From a virus, in IMG/VR virus record IMGVR_UViG_3300025769_000199, positions 1-48,721 of that record: DNA of 48,721 nucleotides. One strand, written 5' to 3'. The notes under the pieces were generated by a model. It was given only the letters and a program-made list of their open reading frames with translations, was not told the DNA's origin and ran no database searches. Both the position numbers and the translations under genes were made by a program. Numbering within the stretch: the stretch's first letter is position 1; every line of letters begins with the position of its first letter. Positions 1 through 48,721 of the stretch are shown piece after piece.

Positions 1-2
1 AC

Positions 3-260
3 AACGACGGTGTAATCGACTCTGCTGATCTTGGACATGTTCTTGCTGCATTCGGTATGGATGCAAAGGGATACTACGAGCAGTTCGATCTCAACGATGA
101 TGGTAAGGTTGATTCTGGTGATATGGGGCAGATTTTTGCTAACTGGGGCGTAACTGCCGACATGGTAACTTTCGATCCCACAGATCCTCCCCCACCAGCA
201 CAAGAAAGAAAACCTGCAAATCCAAATGAAGATGAGTGGGAACTCGGAAAATCAGACTAA
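3..260 (+). CDS. Dockerin-type repeat protein (5' partial)
   Basis: The reading frame is open from the window edge to TAA at 258-260, so only the C-terminal 85 codons are present. Two calcium-binding dockerin-type I repeats are visible. The first is NDGVIDSADLGHVLAAFG at the very start (its first Asp lies outside the window). The second is FDLNDDGKVDSGDMGQIFANWG. Both have the D-x-N-x-D-G-x-V-D-x-x-D pattern followed by a hydrophobic helix and a W/F-G ending. A Pro- and Glu-rich tail follows (DPPPPAQERK). In cellular proteins dockerins bind cohesins or act as Ca2+-stabilised protein-protein modules; in this phage the partner is unknown. A second dockerin protein lies 250 bases downstream, so the two may act together. 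Confidence 0.8.
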   Translation, partial: NDGVIDSADLGHVLAAFGMDAKGYYEQFDLNDDGKVDSGDMGQIFANWGVTADMVTFDPTDPPPPAQERKPANPNEDEWELGKSD

Positions 261-263
261 ATA
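256..263 (+). promoter_or_regulatory. Candidate late promoter motif ACTAAATA
   Basis: ACTAAATA overlaps the stop codon of the upstream gene and lies 18 bases before the next ATG. It matches the motif seen upstream of gp18 and gp22 in this window. Whether it is used is an inference. Confidence 0.4.
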
Positions 264-281
264 AAGTAAAGGAGATATATT

Positions 282-572
282 ATGCCTACAGTAACGACGA
301 CAACAGAACCAAAACCCGGAGTAAAGTCCACCGAGTTTTGGGCAGCAGTGAGTATCGGGGGACTTCCGTTAATTGAACAACTCGGTTGGTTCAAGAATTG
401 GCCCATTACCGAGGGTGGTGAAATTGCCATGTGGTCAATTGCGGGTGCAGTTATTTGCTCGTACATTTGGAGTCGAGCATGGGTCAAAGTAAGAGGGAAA
501 GGAGAATTTGATGAAATTAAAACTATTAGCAGCAACAACACTTCTAGCAAGTCCAGCAGTCGCACAGGATGA
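282..572 (+). CDS. Small two-helix membrane protein, holin-like candidate
   Basis: This 96-residue protein starts at ATG 282, eight bases after a strong AAAGGAG at 267-273. Its N-terminal tail is Thr-rich, then comes a KSTEFW motif leading into a hydrophobic segment (about residues 18-34), a short loop, and a second hydrophobic helix (about 48-66). It ends in a basic then Ser-rich tail. This layout resembles small phage holins that begin with a K-(S/T)-T-E-F-W segment. Size and topology suit a class II holin, but no lysis enzyme is recognisable beside it. Its 3' end overlaps the next gene by about 60 bases in another frame. It could instead be an unrelated membrane protein. Confidence 0.6.
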   Translation: MPTVTTTTEPKPGVKSTEFWAAVSIGGLPLIEQLGWFKNWPITEGGEIAMWSIAGAVICSYIWSRAWVKVRGKGEFDEIKTISSNNTSSKSSSRTG

Positions 573-1305
573 ATTGGTCTGTCCACCAAGACTGAATCCA
601 ATGATGTCTGTCAGTCTACCAGACGACACTGGTAAAATCATTACCGTGTCCGAAGTAGAAAACGACACTAGAAAAATTGTCGCGGATTACGAAACACTTG
701 ATCGAGGAACGATCGGTGCATTTCCTATGGACGGGAGTATTGATTGGACAAACAATTCGGCAGAAAGAAGAAGGTTAAAGTATCGCCAGTCTATTCTGAT
801 TAACGAGGGTATCATGCCTATTATTCCTCCGGGATTTGATGAGGTATGTTGGGAACCTTCTACTCGAAGACTGATTACAGTTTACGAACAAGTGCTAGAA
901 CCCGGCGAAAGTTTAACAACGCCAATTTTCTGGGAAATCACAACACGATTGGAAGGACAAATTGCAGACGTTAACGGCGATGGTTGGGTTGATGCTCAGG
1001 ATCAAGGATTGGTCTTGGGAGCATTTGGAACTGATAATCCTTTGTATGATCTCAATCAGGATGGTATTGTCGATGGTGCAGATCTCGCAATCGTCTTGAG
1101 TCAGTGGTCCGAGTCGTTCGATGATGTTATCGAAGCGAACGCCGGCGGTGGTGGTGATCCAGTTGATCCACCAGTCGAAATCGTTTACAACGAAGATTGG
1201 GACGGAGCAAATGAAATTTTTGCCTTAACCGTCAATGAACTTCCGAACGATGATGCAAGGGAAGGACACTTCGTCCTCCCAAAAGCGCTTTGGCGGTTGA
1301 CCTGA
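511..1305 (+). CDS. Secreted protein with a dockerin-type repeat pair
   Basis: ATG 511 is preceded by GGAG at 501-504 and gives a 264-residue protein. It opens with a classical signal peptide: MKLKLL, a hydrophobic core, and SPAVAQ with cleavage likely after residue 18. Residues about 20-150 match no family I recognise. Residues 153-173 (DVNGDGWVDAQD...LGAFG) and 180-200 (DLNQDGIVDGADLAIVLSQW) form a dockerin type I pair. A Gly/Pro linker follows (about 210-222). The frame stops at 1303-1305, but the -1 frame is open and continues for 139 residues past a CCCAAAA heptamer at 1278-1284. The real product may therefore be a 397-residue fusion with the next ORF. A secreted calcium-binding protein is unusual for a phage; surface display or host-envelope modification are guesses. 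Confidence 0.75.
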   Translation: MKLKLLAATTLLASPAVAQDELVCPPRLNPMMSVSLPDDTGKIITVSEVENDTRKIVADYETLDRGTIGAFPMDGSIDWTNNSAERRRLKYRQSILINEGIMPIIPPGFDEVCWEPSTRRLITVYEQVLEPGESLTTPIFWEITTRLEGQIADVNGDGWVDAQDQGLVLGAFGTDNPLYDLNQDGIVDGADLAIVLSQWSESFDDVIEANAGGGGDPVDPPVEIVYNEDWDGANEIFALTVNELPNDDAREGHFVLPKALWRLT

Positions 1306-1343
1306 TTCGAGGATCCTTCAGTGTCGATGATGACACGGGATCC
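1278..1343 (+). promoter_or_regulatory. Possible -1 ribosomal frameshift site with downstream hairpin
   Basis: CCCAAAA at 1278-1284 fits the X-XXY-YYZ slippery pattern in the reading frame of the gene (C CCA AAA). Slipping back one base joins that gene to the -1 frame at 1284, which is open from 1254 to 1703. A composite hairpin follows: GGATCC 1311-1316 with GGATCC 1338-1343, enclosing GTGTC 1321-1325 with GACAC 1332-1336. The hairpin lies 26 bases from the heptamer, farther than the usual 5-9. A plain frameshift mutation or sequencing error is the alternative. Confidence 0.45.
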
Positions 1344-1703
1344 GGTGGACCAGCCGCCATGTCGGTATCAACTTACGGGTATCAATCGGTTAATTTAGAT
1401 CATGATACAATGTCAGTAGACGAGTGGGTTGAAGCAAATCCAGATGCAGTTTGGATTGTTGAAGTGTACCGAGATGGTGAATTGGTGGGAACGGTTGCGA
1501 CCGATTCCTCGAACGTGAGTGGTAGAGATCAGATTCAGCCTGCAGATGGTTCCAGACAATACGGAACCGGAATTTGGTGGTCTAATCTATTGAAACCTGA
1601 TGAGTTCCAAGTGGGTGACAAGTGGATAGTGTATGGGTGGGCAAGCCCAGCAGAACAGGCTTTCTTGCCACCGTATCCGCCTGATAGATTCTATTCTCAA
1701 TGA
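1284..1703 (+). CDS. C-terminal extension of the secreted dockerin protein in the -1 frame
   Basis: This 139-residue stretch is open in the -1 frame relative to the upstream dockerin gene and ends with TGA at 1701-1703. It has no convincing start of its own. TTG 1290 has no Shine-Dalgarno sequence, and the first ATG is at 1360, deep inside the coding stretch. Its composition (GSFSVDDDTGSG, DPDAVWIVEVYRDGELVG, KWIVYGWASP) reads as a beta-rich extracellular domain with many acidic residues. That suits a continuation of the secreted protein better than an independent gene. It was probably made by frameshifting, or it is the downstream half of a broken gene. I recognise no family. Confidence 0.55.
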   Translation, partial: SALAVDLIRGSFSVDDDTGSGGPAAMSVSTYGYQSVNLDHDTMSVDEWVEANPDAVWIVEVYRDGELVGTVATDSSNVSGRDQIQPADGSRQYGTGIWWSNLLKPDEFQVGDKWIVYGWASPAEQAFLPPYPPDRFYSQ

Positions 1704-1721
1704 GTAGCAAAAAGCACCTGT

Positions 1722-1762
1722 GGGGCAGATTATGGGCATTTGCTCGTGATCTGCCCCTTTTT
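1722..1762 (+). terminator. Rho-independent terminator
   Basis: A 9-bp perfect stem, GGGGCAGAT at 1722-1730 with ATCTGCCCC at 1749-1757, is followed directly by TTTTT at 1758-1762. It closes the dockerin transcription unit and separates it from the promoter at 1817. Confidence 0.85.
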
Positions 1763-1816
1763 ATATTCGGACCTAAAAAGTATTTGAGAAATATTCGAAT
1801 AAAGGGTTAAGAGGGG

Positions 1817-1844
1817 TTGACATCTGGTCGATGTATAGTATAAT
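1817..1844 (+). promoter_or_regulatory. Sigma70-type promoter
   Basis: TTGACA at 1817-1822, a 16-base spacer, then TATAAT at 1839-1844: both boxes are perfect. The predicted start near 1851 would put the inverted repeat GTTCCA-ATG-TGGAAC (1851-1865) at the extreme 5' end of the RNA. Confidence 0.85.
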
Positions 1845-1850
1845 AGAGGA

Positions 1851-1865
1851 GTTCCAATGTGGAAC
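1851..1865 (+). repeat. Inverted repeat at the predicted 5' end of a transcript
   Basis: GTTCCA and TGGAAC are perfect complements around a three-base ATG loop. The predicted transcription start falls at or next to the first G. A 5'-terminal hairpin can protect mRNA from decay, and it could also hide or present the ATG of a nine-codon mini-ORF (1857-1886). Confidence 0.5.
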
Positions 1866-1900
1866 ACCAATCGCAATGGGATTTGAAAAGGAATCCAGTA

Positions 1901-2140
1901 ATGCAGAATGACGACACTTTCACTTTCACGATGTTGGGAATCTCAACTACGATTCTCATCTTCTGTGTTCTGGTCATGATGTTGGCCGGTGGATGTACCG
2001 TCTCCGTTGGTGCAGAAGGCCGTGCCTTCTATCCGGCGGACAAGTCACCCCGTAAGGGGTTCTACGATGCGGGTGGTATGGACGGCATCTACAGTCGCCC
2101 CGCCACTGGCTCGTTCGCTACTCTCGGGAGTAACAACTGA
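1901..2140 (+). CDS. Small membrane protein or candidate lipoprotein
   Basis: I chose ATG 1901 because AAAGGA lies eight bases upstream, giving 79 residues; GTG 1859 would add 14 residues. After a short polar start comes one strongly hydrophobic segment (about residues 10-30) ending MMLAGGC. This is close to a lipobox, but with Gly at -2 and Ala at -3 rather than the strict consensus. The remainder is a short polar tail rich in Gly and Ser. It could be a lipoprotein (for example an outer spanin or a superinfection-exclusion protein) or simply a membrane-anchored peptide. The next small membrane gene overlaps its stop as TGATG, suggesting coupled translation from the promoter at 1817. Confidence 0.65.
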   Translation: MQNDDTFTFTMLGISTTILIFCVLVMMLAGGCTVSVGAEGRAFYPADKSPRKGFYDAGGMDGIYSRPATGSFATLGSNN

Positions 2141-2286
2141 TGGAATTTATCCGAACGCATGTCGGGTATTTTGATTTCGTCGAGGGTGGTTTTCAGGCGG
2201 GGGCTTCGTGGGGTTTCGTAATTGGAGTCGGTGCAATGCTTGTTCTGTTCAAGCTTAGTCGATTCGGAAAGCGAAAGAAGTTCTGA
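2140..2286 (+). CDS. 48-residue single-helix membrane protein
   Basis: The start ATG at 2140 overlaps the stop of the preceding gene (TGATG), and GGGAG lies about nine bases upstream. The product has a polar N-terminus, one transmembrane helix (about residues 21-39, GASWGFVIGVGAMLVLF) and a strongly basic C-terminal end (FGKRKKF). By the positive-inside rule the C-terminus faces the cytoplasm. I recognise no family. Its coupling to the upstream hydrophobic protein suggests the two may act as a pair. Confidence 0.65.
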   Translation: MEFIRTHVGYFDFVEGGFQAGASWGFVIGVGAMLVLFKLSRFGKRKKF

Positions 2287-2292
2287 GAACGA

Positions 2293-2364
2293 GGCCCTGT
2301 CGTCTAGTGGTTAGGACACGAGATTTTCACTCTCGTAACCGGAGTTCGATTCTCCGCAGGGTCA
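2293..2364 (+). tRNA. tRNA-Glu (anticodon TTC)
   Basis: The full cloverleaf can be drawn: acceptor GGCCCTG/CAGGGTC, anticodon stem CGAGA/TCTCG around TTTTCAC, and T arm CGGAG-TTCGATT-CTCCG. The discriminator base is A and no CCA is encoded. Confidence 0.95.
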
Positions 2365-2369
2365 TTCTT

Positions 2370-2442
2370 GGGAACGTAGCCCAACGGCAGAGGCAACGGA
2401 CTTAAAATCCGTACAGTGCGGGTTCGAATCCCGCCGTTCCTA
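2370..2442 (+). tRNA. tRNA-Leu (anticodon TAA) with a short variable loop
   Basis: Acceptor GGGAACG/CGTTCCT, anticodon stem ACGGA/TCCGT around CTTAAAA, and T arm GCGGG-TTCGAAT-CCCGC. The anticodon TAA reads TTA leucine codons. The variable region is only ACAGT (5 bases), whereas normal bacterial tRNA-Leu has a long variable arm. Confidence 0.9.
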
Positions 2443-2456
2443 TTGCGAGTAAAACG

Positions 2457-2609
2457 ATGAAGAAGATTAAAAAGAAAATCTCAACGCGAGATAAGAATTG
2501 GAACCGAGATGATACGGGGCGTCCCGTAACTCGTTCAACTACATGGGGTGCTAAGGATAGATGCCCCAAGAAGAACCGCCGTGATTGGCGGAAGGAGAAT
2601 CACAGATGA
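2457..2609 (+). CDS. 50-residue basic protein of unknown function
   Basis: The ORF starts with ATG 2457, fifteen bases after tRNA-Leu, and ends in TGA 2607-2609, overlapping the next ATG (ATGA). The product is highly basic: MKKIKKKISTRDKNW at the N-terminus and KKNRRDWRKENHR at the C-terminus, with RPVTRSTTWG in the middle. It may bind nucleic acid. No Shine-Dalgarno sequence is obvious. Support comes from the coupled overlap and the compact spacing. Confidence 0.55.
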   Translation: MKKIKKKISTRDKNWNRDDTGRPVTRSTTWGAKDRCPKKNRRDWRKENHR

Positions 2610-2920
2610 GTGGATTCGCAATTAAGAGGGAGCTCCTCGAAGAGCTCGAGTATCGTAGTGGTGAGAACGGTCTTACTACTTGGTGGGACACGAGGGATCA
2701 CGGACGGTTCGTGATTACCTCGCTTCGGTATCACGACGAAGATACCGGCGTGACCAGTGTTCATCGATCCGTGAAGGATCTTGAAGGAAATCTTTCCATC
2801 AACAACTACCACAATCTCGCCGGTTCGCGGCCTTTCATGGCCACCGAACGAGATCATCAGCGTTTGCTCACGCAACTTATTCGTGAGTGGGAATCGGGAG
2901 AAGTCAACCATGGCGAATGA
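2606..2920 (+). CDS. Hypothetical protein, 104 residues
   Basis: I chose ATG 2606 because it overlaps the upstream stop (ATGA) and has AAGGAG about nine bases before it; an in-frame TTG at 2585 lacks these. The product is a soluble, mixed alpha/beta protein starting MSGFAIKRELLEELEYRSG, with a WWDTRDHGRFVI segment. I do not recognise the family. It overlaps the next gene by 11 bases. Confidence 0.75.
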   Translation: MSGFAIKRELLEELEYRSGENGLTTWWDTRDHGRFVITSLRYHDEDTGVTSVHRSVKDLEGNLSINNYHNLAGSRPFMATERDHQRLLTQLIREWESGEVNHGE

Positions 2921-3491
2921 AGTCACCAACAACATTACCATTACTTTCAACTCTGGTCCTGCCGGAGAAAAGGCTGCTAAGGTGTTCGAGTACATCAACG
3001 AAAACGATTCGTTGCTTGTTCCAGAAATGTATCCAAACAAGCCGGAAGATAATCAAATCTGCCGATCGTGGATGGAACAGAACCTTGGTGGAAAGTGGGC
3101 TCGCAATGAAGAGGCTGAGATTTCTCGGTCTGATGATGGTAACTACCATGATGCCCATATCAACATTGGCACCGCTTGGTCGCCGTGTACGCCTTGGGTC
3201 GAACGCCTCGTCGAGTATCTTGTCGATGGTTTCACCATTACCCATACCTACGTTGACGAGTGCCTGAATTTTATCGGGTCGAACGTGTGGGAAGACGGCG
3301 AATTGATTTACAATTTCGATGATGAGGATTTCTATTCCAATCTCGAAGCGGAAAGCAAGGTTCGTGCTAAGAGTGCCGGTATGGTGCTTGAAGATATGTC
3401 CGATGAAGACATTGACGAATGGCGATGGGACTGGATGTGGGATTACGTCTATGATACCGTGGAACCACCCGAAGAGGTATACACCCAATGA
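2910..3491 (+). CDS. YubB/Api92-like ferredoxin-fold protein
   Basis: ATG 2910, nine bases after GGGAG, gives 193 residues. The central part matches the YubB ferredoxin-like (DUF1281/Api92) pattern. There is a W-x-x-x-N-x-G-x-K-W segment (WMEQNLGGKW), then a TAWSPCTPWVERL helix start, then a strand-loop with ITHTYVDECLNFIG and a G-x-x-x-W-E-D-G turn. A very acidic, Trp-rich tail follows (DMSDEDIDEWRWDWMWDY). This family occurs on plasmids and phages and its function is unknown. The gene sits in a coupled string and overlaps the next gene as ATGA. Confidence 0.7.
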   Translation: MANEVTNNITITFNSGPAGEKAAKVFEYINENDSLLVPEMYPNKPEDNQICRSWMEQNLGGKWARNEEAEISRSDDGNYHDAHINIGTAWSPCTPWVERLVEYLVDGFTITHTYVDECLNFIGSNVWEDGELIYNFDDEDFYSNLEAESKVRAKSAGMVLEDMSDEDIDEWRWDWMWDYVYDTVEPPEEVYTQ

Positions 3492-3745
3492 GTCAGTATA
3501 GACTGCACATTGACATTCCACTGGGAACCAGTGAACCCGAAGCCGTGCGTGTTGCACAGCATCTGATCTCGAGCATTGCTACGCATGTTCAGCTTCGATC
3601 GAAGATTGATGAAGAGGTCAATGGTATGAACTATCGCCTCGGCCATGATGAAGATCGACAGAAGTCGAATTACCTGATGGTTGATGACGAAGGACATGTA
3701 AATAATAAGAAATGTCGCTTGACATTCAACTCAGAGAAGGTATAA
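3488..3745 (+). CDS. Conserved small phage protein
   Basis: An 85-residue soluble protein starting MSQYRLHIDIPLGTSEPEA and ending with a segment of the type NYRLGHDEDRQKSNYLMVDD...NNKKCRLTF. It resembles short conserved hypothetical proteins of T4-like marine phages, but I know no function. Its start is coupled to the upstream gene (ATGA). Its last codons contain the promoter for the next gene, and the stop TAA is part of the -10 box. Confidence 0.7.
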   Translation: MSQYRLHIDIPLGTSEPEAVRVAQHLISSIATHVQLRSKIDEEVNGMNYRLGHDEDRQKSNYLMVDDEGHVNNKKCRLTFNSEKV

Positions 3746-3746
3746 T
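3719..3746 (+). promoter_or_regulatory. Sigma70-type promoter inside the end of a gene
   Basis: TTGACA 3719-3724, 16-base spacer, TATAAT 3741-3746. The expected start site is at about 3752-3754, which coincides with the ATG at 3753. A transcript from here would be leaderless. Confidence 0.75.
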
Positions 3747-3752
3747 ATAAAC

Positions 3753-3986
3753 ATGAAGAACCCAAGAATTCAAAAGTTCCGCAACATTGCGGTAAATCAA
3801 ACCCGACTTCCGTTCGTCCTTTTCATTATCAGCGTGTTGCTGATGATCACCTGCCTGCTGGATCTAATTCAGTTGGGAAGGGTAGAGGACACTATTCGCC
3901 CTGATGTAAGTGTAAACGATCTCCTGTATCTCTTCGGATACTTCGTATCGTCCTGCTTCTTCTGGCGATGGACGTTCCACAACTGA
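3753..3986 (+). CDS. 77-residue membrane protein with two helices
   Basis: ATG 3753 lies seven bases after a TATAAT box. The basic N-terminal tail (MKNPRIQKFRN) is followed by a hydrophobic helix at about residues 20-39 (VLFIISVLLMITCLLDL), a polar loop, and a second helix at about 56-72 (LLYLFGYFVSSCFFW). This suggests both ends lie in the cytoplasm. No family is recognised. There is no Shine-Dalgarno sequence, consistent with leaderless translation or read-through from upstream genes. Confidence 0.65.
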   Translation: MKNPRIQKFRNIAVNQTRLPFVLFIISVLLMITCLLDLIQLGRVEDTIRPDVSVNDLLYLFGYFVSSCFFWRWTFHN

Positions 3987-3991
3987 ATCAA

Positions 3992-4066
3992 GGGCCGTGG
4001 GAGGAATTGGCATTTCTCAGTCCGACTTATAATCGGGTAAATCTGGTTCGATTCCAGAACGGCCTA
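3992..4066 (+). tRNA. tRNA-Ile (anticodon TAT)
   Basis: Acceptor GGGCCGT/ACGGCCT, anticodon stem TCCGA/TCGGG around CTTATAA, and T arm TCTGG-TTCGATT-CCAGA. Anticodon TAT reads ATA directly. Most bacteria read ATA with a CAT anticodon modified to lysidine. Confidence 0.8.
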
Positions 4067-4079
4067 CTTGGAGTGAATG

Positions 4080-4442
4080 ATGAACAGAAAGCTTAGAATT
4101 TATGTCGCAGGGCCCATGAGTGGTCATCCCAATCTGAATTGGGAAGCATTCGACAACAAGCAAAAGCAACTGGAAGCAGACGGATGGGATGTAGTGAATC
4201 CTGCTGCGATGGATAGAGACGCGGGCATTGATCCCGAAAACGTAGGCATGTATGACTACGAAGAAGCAGCAGGTCGTGATATTGACGCGCTTCGATCGTG
4301 TGACGCCATCTACATGATGGCAGGGTTCCAGTTTAGTAAGGGTGCCTGTTGGGAACGGGCTCTTGCACGAGACATGGGCCTTAAGCGTTACTACGAGATT
4401 CCGCGTGAAGATCATGAACGACCCAAGGATTTTGGAAAATGA
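4080..4442 (+). CDS. DUF4406-like (nucleoside deoxyribosyltransferase-like) protein
   Basis: About 120 residues. Tandem ATGs occur at 4077 and 4080; I favour 4080 because GGAG at 4070-4073 is then six bases away. The protein has the pattern IYVAGPMSG near the N-terminus, a DVVNPAAMDRDAG segment, YEEAAGRDIDALRSCDAIYMM, then GACWERALARDMGL. This is the Rossmann-like DUF4406 fold, related to nucleoside 2-deoxyribosyltransferases. Family members may process nucleotides; the actual substrate is not known. It sits just behind tRNA-Ile. Confidence 0.8.
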   Translation: MNRKLRIYVAGPMSGHPNLNWEAFDNKQKQLEADGWDVVNPAAMDRDAGIDPENVGMYDYEEAAGRDIDALRSCDAIYMMAGFQFSKGACWERALARDMGLKRYYEIPREDHERPKDFGK

Positions 4443-4454
4443 TGATTAAGTGGC

Positions 4455-4482
4455 TTGACATCGCACTGATATTAAGTATAAT
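4455..4482 (+). promoter_or_regulatory. Sigma70-type promoter upstream of tRNA-Lys
   Basis: TTGACA 4455-4460, 16-base spacer, TATAAT 4477-4482. The RNA would start near 4489 and soon form a small hairpin, TGGTG/CACCA (4494-4498/4503-4507). Longer inverted repeats follow before tRNA-Lys, such as GTGAAGAA with TTCTTCAC. Confidence 0.85.
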
Positions 4483-4598
4483 GTATTGACTAATGGTGAG
4501 GCCACCACACAAACTGGTCCTCGACTCGCGGAGACAGCGAGGTGAAGAATAAAGTTTTGAGGTATCTCGTTTTCTTCACTATTACAACCTCACGATTT

Positions 4599-4671
4599 GC
4601 CGCCTTAGCTCAGTCGGTAGAGCTGGTGACTTTTAATCACTAGGTCGGGGGTTCGAGTCCCTCAGGCGGTA
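4599..4671 (+). tRNA. tRNA-Lys (anticodon TTT)
   Basis: Acceptor GCCGCCT/AGGCGGT, anticodon stem GGTGA/TCACT around CTTTTAA, and a T loop TTCGAGT. All arms can be drawn. It is the first clear gene of the unit started at the 4455 promoter. Confidence 0.95.
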
Positions 4672-4689
4672 TTCAAAAAAGTTTCAGAA

Positions 4690-4707
4690 AAGGGTTGACA
4701 AACCCTT
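4690..4707 (+). repeat. Inverted repeat over a -35 box (operator candidate)
   Basis: AAGGGTT (4690-4696) and AACCCTT (4701-4707) are perfect complements around GACA, and the -35 hexamer TTGACA lies inside. The promoter serves a winged-HTH gene, so self-regulation at this site is a reasonable guess. Confidence 0.45.
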
Positions 4708-4723
4708 CAAGATAAAGTATAAT
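4695..4723 (+). promoter_or_regulatory. Sigma70-type promoter for the HTH gene
   Basis: TTGACA 4695-4700, 17-base spacer, TATAAT 4718-4723. The leader to the ATG at 4804 is about 75 bases. It holds GGTG/CACC (4736-4739/4765-4768) enclosing TTCGA/TCGAA (4742-4746/4755-4759), a structured 5' leader. Confidence 0.85.
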
Positions 4724-4803
4724 ACTTTAAACAACGGTGACTTCGATACTCGGGTCGAATAAAACACCAACACTAGTACCGAGAATTTTTGGAGATGTTT
4801 GCC

Positions 4804-5049
4804 ATGAGCAACACCAACACCCAGTCCCAGACTCGCCGCGTCCTCAACTACCTCACCTCGGGACGAGGCCTCACCTCTGCCGAAGCGCGTAGCCGATTCG
4901 GCGTCCAGAACATGCGGGCAGTCATGACCCGCGTCCGTCAGCTCACCGAACGATACGGTAACTGGCGAGTCACCACCGAGGAAACCACGACCGGTAGCAC
5001 CCGCTACATGATCAAGAAGGTCATCCTCGTCGATCCGGTCTCGGCCTGA
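4804..5049 (+). CDS. Winged helix-turn-helix DNA-binding protein
   Basis: ATG 4804 is nine bases from GGAG (4791-4794), giving 81 residues; the earlier ATG 4795 directly abuts the GGAG and is unlikely. Residues about 10-50 (TRRVLNYLTSGRGLTSAEARSRFGV, then NMRAVMTRVRQL) fit a small winged HTH of the kind with a long recognition helix common in phages. The C-terminal beta wing is NWRVTTEETTTGSTRYMI. It probably regulates phage transcription. Its own promoter carries an inverted repeat over the -35 box. The gene uses many C-ending codons (CTC, ACC, CGC), unlike the A/T-ending late genes. Confidence 0.75.
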   Translation: MSNTNTQSQTRRVLNYLTSGRGLTSAEARSRFGVQNMRAVMTRVRQLTERYGNWRVTTEETTTGSTRYMIKKVILVDPVSA

Positions 5050-5054
5050 TCAAA

Positions 5055-5085
5055 CCCCCCATTGTGCGGGGGGCGAAAGCCCCCC
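5055..5085 (+). terminator. GC hairpins after the HTH gene, terminator or attenuator-like
   Basis: A C6 run (5055-5060), a G6 run (5068-5073) and a second C6 run (5080-5085) allow two exclusive hairpins. The second is very stable, GGGGGGC-GAAA-GCCCCCC with a tetraloop. Only a weak, delayed T tract (TTTT at 5093) follows, so termination may be partial. Confidence 0.55.
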
Positions 5086-5463
5086 AAACAACTTTTACAA
5101 CTGAATAGAATAATGTGCGGGAGACTAATTACCTCCTGTACGGGACTCGCATAATAATCTCCCACGAATGGGGATAGTGCAACCTCCAAATGGTTTAGCG
5201 ACCTGTCCGTATGATGCAGAAATGCTTGTATGAGATGATCCTTAGCGGGATGGGTGGAGGAGTTGAAGCAGGTTACTACCGACATTGTACGTTCGTGCTG
5301 CTTCTTTCAGGTATACAATAACCCTGAGTCCCATTGATCTACCTCGTTCGTGAGATCTCGATGTACAAGTTCCGAGATGGTTGCGTGACGGTTCGACTCT
5401 CCAGTCTTTTTTAGAGATTGAGTCGAAGGAGTCGGGTGGGGAATCCGACCCACGAACGATTTA
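5086..5463 (+). other. Gene-free stretch with inverted repeats
   Basis: No convincing gene was found here on either strand; the longest plus-strand reading from an ATG is about 22 codons (from 5169). The stretch contains several inverted repeats. One is GTGCGGGAGA with TCTCCCAC (5115-5165, one bulge). Another is TTCGACTC with GAGTCGAA (5392-5399/5420-5427). A third is GTCGG with CCGAC (5431-5435/5445-5449). The 8-base palindrome GAGATCTC is also present (5352-5359). A structured non-coding RNA or decayed tRNA genes are possible, but nothing can be named. Confidence 0.4.
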
Positions 5464-5535
5464 GCGGGTGTCGTATAACGGCCATTACCCAAGGTTTCCA
5501 ACCTTGAGATGAGAGTTCGATTCTCTCCGCCCGCT
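5464..5535 (+). tRNA. tRNA-Gly (anticodon TCC)
   Basis: Acceptor GCGGGTG/CGCCCGC, anticodon stem CAAGG/CCTTG around TTTCCAA, and T loop TTCGATT with a GAGAG/CTCTC-type stem. The discriminator base is T. Confidence 0.93.
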
Positions 5536-5563
5536 TTTGCTTACATGTTTAGGAGAATAAATC

Positions 5564-5737
5564 ATGAGTAAGTTTTTTGAAAACATTTCCAAGGCCTTTT
5601 ACCTGATGGCCCTTCTGTCGATCGTCTTTTCGATCTACGTTTACCAGAACGATTCGACGCTCGGCATCTTCATCGGTCTTTGGGTTCCTACCCTTCTACT
5701 GCTCGGTCCTTCCTGCCCTTGGGCTCGATCCGAATGA
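5564..5737 (+). CDS. 57-residue membrane protein with two helices
   Basis: ATG 5564 follows AGGAG (5551-5555) at eight bases. The product has two hydrophobic segments, about residues 12-27 (FYLMALLSIVFSIYVY) and 34-48 (GIFIGLWVPTLLLLG), with a short polar loop between them and a short C-terminal tail. The stop overlaps the next ATG (ATGA), so the two genes are translationally coupled. No family is recognised. Confidence 0.7.
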   Translation: MSKFFENISKAFYLMALLSIVFSIYVYQNDSTLGIFIGLWVPTLLLLGPSCPWARSE

Positions 5738-5865
5738 GCAGGCAACACAGCGCGGGGAAGGGAGACTCTCCTCGCAAAGTGGACCAGCAGAAGTACCGCG
5801 AGAACTACGAAAAGATCTTCGGTAAGAAGAAAAACCAGAGTACGAAAAAGAAGAAGAAGGCTTGA
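5734..5865 (+). CDS. 43-residue basic conserved phage protein
   Basis: ATG 5734 overlaps the preceding stop (ATGA). The sequence starts MSRQHSAGKGDSPRKVDQQK and has the segment YRENYEKIFGKKK before a poly-Lys tail. A GKGD-x-x-R ... Y-x-x-N-(F/Y)-x-x-I-F-G pattern recurs in very short hypothetical proteins of many tailed phages. The role is unknown; the charge suggests nucleic-acid contact. Confidence 0.7.
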   Translation: MSRQHSAGKGDSPRKVDQQKYRENYEKIFGKKKNQSTKKKKKA

Positions 5866-5889
5866 CCCTTCTTCTTTTTTGTGTATAAT
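5862..5889 (+). promoter_or_regulatory. Sigma70-type promoter
   Basis: TTGACC 5862-5867, 16-base spacer, TATAAT 5884-5889. The -35 box overlaps the stop codon of the preceding gene. The promoter lies 21 bases before the ATG at 5910, with AAAGGAG in between. Confidence 0.75.
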
Positions 5890-5909
5890 AACTACAAAGG
5901 AGTCAACAC

Positions 5910-6023
5910 ATGGCTAAGAGAATTCTAACCGCAACGCAGCAGGCGCAGATGACCAAGCGAGGAAAGACGAAGAAGGGTAAGAAGAACAAGTACGGAACCC
6001 TCGGTAGAGGCAGGAAGAACTGA
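5910..6023 (+). CDS. 37-residue very basic protein
   Basis: ATG 5910 has AAAGGAG upstream and its own promoter. The peptide MAKRILTATQQAQMTKRGKT... is about one third Lys/Arg and ends GTLGRGRKN. It could bind nucleic acid or ribosomes, but no function is known. Coding is supported by the promoter, the ribosome-binding site and the position between other small genes. Confidence 0.6.
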   Translation: MAKRILTATQQAQMTKRGKTKKGKKNKYGTLGRGRKN

Positions 6024-6085
6024 CAACCGGCATTTACTATCAACAAGTCCTTGCCACATAAGGACTTACGGCAGTCTTGCCCATT

Positions 6086-6159
<74 letters not shown>

Positions 6160-6206
6160 CTTACCTAAATAGAATGGTCGAATTCTTTTCACATAAGGAG
6201 ATACAC

Positions 6207-6350
6207 ATGTTTGAAGACATCACCACATCAGAGGTTCTCGGAACCGCATTCTTTACCATCGTTGTTTTTGTCATCGGTGCCGTCGTTGGGCCCAAGTTCT
6301 TTGGCTTCCTTAATGGACTAATGCCTTGGAACAAGATGCCAAACGAGTGA
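6207..6350 (+). CDS. 47-residue single-helix membrane protein
   Basis: ATG 6207 follows AAGGAG (6195-6200). The product has a short acidic N-terminus (MFEDITTSEV), one transmembrane helix at about residues 11-30 (LGTAFFTIVVFVIGAVVG) and an amphipathic tail (KFFGFLNGLMPWNKMPNE). The motif CCTAAATA at 6164-6171 lies upstream and might be a late promoter. No family is recognised. Confidence 0.65.
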   Translation: MFEDITTSEVLGTAFFTIVVFVIGAVVGPKFFGFLNGLMPWNKMPNE

Positions 6351-6361
6351 TATGAGTGTCC

Positions 6362-6434
6362 GCCACCGTAGCTCAGTTGGCAGAGCAGAGCTTTTGTAAA
6401 GCTCAGGTCGCAGGTTCGAGTCCTGTTGGTGGCT
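6362..6434 (+). tRNA. tRNA-Thr (anticodon TGT)
   Basis: Acceptor GCCACCG/TGGTGGC (one G-T pair), anticodon stem GAGCT/AGCTC around TTTGTAA, and T loop TTCGAGT. It reads ACA. Confidence 0.94.
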
Positions 6435-6453
6435 ATTCGGAGGGCAGTGCTTT

Positions 6454-6526
6454 TCCCCTGTAGCTCAATTGGTAGAGCGAGCGGCTGTTAACCGCTAGGT
6501 TGCTGGTTCAAGTCCAGCCGGGGGAG
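6454..6526 (+). tRNA. tRNA-Asn (anticodon GTT)
   Basis: Acceptor TCCCCTG/CGGGGGA, anticodon stem AGCGG/CCGCT around CTGTTAA, and T arm GCTGG-TTCAAGT-CCAGC. It reads AAC and AAT. Confidence 0.94.
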
Positions 6527-6529
6527 TTT

Positions 6530-6603
6530 CGGGGTGTAGCGCAGCTTGGTAGCGCGGCTGGTTTGGGACCAGCAGGTCGCAGGTTCAAATCCTGTCACCC
6601 CGA
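6530..6603 (+). tRNA. tRNA-Pro (anticodon TGG)
   Basis: Acceptor CGGGGTG/CACCCCG, anticodon stem GCTGG/CCAGC around TTTGGGA, and T loop TTCAAAT. It is spaced only three bases from tRNA-Asn, so the two are probably processed from one precursor. Confidence 0.95.
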
Positions 6604-6610
6604 TTAGATT

Positions 6611-6985
6611 ATGATTACGCAAAAACGATTAGACAAATTTCTTGAGACTGGTAAAGACCAATGTCTTTCCATCGAACGATCGAAGAAGCATTGTTCTCTT
6701 ATCATCTACAAGAATCAGATTGTGTCCGTTGGTATCAATGGTATCGGCAAGACGCACCCTGAAGCCAAGCGTATTGGTTACCGATACGATGAGGTACATT
6801 CAGAACTCGATGCGGTTCTGAAGTGCAAGTATAAAAAGAACCTCACACTGTTGAACTTACGTTTCAACCGATTCGGAGAAATGCGTATCGCAAGGCCTTG
6901 CCATCTGTGTATGCCTTGGTGTAAAATGTATTTCGATTCGATATATTACACGATGCCTGAAGGTGTCGTAAAACTGGAGTATTAA
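6611..6985 (+). CDS. Cytidine/dCMP deaminase-like protein
   Basis: A 124-residue protein beginning seven bases after tRNA-Pro. It carries the zinc signature of the cytidine deaminase superfamily: H63-S-E65 (VHSELDAVL), then P96-C97-x-x-C100 (RPCHLCMPW). The His and two Cys would bind zinc and Glu65 would be the proton shuttle. The strand LIIYKNQIVSVGINGIG precedes the HSE helix, as in this fold. In phages such enzymes usually feed dTMP synthesis from dCMP. A single-domain protein this short could also act on another base or on RNA. No Shine-Dalgarno sequence is seen before ATG 6611. Confidence 0.75.
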   Translation: MITQKRLDKFLETGKDQCLSIERSKKHCSLIIYKNQIVSVGINGIGKTHPEAKRIGYRYDEVHSELDAVLKCKYKKNLTLLNLRFNRFGEMRIARPCHLCMPWCKMYFDSIYYTMPEGVVKLEY

Positions 6986-7207
6986 ATGATATTTGAATTA
7001 ACGGAGAGTTCATTCTCCAAACAAGTGGAAGACAAGGTTCGCAAAAACAACTGCGAATATATGGAAGCAGTGGTAGAACTCTGTGATGAACTAAGCATTG
7101 AACCGAAACTTGCTGCAAAGCATTTATCAAAGCCAATTATCGAGAAGATAGAAGTGGAGGGCGCAAACAACAATCTATTACCAAAGAAGACTAAATTACC
7201 GTTTTAA
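6986..7207 (+). CDS. 33: Late transcription co-activator gp33-like
   Basis: A 73-residue protein. ATG 6986 abuts the stop of the deaminase gene and GGAG lies seven bases upstream. The sequence has an N-terminal amphipathic helix, the conserved VRKNNCEYMEAVVELCDE, EPKLAAKHLSKPIIEKIEVEG, and the tail NNLLPKKTKLPF. This fits T4-like gp33, which bridges the late sigma factor on RNA polymerase and the sliding clamp through its C-terminal tail. It is shorter than T4 gp33 (112 residues). Its position just before gp32 is like that of T4 gene 33. It predicts that the late genes here use clamp-dependent late promoters. Confidence 0.78.
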   Translation: MIFELTESSFSKQVEDKVRKNNCEYMEAVVELCDELSIEPKLAAKHLSKPIIEKIEVEGANNNLLPKKTKLPF

Positions 7208-7209
7208 TA

Positions 7210-7238
7210 TTGACAACACACAAAACATCTAGTATACT
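7210..7238 (+). promoter_or_regulatory. Sigma70-type promoter for gp32
   Basis: TTGACA 7210-7215, 17-base spacer, TATACT 7233-7238. It lies 28 bases before the gp32 ATG, with AAGGAG between. Confidence 0.75.
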
Positions 7239-7265
7239 TAAACACACAAAACAAGGAGACATTAT

Positions 7266-8150
7266 ATGTCATTCAAAGATCTAAAGAACAAGTCAACCGC
7301 AGACATGACCGCTCGTCTTAACGCCGAGATGGAGAAGATGAGCAAGGGTAGTAAGTCCTACAAGGACGATCGATTCTGGCGTGCAACGCAGGACCAGTCG
7401 GGTAACGGATACGCCGTTATTCGTTTCCTCCCGCCAGGCGAGAACCAAGACATCCCGTGGGTCCGTCTGTTCAATCATGCCTTCAAGGGCCCCGGTGGTT
7501 GGTACATCGAGAACTCTCGAACCACCCTCGGTGATAAGGATCCTGTTTCAGAGATGAACACTCGTCTGTGGAACTCTGGTATGGAATCTGATAAGGATAT
7601 CGCTCGTGAACGAAAGCGTAAGCTCAGTTACATCAGCAACATCTACGTTGTCAGTGATCCATCCAACCCTGAGAACGAAGGAAAGATTTTCCTTTACAAG
7701 TATGGTAAGAAGATCTTCGACAAGATCAACGAAGCCATGAACCCTGAGTTTGAAGACGAAGCGGCAATCAATCCGTTCGACTTCTGGAAGGGTGCTAACT
7801 TCCGTCTTAAGGTTCGCAAGGTTGCTGGTTACACCAACTATGACAAGTCAGAATTCGAACAGCCTTCTGAACTTCTCGGTGGTGATGATACGGAACTCGA
7901 AACGCTTTACAACAAGCAGTACGATCTTTCCGAATTCAGTGACAAGAGCAACTTCAAGTCTTACGATGAACTGAAGACGAAGCTTGATCGTGTTCTCTCT
8001 GGTACTGAGAACACCACGACTGCGGAGGAGACTATGGTTTCCTACGAAGAACGAACTCCCACTCCGTCACCGGAGAAGGCTCCAGCCGTCGAACCGGAGC
8101 AAGAAGACGACGCAATGTCGTACTTCGAGCGTCTCGCTAACGAAGGTTGA
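7266..8150 (+). CDS. 32: ssDNA-binding protein gp32
   Basis: A 294-residue protein (T4 gp32: 301). It coats single-stranded DNA during replication, recombination and repair. The N-terminal basic/LAST-like region (MSFKDLKNKSTADM) mediates cooperativity in the family. The OB-fold core shows GYAVIRFLPP, FNHAFKGPGGWYIENSRTT, NIYVVSDP...NEGKIFLYKYGKKI and FRLKVRKVAGYTNYDKSEF, all close to T4 gp32. The tail after about residue 240 is acidic and Pro-rich and ends MSYFERLANEG. No cysteine is present, so the T4 zinc ligands (His plus three Cys) are missing. It has its own promoter and is followed by a terminator. Confidence 0.95.
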   Translation: MSFKDLKNKSTADMTARLNAEMEKMSKGSKSYKDDRFWRATQDQSGNGYAVIRFLPPGENQDIPWVRLFNHAFKGPGGWYIENSRTTLGDKDPVSEMNTRLWNSGMESDKDIARERKRKLSYISNIYVVSDPSNPENEGKIFLYKYGKKIFDKINEAMNPEFEDEAAINPFDFWKGANFRLKVRKVAGYTNYDKSEFEQPSELLGGDDTELETLYNKQYDLSEFSDKSNFKSYDELKTKLDRVLSGTENTTTAEETMVSYEERTPTPSPEKAPAVEPEQEDDAMSYFERLANEG

Positions 8151-8173
8151 AATTAATTAAAGAGTTTGGGAGG

Positions 8174-8200
8174 AGTGGGGTCTTCGGACCCCACTTTTTT
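8174..8200 (+). terminator. Rho-independent terminator after gp32
   Basis: AGTGGGGTC-TTCG-GACCCCACT is a perfect stem with a stable TTCG tetraloop, followed by T6 ending at 8200. It lies between convergent gp32 and the minus-strand tail genes and overlaps the stop of the tape-measure gene. Confidence 0.93.
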
Positions 8201-9644
8201 AATATACGGGAGTAGCTCGGCCGGTTGGGGTGCCAATCGGTCCATCTGTTGTTGGTGATTTTGGTTCTGTTGGATTTACAATTGTAGTGTTATTATTTGT
8301 TGTAATTTGTTGTATCGATTCACCCAATCGATCTACTTGATCCTGTTGCGATCCTCCCCGAGTAGAATCTGCGAGTGGTGATATTGAGTTGCCGCCCGCG
8401 CCAGTCTCCAATGTACTTTGAGCTAGTCGATCAGCATCGGGACCGATGCCCAGTTCGAAAGCAAGAGCGGCCGCGCCCGTATCGGTCCTAAGATCTTCAC
8501 CCGTAAAGAAATTTTTAGCGACTGTTAAGGCATCCATCCCACGACCAAGAGGAGTTAAAGAAAATGCAGCATTGGCTATGCTTTTTAATCTACCCGAAAA
8601 GGAATCATCATAATATATTTCATCATTCCTTACTTTCATTTCCCTGTCCCGACCTGCAACCTTAATTTGTTGTTGTTCCATTACGGCCGCATTTCCCGAA
8701 TCAATTGCCATACCTGTTTTTGTACTCATTACTTCAGATCCGGCGGTCCTCGCGGACATCTTCTGTGAATCTTTTTCAAATTCATCCACAGCTGTTTGAT
8801 CTTTTTTACTCAGACTGTTGTAGTGATCTTTAGCTTCGTTTTGCGTCTCCAGAAGAATCTTATTTGCTGCTGCTGTTGATTTGTTGAGTTTATTTAATTC
8901 TTCCTCTGGGTCGAATAGTGCGTTCGCTATAGAGTCTCGTATGTCATCAGCAAGATCACTGTTTAAAAAAGCTATAAGTGCAGTTAGACCAGAAACAACA
9001 CCAACCAAAGGAACAGCGATTGGAGCAATTGCGGCTGCTACCGAACCCAGTATTCCGAGAAGAGGTAGAAGTCCTAACATTGACATCATTCCACTGCCAC
9101 CACCACCCGAAGCCGTTGTACCGTCAGCTCTCGTAAGTGCGGGCCGAGATTTCTCGGTACGTCTGCGTCGTGAAGATTCTCTTCTACTTTCCAAGTCGGG
9201 CATCGATCCCAGAATACTGGATGCAGTTGTTGAGATCTCTTCGAGTACGGTGGAGATTATATCTGTTGTAAAATTAAGACTGAACACATCATCAGCCATA
9301 TCACTCAATCTGGTTTCCAAACTAGACAGTCTGTTTGTGATGGACTCTCCGACTCCCTCGATGGCTTGTTGGAGGCCGGCCAGAGGTGAGTCCGTAGGCA
9401 TTGAGATTGCCGAATCCATTACTTCAGGTTCTAAACTGGATGGTTCGGCTTGTGGAGAACGTCTAGTTAGATTTATTTTACTCAGTAGTTTTTTACCACC
9501 AGCCATTGCAGCTAAAACTTCTGGTTCTGTCTGAGACAGAGCCAACGCCCCTATTGCTTGTGATCCAGTGCGAACAGATTTTTGTATTGCGCCGCCGACG
9601 GAACCCATTCCTTTTAATCCAGCGCCTAGTAATTTTGGAAGCAT
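8199..9644 (-). CDS. 29: Probable tail tape-measure protein
   Basis: A 481-residue minus-strand protein. Its N-terminus is hydrophobic and Gly-rich. A long region is predicted to be alpha-helical (ITNRLSSLETRLSDMADD). A Gly-rich linker precedes a strongly hydrophobic stretch at about residues 180-230 (MLGLLPLLGILGSVAAAIAPIAVP), as in tape-measure proteins. A coiled helical segment follows, then a Ser/Thr/Asn-rich tail. It lies directly after gp26 and the short chaperone-like ORF, the classical chaperone-then-tape order. At about 1.5 angstroms per residue it would measure a tail of roughly 70 nm. T4 gp29 (590 residues) is the counterpart by position; sequence similarity was not tested. A baseplate hub role is the alternative. 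Confidence 0.62.
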   Translation of the reverse strand: MLPKLLGAGLKGMGSVGGAIQKSVRTGSQAIGALALSQTEPEVLAAMAGGKKLLSKINLTRRSPQAEPSSLEPEVMDSAISMPTDSPLAGLQQAIEGVGESITNRLSSLETRLSDMADDVFSLNFTTDIISTVLEEISTTASSILGSMPDLESRRESSRRRRTEKSRPALTRADGTTASGGGGSGMMSMLGLLPLLGILGSVAAAIAPIAVPLVGVVSGLTALIAFLNSDLADDIRDSIANALFDPEEELNKLNKSTAAANKILLETQNEAKDHYNSLSKKDQTAVDEFEKDSQKMSARTAGSEVMSTKTGMAIDSGNAAVMEQQQIKVAGRDREMKVRNDEIYYDDSFSGRLKSIANAAFSLTPLGRGMDALTVAKNFFTGEDLRTDTGAAALAFELGIGPDADRLAQSTLETGAGGNSISPLADSTRGGSQQDQVDRLGESIQQITTNNNTTIVNPTEPKSPTTDGPIGTPTGRATPVY

Positions 9645-9842
9645 TTACTTTCCTCTTTGTTTGGATTGACGTTCTCTGGCCTCGTCCTTTTGTTCTTTGA
9701 CCCAATTCTCAACCAATATCACATAGAGTTCTCGTTCCCACGGTAACATATTTTCCAAGTCCTCTAATGTATAGTTATGAAATTTCATTAGAGCAAAATT
9801 TGTCTGGTAGTAATTTGTCAATTCATCGTGGGCCATGATCAT
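9645..9842 (-). CDS. Short tail-assembly chaperone ORF (T part of a G/GT pair)
   Basis: A 65-residue ORF whose ATG (9842-9840) overlaps the gp26 stop as TGATG and whose stop abuts the ATG of the tape-measure gene. The sequence has YYQTNFALMKFHNYTLEDLENMLPWERELYVILVE, a pattern with a HNY helix and PWERE that recurs in short ORFs between tail chaperone and tape genes. A Lys/Arg/Gln-rich tail follows. It can be made alone by coupled re-initiation. It could also be a C-terminal extension of gp26 by -1 frameshifting on the T8 run at 9851-9844. In T4 terms it takes the place of gp51 or gp28, without clear similarity. Confidence 0.7.
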   Translation of the reverse strand: MIMAHDELTNYYQTNFALMKFHNYTLEDLENMLPWERELYVILVENWVKEQKDEARERQSKQRGK

Positions 9843-9853
9843 CAAAAAAAATC
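9842..9853 (-). promoter_or_regulatory. Candidate -1 frameshift site (T TTT TTT) at the end of gp26
   Basis: On the minus strand the gp26 frame reads GAT TTT TTT TGA. T TTT TTT (9851-9845) is a slippery heptamer one codon before the stop. A -1 slip leads into TTG ATG ATC ATG GCC, the open frame of the next ORF. Transcriptional slippage on T8 would have a similar effect. Confidence 0.6.
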
Positions 9854-10570
9854 AAAAATGTCTTTCACCTCCACATCAATTTTACCGTCCGGATCTGGGC
9901 ATTCGGCAGTTATCTTGATGTATGGGTACGGAAGACTCTCAAAATACTTCTGAATGTCTTTTAACTTTTCAATGGGAAATCCATCAATAAATTCGTTTAA
10001 CTCTTCTATACTATAATCTGATGTGTCATATACTGTTTCGGCGTCTGCGATCTCTTTTATGCAACTTGCAAGTATCGATGTGCTTAGATCGTCACCGGAT
10101 TCCATTTCACTCATCAACATGGATTCTTTTACTTTGGGTGGTCGTAGTTTAATCATTACCTCTGGTGTAATTTTCAGTTCCTTCTCGTAGTCAGAACCTT
10201 TCTTGATGTTCTTCACCTTCATGTTCTTCAAGACCATCACAGGGTTCACAGACTCACCACACGGACACTTGTATGCGAGTTTGATCTCTTCACCGACAGA
10301 GAACTCTCGAAGCTTTACCATAAGATAAACAAAGTCGGTCACACTCAGCTCGGTTAGATCATGATCACCTTGAACACACGCTTGCAATACCTCTAGGCAA
10401 TTTGATATTATGTGACTTCTACTTGCACCCGTAACCTCTTCACCAATTTCACTGGCAGTCATCAGTAGTGTTTTTTGTTCTTTCACTGTAAACGGACGAA
10501 TCTTTATCGTCTTGTTGCATATAGGCAATTTTACACTGTACGTCTTCACTGCAATTTTCGGTAATGTCAT
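9842..10570 (-). CDS. 26: Baseplate hub / tail assembly protein gp26
   Basis: A 242-residue protein (T4 gp26: 208). The ATG at 10570 has GGAG at 10580-10577; the frame is open farther upstream, but those codons overlap the divergent promoter region. The family pattern is clear: KTIKIRPFTVKEQKTLLM, VYLMVKLREFSVGEEIKLAYKC, and a CPCGESV zinc-like turn. These match the T4 gp26 hub family, which behaves as a tail-assembly chaperone. The last codons GAT TTT TTT TGA hold a T8 run, so -1 slippage would give a 308-residue fusion with the following ORF. Confidence 0.85.
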   Translation of the reverse strand: MTLPKIAVKTYSVKLPICNKTIKIRPFTVKEQKTLLMTASEIGEEVTGASRSHIISNCLEVLQACVQGDHDLTELSVTDFVYLMVKLREFSVGEEIKLAYKCPCGESVNPVMVLKNMKVKNIKKGSDYEKELKITPEVMIKLRPPKVKESMLMSEMESGDDLSTSILASCIKEIADAETVYDTSDYSIEELNEFIDGFPIEKLKDIQKYFESLPYPYIKITAECPDPDGKIDVEVKDIFDFF

Positions 10571-10595
10571 TATATTTCTCCAAAATGAACATATA

Positions 10596-10603
10596 TATTT
10601 AGG
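10596..10603 (-). promoter_or_regulatory. Candidate late promoter for the minus-strand tail genes
   Basis: The minus strand reads CCTAAATA here, 25 bases before the gp26 start, with GGAG between. It lies in the 40-base divergent gap between gp26 and gp4, so regulation of the two units may be linked. Confidence 0.5.
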
Positions 10604-10610
10604 GGAAAAG

Positions 10611-11060
10611 ATGGCATACAAAGGAAAGTATACACCAAAAAATCCCTCCAAGTATATCGGGAATCCCACCCGAGTTATTTATCGCTCGTTGTGGGAAAGA
10701 AAAATGATGAATTGGATGGACAACAATCCATCCGTCTTGAGATGGGGTTCAGAAGAAACAATAGTGATGTACGTTTCGCCGGTCGATGGCAAACGACATC
10801 GTTATTACGTTGATTTCATAATGGAAGTGCAGAACAAGAACAAGGAAATACAAACCTTTCTGATAGAGGTCAAACCAAAGAAGCAGACGAAACCACCAGT
10901 GAAACCCAAGAAAAAAACCAAGACGTTTATCAACGAGGCGAAAACGTATTCAGTAAACAAGGCAAAGTGGGATGCAGCGGAAAAGGTCTGCGAGGCGAGA
11001 GGATGGAAGTTCATGATCGTGACCGAGGATACTTTGTTCAAGAAGGAAACAGATGGCTAA
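10611..11060 (+). CDS. 4: Head completion nuclease gp4
   Basis: A 149-residue protein (T4 gp4, also called gp50/gp65: 150). It acts late in head filling, before tail joining. Family features are the start YKGKYTPKNPSKYIGNP, then YRSLWERKMMNWMD and RYYVDFIM...FLIEVKPKKQTKPP. The E29, D68 and E86-V-K88 set fits a TnsA-like PD-(D/E)xK nuclease core. GGGGAAAAG is the ribosome-binding region. It overlaps the next gene by eight bases and is transcribed divergently from gp26. Confidence 0.9.
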   Translation: MAYKGKYTPKNPSKYIGNPTRVIYRSLWERKMMNWMDNNPSVLRWGSEETIVMYVSPVDGKRHRYYVDFIMEVQNKNKEIQTFLIEVKPKKQTKPPVKPKKKTKTFINEAKTYSVNKAKWDAAEKVCEARGWKFMIVTEDTLFKKETDG

Positions 11061-11697
11061 AAAAGAAAAAGATCCAATATCGATCCTCGAAAAATTCAAA
11101 GTTACCAAGAACCCCTCGCCCGCCAATGCAAAAAAGATGTATACGGAGGCAAGACAGGAATTGGGAACTGCTCTATACACTCCAGATGTATTTGAATCAT
11201 ATTCCAATCGAATCTACGGTAAGACTGAATTCAAACCTGTACTCAAAGAAGTCGGAAAGATGATTACCTTTCGTTACTTTCCCCAGACATATAAGACACT
11301 CCCATACTTTGATGCACAACCGTTGATTCTCATCGTGGAGGTTCCGGACAAGGACACAGTGATCGGTGTCAACCTTCACTACTATTCTATACAGGACAGA
11401 ATGAGAACTTTCTACTCAATGTGGCCGTTACTTACAGATAGAAATCTCGGAGAGCAAGCAAGATTTAGAATGTATTATAGAATAATATCAGAAAGTAAGA
11501 AATACATAAGAGGACTTGCCGGTTTAAAGGAATATAAAACAAATCGAATACGTTCGAGGGTATACGAAATAAACCCTAAATACTGGGAAACCGCTTTAGC
11601 TTTGCCTACAGAACATTTCATAAAGAAGAAGTCGCACGTTATACAGACGGAAACCAGTAAGAAGATAAGAAAACTTCTAGGAGAATCAAACAGATGA
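11053..11697 (+). CDS. Conserved T4-like morphogenesis protein, unassigned
   Basis: A 214-residue protein starting inside the end of gp4. It has a basic, alpha-helical N-terminus, then the segment GKMITFRYFPQTYKTLPYFDAQPLILIVEVPD and GVNLHYYS, then helices rich in Arg/Tyr. The K-T-L-P-Y-(F/Y)-D ... G-x-N-(L/M)-H-Y pattern recurs in phage proteins with contractile tails near gp4 and the baseplate genes. It may take the place of the DNA end protector gp2 or of a baseplate component. I cannot decide from sequence alone. Confidence 0.85.
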   Translation: MAKKEKDPISILEKFKVTKNPSPANAKKMYTEARQELGTALYTPDVFESYSNRIYGKTEFKPVLKEVGKMITFRYFPQTYKTLPYFDAQPLILIVEVPDKDTVIGVNLHYYSIQDRMRTFYSMWPLLTDRNLGEQARFRMYYRIISESKKYIRGLAGLKEYKTNRIRSRVYEINPKYWETALALPTEHFIKKKSHVIQTETSKKIRKLLGESNR

Positions 11698-12440
11698 TTT
11701 CACCAAAAGTAGATTTAATCAAAAATACTATTGCAAGGGGACAGAACATTGTTCATCCCTATGATTTTGAAATCATCTTACCCACTGGACCAACTACTAC
11801 AGTGTCCGCTCCCAATCGAACTGAAGCAATTCGAGAAAGAGAAGGACTGGAAAAGAAATTTAGATTCAGTAAACAGAACGTATTGGACATGAATGTGGCA
11901 GTGCGTTCCTTTACTTTACCTTCACGAACATCATCCAAACAGTCGGTGTATTATGGTGGACCTCTTCGTCAGTTTCCTTACATTTCAACTTACGATGGTG
12001 AAATCAACATGACTCTGTTGATGAGAAGAAATGATCCACTGCTATATGCTTTTCACGCATGGCAGTCGCTGGGGGTTTCACCAAGTTCAGGTACACTGAC
12101 ATATCAAGACGACTATACTACCGATATGACAATATTGATTCGATCAGTTACTAAGCAGGGAGTGGGACCGGTTCCTGCTTCTTCCCAATTAGGAACGCCG
12201 GGAAGTCCAACCCTGCAATATAATCTATCTAATGTCTGGTGTGAGTCTATCGGTCAAGTTCAGATGTCAAACGAATCTGCTAACGAAGCTCTGCTCTACA
12301 ACATCATCTTATGTTACAGAGATTTTACGACATCCACATTCGATGGTCCAGTTGAGCCAGGTGGAATACCAATGGATGTAAGAAGTGATCTTAACGATGT
12401 CACACCAAGTAACAATCCACAACAGATAGGTAACCAATGA
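11694..12440 (+). CDS. 54: Baseplate tail-tube initiator, gp54-like
   Basis: A 248-residue protein (T4 gp54: 320). It has the tail-tube fold signature seen in initiators: a conserved strand pair (MNVAVRSFTLPSR), then YGGPLRQFPYISTYDGEINMTLLMRRNDPLLYAFHAW, then a strand before the end (NEALLYNIILCYRDF). The T4 pattern of a tube-like domain whose centre reads R-x-x-D-P is matched. It would sit on the baseplate hub and prime tube assembly. The start overlaps the upstream stop (ATGA), and the next gene overlaps in the same way. The order gp54-gp48 is as in T4, though inverted. Assignment between gp54 and gp48 rests on pattern and size. Confidence 0.7.
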   Translation: MISPKVDLIKNTIARGQNIVHPYDFEIILPTGPTTTVSAPNRTEAIREREGLEKKFRFSKQNVLDMNVAVRSFTLPSRTSSKQSVYYGGPLRQFPYISTYDGEINMTLLMRRNDPLLYAFHAWQSLGVSPSSGTLTYQDDYTTDMTILIRSVTKQGVGPVPASSQLGTPGSPTLQYNLSNVWCESIGQVQMSNESANEALLYNIILCYRDFTTSTFDGPVEPGGIPMDVRSDLNDVTPSNNPQQIGNQ

Positions 12441-13417
12441 GAACAATAGTTTTTCCATCCACGATAACGAAAACATCGCCGGCTATGATACGCTTTCGAT
12501 TCTTCGATAGTCAAAAACCAAATCCCGACGAACCAACTGCAACTATAGTTTTACCTTCGCCTCTTGCACTGAGCAACAACTATAATGTTTCGTTTGATGA
12601 TCTCGAAGCTGGTTTGTTTGAAAGGGCGTTGGAGACTTTTATTCGTACTACTTCCGATATAGCTGGCGTAGTTACATCAGGACAATCTGGTACTGATAAG
12701 GTTTTAAATTCAGTAGACGCAATAACAGATGGTGCTGGAGAACTGATTGGTTCTTTGTTCGGTGGAACGTCAATAGTACGAAGAGCCATTGGCGGAAACC
12801 TAAACAAGAGAAACGAACTGGTAATCAACAAACCACAGAACAGAAGTTTTAACATGCGGTTTCAGTTGGTTCCTACGAATAAAGAAGAAGCAAATTCAAT
12901 TCAAGAAATCGTGAACACTTTTAAAATTGCAATGCACCCGCCGACCAATAACGAATTATCCGACACGAATGGTGCCGGGGATAGAATAAACAAAGCAGTA
13001 TTCTTCCTGAACCCCGCAAGAGTAAAGGTAGATTTCCTCTTTAGAGATGCGGTAAAAGAAGGAGATAATTTTGACTTTAGTACGGACAATGTAAACCGAA
13101 GAATATTTTCTACTTCATTTTGTTTTCTAAGTAACTTGGATGTGAACTACCACAACGCCGGCGCTCCCTCGTATTTCAGTGATGGTCAACCTGGCAACAT
13201 GGCATTTTCAGTTCAGATGACAGAGGTGCATCCGAATAGTAGAGAGATGATAAACAGAATTGATCTGGGAAGTAGAGACCCATTTGGCAAATTTGCTGAC
13301 AGTGCCGATGTAACATCTGACGCGGCGGCAAGACTCCAAGGAACTTTCCTCGGAAACTTTGTTTCGTCGTCAAATGATTTCCTTGGTCAAAACCCCGAAG
13401 ACGATAGGAGTAATTGA
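12437..13417 (+). CDS. 48: Baseplate tail-tube cap gp48-like
   Basis: A 326-residue protein (T4 gp48: 364). It has a beta N-terminus, a Ser/Gly helical region with hydrophobic residues (DGAGELIGSLFGG), then NKPQNRSFNMRFQLVPTNKEEANSIQEIVNTFK, FLNPARVKVDFLFR, and a final LSNLDVNYHNAGA...MAFSVQMTEVHPNSREMINR. The last segment matches the C-terminal tube-like domain of gp48 (strand, short loop, strand, E-x-x-x-x-x-R). The protein caps the tube end at the baseplate. It overlaps both neighbours by four bases. Confidence 0.78.
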   Translation: MRTIVFPSTITKTSPAMIRFRFFDSQKPNPDEPTATIVLPSPLALSNNYNVSFDDLEAGLFERALETFIRTTSDIAGVVTSGQSGTDKVLNSVDAITDGAGELIGSLFGGTSIVRRAIGGNLNKRNELVINKPQNRSFNMRFQLVPTNKEEANSIQEIVNTFKIAMHPPTNNELSDTNGAGDRINKAVFFLNPARVKVDFLFRDAVKEGDNFDFSTDNVNRRIFSTSFCFLSNLDVNYHNAGAPSYFSDGQPGNMAFSVQMTEVHPNSREMINRIDLGSRDPFGKFADSADVTSDAAARLQGTFLGNFVSSSNDFLGQNPEDDRSN

Positions 13418-14256
13418 TGTCATTTTACTTTGAAAATTATCCAGTAATTGATTATGAATACTCTCCCGGTGTTTTAAAAAAATCGGTTGATATTCTACGA
13501 AGAACTGATATAACCAATCAGCTCCTAAACACAAACGAATATAAAACTCGCCTTCTTCGTGATGGAGAAACACCTCAGAGTGCCGCGATGAAATACTACA
13601 ATGATGTCAGTCTATACTGGTCCTTCTTTATCACAAACCGACTAATCAATCCGTTCTACGATTGGCCTGCCAGTTACGAAAAGTTAAACAAACGAATAGA
13701 CTCTAAGTATGCAGGTGTTTCACTTTACGTTACCGAGAACTCAAACGGTCTTACGATGGACACCCAGTCCGCAGCGAGTTCGTATTCTATCGGTGATACG
13801 GTAAACGTCAGTGCCGGAAGTGACAAGGTTGTGACTACTCTAGTAGATTATGATAGAACAACAGGACACATGCGACTAAGTGGTGCTGAAGATTTGATTG
13901 GAGAAACTGTTTCCGGTTGGACGATCACGGATATAACGGGTTCCAAGAAAATGTATGTTGGTCGAAAGATAGATCAGTCTAGATTATCACTTCACCACTT
14001 CAGAGACATTGCATTATCTTCTGAAACAAACTCAATTGATGTATATCGATCACCTCTTACCCTGATCGGTGCTGCCCGATATATCGACGTATACTTAACT
14101 GGTTCGTCTACCGCAATTACAAACGACGGTGCGAGTATCATCACAAATGAAAAATTTGAAACAGAGATAAACGACCGAAACCGAAATATAAGAGTTTATA
14201 GTGTTGCTATCATAAAAACAATACAAGATAAACTTAAAGAGGTTATTAATCTATAA
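13414..14256 (+). CDS. 53: Baseplate wedge protein gp53
   Basis: A 280-residue protein (T4 gp53: 196). Family hallmarks are the N-terminal MSFYFENYPVIDY, RTDITNQLLN, then the LysM-like segment RLLRDGETPQSAAMKYYND, then LYWSFFITNRLINPFYDWP. T4 gp53 likewise has an A-x-x-x-Y-x-(N/D) ... YWVLL...DPYYGW region. An inserted beta domain of about 80 residues (residues 110-190) makes it longer than T4. The C-terminal helix (RNIRVYSVAIIKTIQDKLKEVI) matches the end of the T4 protein. It joins wedges into the baseplate ring. Confidence 0.85.
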   Translation: MMSFYFENYPVIDYEYSPGVLKKSVDILRRTDITNQLLNTNEYKTRLLRDGETPQSAAMKYYNDVSLYWSFFITNRLINPFYDWPASYEKLNKRIDSKYAGVSLYVTENSNGLTMDTQSAASSYSIGDTVNVSAGSDKVVTTLVDYDRTTGHMRLSGAEDLIGETVSGWTITDITGSKKMYVGRKIDQSRLSLHHFRDIALSSETNSIDVYRSPLTLIGAARYIDVYLTGSSTAITNDGASIITNEKFETEINDRNRNIRVYSVAIIKTIQDKLKEVINL

Positions 14257-15695
14257 TGGCAAGAGTATCTGATAACCTTCGAAAAACAATAATGACAGTT
14301 CCCATCGGTAAATTCGAGGGTGCATCTATAACTATAGTTTCTGCGGAAGACAATGAAGCTATCGTTGAGACGGGCGGAAATGTCGAACCTAGAATTGTAA
14401 GTATCACTCTAAATGAAAGTATTTTTCAACCATTCATTGTTGGTACGGTTATTCTGGATATCCCGAATGGTTACCTAGAAGAAAACAAAACCAGAATTAC
14501 ATCACAGGATATTCTGTTGATGGATATTGCTACTTTTGTTTCCTTAGAAAAAACAGATGCAATTCCCGGTAAAAAATTGCAAGAGAGTTTTATCATATAC
14601 AATACATCCAAATCATCCAGTAGTGAAAAGACTACGAGGTATAGACTTGATATTGTTACTCCCGAAGGATTCAAGGACTCGACCACCCGAGTAGTGAAGT
14701 CGTTTAGTAAAAAGAAAAGATCAGAAATTGTATCAAGTATTTACACTGACTACATTCTTGAGGACAAGAGATTGGATGCAGGATCGGGCAATCTCAGTTT
14801 TGTGACTGAAACACTTGGGTCTGATTTTTCATGTGTCTTGCCAAATTGGAGTCCATCGAAGTGTATATCATGGTTGACGAATGGATCAATCGATTCAAAG
14901 AACGAAGACTGTGCGAACTTCTTTTTCTTTCAGAGATTCAACGACAGAGGTAGAGTGGAATCCGTTTTCACTTCCTTTACCGACATGATAAAAGAACCAG
15001 TCGTTGGTACGAACGACGATAAGACATCTGGTTACATTGTTGACATACTGTATGACGCAGAAGATCCAATAGAAGCACACATACGGGAAAGAAGAACGGT
15101 GAAGGGAACGACGGTTGTTCCGGATATGAACAGCAGCAAATACAATGCGTTTGGTACTTGGGGAGGCACGTTATACTTTTACGATCAGACTCGCAAAAAA
15201 TATTTTGAAAAGGTATACAATTATAAAGACGATGCACCTGAACCATTCGTGGATCCGAACACCAAAAAGTTTATAGAAGAAGATAATGACATAATCACGA
15301 ACAGATTGGGTTCACCCAACTCGTTTAAGGCATTCTTACCAAAACAAAAATACTTGTTCAGTGACGATGAGAAAAACAAAGGTGTTGATAAGAAGGAAGA
15401 TTGGTTAGATTTAGTATACACTCAGCGAAACCTGAACATTTACTTTCCACTTGAAATAAATATTGTAGGTGATACTAACCGCAGAGTAGGAGAATGTGTG
15501 ATGTTCTCAGATATGCAGGTGAGGAATTTAACCAAAGACCAAAGTTCTTACACTTCACATGACGAAGAGGGAAGGTCTCTGGGTGGCAAGTATTTAATCT
15601 CTGATGTAGAACACAGATTCATTTTTGAATCTACTTCAGTCAATCAGGAATACACAACCAAACTTACGTTGATGCGAGATGGGGCTCCGAAATAA
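14256..15695 (+). CDS. 27: Baseplate hub protein, gp27-like
   Basis: A 479-residue protein (T4 gp27: 391). The N-terminal beta domain shows GASITIVSAED and NESIFQPFIVGTVILDIPNG, typical of hub domain I. A middle region has KCISWLTNGS...NFFFFQRFNDRGRVESVFTSF, the F-F-F-(F/Y)-x-x-(F/Y) core of gp27-like hubs. The C-terminus is GGKYLISDVEHRFIF...YTTKLTLMRDG. The protein would form the trimeric hub holding the spike gp5, whose gene follows directly (stop and start overlap as TAATG). Called by pattern and place. Confidence 0.7.
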   Translation: MARVSDNLRKTIMTVPIGKFEGASITIVSAEDNEAIVETGGNVEPRIVSITLNESIFQPFIVGTVILDIPNGYLEENKTRITSQDILLMDIATFVSLEKTDAIPGKKLQESFIIYNTSKSSSSEKTTRYRLDIVTPEGFKDSTTRVVKSFSKKKRSEIVSSIYTDYILEDKRLDAGSGNLSFVTETLGSDFSCVLPNWSPSKCISWLTNGSIDSKNEDCANFFFFQRFNDRGRVESVFTSFTDMIKEPVVGTNDDKTSGYIVDILYDAEDPIEAHIRERRTVKGTTVVPDMNSSKYNAFGTWGGTLYFYDQTRKKYFEKVYNYKDDAPEPFVDPNTKKFIEEDNDIITNRLGSPNSFKAFLPKQKYLFSDDEKNKGVDKKEDWLDLVYTQRNLNIYFPLEINIVGDTNRRVGECVMFSDMQVRNLTKDQSSYTSHDEEGRSLGGKYLISDVEHRFIFESTSVNQEYTTKLTLMRDGAPK

Positions 15696-17344
15696 TGCAC
15701 GAATTGTTTAAATCAAATTCTTTTATATGGTGGCAGGGTGTTGTCGAGGATAGAAAAGATCCACAACGACTTGGTAGGTGTAGGGTTCGTATATTTGGTT
15801 ATCATGATAAAGATAAAAATCTTATTCCAACCGCTCAGTTGCCTTGGGCTTCACCAGTAACGCCTGTCAATTCTGCTTCGACTAGTGGTATCGGTGAAAC
15901 GCCGGTCGGACCAGTTCCCGGTACTCACGTTTTCGGTTTCTTCCGAGACGGCGAAAATGCACAGATGCCAGTTATAATGGGAACCATTCCCGGTATTCCG
16001 GAGGATGCGCCGGATGTTAGTGATCCATCAAAAGCTGGTTATCAAGATCCGGGTGAAAGATACCCTCTTGATTCTGAGGAACATGGACTTAACGAATCTG
16101 ATGTTACTCGGCTTGCTCGTTACCGATGGGAAAACGAAGAAGGGGTAGAAGAAACAGAAGATGAACTTCCTCCCGTAGTTCAAGATAAAATTGACAATCG
16201 AGTAAAGAATGTTCCAGTCGCAAACGGACACGGTTCCTACAGTGAACCACCAACACCGTTCGATGCAAAGTATCCTTACAACCATGTCATCACCAGTGAG
16301 TCCGGTCACATCATCGAACGCGACGACACACCCGGTAAAGAACGCACACATGACTACCACAGATCTGGAACATTCACAGAGGTTCATCCATTCGGTACAA
16401 AGGTTGCCAAAGTAGTTAGAGACAACTACGAATTTATATTGGGCGACAACTACATCAACATCAAGAAATTGATTCCAAGTGATGAAGGTTCACTTGGCGG
16501 TAATCTGTTTCTGAATATCGAAGGCGATGTCTATGAATTTGTTCAGGGTAATGTTGAACGACAGGTGAACGGAAGTGTAAGAGAAATGATTCGAGGAAAC
16601 TATGATACGTTCGTCAACGGGGACAGGACGATTGGCGTTTCCGGATCATATGCCGAATCAATTAACGGTGACATGACGGTTGAGTGTTTCAACGAACTAT
16701 TCCACACCAGAGGAAAGAGTAAGAAATATTCTGAAGACGAAGTAACTATAGACAGTGCCAAGACCATTAACATAACAACGATGGGTGGCAACATTGGACT
16801 ATATTCCATTCCACATGCAGTCGGGGGATTCTTTCCAGGCGTGAAGAGTGGTAATGTGTTCATCAATGCCGGAAGTTCGATTTCGGCAACGGCTCGTCAG
16901 AACTTGAATATAATATCCACAAGTGGTAGTGTTGCTCTAAACGCTCAACAGGGCGGTTTGAGTCTTCTAGCGAATCGTTCCATGTTAATGAAGACATCAA
17001 TGGGCGAAATGGTGGTAAACGCTGCAACTACACTTGATATGATTTCTGGAATGAATATGAAACTCGAAACCTCTGCGTTATGCACTCAACGGTTTGGGAG
17101 TTTAGATACTCTTATTGATCTCAGTCACTTCCACAAGTCTCCTAGTTATGTAAGAGAAACAGACTATGACACAATAAACACATCAACTAGAATCGTGACA
17201 GGAAGCAGTTTGACAGAAGTATTCGATAGTGAAATTAATTTCTTATCTCAAGGTGATTACTTCATGGGTTCTAATGGTGGAACGAAAATAAACTCCTCAG
17301 CGAATATCGATATAACTACAGGTGGACTCTTAAACCTCAACTGA
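15695..17344 (+). CDS. 5: Central spike gp5-like, without lysozyme domain
   Basis: A 549-residue protein (T4 gp5: 575). Residues 1 to about 110 form the gp5/VgrG OB fold: FIWWQGVVEDRKDPQRLGRCRVRIFGYH and VPGTHVFGFFRDGENAQMPVIMGTIPG. An acidic linker follows. From about residue 190 comes the spike: ITSESGHIIERDDTPG, then beta-helix repeats such as GDVYEFVQGNVERQVNGSV and NGDRTIGVSGSYAESINGD, ending GGLLNLN. No T4-type lysozyme domain lies between the OB fold and the beta helix. It is the membrane-piercing spike, with the PAAR protein encoded later as its tip. Confidence 0.85.
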   Translation: MHELFKSNSFIWWQGVVEDRKDPQRLGRCRVRIFGYHDKDKNLIPTAQLPWASPVTPVNSASTSGIGETPVGPVPGTHVFGFFRDGENAQMPVIMGTIPGIPEDAPDVSDPSKAGYQDPGERYPLDSEEHGLNESDVTRLARYRWENEEGVEETEDELPPVVQDKIDNRVKNVPVANGHGSYSEPPTPFDAKYPYNHVITSESGHIIERDDTPGKERTHDYHRSGTFTEVHPFGTKVAKVVRDNYEFILGDNYINIKKLIPSDEGSLGGNLFLNIEGDVYEFVQGNVERQVNGSVREMIRGNYDTFVNGDRTIGVSGSYAESINGDMTVECFNELFHTRGKSKKYSEDEVTIDSAKTINITTMGGNIGLYSIPHAVGGFFPGVKSGNVFINAGSSISATARQNLNIISTSGSVALNAQQGGLSLLANRSMLMKTSMGEMVVNAATTLDMISGMNMKLETSALCTQRFGSLDTLIDLSHFHKSPSYVRETDYDTINTSTRIVTGSSLTEVFDSEINFLSQGDYFMGSNGGTKINSSANIDITTGGLLNLN

Positions 17345-17356
17345 TAAGGAAACTGT

Positions 17357-18355
17357 ATGTCTTGCGAAGATTGCGAAAATAAATTTCCCGATAGAACAGT
17401 AGATCAGAACTGTTCTGATGGTATTAGTGATGCTGGATTAGTCAGCAACGAAGAAGCTTCGGTTGGTCCTACCGCCGTTGGTTTGGATGCCATATCATAT
17501 GTCTCGAATGCTGTTCGTAATATAAGCAAGCGTTTCGGTAAAGTTCAACCGGGTATCTATCTCACGGACGAACAAGCAGATGGGTTAAATTCAGAAATTG
17601 GTGTTATCTTTGACGATCTAGAAAACAATATGGAAAATATTGTAAATCAAATTACACAGAGATCTGAAGAGATAAACGATCAAGTTAAAAACAAATCAGA
17701 TGATTGTGAAAATTTATTCGATGGGTTTGAGATTGAAGTTCCTTTCGGCATGGACTGGGTTAACCCGCTTTCATTTTCTACACTACTCAAAGTAGGTAAC
17801 TGTAGGTTAAACTTGGGATGTCAGTTCTGTGATTTGCCCGGTGACATAAACATTCCACCGTTCCCCGGAATACCCTCTTGTAATTTTATTGAAGAGATTG
17901 ATGACATCTGCGGCGTAGAGTTTTTGAATCCGTTTGCAACTGTTCAAAATGTTGTAAATGGATTTCAATTGTTTGCCACCAAGGTCGGACAGTTCGCTTA
18001 TGCGTTCTTCGATCTCGTAAATCTGGCGACTGGATTCTTGGGAAGATGTATTATGAGAATTTTGAATTGCCTTTCTAAATTCTTTGCTGATCTAAATTTT
18101 GATTTAGGTTTAAACAACATCGGTTCAAAAACAAGAGAAACAATTGCGGTAACCAGTGCAGTTCTGATTGGTACGTTTGCAAAACTCAATACTATATTCA
18201 TAACCATACAAGAAATTATCAAGGGTGCTGTCTTTGAATTATTCCGATTCATTCAAGATGTTCTTAGTCTTTGTGATCCATGTAAACTCACACAAGCTAT
18301 CACCAATCCTGCAACTATACCGGAAATTCCAAGCTTTGGTGGTCTTTTAGACTGA
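17357..18355 (+). CDS. Cys-rich virion protein of unknown function
   Basis: A 332-residue protein between the spike and gp25, with AAGGA at 17346-17350. The N-terminus (MSCEDCENKFPDRTVDQNC) and middle (NCRLNLGCQFCDLPG, DICGVEF, CIMRILNC, LCDPCKL) hold more than a dozen cysteines. The C-terminal half has long hydrophobic helical stretches (AYAFFDLVNLATGFL and TAVLIGTFAKL-type). It starts in a typical late-gene context and lies inside the baseplate operon, so it is probably a virion protein. I recognise no T4 counterpart. Disulfide or metal binding is possible. Confidence 0.8.
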   Translation: MSCEDCENKFPDRTVDQNCSDGISDAGLVSNEEASVGPTAVGLDAISYVSNAVRNISKRFGKVQPGIYLTDEQADGLNSEIGVIFDDLENNMENIVNQITQRSEEINDQVKNKSDDCENLFDGFEIEVPFGMDWVNPLSFSTLLKVGNCRLNLGCQFCDLPGDINIPPFPGIPSCNFIEEIDDICGVEFLNPFATVQNVVNGFQLFATKVGQFAYAFFDLVNLATGFLGRCIMRILNCLSKFFADLNFDLGLNNIGSKTRETIAVTSAVLIGTFAKLNTIFITIQEIIKGAVFELFRFIQDVLSLCDPCKLTQAITNPATIPEIPSFGGLLD

Positions 18356-18374
18356 TACATAGTAGGGAGAAAAT

Positions 18375-18761
18375 ATGCCTTCAAGAACAGTAGATTTAGA
18401 TTTAAACTTTTCGAAAAATCCGATTACCTCGGATGTTTCGTTGTTGGTTAATAATAATGCCATAAAAAGAAGTCTAAAGAATCTAGTATTTTTCAATCTG
18501 TTGGAAAAACCATTCAACCCCCAGATAAATGCTGGACTTCGTTCTTTACTTTTTGAGTTGAATGATCCTTTTATTCAACTAGATATAGAGGAAAGATTAA
18601 AAACATTGATTGAAAAGTATGAACCCAGAGTCACTTTACAGAGACTCAAGTTTGACGAAAACAGATTCGATAAGAATTCGTTGGATCTAACGATTTATTT
18701 TTCCGTTTCCGGTCAAGATAACATAGACGGTACAACTGTCACAATCAAGAGAGTACGATAA
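18375..18761 (+). CDS. 25: Baseplate wedge protein gp25
   Basis: A 128-residue protein (T4 gp25: 132), with GGGAG at 18365-18369. The gp25/lysozyme-like family pattern is plain: DLDLNFSKNPITSDVSLLVNNNAIKRSLKNLVF...KPFNPQINAGLRSLLFEL, then the conserved KYEPRVTLQRL, where the EPR motif sits at the wedge core, and a final strand LDLTIYFSV. It forms the inner baseplate core that contacts the sheath. The stop overlaps the gp6 start (TAATG). Confidence 0.95.
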   Translation: MPSRTVDLDLNFSKNPITSDVSLLVNNNAIKRSLKNLVFFNLLEKPFNPQINAGLRSLLFELNDPFIQLDIEERLKTLIEKYEPRVTLQRLKFDENRFDKNSLDLTIYFSVSGQDNIDGTTVTIKRVR

Positions 18762-20614
18762 TGGCTTCTAAAAATACATCACTACCAATCGACAGCCTTG
18801 ACTTCAATGATATCAAGGACAATCTAAAAACATATCTGTCTTCACAATCAGTGTTTTCTGGGTATAACTTTGAAGGTTCAGGTCTTAATGTTCTACTTGA
18901 CATTCTCGCCTACAACACACACTACCAAGCCTTCTACAACAACATGGCAATATCCGAAGCCTTTATCGACAGTGCAATCAAACCAGATTCAATCAACTCG
19001 TTACTTAAACTTTTAAACTACACACCACAGTCTAGAACTTCCGCGAAGTCAACAGTCAAGGTCATCTTTAGACCAACTTCAGCTGGAACTGTTCCTTATG
19101 GTGACGGTATCTTGCCGGATAAATCAACATTTTCCGCGACGATCGGTGATAATAACTTTACGTTTAAGAATCCAGATGCAGCAGAATTTAAGGCATGTGC
19201 CTACAACAGTAGTGGACAAGCAACTGAATGGATTACGGGTGATGTGGATATTTACGAAGGTACATTCTTCACATATGATCTGGTTTATGATTCACTAAAC
19301 GAGAGTGGATATGTTATCCCAGAGTTAAGTGTTGACAATCGATTCCTCAAAGTTTTTGTCAAGGACTCTCAAACAGAAGACAGTACCACAAGCAATGAGT
19401 GGTTTAGGTCTGATACGATTCTCGATGTTACCGATACAACAGAAACATATTTCTTACAAATCGGATTAAACCGATACTACGAAATAGAATTCGGTGACAA
19501 TGTAATCGGGAAACGACCAGATGATGGAAATATCATTTCAATTGAATACCTCAGATCAAAAGGTCAAAATGCAAACGGTGTAGGTGCTGGAGACGCAGTA
19601 GGATCCAGAGTCTTCTCACATACGGGTGATGATGGGACATTCGAGGTTGTAGTATCAACTGTAGCTACGGGCGGTGCTGAACGAGAACAATCTTCATTCT
19701 CTAAGAAAATTGGACCTAGATCTTTTCAGTCACAAAACAGACTAGTAACATCAGAAGATTACAGAACAGAAATTCTCAAACGATTCCAACAGTTGAAATC
19801 AGTTTTGGTTTACGGTGGTGAAGATGCAGACCCACCACAGTATGGAAAAGTTTTCGTAGTAGGCAACACAAAAAATGCCTTGGGACTTTCTGATGTAGAG
19901 AAAAATGACATTATCACCAACATCATCAAGACAAAAAATATCGTAGGAATCATTCCCGAGTTCGTCGATGCAGATTACACTTATATTAGACCAACCGTTG
20001 ATGTTCTAATCAATAATGCTTACACTGAGTTATCTTCACTTGGAGTAAAGTCGTTGGTCAGACAATCAATACAGGATTACACAGACAATCAACTAGAGGA
20101 CTTCGGTGAAAACTTCCGAGGTTCTACTGTAATTAAAAACATAATCGCCGTCAACCCATCGATCGTTTCCGTTAACATGACTGTTAACATGGAAAAGAGA
20201 ATTGATCCAACTGAATTCTTTGGAACACCAAAGGATTACACCGTAACATTCCCCGGTGGTATCTCGAAGAAACCCGGTCAGTCTAGCGTAGAGAGCAACG
20301 CCTTCGTCATTGGCGGTGTAAACACATATATTCAGGATGATACAAAGGGTACACTTCAACTTTATACACTAGATGTTTCCGGAAACAGAGTGATCTCAAA
20401 TGCAAATGCCGGTACGATTGATTACACAACTGGTAAACTAGATCTCAAACAGATAAATGTTCAAAGTATTCCGAACGATTCTTTCATTCGAGTTTACGGT
20501 TCCTCAACAAACAACGACGTAGAGGTATTAAGAAATCAAATTCTTGTTGTGGATGAAACAGATACAACTTCAGTTACCATAAACATGGGTCTTTCAAACG
20601 ACACTCCTGCCTGA
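18761..20614 (+). CDS. 6: Baseplate wedge protein gp6
   Basis: A 617-residue protein (T4 gp6: 660). It starts with NTSLPIDSLDFNDIKDNLKTYL...FSGYNFEGSGLNVLLDILAYNTHYQAFYNNM, the conserved gp6/J-like N-terminal helical domain. A middle beta domain follows (FLQIGLNRYYEIEFGDNVIGKRP), then RLVTSEDYRTEILKRF and EFVDADYTYIRPTVDVLIN of the gpJ-like core. In the baseplate gp6 makes the iris ring around the hub. The gene sits in the order gp25-gp6-gp7-gp8, as expected for a wedge operon. Confidence 0.93.
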   Translation: MASKNTSLPIDSLDFNDIKDNLKTYLSSQSVFSGYNFEGSGLNVLLDILAYNTHYQAFYNNMAISEAFIDSAIKPDSINSLLKLLNYTPQSRTSAKSTVKVIFRPTSAGTVPYGDGILPDKSTFSATIGDNNFTFKNPDAAEFKACAYNSSGQATEWITGDVDIYEGTFFTYDLVYDSLNESGYVIPELSVDNRFLKVFVKDSQTEDSTTSNEWFRSDTILDVTDTTETYFLQIGLNRYYEIEFGDNVIGKRPDDGNIISIEYLRSKGQNANGVGAGDAVGSRVFSHTGDDGTFEVVVSTVATGGAEREQSSFSKKIGPRSFQSQNRLVTSEDYRTEILKRFQQLKSVLVYGGEDADPPQYGKVFVVGNTKNALGLSDVEKNDIITNIIKTKNIVGIIPEFVDADYTYIRPTVDVLINNAYTELSSLGVKSLVRQSIQDYTDNQLEDFGENFRGSTVIKNIIAVNPSIVSVNMTVNMEKRIDPTEFFGTPKDYTVTFPGGISKKPGQSSVESNAFVIGGVNTYIQDDTKGTLQLYTLDVSGNRVISNANAGTIDYTTGKLDLKQINVQSIPNDSFIRVYGSSTNNDVEVLRNQILVVDETDTTSVTINMGLSNDTPA

Positions 20615-20622
20615 GAAAATAA

Positions 20623-22425
20623 ATGCCAAGATACCCACGAAATAAAATTTCAGATGTAGTTGCAGAGAATCTTCCTGATTTCGTTGTTCAGGATCACCCT
20701 CTGTTTGTTACATTTGTAGAAGAGTATTACAAGTGGTTGGAGTCGCAGGATAATTCCTACTTTGCACCCATGAGTTTATTGGGTACAGTGGACATCGATC
20801 AGACTACGGATGATTTTCTCAAATATTTCAAGAATGAAGTTTTCAAGGGATTCCCCGACAACATAACTTCCGTAAAGGGAGACACGTTAGACTTGAGATC
20901 GGTTCTGAAAAGAGTTCGATCTTTCTATCTAGCAAAGGGTACAGAATCATCAATTCGTTTTCTCCTTAGAGCTTTGTTTGATGTATATTCAGAAGTTTAT
21001 ATTCCTTCTACTGATATACTGAATGCCTCTGGTGGTCGATGGATACAACCAACAATCATTAGATGTATTGATTCAGATCCAGACAGGAATAGAACATTAA
21101 GAAATCTAAGAGTAGAGTTTATCGACGACATTACACTCACTTCACAGGGTTCAGCAACAATAGTAGACTTGCGACAGTTTACGAAGGATGGAACTCCTAT
21201 TCTAGAATTAGAATTGTTTGCTGTGATTGGGTCTGTTCCATATCCCGGAAAAGTTTCTTCGGCGTCAACCGAACCGATTGAGTTTTCTTCTACTCTTTTG
21301 AGTATGGTATCGGGAGTAACTTTCACTGACGGTGGATCGAACTACCAACCAGACGATTCGGTTACAGTCGTGTCCGGCGCATATTCGGGAAAAGGTGTTA
21401 AAGCTTCAGTAGAGTCGGTGGATAAAACAGGATCAATTAGATCAATCAGAATTGATGATCCGGGACTGAACTATTATCCATTCAATGGAAATCTTAACCA
21501 ATACGTCGTATCGGTTGTATCCGAAACAGGCACAGGTGCAGACGGTTTACTCATAACCACAAGTCCAAAAGTGACTAGAGTTGGTTACTGGTCAAACAAC
21601 GATGGTAAAGTTTCATCGACTGAAAAACTACAGGATAATTATCGTTACCAGATTCATTCTTATGTTGTGAAAACAGAAGCAAACTTAAGTGAATATAAAG
21701 ATTCATTGAAAGAATTTGCACACCCAAGTGGTAAACTGGTGTTGGGTGACTATCTGGTTTATAGAAAAGAAAGTGCAACAGCAAGTACCGGTGGATTCGG
21801 AATAGTCCGTGATGAAATGCCTCAATTTGCAAACTATTTTCCTTACACTATTGCAGTAGAGAACGATTTCTCAAATGGAGTTACCTGTACGGATCAAACC
21901 GGCGTTAAAGCAGTATTACCTTCATACTACGATTTACGAGGAGTAATCGTAGACGATCTAGGCGGCGCCGGAACACTTAGTGGGTTTCTCATTGACTATT
22001 TCCCCTATGGTTATGATGCAGCAAATTCATATGACATACAAGGTAACACAAGAACCGCTGCTTCTGCTTTAGGTGCCGGAATTTCTTCTGGGTGGGATAC
22101 TCAAAACTTCCGTAGATACGGTGGAATAGGTGCTACTCAAGAATTCCTCGGACAGTTTGACAATGGAGAATATACTGGATCTACAATGCCTGGATGGCCA
22201 TCTAATAATATAGATTGGTGGATTGTCCACCCACATCCAAATACATGGCACGGGGGAGTTCAGTCTAAGTACGGTACTGGTGCAACGTGGGGTGGAATGA
22301 GACTACAAGATTTTATTTTAGGACCATATATATTAACTTCCCCTCCAGTTGCTGGAGCTAGTTATGATTCACAGGGAACATTAGGATCTACAAATGTGCC
22401 GGACGATTACGGACAAGACTTGTAG
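20623..22425 (+). CDS. 7: Baseplate wedge protein gp7-like
   Basis: A 600-residue protein, shorter than T4 gp7 (1,032). Its first 130 residues fit the C-terminal half of T4 gp7: DHPLFVTFVEEYYKWLESQ, then RSFYLAKGTESSIRFLLRALFDVYSEVYIP (T4: F-Y-S-T-K-G-I-E-A-S-Y-K-F-L-F), and later KEFAHPSGKLVLGDYLVY (T4: R-F-V-H-P-V-G-F-G-F). The N-terminal half of T4 gp7 is absent. The C-terminal third here is rich in Gly, Tyr and Trp and has no obvious counterpart. It would nucleate the baseplate wedge together with gp8. Confidence 0.75.
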   Translation: MPRYPRNKISDVVAENLPDFVVQDHPLFVTFVEEYYKWLESQDNSYFAPMSLLGTVDIDQTTDDFLKYFKNEVFKGFPDNITSVKGDTLDLRSVLKRVRSFYLAKGTESSIRFLLRALFDVYSEVYIPSTDILNASGGRWIQPTIIRCIDSDPDRNRTLRNLRVEFIDDITLTSQGSATIVDLRQFTKDGTPILELELFAVIGSVPYPGKVSSASTEPIEFSSTLLSMVSGVTFTDGGSNYQPDDSVTVVSGAYSGKGVKASVESVDKTGSIRSIRIDDPGLNYYPFNGNLNQYVVSVVSETGTGADGLLITTSPKVTRVGYWSNNDGKVSSTEKLQDNYRYQIHSYVVKTEANLSEYKDSLKEFAHPSGKLVLGDYLVYRKESATASTGGFGIVRDEMPQFANYFPYTIAVENDFSNGVTCTDQTGVKAVLPSYYDLRGVIVDDLGGAGTLSGFLIDYFPYGYDAANSYDIQGNTRTAASALGAGISSGWDTQNFRRYGGIGATQEFLGQFDNGEYTGSTMPGWPSNNIDWWIVHPHPNTWHGGVQSKYGTGATWGGMRLQDFILGPYILTSPPVAGASYDSQGTLGSTNVPDDYGQDL

Positions 22426-22433
22426 TATAAATA
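22426..22433 (+). promoter_or_regulatory. Late promoter motif TATAAATA upstream of gp8
   Basis: An exact T4-type late box directly after the gp7 stop (22423-22425) and 17 bases before the gp8 ATG. Confidence 0.7.
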
Positions 22434-22449
22434 AACTAAGGAATAATAA

Positions 22450-24945
22450 ATGTCCAATTTGCAATTTTCTTTAAATGTATCGGCCGCAGAATCGTTTCTT
22501 GATGATTTTTCAAGTGACTCGGATTCGTTCTTTCTCATGATTTCTAAGCCAGAATCATGGCCAAATGACAACACACCTCCTACTTCATTAGACACATCGA
22601 ACAATCAATTTGATTCGTGGTCGTCTGCCATTGCTGCAAAGAAAATTACAAGCGAAGATGTAAGACTCGTTACCAACCGATATGATTGGACAAGTGGAAT
22701 TACATATTCACAGTTCTCTGATACAGATGAAATTTTCAGATCTTCCACCTTCGAATCAAGACCATTCTATGTAATGACTCCACAGTATCGTGTCTATAAA
22801 TGTTTAGACAATAATGGAGGAAATGTTGCATCGACGGTACAACCAACTCACACATACCCAGAATACCAAACACCAGGCGCAGATGGTTATGTTTGGCAAT
22901 TCATGTACCAACTTAAAGAAGACGACCTAGACTTTGTAACCGATGATTACATTCCGGTTTCAGTTGCCGGTTCGACTACAAAAATTGGAACGATTGAATA
23001 CCTTCAACGAGAGGTACAAGAAAACGCTTCAAACGGTGGTGTGTTCGGAGTTAGGTTGGACATGTCGGGTAGTTATTGGTCTAACTCAGAAATAATGAGA
23101 TCAAAGGGCGCCAGTTCCGATTCAACTTTCTATCAAACACACAAAGTTTTTGCCTTAGATAATGGAGCATTTTTCACAGATCCGTTTGGAGATACTGTTG
23201 AAGCGTGCAAGTGGACAGTAAACAATTCATATACAACTAACGAGTATATAAATTGGGCACTCACCGATCTTGATATGGGATCACCTTCCGGCGGTGGCGA
23301 TGCGTCCGATGCCGGCGGATTTACTAAGATAGGTTACTACAAGAAAATTCTTGGTATCTCTGGTGGTAATGAAATTTATACCCCAAGATTTGAAACCACT
23401 CCGTCATATGTTCCGTCCGGTGCTAGTAATTCTGCTTACTTTAACATCGTACCTTATATTTACGTTGCAAGTGGAACTGGAAATACATCTGAACAAAACG
23501 CTGTTATCTATCCGGTATTTGAGGGTATCTCGGCCGACTTCGGTGGAGTTTCTGGATTACCAAAAGACTCAGACGGTATCGTTAACCAAACAAAGGTAAT
23601 AACCAACATCCGTGTTCTTAACCCCGGTTCCGGCATTACTGATCCATCAATCCAGATGCTTACTCCATCTACATCAGATACATCTGGTGCTGGATTTGCA
23701 GCTTCCGCCGTTGGTACACCTCTGGGTGGACACGGATCGAACGCAGTTTATGAACTGGGTGCAAATAAGGTAATGATTCGAACACTGTTAAAGGGTTCGG
23801 AAGGTGGAGCGTTTGATGTTCAGAATGATTTTAGAAAATTCTCTGTTGTCAAAAATCCACAGTTAGCAGGGTGGACTGCTGGTGTTACCGCAGGTCTTAT
23901 CGCCGGAACTGCAACACCGAACTTCACCAAGATAGACATAAGAAACAAAAACAATACTGCTGTTATTAATTTCCATACAGTAGGAACACCGGGAATGACT
24001 CACCCAGTAGACGCCTTTGTTGTAGGACAAAAAGTTCACCAAGGCGAATACAGTACAACTCAGGCAAGAGGAACAGTTCTAAGTTGGGTTCCAAATACCG
24101 CTGGTAAACTGACCGTATCAGTAGACAATGGATCATTCAGAGCTTGTGTGATTCCAGACGAACGTCCTAGTTCCGTTACTTCCGGTAGAATTTTCTATGG
24201 AGAAACAACAGGAACGGGTTATACATTTGGCGGCGACGGAAATAGTTTTGGTGGGTTTGTGGATTCCGTAACACATAGTAAAACATTCGTCAACGAATCA
24301 TTCCCAATTGGGTCTATTGTATATGGTATGAATTCTGGTTCTACTGCGAAGGTAACGCGATTCGTCGCAGATGCAGACGGTGAACGAGGAACTATTACAC
24401 TAACAGATAATGTAGGTTCGTTTATTGGTCCTCGCGTTGCACTTGGAACACAGTTAGACGGCGAAGATGTGTTTGGTTTTAAATCTTTATCTTCTGATGG
24501 TACAGTTCAACTAAGCAACTCACCAGTAGGAACAATTACCAAGATTAAAAGTGAACCAGTAAACATCGACGAATCACATAGACTCACAACTAAAGTTCAG
24601 TCGTTCTTTACTAGTCCACAATTCCAATTGAATTCAGGTCTTCTTGACTTGGGTGTTACTGGAAACTCAAACCAATTTAGTTCTACACTAGTAAGTTTTA
24701 GTTATGCAACAGGAACAACTTCAGGTCCGTCCGGAAGTACAACGGACATGTATGTTACATCTACGATCGGTTCACTGACAGCAGGAAATGTAATTTCAGT
24801 GGGTGGATATACAGGTGAAGTCTTGGGAACAACTATTCCAGAATTCCTCAAGAATACCGGACAAGTGTTATACATAGAGAACGTAAGACCTGTGCAAAGA
24901 AATCCAGATCAAGACGAAGAAATCAAAGTCGTAATTGACTTTTAG
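22450..24945 (+). CDS. 8: Baseplate wedge protein gp8 (enlarged)
   Basis: An 831-residue protein, far larger than T4 gp8 (334). The N-terminal part keeps the gp8 pattern: ESFLDDFSSDSDSFFLMISKPESW, an RYDWTSGITYSQF region, YVMTPQYRVYKCLDNNGG, then GADGYVWQFMYQL. The end, KNTGQVLYIENVRPVQRNPDQDEEIKVVIDF, matches the last residues of T4 gp8 (GEMIYMENRPPI...Q-T-E-E-I-N). About 500 residues of Gly/Ser/Thr-rich beta domains are inserted between. A TATAAATA box precedes it. Confidence 0.88.
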   Translation: MSNLQFSLNVSAAESFLDDFSSDSDSFFLMISKPESWPNDNTPPTSLDTSNNQFDSWSSAIAAKKITSEDVRLVTNRYDWTSGITYSQFSDTDEIFRSSTFESRPFYVMTPQYRVYKCLDNNGGNVASTVQPTHTYPEYQTPGADGYVWQFMYQLKEDDLDFVTDDYIPVSVAGSTTKIGTIEYLQREVQENASNGGVFGVRLDMSGSYWSNSEIMRSKGASSDSTFYQTHKVFALDNGAFFTDPFGDTVEACKWTVNNSYTTNEYINWALTDLDMGSPSGGGDASDAGGFTKIGYYKKILGISGGNEIYTPRFETTPSYVPSGASNSAYFNIVPYIYVASGTGNTSEQNAVIYPVFEGISADFGGVSGLPKDSDGIVNQTKVITNIRVLNPGSGITDPSIQMLTPSTSDTSGAGFAASAVGTPLGGHGSNAVYELGANKVMIRTLLKGSEGGAFDVQNDFRKFSVVKNPQLAGWTAGVTAGLIAGTATPNFTKIDIRNKNNTAVINFHTVGTPGMTHPVDAFVVGQKVHQGEYSTTQARGTVLSWVPNTAGKLTVSVDNGSFRACVIPDERPSSVTSGRIFYGETTGTGYTFGGDGNSFGGFVDSVTHSKTFVNESFPIGSIVYGMNSGSTAKVTRFVADADGERGTITLTDNVGSFIGPRVALGTQLDGEDVFGFKSLSSDGTVQLSNSPVGTITKIKSEPVNIDESHRLTTKVQSFFTSPQFQLNSGLLDLGVTGNSNQFSSTLVSFSYATGTTSGPSGSTTDMYVTSTIGSLTAGNVISVGGYTGEVLGTTIPEFLKNTGQVLYIENVRPVQRNPDQDEEIKVVIDF

Positions 24946-24959
24946 GGAGTAACAGAAAC

Positions 24960-27900
24960 ATGCCTTCATATGACCCTGAATTGACATCGGGAGATCCATA
25001 CTACGACGATTTTGACAAGACAAAGAATTATTTTAAGATTCTTTTCAAGCCAGGATTCGCCGTTCAAGCAAGAGAACTCACTCAACTCCAGACCGCTCTT
25101 CAAACACAGATTGAGCGTTTTGGAGATCATGTCTTTAAGAACGGAACCCCGGTTCTTGGTTCTGGACTCACAGAAAAGAATGTAAGTTACATTCGTGCTT
25201 CTGGATTAAACGAAGCAAACAGAGCTTTAATTGCAGGTGATTTTCTTACAGGTACAGGTGATAAATCAAATCTACGGGCAAGAGTTATCTCCACAGAAGC
25301 TCCACTCTCTACTGGTGTAGATACTTTCCCAGTTGTATTCCTTCAATACTTAAGTGGCGGTGGAACGGCTGGAGATTCATTCGGTCTTGGTGATCAGGTT
25401 TATAGTGAAACTCAAAGTGTTAACTTTACCGTCAAGTCAACAACAGGCGACTTAGTTGCAGCAACAGGCGATGCACTGGCATGTTCCATCGATACTGGTG
25501 TGTTTTATGTTGACGGTTTCTTCGTTTATATTAATCCGCAAACCAACGTACCATATAGATTATCAACGGCAAATCAAATCGAAAGTCCTTCATCGGGAGA
25601 AGAAGGGACCGCCGCTGGTGCATCAGCTGGTGTTCGACTTTATCAGTACCCAACCAATCGAGTTGGTCTTCAGATCAACAAGAAGATTATTGACAACATC
25701 GATGATCCCACTCTTGTAGATCCCGCGAAGGGATCTTACAACTATTCAGCACCAGGCGCAGATCGTTATCAGGTAGATCCTGTTTTCAGTTCTAAAGTTC
25801 TCAACATTACCACCAACACACCGTCTGAATTTATCGACAAAGACTTCGTGGATGTTCTTCGAGTTGAAAATGGTAAGATCACCAAACGATATAACAAGAC
25901 CGAATACGCTGAATTAGAAAAGACACTCGCAAGAAGAACATTCGACGAGTCTGGTAACTACACTGTTACTCCGTTTAACGCCACTGTCCTCAACAACCTT
26001 AGAATTGATAAGTATCAGGTCGATGTTACACTAAATTCAGTAGCCGCTACTTTCGACATCGGGGACACCGTAACCAATAATGGTGTAACTGCTGAAGTTC
26101 TTAATGTTTTAGATCGAACTAATTTCGTAGGTTCGACGGCACAAAGACTCGTTGTGGATATGGACTCAGGAAGATTTGCAACCGGCATCACTCTATCCAA
26201 CAATGAAAGTCCAGACCCAGCAACAGGACTTGTGAGTGCAGTAACATTCCTTCCAGATGCAACTGGTATCTACAGCGAAGAACAAGGCGGAACCGCATCC
26301 AAGTTAGCTCTTTCTATAAATCCCGGTAAAGCTTATGTCTTTGGATATGAGTTCGAAACACAATCGAAAACAAATATCTCTTCAGATAGAGCAAGAACCG
26401 ATGACTCACTGTCCGGTGCAAACCTAAATGCAAATCTAGGAAATTACATTGTTGCCGAGACTGATTCACTTCCAGTAAATGATGTTGCAATTAAATATTC
26501 TGCAAATCGATTTGACAGTTATCCGTTCGATTCTACTGTTTCCATTTTAGGAACTGATGGACCCTTCGATTACAACAATTTACCTAAGATTGACCTCAAG
26601 GGTAAATTTATTCAGGTAAACATTCCATACAGAGCAAATGAAGCAGGAACAGCCACAATTCGATACTGGGCTCCATTGTTTGCCTCTGAACATGATGGAT
26701 CTTACGATAGTGCTTTAGTCATTGACAACTTTGGTTCAGCCACTATGGAATCTTCTCTCACATCACTTATCGTGGGGGAAAGTTCAGGTGCGTATTACCT
26801 CCCAACATCAATCGACAGTCAGGGTGGTTATGTTGCCTCTGGTGCATATCATCCCGGAGCAAGTGCAGATAGATATCTCCAGAAATTAACATTCAGACAG
26901 AATTACAGAAGTGGGGTTAACTATAGTATCGGACAAGGAATTGCTCCTTCGATTGGAAGTTACACCTCGTTTAAGGGTGAAGTAGGAAGTCCCGGAGCTA
27001 CTTGTTCTTTCATCAGACAGGTCTTCTTGGGTAACATCGACGGTGACATCGGCGGCGGTGGAGGACCAAATGCTTACATCAGAGCAGGAGGCGTGGCCAG
27101 AAGATGGATTCCAGCGGAGTCCGTGACCTTTAGGTCCGGTAGTTCTATGATTCTGCAATCAGCTGGAACTGGCGGATTCCAGAAAGCTGGTGGTGTAGTC
27201 CAACAAGGTTTTGCGGGGATTAGTGGAACAACTCAAAATTGTAGTCCTGTTTCTTATGGTTCCAGTATCAATAGCGTAATCAATAAGACCATATATGCTT
27301 TCCCATTAGCAGATGCTTATGTAACAGGTCAGAATGGATATAACTCAGCATCAAACTTTGCAGTTGGTGATGTTGTAAGACAGTTCCAATATGGCGCAAC
27401 AGCAAACGCAGATGCCGGTGGATTTACATTAGAAGGTTCTACCAGTCCTCTGTATACCGATCCATTAAGTCTAAAGGAAGCCATCGGCGAAGTCGTTGCA
27501 TGGGTTCTAACTGCCAACGGACCAATTCTTTATGTTGAACAGGTTTCTGGTGTAACATTCGCACCTTCGTGTGGATTTAATTCACAGTCATATCCGGGAG
27601 TTCTTCCGACATATGCGTTCGGTCAGGCTTGCGGTACTGATGGATTTAAGGGTTTCATAGATTTCGTTTCTACATCTGCACCTACAGGCGGAAACACCGC
27701 AGCATATACATTCAGTTATGGAATCCGATCAGGTATCACTGCCGACATGTCGGTACAGGAGATTAGATTCGAAGGAGACGATCCCGGAATTGTTGGTGAT
27801 GGTTATCTAAATGTTCTCCAAGATGAAGGCATTGTTGATGCAGACTTTAATGCGGGAGAAGCGTCAGTAGACAATCAAACCGCATCTTCTTTGGTGAATG

Positions 27901-30900
27901 CTGGAATTGTTGCAAACACATACAAGCACGGTCAGGTAATCGTTCAATTCACATATAATGATTGGGACGATTCTAAGATTGAATATAATAACTTTATCAA
28001 CAACCCCAACATCATCAACAAGGGTAACGTGATTAGTTTTGACAACAGTCAAAATAGGCTTCTGTTGGAAATTTGCACTGGATTCCAAGGATTCCAACGT
28101 GACCTCGGATACATTTACGGACTTCGAGATACAACATGTGGTATGCCTTTTGTTGCTTATGGTGGAAACGGTATAAACTCTAATAGTGGAGTCTCGGAAA
28201 ACTTCAGTAACATCATAGATGTTGCAGGTCCATACAATGTCACTACCGCCAACTTTAACGGATTCGGTTCATACACCGAAGGTGAAACTGGAACACAACT
28301 TCTTCAATCGAAGAGTAACTTTGTTCCCGGTCGAGTATACACAGTCGGTGAAAAGGTTGCTCAGAATGTTCCAGGCAACGCACCCACCAAGTATGCAACA
28401 GGAACAGTAGTCAACTTTACCGCAAGAAACGCAGGAAATTCTGCTGACTTACAGGACACAACTCTGCTTATTGAACTCGATTCGATAGACGGTCCATCGT
28501 TTGAAGTTGGACCAGACGCAAAACCAATTCTAGAGGGAACTCTGGATAACACAACAACAGCAGGTGTTACTGGGTTTGTTCCAAGTCCAACTGGTAAAGT
28601 CACGACAGTTCAGAATTCTTATGGTCTAAACGGGGCATACTTTAATGGTTTCCTTGGAACCGCTGGTTCGTCAATGGACCAATACACCGCAACCCAAGTT
28701 CCCGTTACAATCGGTACAGCAAGAATTCGTCAAATACAAGAACAGTCAAATGACGAACAACAAGTATCTCTGTTTGATGTCAACATGGGCAACAAGAGAG
28801 CAGGCGTTAAATTCTTCTTGAATGAAACATACTCTGCCTTCTATGGTTTTGCACAACAAACAAACAGAGCTGCGGTAACTCAACTAGCTGGTGGTAAACT
28901 CTTTGATGTTCACCCAAGTTACATAGGTAAGGTATTCAACCCAGATCAAAATAAACTTATATTCCCTGTTCCTACAGGTGATGTAGTTAAAACAATCAAC
29001 TCACTTGATTACAGAATTATCAAGTCATTCCCGATCACATTCGATGATCCTAATGATTTAGTTGCTGAAGCTTCTTCCGGCGATTCCAACATCCGATTTG
29101 TAGGTGGTGGTATTTCCGGTGGTATTGTAGACGGAACAGATTTGAACAACTACATCATGGTGGATAACAACGGTAAGATTATGAATCTGTTCTCTGATGC
29201 CTTTACACTTAGAACTAATAATACAGATTTTGGTGATCTCGGCAAGTTAACCGTAACTAAAAATACAGGTGGTGGAACTGGAACATATCCAGATACCACA
29301 AAGTTTGATTTAATTGCTATGTTGGATGTGAACCCCGGTGAAAGTATCACCACAAGTCCAATTAGATTTAAGAAACTAAAAGAAGTTACCAGTACGTTGG
29401 GAACTGCTGATATTAAAACCTCATCAACTGGTTTGAAGTATTTTGAACTACCAAACAATGATATCTATTCATTCATCTCCGCCTTTGACGAGGGCATCTC
29501 AGCAACCGCAGATGTATTCAATCTCTTTGCACTTGACAATGGTCAACGAGATAACCTTTATCAAAATGGTAAATTGTATATCTCGAACAACGGACTCGAA
29601 GCCGCTGGAACTGTTACCGATGTGACAGATGGTCTTGCAAATCTAACTGGACCCATCACGGTATCATATCGATACTTTGAACACAGTGGTAATGGACCAT
29701 TCGTTTCGGAATCCTATATCAACGAAACTCCTGCGTCTGGTGAAATTAAGTTTACATTCGATGACATTCCAGAATATACATCACCAGATAGTGGTGAAGT
29801 GACTAACTTGAATAAGGTTATTGATTTCCGACCTGCATTCGATGGAACTAATTTCAGTTCGGTGTTCCTCCCTGCAAGTGGTCAGTCTTTCAACATCTCA
29901 TACTCATACTACCTTCCACGAATTGACAAACTTGTCCTTACAAGAGATAAGGAATTCAAGGTAATTCAAGGTGTTCCCGCACTTGAACCTACATCACCAG
30001 ATAAGGTTGTGGATGCAATGGAACTGTACAAATTCTATGTTCCTGCATACACATATAAATCAACTGATGTAATCTCCAAGTTCATTGAGAACAAGAGATT
30101 TACCATGCGAGATATCGGTAGTCTTGAAAGAAGAATTCAACAGATTGAATACTATAGCACGCTTTCTCTTCTCGAACGACAAACAGAAGCGCTGTTCATC
30201 AAAGATGAAAATGGTGATGACAGGTTCAAGAATGGCATCGTAGTCGATCAGTTCTCGGGTCACAACGTAGGTGATGTGAAGAACAAAGACTACAATGTCT
30301 CGATGGATTTTGAGAATCAAGAATTAAGAGCTCCATTCAAGTCAAGAAGTGTTGATTTCCAAGTTGAAACGCTTAACAGTCTACACAAGACATCAGACAA
30401 TCTGGTCATGTTACCATTCACCAGTGAGTCACTCAACACTCAACCATTGTCCACGACAACAGTAAATCTTAATCCGTTTACCGTTACCAATTGGTTAGGT
30501 CAAGCAAAACTTACCCCACCATCAGACAACTGGTATGATGATACGCAAAACCCAGATGTTCTTGTAAACATCGAAGGGGAAAACGATGCGTGGAAGGCTC
30601 TCGGATCGGGTGCATTCGGAACTCAGTGGAATGATTGGAAGACAAACTGGGTTGGTTCTGAAGCAATCTCCGACACGATTCTGAACAAGAATGCAAAGGG
30701 AATTTCGAGAACAACCGATGTCACATCCAGTAGACAACTTCGCACTGGAATTGAAACCAGAATGGTTCCAGAAAGAATTGTCAAGGAAATTGGCAATAAG
30801 TTTGTAGATCTCAGTGTCGTGCCTTTCGTTCGTGCAAGAAGTGTTGCAATCACTGCCACGAACCTTCGACCAAACACAAAGGTTCACGCATTCTTTGACG

Positions 30901-32549
30901 GAACAAATGTAGACGAACAATGCACGTTTACACTGGGTGGCACTACTTACAGATTAACTGAAGCCGACTTGATTACAGATTCAACTGGTTCTATTCCCGC
31001 GAGTGTTAACTTAACATTCAACATTCCAGCTGGTCAGTTCCGCGTTGGTGAAAAACTATTCCGACTCACGGATAGTGCAACCAATACTGTTTCTGCCGCA
31101 AACACAAGTGCAGAAATGGTTTACCCTGTCGAGGGACTGGTTGATACGAGAGAAGATATCACAATCACAACTCGTAAACCAACTCTTATTCGCAAGAGTG
31201 TCAACGAAGAAAGAATCATAACCGATACGGACACCGATCTCTTCGTGAATGAAAGTTCACCAACTAATCCAGTCTCTCAGACCTTCTTCGTCTCGCCTTC
31301 AGAATACCCCAACGGTGTTTATGTTGACAAGGTAAGCGTTTACTTCAAGAGTAAGTCAGACACACTGCCGGTTACTCTCCAGTTGCGACCAACTTCAAAT
31401 GGATACCCCAGTTCTTCTGTGGTCTACCCATTCGCGGAAGTCGTTAAGAACGCATCCGAAGTGAATATTAGTGAAAGTCCAGATGTTGCAAGTGTTGGTT
31501 CTGCAACTACATTCACATTCTCTTCGCCTGTCTATCTACTTCCGGGTGAACACGCTGTAGTTCTCAAGACCAACAGTGACGAATATAGCACATACATCGC
31601 AGTCATGGGCGAAAATCAAATCGGAACCGAGATTCCTGTCACAGAACAACCAAACCTCGGATCACTTTTCCGATCTGAAAATGCCGGTAAGTGGGAGGCA
31701 GACACAACTGCCGATCTCATGATGCAGATCAGCAAGTGTAAGTTTACTTCTGGTGGTTTGAATGTTCTCACTCTGAAGGAAAAGAAGGGTTCTGGTGGTT
31801 ACACGGGCGAAATTAAACTTGACACGGGTAACTTAAATACCGAGATCACGAACTGGCCTGAAAGTCGTTTCGATGTTAAGATGCGATTTACACCAAACAA
31901 CCCATCGAATGTAGCTGCGACAAGTACGGAATTTGCCGTAACTGCAAATGAATCGTTCTCGTTCGACAGTTCTCGTAAGGTAAACCTCAACACATCCGAT
32001 ACGAATGACACATTGATTCTGAACGCTACGGTTTCTGGAACCGACGATCATGTTTCTCCTGTGTTTGACTTAGATCGAGTAAGTCTCGTATCTGTTGAAA
32101 ACATAATCGAAGGTGCAAAGGACTTGACACCGGGCGGTTCAAACAACAACGGTGAACTTGATCCTCAAGCTCTACCGGTTGCAAGTGGATCAGTACCAAG
32201 AGCGCGTTATGTCTCGCGTCAGGTGAACCTTGCAGATGGTTTTGAATCCAAGAATATTAGAGTCATTCTAAACGAATACAAACCACAAAACACTGATATT
32301 CAAGTGTTCGTGAAACAGCAAGCAGCAGGTGAAGATGCACCATTCGAGAATGAACCATACTTACAGTTGACCCCATCTGTAACAGGAACATTCGACGGGT
32401 TCAGAGAAGTAGAGTATAACTTACCCGCAGATCTAACAGAAGCAATGGGTAAGTTTAGCATAAAGGTTTGTATGTATGCTGATGGAGCTCCACTAAATAC
32501 TGCGGTTGTTCCAAGAGTCAAAGACTTAAGGACGATTGCCCTCGCATGA
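24960..32549 (+). CDS. Giant DUF4815-like virion structural protein
   Basis: A 2,529-residue protein. The N-terminus YYDDFDKTKNYFKILFKPGFAVQARELTQLQTALQTQIERFGDHVF is the DUF4815 signature, known from large structural proteins of marine T4-like phages. Long beta-rich Gly/Ser/Thr/Asn regions follow. Later a conserved-looking helical segment (RFTMRDIGSLERRIQQIEYYSTLSLLERQTEAL) is followed by a C-terminal part with SQTFFVSPSEYPNGVYVDKVSVYF and LLPGEHAVVLKTNSDEYSTYIAV. By place (after gp8, before the fibre gene) it fills the gp9/gp10/tail-fibre area of T4 and is probably a peripheral baseplate or fibre protein. It is the longest gene in the window. Its exact function is unknown. Confidence 0.9.
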   Translation: MPSYDPELTSGDPYYDDFDKTKNYFKILFKPGFAVQARELTQLQTALQTQIERFGDHVFKNGTPVLGSGLTEKNVSYIRASGLNEANRALIAGDFLTGTGDKSNLRARVISTEAPLSTGVDTFPVVFLQYLSGGGTAGDSFGLGDQVYSETQSVNFTVKSTTGDLVAATGDALACSIDTGVFYVDGFFVYINPQTNVPYRLSTANQIESPSSGEEGTAAGASAGVRLYQYPTNRVGLQINKKIIDNIDDPTLVDPAKGSYNYSAPGADRYQVDPVFSSKVLNITTNTPSEFIDKDFVDVLRVENGKITKRYNKTEYAELEKTLARRTFDESGNYTVTPFNATVLNNLRIDKYQVDVTLNSVAATFDIGDTVTNNGVTAEVLNVLDRTNFVGSTAQRLVVDMDSGRFATGITLSNNESPDPATGLVSAVTFLPDATGIYSEEQGGTASKLALSINPGKAYVFGYEFETQSKTNISSDRARTDDSLSGANLNANLGNYIVAETDSLPVNDVAIKYSANRFDSYPFDSTVSILGTDGPFDYNNLPKIDLKGKFIQVNIPYRANEAGTATIRYWAPLFASEHDGSYDSALVIDNFGSATMESSLTSLIVGESSGAYYLPTSIDSQGGYVASGAYHPGASADRYLQKLTFRQNYRSGVNYSIGQGIAPSIGSYTSFKGEVGSPGATCSFIRQVFLGNIDGDIGGGGGPNAYIRAGGVARRWIPAESVTFRSGSSMILQSAGTGGFQKAGGVVQQGFAGISGTTQNCSPVSYGSSINSVINKTIYAFPLADAYVTGQNGYNSASNFAVGDVVRQFQYGATANADAGGFTLEGSTSPLYTDPLSLKEAIGEVVAWVLTANGPILYVEQVSGVTFAPSCGFNSQSYPGVLPTYAFGQACGTDGFKGFIDFVSTSAPTGGNTAAYTFSYGIRSGITADMSVQEIRFEGDDPGIVGDGYLNVLQDEGIVDADFNAGEASVDNQTASSLVNAGIVANTYKHGQVIVQFTYNDWDDSKIEYNNFINNPNIINKGNVISFDNSQNRLLLEICTGFQGFQRDLGYIYGLRDTTCGMPFVAYGGNGINSNSGVSENFSNIIDVAGPYNVTTANFNGFGSYTEGETGTQLLQSKSNFVPGRVYTVGEKVAQNVPGNAPTKYATGTVVNFTARNAGNSADLQDTTLLIELDSIDGPSFEVGPDAKPILEGTLDNTTTAGVTGFVPSPTGKVTTVQNSYGLNGAYFNGFLGTAGSSMDQYTATQVPVTIGTARIRQIQEQSNDEQQVSLFDVNMGNKRAGVKFFLNETYSAFYGFAQQTNRAAVTQLAGGKLFDVHPSYIGKVFNPDQNKLIFPVPTGDVVKTINSLDYRIIKSFPITFDDPNDLVAEASSGDSNIRFVGGGISGGIVDGTDLNNYIMVDNNGKIMNLFSDAFTLRTNNTDFGDLGKLTVTKNTGGGTGTYPDTTKFDLIAMLDVNPGESITTSPIRFKKLKEVTSTLGTADIKTSSTGLKYFELPNNDIYSFISAFDEGISATADVFNLFALDNGQRDNLYQNGKLYISNNGLEAAGTVTDVTDGLANLTGPITVSYRYFEHSGNGPFVSESYINETPASGEIKFTFDDIPEYTSPDSGEVTNLNKVIDFRPAFDGTNFSSVFLPASGQSFNISYSYYLPRIDKLVLTRDKEFKVIQGVPALEPTSPDKVVDAMELYKFYVPAYTYKSTDVISKFIENKRFTMRDIGSLERRIQQIEYYSTLSLLERQTEALFIKDENGDDRFKNGIVVDQFSGHNVGDVKNKDYNVSMDFENQELRAPFKSRSVDFQVETLNSLHKTSDNLVMLPFTSESLNTQPLSTTTVNLNPFTVTNWLGQAKLTPPSDNWYDDTQNPDVLVNIEGENDAWKALGSGAFGTQWNDWKTNWVGSEAISDTILNKNAKGISRTTDVTSSRQLRTGIETRMVPERIVKEIGNKFVDLSVVPFVRARSVAITATNLRPNTKVHAFFDGTNVDEQCTFTLGGTTYRLTEADLITDSTGSIPASVNLTFNIPAGQFRVGEKLFRLTDSATNTVSAANTSAEMVYPVEGLVDTREDITITTRKPTLIRKSVNEERIITDTDTDLFVNESSPTNPVSQTFFVSPSEYPNGVYVDKVSVYFKSKSDTLPVTLQLRPTSNGYPSSSVVYPFAEVVKNASEVNISESPDVASVGSATTFTFSSPVYLLPGEHAVVLKTNSDEYSTYIAVMGENQIGTEIPVTEQPNLGSLFRSENAGKWEADTTADLMMQISKCKFTSGGLNVLTLKEKKGSGGYTGEIKLDTGNLNTEITNWPESRFDVKMRFTPNNPSNVAATSTEFAVTANESFSFDSSRKVNLNTSDTNDTLILNATVSGTDDHVSPVFDLDRVSLVSVENIIEGAKDLTPGGSNNNGELDPQALPVASGSVPRARYVSRQVNLADGFESKNIRVILNEYKPQNTDIQVFVKQQAAGEDAPFENEPYLQLTPSVTGTFDGFREVEYNLPADLTEAMGKFSIKVCMYADGAPLNTAVVPRVKDLRTIALA

Positions 32550-32770
32550 GTTCAGGATTCCTAAATATTGAAGGTAGAAAAGATTTGGTCAGGGATCCAA
32601 AGTCAGGAGCAATTCTCTCTCAAAACAAAGAAGCGCTCCAGGCGTATAAACAAAAGAGTGAAGATAAGGATCAGATTAGAAAACTACAAGAACAACAAAA
32701 TTTTCTGGAACATGAGATGAGTGAAATCAAATCCATGTTACAAATATTACTGACTAGAGGAAACAATTAA
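32546..32770 (+). CDS. Small coiled-coil protein
   Basis: A 74-residue protein starting as ATGA over the stop of the giant gene and ending as TAATG over the next start. The first half is SSGFLNIEGRKDLVRDPKSGAILSQNKEAL; the second half (KQKSEDKDQIRKLQEQQNFLEHEMSEIKSMLQILL) is a strong coiled coil. Position and size resemble a short conserved ORF in marine T4-like phages. It may be a fibre or baseplate assembly factor, but no function is known. Confidence 0.75.
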   Translation: MSSGFLNIEGRKDLVRDPKSGAILSQNKEALQAYKQKSEDKDQIRKLQEQQNFLEHEMSEIKSMLQILLTRGNN

Positions 32771-35307
32771 TGTCCGGATACACATTAGATAACTTAGGGA
32801 TCACCGAAACCTTTTACGGTTGGTATCAGAAGACCAACGAAATTATTGCACAGTTAAACTCTGTCTCTGGACAGGGTGTTTCTGCTGCTGGTCTTTCTGG
32901 TGATAATCTAATCATTACATTAATTGATGGTACTACTTTTGATGCCGGTTCGGCGGTTGGTCCTACTGGTGATGGTATTGCCGGTGCCGCCATAACAAAT
33001 GGTGAATTAATCTTTACTCTGGACAGTGGAACATCTATTAATGTTGGTAACGTCGTAGGACCAACCGGACAAACTGGTGCTGTTGGTCCAGCAGGTTCAA
33101 CCGGACAAACTGGTGCTTCTGGTCCTGCCGGACAAGGAGTTCCTACAGGTGGTAATATCGGTTATGCTCTAGTCAAAGCTTCGAATAACGATCGAGATAC
33201 CACATGGTCAGATGTTACCAGTCTCTCTCGTTCCCACCCCGGTCAAATTGGCGGATTCGAAGCGGGAACTGGTGATTTGATTTTTGGTATAGGTGTTTCT
33301 CAAGATAGTCTCGCCAGAGATTTATATCCTCGGTGGTCAACCAACTATTATATCTCAGAGGTCCACAAGGGGCCTGGCATCTCTCAGGAAGGTGCCAAGG
33401 GTCTATACTCAGTTGCCTTACAGATGGACGGGTATACTCAAGGTTACGATGACGGTCTAACGTCAGGTATAAAAGTTTTGAACTTCCTTGAAAGTACAAG
33501 ACCATTTGAATCAAACTACTTCACTAAGGGTGAATGTACCGGAGAGACACTTGATGGTCCTCCCGGATTCTACTGGAACCGCATGAAGTATTTCCCAACA
33601 ACTAAACTTCAACCAATTTACGTTGCTAACTACTGTACAGTAGACAAATATCTCATGTATGTTGCTGGTTATACTGGGGGAGCAACTGCAACGGCGGGTA
33701 ATCTCTCAAAGAGAAGAGGAACCTATGGTTGGTTTGGTATGATTCCAGTGGAAAGTTTCCCAGTCGGAGTCCCAGGCAGTGAAGTTAAAAACTACGATGG
33801 TTTCGTTAATGGATCCACATGTGCATACTTCTTCAGACCACAAGGAGCTGCACTCAATTCGGGTGGAGTTGCCATTTCCGTAACCGATTCCAACTTTGAT
33901 GTTGATGGAATTTCCTATGGTTCATGGACTGGAGATCATGTCAGGGAAGTAACTCCAGGCAGAACTGGTCCAGTTGCACTTTATCCAGAATCAAATGGTG
34001 CATTGGGAATAGGTCAAGGATTTACCTTGTCTCCTGGCTGGTACTATCTTGCTAGTGAAATTATTCCCGCTGCTTGGTTTAGTATTGGTTCGGACATAGA
34101 CCCACTGAAAGACGACGGTATAACCGATCAGGGATTATTGGGTGATGACATTATCATTACTCACACTGACTCTGCTACAAGTCAGGGTTCAACTGAAATG
34201 TTTGGATTGAATGGTTTCGAATTGGCACCAGCAGGAGAGGACACTGGCGTTGGAGTGCCATTCTCACCTTCCGCTTATCTGGGTATTGCATCACTTACTC
34301 AAGATATGAAAACTCTTCCAACTGGTTTGCCACCATATCTCTGGTACACGCAAGGACTTTCTGGTGCTTCAGCGGAAGGTAGATTCGGATCAAGTGGTTC
34401 TGATCTCTTCTTCGTTGGTCACCAAGGACTCCATCCTCTAGATGAAAGTGTAGATACCGCTGGTGGTATTGTGATTAGAGCTCAAACCGCTGAACAGGCT
34501 TCTGCTCCAAGAATTGGAATTTCCATTGCGAGTTCTTCTTCACAACTAGACTCCCTACGTCCACTGGTAAATCCACAAGCAGAACAACAAATTGGTGCAA
34601 CATGTGCCGTATACTGGGATGGTTCGGTTAATTTACTAGCCAACCCCAGTGACGCATCGTCATTTGGATATACGGGTAACTTCACCGGCGGACTTGACGG
34701 ACCTTCTTGGTTCTATGCAATGTTCGGAGCAACATATAGTTCCGGTTCACTTGGATATACATTCGAATCAGCTCCATGTCCAGATGGAACATGTCCAGAA
34801 TTCCTACCACCTCCTCACCACGGTGGTACATATGGTAGTGATGGATCGCCCGGATTTGGTGTTGTAACCGCTCAGGGTGTGCTTGGTGTAAACCCTCAAG
34901 GTTTAACTACAGAGGGAATTAGAGGCAGTACATCTGAAGGTTATATTCAAATATACGGAACGGGTGGACATACATTCTACTATGGGTTTGGTTTGAATGT
35001 CCCACTCGGAAGATCAGGTGCTACGTTCGATGGTTGTACATCAGGAGTGACTGCGACAGGACTTGGTGGTGGTTATCAGTACAGTTACTTGTTCGGCTCG
35101 CCAACCCAGGCCTCTGTCGGATCGCCACCAACTACTCCTCTTAGTGGTATTGATGCTTCGATCTCAATCTTTGTCAATGCACAGGAAGATCTTCACAAGA
35201 AGTGGTTCGGTACTGTTTCCGGATCACAGAAGAATCACTTGATCTACTACACAGGAACATTCGGTTGTTCTGGTGACGGTGGATATCCAGTTTACACGGG
35301 ACCATAA
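32770..35307 (+). CDS. Tail fibre protein with collagen-like repeats
   Basis: An 845-residue protein. The N-terminus SGYTLDNLGITETFYGWYQKTNEIIAQLNSV is of the type that anchors fibres to baseplates. At residues about 97-123 there is a collagen-like G-x-y stretch (GPTGQTGAVGPAGSTGQTG), encoded by a 36-base tandem repeat. The remaining 700 residues are Gly/Ser/Tyr-rich with little helix, as in receptor-binding fibres, and end with a KNHLIYYTGTFGCSGDGGYPV segment. The PAAR tip gene follows. The receptor is unknown. Confidence 0.8.
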   Translation: MSGYTLDNLGITETFYGWYQKTNEIIAQLNSVSGQGVSAAGLSGDNLIITLIDGTTFDAGSAVGPTGDGIAGAAITNGELIFTLDSGTSINVGNVVGPTGQTGAVGPAGSTGQTGASGPAGQGVPTGGNIGYALVKASNNDRDTTWSDVTSLSRSHPGQIGGFEAGTGDLIFGIGVSQDSLARDLYPRWSTNYYISEVHKGPGISQEGAKGLYSVALQMDGYTQGYDDGLTSGIKVLNFLESTRPFESNYFTKGECTGETLDGPPGFYWNRMKYFPTTKLQPIYVANYCTVDKYLMYVAGYTGGATATAGNLSKRRGTYGWFGMIPVESFPVGVPGSEVKNYDGFVNGSTCAYFFRPQGAALNSGGVAISVTDSNFDVDGISYGSWTGDHVREVTPGRTGPVALYPESNGALGIGQGFTLSPGWYYLASEIIPAAWFSIGSDIDPLKDDGITDQGLLGDDIIITHTDSATSQGSTEMFGLNGFELAPAGEDTGVGVPFSPSAYLGIASLTQDMKTLPTGLPPYLWYTQGLSGASAEGRFGSSGSDLFFVGHQGLHPLDESVDTAGGIVIRAQTAEQASAPRIGISIASSSSQLDSLRPLVNPQAEQQIGATCAVYWDGSVNLLANPSDASSFGYTGNFTGGLDGPSWFYAMFGATYSSGSLGYTFESAPCPDGTCPEFLPPPHHGGTYGSDGSPGFGVVTAQGVLGVNPQGLTTEGIRGSTSEGYIQIYGTGGHTFYYGFGLNVPLGRSGATFDGCTSGVTATGLGGGYQYSYLFGSPTQASVGSPPTTPLSGIDASISIFVNAQEDLHKKWFGTVSGSQKNHLIYYTGTFGCSGDGGYPVYTGP
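33063..33134 (+). repeat. 36-base direct repeat encoding collagen-like triplets
   Basis: The 19-base core AACCGGACAAACTGGTGCT occurs at 33063-33081 and 33099-33117, giving two 36-base units that are nearly identical. Such tandem repeats in fibre genes can change copy number by slippage. Confidence 0.8.
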
Positions 35308-35310
35308 TCT

Positions 35311-35592
35311 ATGCCGGGAGTAGCACGAATAGGAGACGGTACAAATTCAGAGGCAAAAGTGGGACCAAAACCCGGATCTACCAATGTTTTTGTGAACGGT
35401 CAATCAATTGCTACTGAAGGTAATTCTTTCTTGACCCCACACCAACATGGTCAAAGTACCATTACTTCTACCTTCATTGGAACAGGAAATCAAAGAGTTC
35501 TTGCAAACGGGAGTCCTATTCTCAAACAGGGAAGTCAAGCTCTGTGTGGTCATAGTATAATAGAATCTTCTTTCAATGTCCAAACGGGTTAG
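35311..35592 (+). CDS. PAAR-repeat spike tip protein
   Basis: A 93-residue protein with the PAAR pattern: MPGVARIGDGTN at the start, GSTNVFVNGQSIATEGN, HQHGQSTITSTF, GTGNQRVLANGSPILKQGSQALCGHSI. The His and Cys residues are in place to bind the metal at the needle tip. PAAR proteins cap the gp5-type spike and sharpen it (T4 gp5.4). It would dock on the gp5-like spike encoded 18 kb upstream. The start is four bases after the tail fibre stop. Confidence 0.93.
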   Translation: MPGVARIGDGTNSEAKVGPKPGSTNVFVNGQSIATEGNSFLTPHQHGQSTITSTFIGTGNQRVLANGSPILKQGSQALCGHSIIESSFNVQTG

Positions 35593-35628
35593 TCTTCCGT
35601 TTATACATAGTATAACGGAGGTGCATGG

Positions 35629-36378
35629 ATGAGCGTAACATCAAGAGAAGAACTCAAAGAATACTGCTTGCGAAAGTTGGGTTATCCCGTTGTAGAAATC
35701 AACGTAGATGATCAACAAGTAGAAGATCGAATTGATGATGCTATCGAACACTTCACGGAGTATCACTTCGATGGAGTAGAAACTCGATACCTAAAACACC
35801 AAATTGTTGAAGATGATGTAACCAACGGATATCTGGATATGGATCTGGTAGATCCAAGTGTGGTTTCCGTTGTTCGTGCTTTTCAATTTGGAAGTGGTGC
35901 TGCAAACAACTTCATGGGTGTCAAGTATCAAATGGCATTCAATGATTTCTACGGTCTTCGTAATGGTGGCACTATGCAATATTACGATCAGGTCATGAGA
36001 CACATGCAAATGATCTCGGACTACCTCACACCAGAAAAGAAGATTCGTTTCAACCGAGTAACTAATAAGTTATTCCTTGATATGGATTGGTCGGAGGAAG
36101 TCACGATAGGTGATTATCTTATGTTTGAGTGTTACGTTACCGTTGACGGTGAAACATACAAAGAACTCTATAACAATCGTTTCTTGAAAGAATATGCCAC
36201 TGCCCTTATCAAAAGACAGTGGGGTTCAAACCTCTCGAAGTTTGAGGGGATGCAGTTGCCCGGTGGAGTGCAATTTAACGGTCAACAAATGTTTCAGGAT
36301 GCACAAGAAGAAATTAGAAGACTCGAAGAAGAGATGTCTCTCAAGTATGAACTTCCACCAGATTTTATGACGGGATGA
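35629..36378 (+). CDS. 13: Neck protein gp13
   Basis: A 249-residue protein (T4 gp13: 309), with CGGAGG before the ATG. The first residues SREELKEYCLRKLGYPVVEINVDDQQVEDRIDDAIEHFTEYHFDGV are diagnostic of gp13. YLDMDLVDPSVVSVVRAFQFG and a Tyr/Met-rich middle follow, then a C-terminal coiled coil (AQEEIRRLEEEMSLKYELPPDF). It forms the neck ring between portal and tail. The gene opens a new block after the baseplate/fibre operon. Confidence 0.93.
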   Translation: MSVTSREELKEYCLRKLGYPVVEINVDDQQVEDRIDDAIEHFTEYHFDGVETRYLKHQIVEDDVTNGYLDMDLVDPSVVSVVRAFQFGSGAANNFMGVKYQMAFNDFYGLRNGGTMQYYDQVMRHMQMISDYLTPEKKIRFNRVTNKLFLDMDWSEEVTIGDYLMFECYVTVDGETYKELYNNRFLKEYATALIKRQWGSNLSKFEGMQLPGGVQFNGQQMFQDAQEEIRRLEEEMSLKYELPPDFMTG

Positions 36379-36381
36379 TAA

Positions 36382-37035
36382 ATGGGAACTAATCCGTTCT
36401 TCAACAAAAAACCACACACTTCTTCAAGTGTCCTAGAAGATCTCACCGTCGAAGCCATCCGAATGTATGGTCGAGATATGGTATACCTCCCAAGAACTTT
36501 AGTACGAGAAGACACCATCTTCGGTGAAGATAATGCCTCTATTTTCTCTGATGGTATACAGATGGAAATGTATATCGACTCCATCGATGGTTTTGGTGGT
36601 GGAGATCAGATTACACAATTCGGTTTTGAAATTCAAGACACTGTAGATCTTGTGGTTGCGAAGAGAGTTTTTCGAGATAACTTTGTTGGTTCTGGTTCTA
36701 CACAGATTCACCCACAAGAAGGTGATTTAATTTACTTCCCAATGTCTCGATATATTTTTGAGATTAAATTCGTAGAGCATGAAAATCCTTTCTATCAGTT
36801 GGGTAAACTCTACACATATAGATTATCCTGCGAACTCTTCCGTTACTCACATGAGAAACTGGATACAGGTTGGTCTGCGATTGATGGTCTGGAAGATGCG
36901 ATCGATGGCGTCACTGGTGCCTCCGGAGATATTATTCCACAGGATGGATATGGCACAAACTCCAATATCAAAACTGAGGGTGATTCTATTCTGGACTTCT
37001 CGGAGAATGATCCGTTCTCGGAGGGTAACTACTGA
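36382..37035 (+). CDS. 14: Neck protein gp14
   Basis: A 217-residue protein (T4 gp14: 256). Diagnostic segments are NPFFNKKPHTSSSVLEDLTVEAIRMYGRDMVYLPR, EDTIFGEDNASIF, QMEMYIDSIDGFGGGDQITQFGFEIQD and the C-terminal YTYRLSCELFRYSHEKLDTG. It completes the neck with gp13 and binds the tail terminator. The stop overlaps the next start (TGATG). Confidence 0.93.
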   Translation: MGTNPFFNKKPHTSSSVLEDLTVEAIRMYGRDMVYLPRTLVREDTIFGEDNASIFSDGIQMEMYIDSIDGFGGGDQITQFGFEIQDTVDLVVAKRVFRDNFVGSGSTQIHPQEGDLIYFPMSRYIFEIKFVEHENPFYQLGKLYTYRLSCELFRYSHEKLDTGWSAIDGLEDAIDGVTGASGDIIPQDGYGTNSNIKTEGDSILDFSENDPFSEGNY

Positions 37036-37940
37036 TGTTCCAATCACACTTCTACCATGAAACAATAAGAAACACTGTTGTGGCCTTTGGTACGTTATTC
37101 GATGATATCAAAGTACACAAGTTAAACGCCGATGGTACTGATCGAGTAAGTATTCAAGTTCCACTGGCTTATGCTGCGAGAGAAAAATATATTCAACGAC
37201 TCAAAGAAGATAGTCGTTTAAATGATGACGAGTATCCAAATGCTCATGTTCAGATGACTTTGCCGAGAATGTCGTTTAACATGACATCTCTAAATTACGA
37301 TGCAAATCGAAAGAGAAACACAATCCATCGTCGTCGAATAAAGGACATCGAAGGTACACAGGGTCAGTTATCATATCAGTATGCCGAAGTTCCATATAAC
37401 ATGGGATTTGAATTGGGCGTTTATGCGTCCACATTCGAGGATGGATTGCAGATTGTAGAACAGATTGTTCCATACTTCACTCCAGAATTTAACGTAACTT
37501 TCCAGACGGCGGGTGGAACATCGGATATCAATACCAAGATTGATTTGCCTATTGTTCTAGAAGGTGTAAACTTAGATTACGACTTCCTCGGCGAAATGGA
37601 AACTAGAAGATTATTAAACTGGACATTATCGTTTAATGTAAAAAGTTATCTGTATGGACCGGTCAGAAGAGACAAAACAATTATATACTCAAAGGCTACT
37701 CTGTTCGACCTTGGAGATGGTTTAACTTCCGGTCAGGTCGCAGGACTCTGCGGGGCAACAGGAGCAGTCAGTAGAATTGACATTGGAATATCAGGTGGTA
37801 CTGGAATCTTTATAGATGGTTCCCAGACGGATCCAAATGCCATACCACCGTATACATTTACACAAACGGAATATCAGTTCAATAATCCAGCTGGATCCGG
37901 AACCGGTGATGTGATAGATGGTGGAGGAGAAACCGTATGA
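37035..37940 (+). CDS. 15: Tail sheath terminator gp15
   Basis: A 301-residue protein (T4 gp15: 272). It shows MFQSHFYHETIRNTVVAFGTLFDDIKVHK, RVSIQVPLAYAAREKYIQRL, and QMTLPRMSFNMTSLNYDANRKRNTIHR, all typical of gp15. The ring of gp15 ends the sheath and tube and joins the neck. The C-terminal tail is Gly/Pro-rich and ends with an acidic Gly run; it is longer than in T4. It overlaps gp16 by four bases (ATGA). Confidence 0.93.
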   Translation: MFQSHFYHETIRNTVVAFGTLFDDIKVHKLNADGTDRVSIQVPLAYAAREKYIQRLKEDSRLNDDEYPNAHVQMTLPRMSFNMTSLNYDANRKRNTIHRRRIKDIEGTQGQLSYQYAEVPYNMGFELGVYASTFEDGLQIVEQIVPYFTPEFNVTFQTAGGTSDINTKIDLPIVLEGVNLDYDFLGEMETRRLLNWTLSFNVKSYLYGPVRRDKTIIYSKATLFDLGDGLTSGQVAGLCGATGAVSRIDIGISGGTGIFIDGSQTDPNAIPPYTFTQTEYQFNNPAGSGTGDVIDGGGETV

Positions 37941-38386
37941 GTGAAGATCGTGTAGATAAAAATCTCAATGAGGTATTTGAGATAGAACCCGTGGTAGTTG
38001 ATGCTGAAATTATTGAACCAGAAAAACCAAAACAAGTCGGTAATCAAAAAGCAGAGAGAGATTTTCACGAAGTTCGTGGATCTCTCAAAGATATCATAGA
38101 CCGAGGCAGTGAAGCCATCGATGGTATTCTTCAGGTTGCCTCTGAAACGGAAAGTCCAAGAGCATACGAAGTCGCAGCTCAGATGATTAAGACCGTCGCA
38201 GATGCAAACAAAGATCTTCTAGAGATTCATAAGAAACTCAAGGATATCAATAAAGAAACAACAACAGTCAACAATACCACAAATAATTCTCTATTCGTTG
38301 GTTCAACTAAAGAACTTCAGATGTTCTTGAAAGAACAAAAAGAAAATATGATGCTGGAGGAGAAAGATGCCGAGGTCGGAGACTAA
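37937..38386 (+). CDS. 16: Terminase small subunit gp16
   Basis: A 149-residue protein (T4 gp16: 164). The acidic N-terminus (EDRVDKNLNEVFEIEPVVVD) is followed by helices RDFHEVRGSLKDIIDRGSEAIDGILQVASETESPRAYEVAAQMIKTVADANKDLLEIHKKL, the central coiled-coil pair of T4-like small terminases. It loads and stimulates gp17. Its end overlaps gp17 by 20 bases. Confidence 0.92.
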   Translation: MSEDRVDKNLNEVFEIEPVVVDAEIIEPEKPKQVGNQKAERDFHEVRGSLKDIIDRGSEAIDGILQVASETESPRAYEVAAQMIKTVADANKDLLEIHKKLKDINKETTTVNNTTNNSLFVGSTKELQMFLKEQKENMMLEEKDAEVGD

Positions 38387-39995
38387 TCATTACTTAGGCA
38401 ACCCACTACTAAAGGCTGCCGGAGTCGAACAACAATTTACGCAAGAAGAGATCAAAGAATATATTAAGTGTTCTCAAGATCCTATTCACTTCATCAAGAA
38501 CTATATTCAGATCGTGTCACTTGATAAGGGTCTTGTTCCATTTGAATTGTGGGACTTTCAAGAAGAAGTTGTAGAGACAGTTCATAATAATCGTTTTGTA
38601 ATTTGCAAGTTCCCTCGACAGACGGGAAAGAGTACGACCATGATTGCGTACATCTTGCACTATGTTCTGTTCAATGACAACATGAATGTGGCCATTCTCG
38701 CCAACAAACTTGCAACTGCACGAGAGTTGTTGTCACGATTACAACTGGCATATGAAAACTTGCCAAAATGGTTGCAACAGGGCGTGATATCTTGGAACAA
38801 AGGATCGATCGAACTCGAAAACGGATCTAGAATCATTGCCTCTGCAACGTCATCAAGTGCAGTTCGTGGTGGATCTTTCAATATGATCTTCCTTGACGAA
38901 TTTGCCTATGTTCCGCACGAAGTGGCCGATGAGTTCTTCAGTTCGGTATACCCAACCATTTCATCTGGTAAGGATACAAAAATCTTGATCGTGTCCACCC
39001 CGAGAGGTATGAATCTCTTCTACAAATACTGGGTGGGGGCAAATAAGAAAGAAGGTGAACCGGGCAAGAATACATATGTCCCGATTGAGGTACACTGGTC
39101 GCAAGTCCCCGGCAGAGATGAGAAATGGAAAAAAGAAACGATTGCGAACTCGTCGGAGGAACAATTCCGCACTGAGTTTGAATGTGAGTTCTTGGGTTCG
39201 GTAAACACTCTAATTTCTCCTGCTAAGTTGAAGTGTATGACTTTCGAGTCACCTATACAGAAAAAAGAAGAAGGACTTAAGGTATACAAAAAACCAGAAA
39301 AGGATAGACAATACTTCATCACTGTGGACACCTCCAGAGGTCTAGGGCAGGACTACCACGCATTTGTCGTGTTCGATACGACCGAGAGTCCATATGAAGT
39401 TGTTGCTACGTTTAGAAATAACGAAATGCCACCGATGGTTTATCCAAACGTAATATATCAAACCGCAAAAGAATACAATGAAGCTCAGGTATTGTGTGAA
39501 CTGAACGACATTGGTGGTCAGGTTGCTGACATCCTTCGCAATGATTTGGAATATGAGAACATGTTATCTACTTCTATGAAAGGTAGATCTGGACAGGTTC
39601 TTGGTGAAGGGTTCGGTCAACAGGTAACTTACGGTATGAAAATGACGCAACCAGTGAAAAAAATTGGTTGTTCTACGTTAAAGAGTTTTATTGAAACTGA
39701 TAAACTTATAATCAACGATTACAATATTTTAGAAGAATTAATTAACTTTGTCTCGGTTCGTACCAGTTACGAGGCAGATGCAGGACATAATGATGACTTG
39801 GTAATGTGTCTTGTTATATTCTCATGGATGACCACTCAGAAGTATTTTCAAGAGTATTTTGATGTTGATCTTAGAAAACAATTATATGAGAATGAAATGA
39901 AATCTATCGAGGAAGATATCATGCCCTTTGGGTTTATTCAGGATGGATCCGACGGCGAAATCGAAATTGACTCAGACGGCAACATGTGGTTTTGA
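38367..39995 (+). CDS. 17: Terminase large subunit gp17
   Basis: A 542-residue protein (T4 gp17: 610). The ATPase has Walker A PRQTGKST at residues 83-90, Walker B IFLDE at 174-178 and coupling motif VSTPRG at 209-214. The C-terminal RNase-H-like nuclease has ITVDTSRG with Asp321, CELNDIGG with Glu378, and HNDDLVM near residue 474. The start ATG lies inside gp16 after GGAGGAGAAAG. It packages DNA into proheads and makes headful cuts. All catalytic residues look intact. Confidence 0.97.
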   Translation: MPRSETNHYLGNPLLKAAGVEQQFTQEEIKEYIKCSQDPIHFIKNYIQIVSLDKGLVPFELWDFQEEVVETVHNNRFVICKFPRQTGKSTTMIAYILHYVLFNDNMNVAILANKLATARELLSRLQLAYENLPKWLQQGVISWNKGSIELENGSRIIASATSSSAVRGGSFNMIFLDEFAYVPHEVADEFFSSVYPTISSGKDTKILIVSTPRGMNLFYKYWVGANKKEGEPGKNTYVPIEVHWSQVPGRDEKWKKETIANSSEEQFRTEFECEFLGSVNTLISPAKLKCMTFESPIQKKEEGLKVYKKPEKDRQYFITVDTSRGLGQDYHAFVVFDTTESPYEVVATFRNNEMPPMVYPNVIYQTAKEYNEAQVLCELNDIGGQVADILRNDLEYENMLSTSMKGRSGQVLGEGFGQQVTYGMKMTQPVKKIGCSTLKSFIETDKLIINDYNILEELINFVSVRTSYEADAGHNDDLVMCLVIFSWMTTQKYFQEYFDVDLRKQLYENEMKSIEEDIMPFGFIQDGSDGEIEIDSDGNMWF

Positions 39996-40001
39996 AAAAC
40001 G

Positions 40002-40015
40002 GATTTTACTAAATA
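40002..40015 (+). promoter_or_regulatory. Candidate late promoter upstream of gp18
   Basis: GATTTTACTAAATA at 40002-40015 is identical over 14 bases to the sequence before gp22 (48047-48060). It lies 39 bases before the gp18 ATG, with AAAGGAG between. Confidence 0.7.
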
Positions 40016-40054
40016 TCAAGACTATATTGAGATATTCTCACAAAGGAGAGCACA

Positions 40055-41884
40055 ATGGCCTTTCAAGTAAGTCCCGGCGTACAAGTAAAAGAATTAGATT
40101 TAACCACGATCGTCCCCACTATTGCCACGACTCCAGCAGGTTTCGTTGGTCTTTTCTCATGGGGCCCTGCAAATGAAGTTGCCACTGTTTCTTCTGAAAA
40201 CGAACTGAGAGAACTCTACGGCGAACCAAATGATGCGAACGCTGCATACTGGTGGACGGCCGCGAGTTTCCTTCGTTACGGAAGCAATCTTCAGGTTGTT
40301 CGTGCAGAACCAACCACATCACTAAATGCCGGTCACGGTGTTTCTGGTGGTGTTACTGGATGTTTCCCACTTACAGATAAACTCGCATCGACAACTGGTG
40401 CTCTACAAAGTGCAGATTATAGTTCCGGAACATTCGTTGCAAGGTATCCCGGAAAACTAGGCAACTCAATCGGTGTTGCCGTTTGGGATAGTGCCGCAAC
40501 TGGAGTTAGTGGTGCGGACGCTGGTACGTTTGCTGGTTGGGGTCCACAGGGCGCCACAGGTTTATGGGCCGCTTACTTCCGCGATGCACCAGACACATCA
40601 CAGGCCGCACAGAATGCCACTGGAATTACAACTGGTTTCAATGACGAAATTCACGTTCTGGTCTTTGATGCTGATGGTAAACTCACTGGAACAAAGAACA
40701 CTCCACTTGAAATTTACGAAGCCGTTTCAAAGGCAACCGACGCTAAACTTTCAGATGGATCGACCAACTACTACCGAAACCGAATCAACAATCTTTCGGA
40801 ATACGTCGCAGTTACCAAGGCTGTTGAACAATCTTCACCAACTGGTCTAAACCAAACAATCGGTGAAGTTTACAATGGAAACTCTGGTAATTCGTTCGGT
40901 GCATTCTTTGATGCTGTGGCCGGGGCCGCCGCTGGTGCAACAGCCAGTCGAGAACTTCGGAACGGTAAACAGTTCGCAGGTGGTACTGCCTCTGGTGGTG
41001 AGATCGGTGTTGCGACTGAAGTTGTTACACAGTACACTAACATCTTCGACAACGCAGAAGAAAGAGACGTATCCTTCCTCATCTCTGGTCCAGCTGATGC
41101 CACACTAAAGAACAGTCTCGTCGCTATTGCCGAAAGACGAAAAGATTGCATCGTAACTCTGTCACCAGATTCCGATGCGGTTGTAGAACAAAGTTCAGGA
41201 CAGGCCGCTGCCATCCTCGCCGATGCCGCTGCCGTCACAACTAAGTCATCCTTCGCTGTCATGGACAGTGGTTGGAAACTAGTTTACGATCCATACAACG
41301 ATGTATACCGATATGTCCCACTAAACGGTGACATCGCCGGTCTTATGGTTGCATCTGATCAGGATTCAGAACCTTGGTTCTCCCCGGCCGGTTTCAACCG
41401 TGGTAGACTACGAAATGTAATTAAACTTGCATACAGTCCCAACAAGGCCGACCGCGATGCTCTCTATGTTAAGGGAGTAAACCCAGTCGTTGCCTTCGAA
41501 TCAGAAGGTGTAGTCCTATTTGGTGACAAGACCATGCTTGCGAAACCAAGTGCATTCGATCGAATTAATGTTCGTCGTTTGTTCAACATTCTTGAGAAAT
41601 CAATCTCCACTGCTGCGAAGTTCTCACTCTTCGAATTCAACGATGAGTTTACAAGAGCGTCCTTCCGCAACTTGGTCGAACCATTCCTCAGAGATGTTCA
41701 GGCAAGAAGAGGTATCTTTGACTTCAAGGTTGTTTGTGACGAATCAAACAACACACCAGTCGTGATTGATAGAAACGAATTTGTTGCAGACATCTACATC
41801 AAACCAGCCCGTTCCATCAACTTTATTACTCTGAACTTTATCGCTACTCCAACTGGTGTAGACTTTGAAGAAATTGGTGCTTGA
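40055..41884 (+). CDS. 18: Tail sheath protein gp18
   Basis: A 609-residue protein (T4 gp18: 659). The N-terminus FQVSPGVQVKELDLTTIVPTIATTPAGFVGLFSWGPANEVATVSSENELRELYG is the sheath signature. A variable protruding part fills the middle. The C-terminal contractile core has YVKGVNPVVAFESEGVVLFGDKTM, RINVRRLFNILEKSI and VEPFLRDVQARRGIFDFKVVCDE. It forms the contractile tail sheath. The gene has its own late promoter, as expected for a highly expressed protein. Confidence 0.96.
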   Translation: MAFQVSPGVQVKELDLTTIVPTIATTPAGFVGLFSWGPANEVATVSSENELRELYGEPNDANAAYWWTAASFLRYGSNLQVVRAEPTTSLNAGHGVSGGVTGCFPLTDKLASTTGALQSADYSSGTFVARYPGKLGNSIGVAVWDSAATGVSGADAGTFAGWGPQGATGLWAAYFRDAPDTSQAAQNATGITTGFNDEIHVLVFDADGKLTGTKNTPLEIYEAVSKATDAKLSDGSTNYYRNRINNLSEYVAVTKAVEQSSPTGLNQTIGEVYNGNSGNSFGAFFDAVAGAAAGATASRELRNGKQFAGGTASGGEIGVATEVVTQYTNIFDNAEERDVSFLISGPADATLKNSLVAIAERRKDCIVTLSPDSDAVVEQSSGQAAAILADAAAVTTKSSFAVMDSGWKLVYDPYNDVYRYVPLNGDIAGLMVASDQDSEPWFSPAGFNRGRLRNVIKLAYSPNKADRDALYVKGVNPVVAFESEGVVLFGDKTMLAKPSAFDRINVRRLFNILEKSISTAAKFSLFEFNDEFTRASFRNLVEPFLRDVQARRGIFDFKVVCDESNNTPVVIDRNEFVADIYIKPARSINFITLNFIATPTGVDFEEIGA

Positions 41885-41898
41885 TTTTAAAAATCTCG

Positions 41899-41906
41899 TA
41901 TAAATA
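41899..41906 (+). promoter_or_regulatory. Late promoter motif TATAAATA upstream of gp19
   Basis: An exact T4-type late box, 15 bases after the gp18 stop and 26 bases before the gp19 ATG, with AGGAG between. Confidence 0.72.
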
Positions 41907-41932
41907 AAGTAGAAAGAAACTAGGAGTCCCAA

Positions 41933-42520
41933 ATGCCTTCACTAAAAGTCGATCAGATTAAACAAGTTCTTAAGGGCGGTGTACGAAGTAATCTCTTCCA
42001 AATCACCGTTAACAGAACGGCGTCAGGAATTAATGTTCCTGCTCTTCCGTTCGGTGATAATGGACAGAACCTTTCTGTTCTTGTAAGAGCTGGTCAAATT
42101 CCAGCCTCTACCATTGCACCAATCGAAGTTCCTTTCCGTGGAACCCGATTCAAGACAATTGGCGAGAGAACATTCGAGCCATGGACCATGACAGTTTATA
42201 ACGATCAAGACATGCAGATTCGTGGATTCTTTGAAGAGTGGGCAAACGCCATGAAGGGGTTTGCATCGAACGTAGGACAACAAGATCCAAGCACTCTGTT
42301 TGGTATTGTTGAAATTCGTCAACTGAACATGGCAGGAGAAATCATCGGTCAACCTTGGGTACTCCAAGACTGCTGGCCATCAGACATCAGTGCAATTGAC
42401 CTCTCCAATGATGCAGAAGGTGCCTTATCAGAGTTCTCCGTTACTTGGCAATACCAGTACTGGACACATCAACCGTTTACTGATGGTCCTAACATTGATG
42501 TCAACAACGCCGGTCTTTGA
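41933..42520 (+). CDS. 19: Tail tube protein gp19
   Basis: A 195-residue protein (T4 gp19: 163). Tube family pattern: KGGVRSNLFQITVN, LVRAGQIPASTIAPIEVPFRGTRFKTIGERTFEPWTMTVYNDQDMQIRGFFEEWANAM, then WVLQDCWPSDISAIDLSNDAEGALSEFSVTWQYQYW. Hexamers stack to form the inner tube. The gene sits between sheath and portal as in T4. Confidence 0.96.
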   Translation: MPSLKVDQIKQVLKGGVRSNLFQITVNRTASGINVPALPFGDNGQNLSVLVRAGQIPASTIAPIEVPFRGTRFKTIGERTFEPWTMTVYNDQDMQIRGFFEEWANAMKGFASNVGQQDPSTLFGIVEIRQLNMAGEIIGQPWVLQDCWPSDISAIDLSNDAEGALSEFSVTWQYQYWTHQPFTDGPNIDVNNAGL

Positions 42521-42545
42521 TATATTTTAAAATGAAGGAAGTGAT

Positions 42546-44108
42546 ATGCCGAACTTATTTGGTTTCTCATTCGGGAAGAACAATAAAGACTTAGATAGCA
42601 CCATCATCCAACCAGATGGTACACTAGTAAACCCATCATTTGTCCCACCAGAGGTCGATGATGGGTCTACTGTTGTTGGTGGTGGTGGACATTATGGACA
42701 ATACCTAGATTTAGATGGTGCAGTTCGTAGTGATGCTGAGATGATAATTAAATATCGTGCAATGACATCTCATGCTGAAATTGAGATGGCGATGGAAGAT
42801 ATCATAAACGAAGCAATCGTCTATGAACTTGACTATCCCTCAGTAAAACTCAGACTCGATCAGTCTAGTCTACCAGATACAATCAAAGATAAAGTGACCG
42901 AAGAGTTTAACACTGTTCTTCGATTACTAAATTTTGCAAACAAAGGTTACGAAATCTTTAGACGATGGTATATTGATGGTCGGTTGTATTATCATATTAT
43001 CGTAGATCCTGCTGCTACCAAAAAAGGTATCAAAGAACTTCGTGCAATTGATGCTGTAAAAATCAAAAAAATCAAAAAGATTGATAAGGTAAAAGACCCA
43101 TCAACTCAGGTTCCTATCATAACCAAAGTCGAAGACTTTTACATCTATTATGATAAAGCATACATGGACCGTTATGGTGGAGGCGGGGTGTCTGTTGTAA
43201 ATAACCAAGGCATCGATGGTATCAAAATTGCAAAGGAAGCAATTTGTTATGTACCATCTGGAATGTATGACTTTGAAAACAAACGAGTAACTGGTTATCT
43301 TCAGAAGGCAATTAAACCACTAAATCAACTTCGCATGATTGAAGACGCTGTAGTAATCTACCGTATCTCCAGAGCCCCCGAACGAAGAATTTTCTACATT
43401 GATGTTGGTTCACTGCCAAAAACCAAGGCAGAACAGTACCTTCGAGAGATCATGAACAAGTATCGAAATAAACTAGTGTACGATGCTTCTACAGGTGAAC
43501 TCAAAGATGACAAGAAACACATGACAATGCTTGAAGATTTCTGGTTACCTCGTCGTGAAGGCGGTAGAGGAACCGAAATTAGCACACTAGATGGTGGTCA
43601 GAATCTAGGCGAGATGGAAGATGTAGAATACTTCAAGAAGAAACTGTACAGAGCCCTCAATGTTCCTGTTACTCGACTCGAACCAGACAGTGGTTTCAAT
43701 ATGGGCAGAGCATCAGAGATTACAAGAGACGAACTTAAGTTCTCTAAATTCGTAGACAAGTTACGTTCTGCTTTCTCTCAACTCTTTATTAACCTTCTTA
43801 AGACTCAGGTTATTCTTAAGGGTATCATGAGAGAAGAGGAGTGGAGAGCAATGGAACAGGATATTCGTTTTGACTATATTCGGGACTCTTACTTCACAGA
43901 ATTAAAAAATGCTGAGATGATGAAAGAACGTCTAGAAATTCTACAACAAATGGAAGAGTTTATAGGTACTTACTATTCAAGAGACTTTGTTCGCAAGAAT
44001 GTGCTTCGACAGACTGAAGAAGAAATTAAAGAAATGGAAGCACAAATTCAAGCAGAAGAACAAAGTGGTGATATAGATACTAATGCAGACCAAGACAATC
44101 GGGAGTAG
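42546..44108 (+). CDS. 20: Portal vertex protein gp20
   Basis: A 520-residue protein (T4 gp20: 524). Portal features: YLDLDGAVRSDAEMIIKYRAMTSHAEIEMAMEDIINEAIVYE, the stretch LRAIDAVKIKKIKKIDKVK, SGMYDFENKRVTGYLQKAIKPLNQLRMIEDAVVIYRISRAPERRIFYIDVGSLPK, and DGGQNLGEMEDVEYFKKKLYRALNVPVTRLE. The C-terminus is helical and acidic. Twelve copies form the DNA entry ring and nucleate the prohead. AAGGAAG precedes the ATG. Confidence 0.97.
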   Translation: MPNLFGFSFGKNNKDLDSTIIQPDGTLVNPSFVPPEVDDGSTVVGGGGHYGQYLDLDGAVRSDAEMIIKYRAMTSHAEIEMAMEDIINEAIVYELDYPSVKLRLDQSSLPDTIKDKVTEEFNTVLRLLNFANKGYEIFRRWYIDGRLYYHIIVDPAATKKGIKELRAIDAVKIKKIKKIDKVKDPSTQVPIITKVEDFYIYYDKAYMDRYGGGGVSVVNNQGIDGIKIAKEAICYVPSGMYDFENKRVTGYLQKAIKPLNQLRMIEDAVVIYRISRAPERRIFYIDVGSLPKTKAEQYLREIMNKYRNKLVYDASTGELKDDKKHMTMLEDFWLPRREGGRGTEISTLDGGQNLGEMEDVEYFKKKLYRALNVPVTRLEPDSGFNMGRASEITRDELKFSKFVDKLRSAFSQLFINLLKTQVILKGIMREEEWRAMEQDIRFDYIRDSYFTELKNAEMMKERLEILQQMEEFIGTYYSRDFVRKNVLRQTEEEIKEMEAQIQAEEQSGDIDTNADQDNRE

Positions 44109-44111
44109 TAA

Positions 44112-44612
44112 ATGGCTTCAGCAAATTACGACATTTCACACGAACAGGGAACCAACTTCGTTCTCAACATAAACTATTATGATGAGTCTGGTATTCCTGT
44201 TAATCTATCTCAAGGTTATTGGGCCCAGATGGATGTGAGAGGTCAGCGATACGAACTCGACACCAATAATGATACATTGAAACTTAGATTTTCTACCTCG
44301 AACACATATGGTGTAACTGGAACTATTGTAAACGGGGGAAGAACTGCGGGTCACATATCTCTTGATGGAGAGTTTGTTTATAGAGATGACCTAGAAGGTG
44401 CAACCACCAGTGGAGTTACTGGTCAAATTTCGTTGTCATTCCCCAAAGAAATCTCTAGACAATTATCATCTGGATCATCTTTATACGATCTTTTCTTATA
44501 TGATGATCGAGGAATCTCCAGTGGAACTACTGGTGATGCCTATGCTGAAAAACTACTTTCCGGTAAATTTATAATCGCACCAGCTATCTCAGATCCCGAA
44601 TTCGGAGGTTGA
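44112..44612 (+). CDS. Small beta-rich virion protein, BppU-like pattern
   Basis: A 166-residue protein starting four bases after the portal stop. The start MASANYDISHEQGTNFVLNINYYDESGIPVNLSQGYWAQMDVRGQ resembles small phage proteins of the form x-D-x-x-x-x-Q-G-x-x-(F/Y)-x-x-x-(I/L)-x-Y-x-D-x-x-G-x-P-(V/I)-(N/D)-L. These are an immunoglobulin-like fold often next to fibre or decoration genes (BppU N-terminal type). Later it has SSLYDLFLYDDRG and KLLSGKFIIAPAIS, which match the C-terminal strands of that fold. Likely a virion decoration or adaptor protein; not verified. Confidence 0.75.
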   Translation: MASANYDISHEQGTNFVLNINYYDESGIPVNLSQGYWAQMDVRGQRYELDTNNDTLKLRFSTSNTYGVTGTIVNGGRTAGHISLDGEFVYRDDLEGATTSGVTGQISLSFPKEISRQLSSGSSLYDLFLYDDRGISSGTTGDAYAEKLLSGKFIIAPAISDPEFGG

Positions 44613-44615
44613 TAA

Positions 44616-45542
44616 ATGCCTCTATTACAGGTAGTCAATTCTACTAAATTTGAAATAGGTAGATTTGGTGGTTCATTTATAGATCTATACAAAGTTCCAA
44701 AAGAATTAAATACTGGACAAGGTAAATATCTACCAAGAAATGTAAATCCAACCGTTTCATCAGGAGCGGTTAGTATTGGTATGGGAACTAATGTATGTGT
44801 TTCTGGATTCAAACAAAACCCAGAAAGAAGATCTTATTTTTCGATTGATCTAACTGCACTAAGAGTACCAGTAGAGACATGCGGAACCCCCGAAGGAAAA
44901 CAAAAATTCTTCGATCAGTTCAGATCACCATGCCCACATGATGATCCGTTCTTAAACAGAGATCCAAACCAAGACTACATTAATGGTGAGAATATATTAG
45001 ATACAGTATTCGGAAATAAAAAGTATCAGGCAAGTGGCACTGGTAACAATGTGGAAGTTGTATCTGCAATTTCTTTCTCCCTTACAAAATCTACATCTTT
45101 TAATCCAACATACGACGCAACAATTGATGTTCACTGGGCAAGAGGCATGGACACATCTGGTAGTTGCCCTTCAGCTACAATACATCGTCCACTTATTGTC
45201 CCAGACCAGAGAAATGAAGAAGGATTAAATATTGCTAGATATGGTTACAAGGGTCAGTGGTGGTTGTCCGGTTCTCGATATTACTTAGAAATAAGACACG
45301 GACTCAACACCGAAGACTACAGTGCAATTGTAAATGACGGTGGTTGGTTTGTTCAGATTCCTAAAAAGAATTCTTTAATTCTCTCTAGATACATTGAACA
45401 AAGTACCTCTTTCCTAGAAAAAAATAAGAGATACGAACCAGAGGAATCAATGTTTGAACTACCGAAGGGTAGAATAAATGTAACAATATTCGCCGATCCG
45501 TGCGATATAACGGGACAAACTGACCCAGCGAGTGTAGGTTAA
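44616..45542 (+). CDS. Hypothetical virion protein
   Basis: A 308-residue protein four bases after the preceding stop. It is beta-rich, with a first part FEIGRFGGSFIDLYKVPKEL and a middle FSIDLTALRVPVETCGTPEGKQKFFDQFRSPCPHDDPFLN. Later strands are ISFSLTKSTSFNPTYDATIDVHWARG and QWWLSGSRYYLEIRHGLN. A few Cys-Pro pairs link it by style to the next, Cys-rich protein. No family is recognised. It belongs to a three-gene block inserted between portal and prohead core genes, so a head decoration or neck-appendage role is plausible. Confidence 0.75.
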   Translation: MPLLQVVNSTKFEIGRFGGSFIDLYKVPKELNTGQGKYLPRNVNPTVSSGAVSIGMGTNVCVSGFKQNPERRSYFSIDLTALRVPVETCGTPEGKQKFFDQFRSPCPHDDPFLNRDPNQDYINGENILDTVFGNKKYQASGTGNNVEVVSAISFSLTKSTSFNPTYDATIDVHWARGMDTSGSCPSATIHRPLIVPDQRNEEGLNIARYGYKGQWWLSGSRYYLEIRHGLNTEDYSAIVNDGGWFVQIPKKNSLILSRYIEQSTSFLEKNKRYEPEESMFELPKGRINVTIFADPCDITGQTDPASVG

Positions 45543-45544
45543 TC

Positions 45545-46933
45545 ATGGCAGGTAGCAATCAAAAAATAACAGGTTATTTGAAGGTCATATCACCAACGGA
45601 CAGTACTCTAATAACGGGAGGTCCGAGTGTAAATTTGTTGCGGCTTTCTCGTAGACGCGATGAAATAGTTTTAGACTTGACACTAAGAGACAAGAAAAAT
45701 CACTATTTCTATGATGATCACAATGCTAAATTTTTTATGTCAGAACCATGTCCTCCTTGTCCAGACGGAAGAGAAATCGAACAAGGTTGCGGTCAGGATC
45801 TATGTGATGTTGATCCATTCAATCCTATCGGCGGTGGCATAGGTGTTGTTACTAATGTCAGCAATCCTGGCGGAGAAGACAACGGTGGTGGTGGCGGTGG
45901 TGGTTTTAGATCACCTCCAATTTTTCAACCACCAGTTCCCCCTAGACCCCGACCACCAGAAGAGGAAGAAGAGGAAGTACCAGAAGAAGGTTGTCCCGAA
46001 GGTGTTACGCGATATGGTAGAGTCGGAGACGCTTGTAGTGAAGAATGTTGTTTCTGCGGAGATGTGCAACATTGTGTAGAAATAACTTCATACAAATCGG
46101 GGTTTGTAGTTAGACAGTGTTCAAAAGAAGGATTTGATCCAGACGGACCATGTGCTTTTTTTGATCGTTGTGTCTGTCCAATATGTGATTGTACAGGCGC
46201 CGCTTGCGATGATGTTGAACTAGGTGATTATTGTTACTGCCCATGTCAATTAACAAGACAACAACCAAGTGTAAATTTCGAAGTCTGTGAAACTAAAACT
46301 GTAAAAGCATGTTGGTCCCCCGGTGATGGACTTGAAGATAATGGCAGAATGAAATTTAGTAGCAGTGATGGTACTACAGCGTTCCTAGATTTTGAGACGG
46401 GTTCATTTATACCCGGAAATTTAGGAAGTGGACTACAACACAGTGAGGATAATACGGTTGAGGATCCAGATGAACCCGGACAGTTTGATAATTGCCCGCA
46501 AGATCAAGCTCCTATATTTGGTCCGTGTTTGTTAGGTTGCGGTTATGGAGAAGGATTTGATTGTGAACCTAACGAAGTCATTCCACCAGAAGGAAATCGA
46601 GGTGGATGTCAATCCGGGTCAACAACATATTACACATACGCATGTTACGGTATTCTTACATGTCCACAAGGAACACACCAATCTTCTTGTGCAAGAGTTC
46701 CACGCATAACCTTCTCTTGGTATAAGGTAGAACTAGGTAATCCTTCAGGTGAGTATGGCATACCAGAACCACAACCTATTGGTTTACCATCAGGTGGTCC
46801 GTTATATTCACCGGCAACTGATTGTCAAACTAGAACTTCTTCTTCATGTGATCAACAGTCGGATGGAGCCTTACCTCCAGATTACCAAACAGATTTTGGT
46901 GGTATCTTATACCCACCTCCCCTTGGGGGATAA
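45545..46933 (+). CDS. Very cysteine-rich virion protein
   Basis: A 462-residue protein with about three dozen cysteines. An N-terminal beta region (SLITGGP-type, RRRDEIVLDLTLRDKKNHYFYD) is followed by CPPCPDGREIEQGCGQDLCD, a poly-Gly run, PPVPPRPRPPEEEEEEVPEEGC, then dense Cys modules such as ACSEECCFCGDVQHC, CVCPICDCTGAAC and YCYCPCQ. The C-terminal part (CLLGCGYGEGFDCEP, ACYGILTCPQGTHQSSC) is again Cys-rich. The spacing is reminiscent of small extracellular disulfide modules, but no named domain fits well. Alternatively it binds metals. It is the third gene of the accessory block before the prohead core gene. Confidence 0.8.
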   Translation: MAGSNQKITGYLKVISPTDSTLITGGPSVNLLRLSRRRDEIVLDLTLRDKKNHYFYDDHNAKFFMSEPCPPCPDGREIEQGCGQDLCDVDPFNPIGGGIGVVTNVSNPGGEDNGGGGGGGFRSPPIFQPPVPPRPRPPEEEEEEVPEEGCPEGVTRYGRVGDACSEECCFCGDVQHCVEITSYKSGFVVRQCSKEGFDPDGPCAFFDRCVCPICDCTGAACDDVELGDYCYCPCQLTRQQPSVNFEVCETKTVKACWSPGDGLEDNGRMKFSSSDGTTAFLDFETGSFIPGNLGSGLQHSEDNTVEDPDEPGQFDNCPQDQAPIFGPCLLGCGYGEGFDCEPNEVIPPEGNRGGCQSGSTTYYTYACYGILTCPQGTHQSSCARVPRITFSWYKVELGNPSGEYGIPEPQPIGLPSGGPLYSPATDCQTRTSSSCDQQSDGALPPDYQTDFGGILYPPPLGG

Positions 46934-46945
46934 AAAACACTTTTT

Positions 46946-46953
46946 TATAAATA
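46946..46953 (+). promoter_or_regulatory. Late promoter motif TATAAATA before the prohead core gene
   Basis: An exact box, 13 bases after the stop of the Cys-rich gene and 26 bases before ATG 46979, with AAGGAG between. It starts the prohead block. Confidence 0.72.
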
Positions 46954-46978
46954 TACAAGAACTCTAAGGAGACTTTAA

Positions 46979-47380
46979 ATGTCACACATTAACAGAATTA
47001 TTGAGGGGTTAATCGAAGAGAACCCATCAGAAGTAAAACAAGCTATCGAGGATACTCTCATGAGCAAACTTGCCGATAGGCTTGAGATTGCAAGAGAAGA
47101 AATTGCCTCTGCCATTCTCGACGAGAAGAAGAAAGATCTTGAGAAGGAACTCGAAGACGACGAAACCGGCGAGTCTTTCCCAGAAAAAGATGAAGAAGAA
47201 GAAGAAATAGATGACGAAGACGAGGACGAAGAAGTAAAGCCAAAAAAGAAAGTTAAAGAAGGTTTAGATGCAGTTGGCAAAGAAGACAAAGATGTTGACA
47301 ACGATGGTGATGTAGATTCCTCGGACTCTTATCTCAAGAACCGAAGAAAAACAATCGCCAACAAAATGAAGTCCCGCTGA
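46979..47380 (+). CDS. Prohead core protein, gp67/gp68-like
   Basis: A 133-residue protein. The N-terminal helical part ([45 protein letters not shown]) is followed by a run rich in Glu and Asp, similar in layout to T4 gp67 (helix, then poly-acid). The C-terminal part has [30 protein letters not shown]. Its D-x-D-x-D-G-D-x-D motif looks like a calcium-binding EF loop, followed by a basic end seen in marine T4-like core proteins. It is probably an inner scaffold component cleaved by gp21. Position between portal and gp21 equals T4 genes 67-68. Confidence 0.75.
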
Positions 47381-47403
47381 TAAAACCTTAAGAAAGAAGA
47401 ACT

Positions 47404-48048
47404 ATGCTTCTAATAACAGAACAAAGAGATGACATTCAATGTCTCACTGAAGCCACCGAAGATGGAAAGAAAAACTATTTCATCGAAGGTATATTCATGC
47501 AGTCAGAGAAAGTAAACCGCAACGGTAGAATGTATGAAAGAGAAATTCTCTTTAATGAAGCAGACCGTTACAACAAAGAATACGTTCAGAAGAGTAGAGC
47601 AATGGGAGAACTGGGACACCCGGAAGGACCATCACTTAACCTCGAACGTGTATGTCACAACATCGTCGAAATGAGTTTCGACGGTGACAACGTAATGGGC
47701 AAAGCAAAAATTCTCGACACACCCTATGGAAAAATCGTCAAGAGTCTCATCGATGATGGGGTAAAACTTGGTGTATCCACTAGAGGTATGGGAACACTTG
47801 AAGAGAAGAATGGAGTCAAGATGGTTAAGGAAGACTTCATGCTTACCGCAGTTGACGTTGTTGCAGATCCATCTGCCCCTGATGCCTTTGTAAACGGTAT
47901 CATGGAAGGTAAAGAATGGGTATGGAATAACGGTATGCTCAAAGAACGAGAAATCGAAACTTATAGAAAAACAATAACCAAAGCTGAACGAAAGAATCTC
48001 GAAGAACAAAAACTTAATGTGTTCCGAGATTTTCTTTCAAAATTATGA
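47404..48048 (+). CDS. 21: Prohead core protease gp21
   Basis: A 214-residue protein (T4 gp21: 212). The herpesvirus-like serine protease fold is indicated by EGIFMQSEKVNRNGRMYEREILF, then GELGHPEG with His72, and GVKLGVSTRGMGTL with Ser125, followed by LTAVDVVADPSAPDAFV. His72 and Ser125 are the expected catalytic residues. It matures the prohead by cleaving core and capsid proteins. AAGAAGAA precedes the ATG rather than a strong Shine-Dalgarno sequence. Confidence 0.95.
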   Translation: MLLITEQRDDIQCLTEATEDGKKNYFIEGIFMQSEKVNRNGRMYEREILFNEADRYNKEYVQKSRAMGELGHPEGPSLNLERVCHNIVEMSFDGDNVMGKAKILDTPYGKIVKSLIDDGVKLGVSTRGMGTLEEKNGVKMVKEDFMLTAVDVVADPSAPDAFVNGIMEGKEWVWNNGMLKEREIETYRKTITKAERKNLEEQKLNVFRDFLSKL

Positions 48049-48060
48049 TTTTACTAAATA
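48047..48060 (+). promoter_or_regulatory. Candidate late promoter upstream of gp22
   Basis: GATTTTACTAAATA, identical to the 14-mer before gp18, lies 34 bases before the gp22 ATG, with AAAGGAG between. Confidence 0.7.
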
Positions 48061-48094
48061 ATACTACTGTTAAGGTAACAAAAGGAGTCCTTAA

Positions 48095-48721
48095 ATGAGT
48101 TCAGATAGCCTAAGCCCAATCGAGGCAGCAAGAAACATTCTTGCCGAAAAAAACCGTAAAGAAGAAGAAGCTTCGGAACTGGTCGAAGGCCTTGCGATCG
48201 AAGACGAGAATGATGAAATCATCACTCTTGAAGATAATGATTATGAGGAATTCGACGAGGACGAAGAGGATCAAGACAACTTAGAAGAGGAGTCAGCCGA
48301 AATGAAGCCTAAGAAACCATCAATGGCCGGAGAAAAGGGCGCCCAAGTAGAAAAGGACGCCACCGGGAAGTCTGCATTCGATGCTTCAGGTAAGGGACCA
48401 GTTATTGGTACTGAAGCCGGCACCGAAGGCAAAGATAAGACCAACAAGAAGTCAACCGACATGAAAGCTTCTGCTGCTTCTCCAAAGGTCGAGAAGCCGC
48501 ACATGAAAGAGCACATGGATGCTCTCTTTGATGGTGAAGAACTGAGCGAGGATTTCAAGGAGAAGGCAACAGTCATCTTCGAAGCCGCAATCAACGATTC
48601 ACTTGGTACATACGCTGAAGCTCTCGAAGAGAACTACAACGAACGTCTCTTGGAGACTGCCGCTGAAATCGAAGAGAACCTTACCAAAGAACTTGATGAC
48701 TATCTCGGATATGTCGTTGAG
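48095..48721 (+). CDS. 22: Major scaffold protein gp22 (3' partial)
   Basis: The ATG at 48095 (AAAGGAG upstream) opens a frame that stays open to the window edge, 209 codons. The N-terminal part is very acidic (ENDEIITLEDNDYEEFDEDEE). A Lys/Ala/Gly-rich linker follows, then the gp22 core HMKEHMDALFDGEELSEDFKEKATVIFEAAINDSL, and helices NYNERLLETAAEIEENL and DDYLGYVVE. T4 gp22 has a similar F-x-x-x-x-x-S-x-E-x-K-E-x-x-x-x-(V/I)-F-E-A pattern. It builds the prohead core; the capsid gene gp23 should follow outside the window. Confidence 0.9.
   Translation, partial: MSSDSLSPIEAARNILAEKNRKEEEASELVEGLAIEDENDEIITLEDNDYEEFDEDEEDQDNLEEESAEMKPKKPSMAGEKGAQVEKDATGKSAFDASGKGPVIGTEAGTEGKDKTNKKSTDMKASAASPKVEKPHMKEHMDALFDGEELSEDFKEKATVIFEAAINDSLGTYAEALEENYNERLLETAAEIEENLTKELDDYLGYVVE

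Follow-up and report, generated by a model that had tools for sequence, protein, structure and literature searches.

A -1 programmed frameshift very probably makes the short and long forms of the tail assembly chaperone in the phage analysed here, judging from its sequence, and the mechanism is known in kind. By the window we mean the whole stretch of DNA that was analysed (48,721 nt). The window phage is a divergent marine-type T4-like phage; its portal protein has about 52% identity to those of Synechococcus phages, which were the closest among the best 15 of 2,504 matching records. In the proposed mechanism, most ribosomes translating gp26 would stop at TGA and release the short chaperone (TAC-N), and some would shift back by one base on T TTT TTT and continue through TTG ATG ATC ATG. 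The slipped ribosomes would produce a 308-residue long form (TAC-NC) with the gp51 tail as its last 66 residues, and the two forms would act on the tape-measure protein while the tail is being assembled, like G and GT of lambda.

The gp26/gp51-tail junction and its two protein parts

The features of the junction are as follows.

9842..10570, minus strand: gp26, short chaperone form (TAC-N), 242 aa; PF12322 E 1.3e-42, PHROG_150 E 1.5e-45
9868..9872, minus strand: GGAGG, Shine-Dalgarno-like, candidate stimulator, 16 nt upstream of the heptamer
9845..9851, minus strand: slippery heptamer T TTT TTT within the T8 run 9844-9851, read directly
9842..9844, minus strand: gp26 stop codon TGA with an overlapping ATG (TGATG), read directly
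9645..9845, minus strand: gp51 tail frame (TAC-C), -1 frame of gp26; PHROG_634 E 2.3e-24, PHROG_150 E 1.5e-7
9645..10570, minus strand: predicted frameshift product (TAC-NC), 242 + 66 = 308 aa, deduced from the frames and from T4 gp51, in which both parts are one protein
8199..9644, minus strand: 481-aa ORF, probable tape measure protein by place, length and hydrophobic segment

On the minus strand (10570 down to 9842) gp26 ends in GAC ATT TTT GAT TTT TTT TGA, where the T8 run occupies 9851 down to 9844 and the stop codon shares its last T. The -1 frame reads TTT TTT TTG ATG ATC ATG GCC CAC and is open to 9645, with 66 codons counted from TTG or 65 from ATG. Since this frame has a stop codon immediately upstream of the T run, so that the two parts overlap by 10 nt, the tail can be reached from gp26 only via a slip on that run. 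The initial annotation had described a gp26 end of GAT TTT TTT TGA, a -1 slip into TTG ATG ATC ATG and a fusion of 308 residues; direct reading confirmed all three, the 65-residue ORF that it named being the one counted from ATG. The run at 9844-9851 is the sole A or T run of at least 8 in all 48,721 bases of the window, versus a mean of 3.74 such runs in 50 single-base shuffles.

The two parts were identified from profile matches. gp26 scored 146.4 bits against PF12322 (cut-off 24.5) and covers positions 5-232 of 282 in PHROG_150. The 66-aa ORF matches PHROG_634, the gp51 family, and covers positions 235-280 of 282 in PHROG_150, directly past the end of gp26. In T4, gp51 has a PF12322 match at residues 1-201 and a PHROG_634 match at residues 147-246, whereas gp26 matches PF12322 and not PHROG_634; T4 gp51 therefore combines a gp26-like domain and the tail in a single frame, with T4 gp26 as a short paralogue. 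By homology, the 66-aa piece corresponds to the tail at the C-terminus of T4 gp51. The matches support gp26 and the tail as providing the two forms of a T4-like tail assembly chaperone, with a putative chaperone role. A search of NCBIfam assigned no credible family to gp26, to the tail or to the 481-aa neighbour, and none of the PDB sequences matched the gp26 profile at E 1.

The structural comparison used a predicted model of gp26 (pLDDT 90.7), for which 65 of the 78 cluster representatives and the window were aligned. Proteins annotated as baseplate hub subunits are among its matches in predicted viral structures. Foldseek against the PDB gave no significant match, with the HK97 chaperone 2ob9 at E 2.8 and 4.1. 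On re-alignment with VIA-align, the HK97 tail assembly chaperone 2ob9 came first (Z 7.9, 88 residues, rmsd 3.6) and 3fgx second (Z 7.5), with the next unrelated row at 5.0. For this model, the 2ob9 alignment is consistent with a TAC fold over the first 93 residues of gp26 but is no proof of it, as such Z scores can reflect common arrangements. The HK97 chaperone was absent from the match list of a T4-type gp51 model (8 sequences, pLDDT 82.3), an absence that excludes nothing. The earlier equation of gp26 with G and of the fusion with GT is supported, the structural part of the analogy being modest at these Z and E values.

Conservation of the frame and the slippery run

In order to count the arrangement among relatives, 276 loci were searched with a profile of each part, after removal of one locus (L001) that was a copy of part of the window. 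The parts were separate in 266 loci and fused, as in T4, in 7; the remaining 3 (L271, L273 and L275) had no tail match. A further 25 loci, taken in later (L277-L301), are in neither the 266 nor the clusters derived from them. The 266 loci form 78 clusters at 70% identity, and since some contigs were taken in twice (for example L002 and L014), the weight is carried by clusters and not by loci.

The tail lies at -1 in 266/266 loci with separate parts, and an in-phase T TTT TTN that leads by a -1 slip into the tail is present in 76/78 clusters (263/266 loci). The initial annotation had named, as evidence against its proposal, homologous phages with neither the T run nor the frame relation; none were found among these loci. 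The three loci without the heptamer are L102, L274 and L276, two of which are Ackermannviridae by record, and the third clusters with them. In the 76 clusters the heptamer is TTTTTTC in 38, TTTTTTT in 29 and TTTTTTA in 9, and the distance from its start to the start of the tail domain is 15 nt in 75 and 12 nt in one.

The same split in every locus with separate parts bears on whether the junction is an artefact, that is, a sequencing or assembly error in a homopolymer interrupting what is really one open gene. Errors are common in homopolymers, and in T4-type relatives the two parts do share one frame, but the 266/266 loci include the finished genomes of KVP40 and Aeh1, and T4-type phages retain a separate short form too. 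Short and long genes were both present in 7/7 T4-type loci and in 10/10 among the later loci, where the short gene of L279 is cut by the contig end. We rejected a sequencing error on the conservation of the split and regard its probability as negligible. In one T4-type locus, L285, the long gp51-type gene is itself split into two ORFs.

The T run is also far more frequent at the junction than its rate upstream would give. Upstream in the gp26 coding sequences of the 78 clusters, T TTT TTN occurs in phase 15 times per 15,480 codon positions; at this rate about 1.1 would be expected in the final 15 codons when all clusters are pooled, versus 76/78 at the junction. Phe-Phe pairs start with TTT in 68/68 cases within the last 15 codons and in 36/62 cases upstream (Fisher p 1.3e-10), where the shared ancestry of the clusters means that p values overstate independence.

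These counts also bear on two other ways in which the tail could be expressed. In the first, gp26 would stop at TGA and re-initiation at TGATG or the next ATG would yield the 65-aa gp51 tail by itself; the two products would be separate proteins, and the T run would reflect codon choice only. The window has the TGATG overlap and a second ATG, its lineage showing starts TTG, ATG and ATG at the overlap near the gp26 stop, and 37/78 clusters have a start codon no later than residue 5 of the tail domain. However, 41/78 clusters have no ATG, GTG or TTG through that residue (54/78 have no ATG), the T run is retained contrary to codon choice and at fixed spacing, and T4 makes the fused form. In Aeh1, where the tail is unannotated, the first tail start codon is 15 residues into the domain. 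The GGAGG of the window is about 28 nt from the ATG and so too distant to be its ribosome-binding site. We rejected the tail as an independent gene as a general rule, given the 41/78 clusters without a start codon, and consider separate proteins improbable as the explanation of the junction; re-initiation at TGATG may be an extra source of free tail in the window phage, besides the frameshift.

In the second, RNA polymerase would stutter on the T8 run and give mRNAs with an extra base, in which the tail is in frame. T8 is within the range of known polymerase slippage. The run is T6 in 46 of the 76 clusters and T7 in 21, lengths that are short for polymerase slippage, with T8 in 8 and T9 in one, yet the arrangement is the same; the conserved phase and a Shine-Dalgarno-like element point to the ribosome instead. 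Transcription slippage was rejected on the 46/76 clusters with only T6, and we consider it highly improbable. The -1 programmed frameshift is supported by the conserved -1 frame, the heptamer and the fixed spacing, as the initial annotation had proposed for this tail chaperone device; its observation was right and its mechanism largely right.

A variant was found in Ackermannviridae and their relatives. The three loci without the heptamer and the later loci L287-L301 carry a gp51-like tail at -1 and no X XXY YYZ heptamer, the tail matches of L287-L301 being weak (E 1e-4 to 2e-3). The 3' end of the Ackermannviridae-type gp26 is ATT TTC ATT TAA; XF4 has an overlapping TAATG, and the Kuttervirus type has ATT in its place.

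Several observations concern the public records. The gp51 tail was found by profile and is unannotated in Aeh1 (L099, 4745-4910), Cronobacter phage LPCS28 (L272, 3679-3841) and Synechococcus phage S-WAM2 (L103, 3005-3182). In Prochlorococcus phage P-SSM7 (L097, 4097-4192) gp51 is annotated solely from an internal start, as 96 nt that begin about 30 residues into the domain. The three loci with gp26 and without a gp51 profile match are Vibrio phage 1.255.O, Vibrio phage Kuja and Agrobacterium phage Atu_ph07, respectively, and in all three a small annotated ORF after gp26 is also at -1 by coordinates. Record MG010123.1 (32 kb), named Staphylococcus phage SAJK-IND, has a weak gp51-tail match like that of T4-group coliphages, and its label may be wrong.

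Upstream element, RNA structure and the downstream neighbour

A Shine-Dalgarno-like core lies at most 18 nt upstream of the heptamer in 49/76 clusters, compared to 6.2 on average in control boxes placed further upstream. A conserved Glu-Gly pair explains part of this excess, but the Glu codon of that pair is GAG in 34/42 cases versus 124/472 for Glu codons upstream. With a wider core set, the element is present in 64/76 clusters, and in 60 of those 64 it is at 7-9 nt. The GGAGG of the window lineage is kept in 7/7 rows listed, and in the window it precedes the heptamer by 16 nt, a greater distance than the 7-9 nt typical of other clusters. We take the positioned element as added support for the frameshift, which it may stimulate.

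The 60 nt from 12 nt after the heptamer start gave a mean folding z of -1.62 (n=76) versus -0.41 upstream (n=75). Absolute stability was not different, with an MFE of -5 kcal or lower in 50/76 sequences versus 138/228 controls, and no consensus RNA structure was found after the slip site. The downstream sequence of the window folds no better than its shuffles (z +0.68). A 3' stimulator is unproven in general, and there is no sign of one in the window.

A broader reading, which we offer tentatively and regard as plausible rather than probable, is that an internal Shine-Dalgarno element, held at an almost constant distance ahead of a T6-T8 slip site, tunes the frameshift in this family, that the window lineage lacks a reliable 3' structure, and that one junction has been solved in three ways: by a -1 slip here, by two paralogous genes in T4, and by a start-codon or weak-slip route in Ackermannviridae, where the -1 frame is kept without the heptamer.

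The 481-aa ORF begins right after the tail stop codon. Profile comparison of this neighbour with T4 gp29 gave a probability of 3.0, which is no match, and comparisons with the single neighbours of phiM19, KVP40, Aeh1 and Mosig gave 1.9 or less, with 27.2 for Milchi. The value of 99.4 for S-SSM7 is circular, because the S-SSM7 sequence was already in the profile from the iterative search (E 2.5e-18). The phiM19 counterpart of the neighbour matches tape-measure PHROGs (E 1.8e-5). A long ORF is in reach downstream in 70/78 clusters. The next large gene in Det7 and XF4 carries a gp5-like annotation and not that of a tape measure, so the rule of a tape-measure neighbour fails in places. Elsewhere in the window, 11694-12440 encodes a distant tail tube relative (PHROG_45, E 4.6e-17) next to the genes for the DNA end protector and the tail tube cap, and on this match it is possibly a second tube-like protein.

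Comparison with T4 and other known systems

In marine T4-like phages the small gp51 ORF most likely encodes the C-terminal part of a frameshift protein; several public genomes leave it unannotated or give it the wrong start. The counts over 78 clusters show how the separate genes 26 and 51 of T4 relate to the one-gene relatives. The window and T4 have the same two protein parts, but in T4 gp26 and gp51 are separate genes on opposite strands and there is no frameshift. Vladimirov, Gautam and Davidson 2022 (Virology 566:9-15) reportedly described T4 genes 26 and 51 as short and long forms, and frameshifting is said there to be conserved in several T4-like groups. The mechanism is already published for T4-like phages according to passages in two papers citing Vladimirov et al. 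2022: the PRFect paper (PMC10885494), where some T4-like phages are described as carrying a short TAC gene and a longer fused gene instead of frameshifting, and the Adele paper (PMC12846349), which mentions that TAC-N genes of T4-like phages have slippery poly-T sequences. In a passage of the review PMC3004832, gp26 and gp51 are listed as hub assembly chaperones. A gp26/gp51 frameshift in cyanophages was not named in the titles and abstract starts that we searched, and we make no claim that it is unpublished. The Shine-Dalgarno-like element, the counts over the clusters and the Ackermannviridae variant may be new details.

The TAC locus of Vandenendeviridae, as described for Pseudomonas phage Adele in part of PMC12846349, has a conserved GTTTTT at the TAC-N end and an uninterrupted -1 frame. 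It belongs to other phage families, and it is likened to the window by junction layout and not by PF12322 homology. Lambda G/GT consists of a short protein and a long form extended by a -1 frameshift, beside the tape measure gene. The window is likened to it by this layout of a short and a -1-extended form, and the slippery sequence of lambda differs from the heptamer of the window. In the -1 frameshift of E. coli dnaX, a Shine-Dalgarno-like sequence is upstream of a homopolymer-rich, A-rich heptamer followed by a dependable 3' hairpin. Although the A-rich heptamer and the hairpin set dnaX apart from the window, where no such hairpin was seen, both have a Shine-Dalgarno-like element before a homopolymer-rich heptamer.
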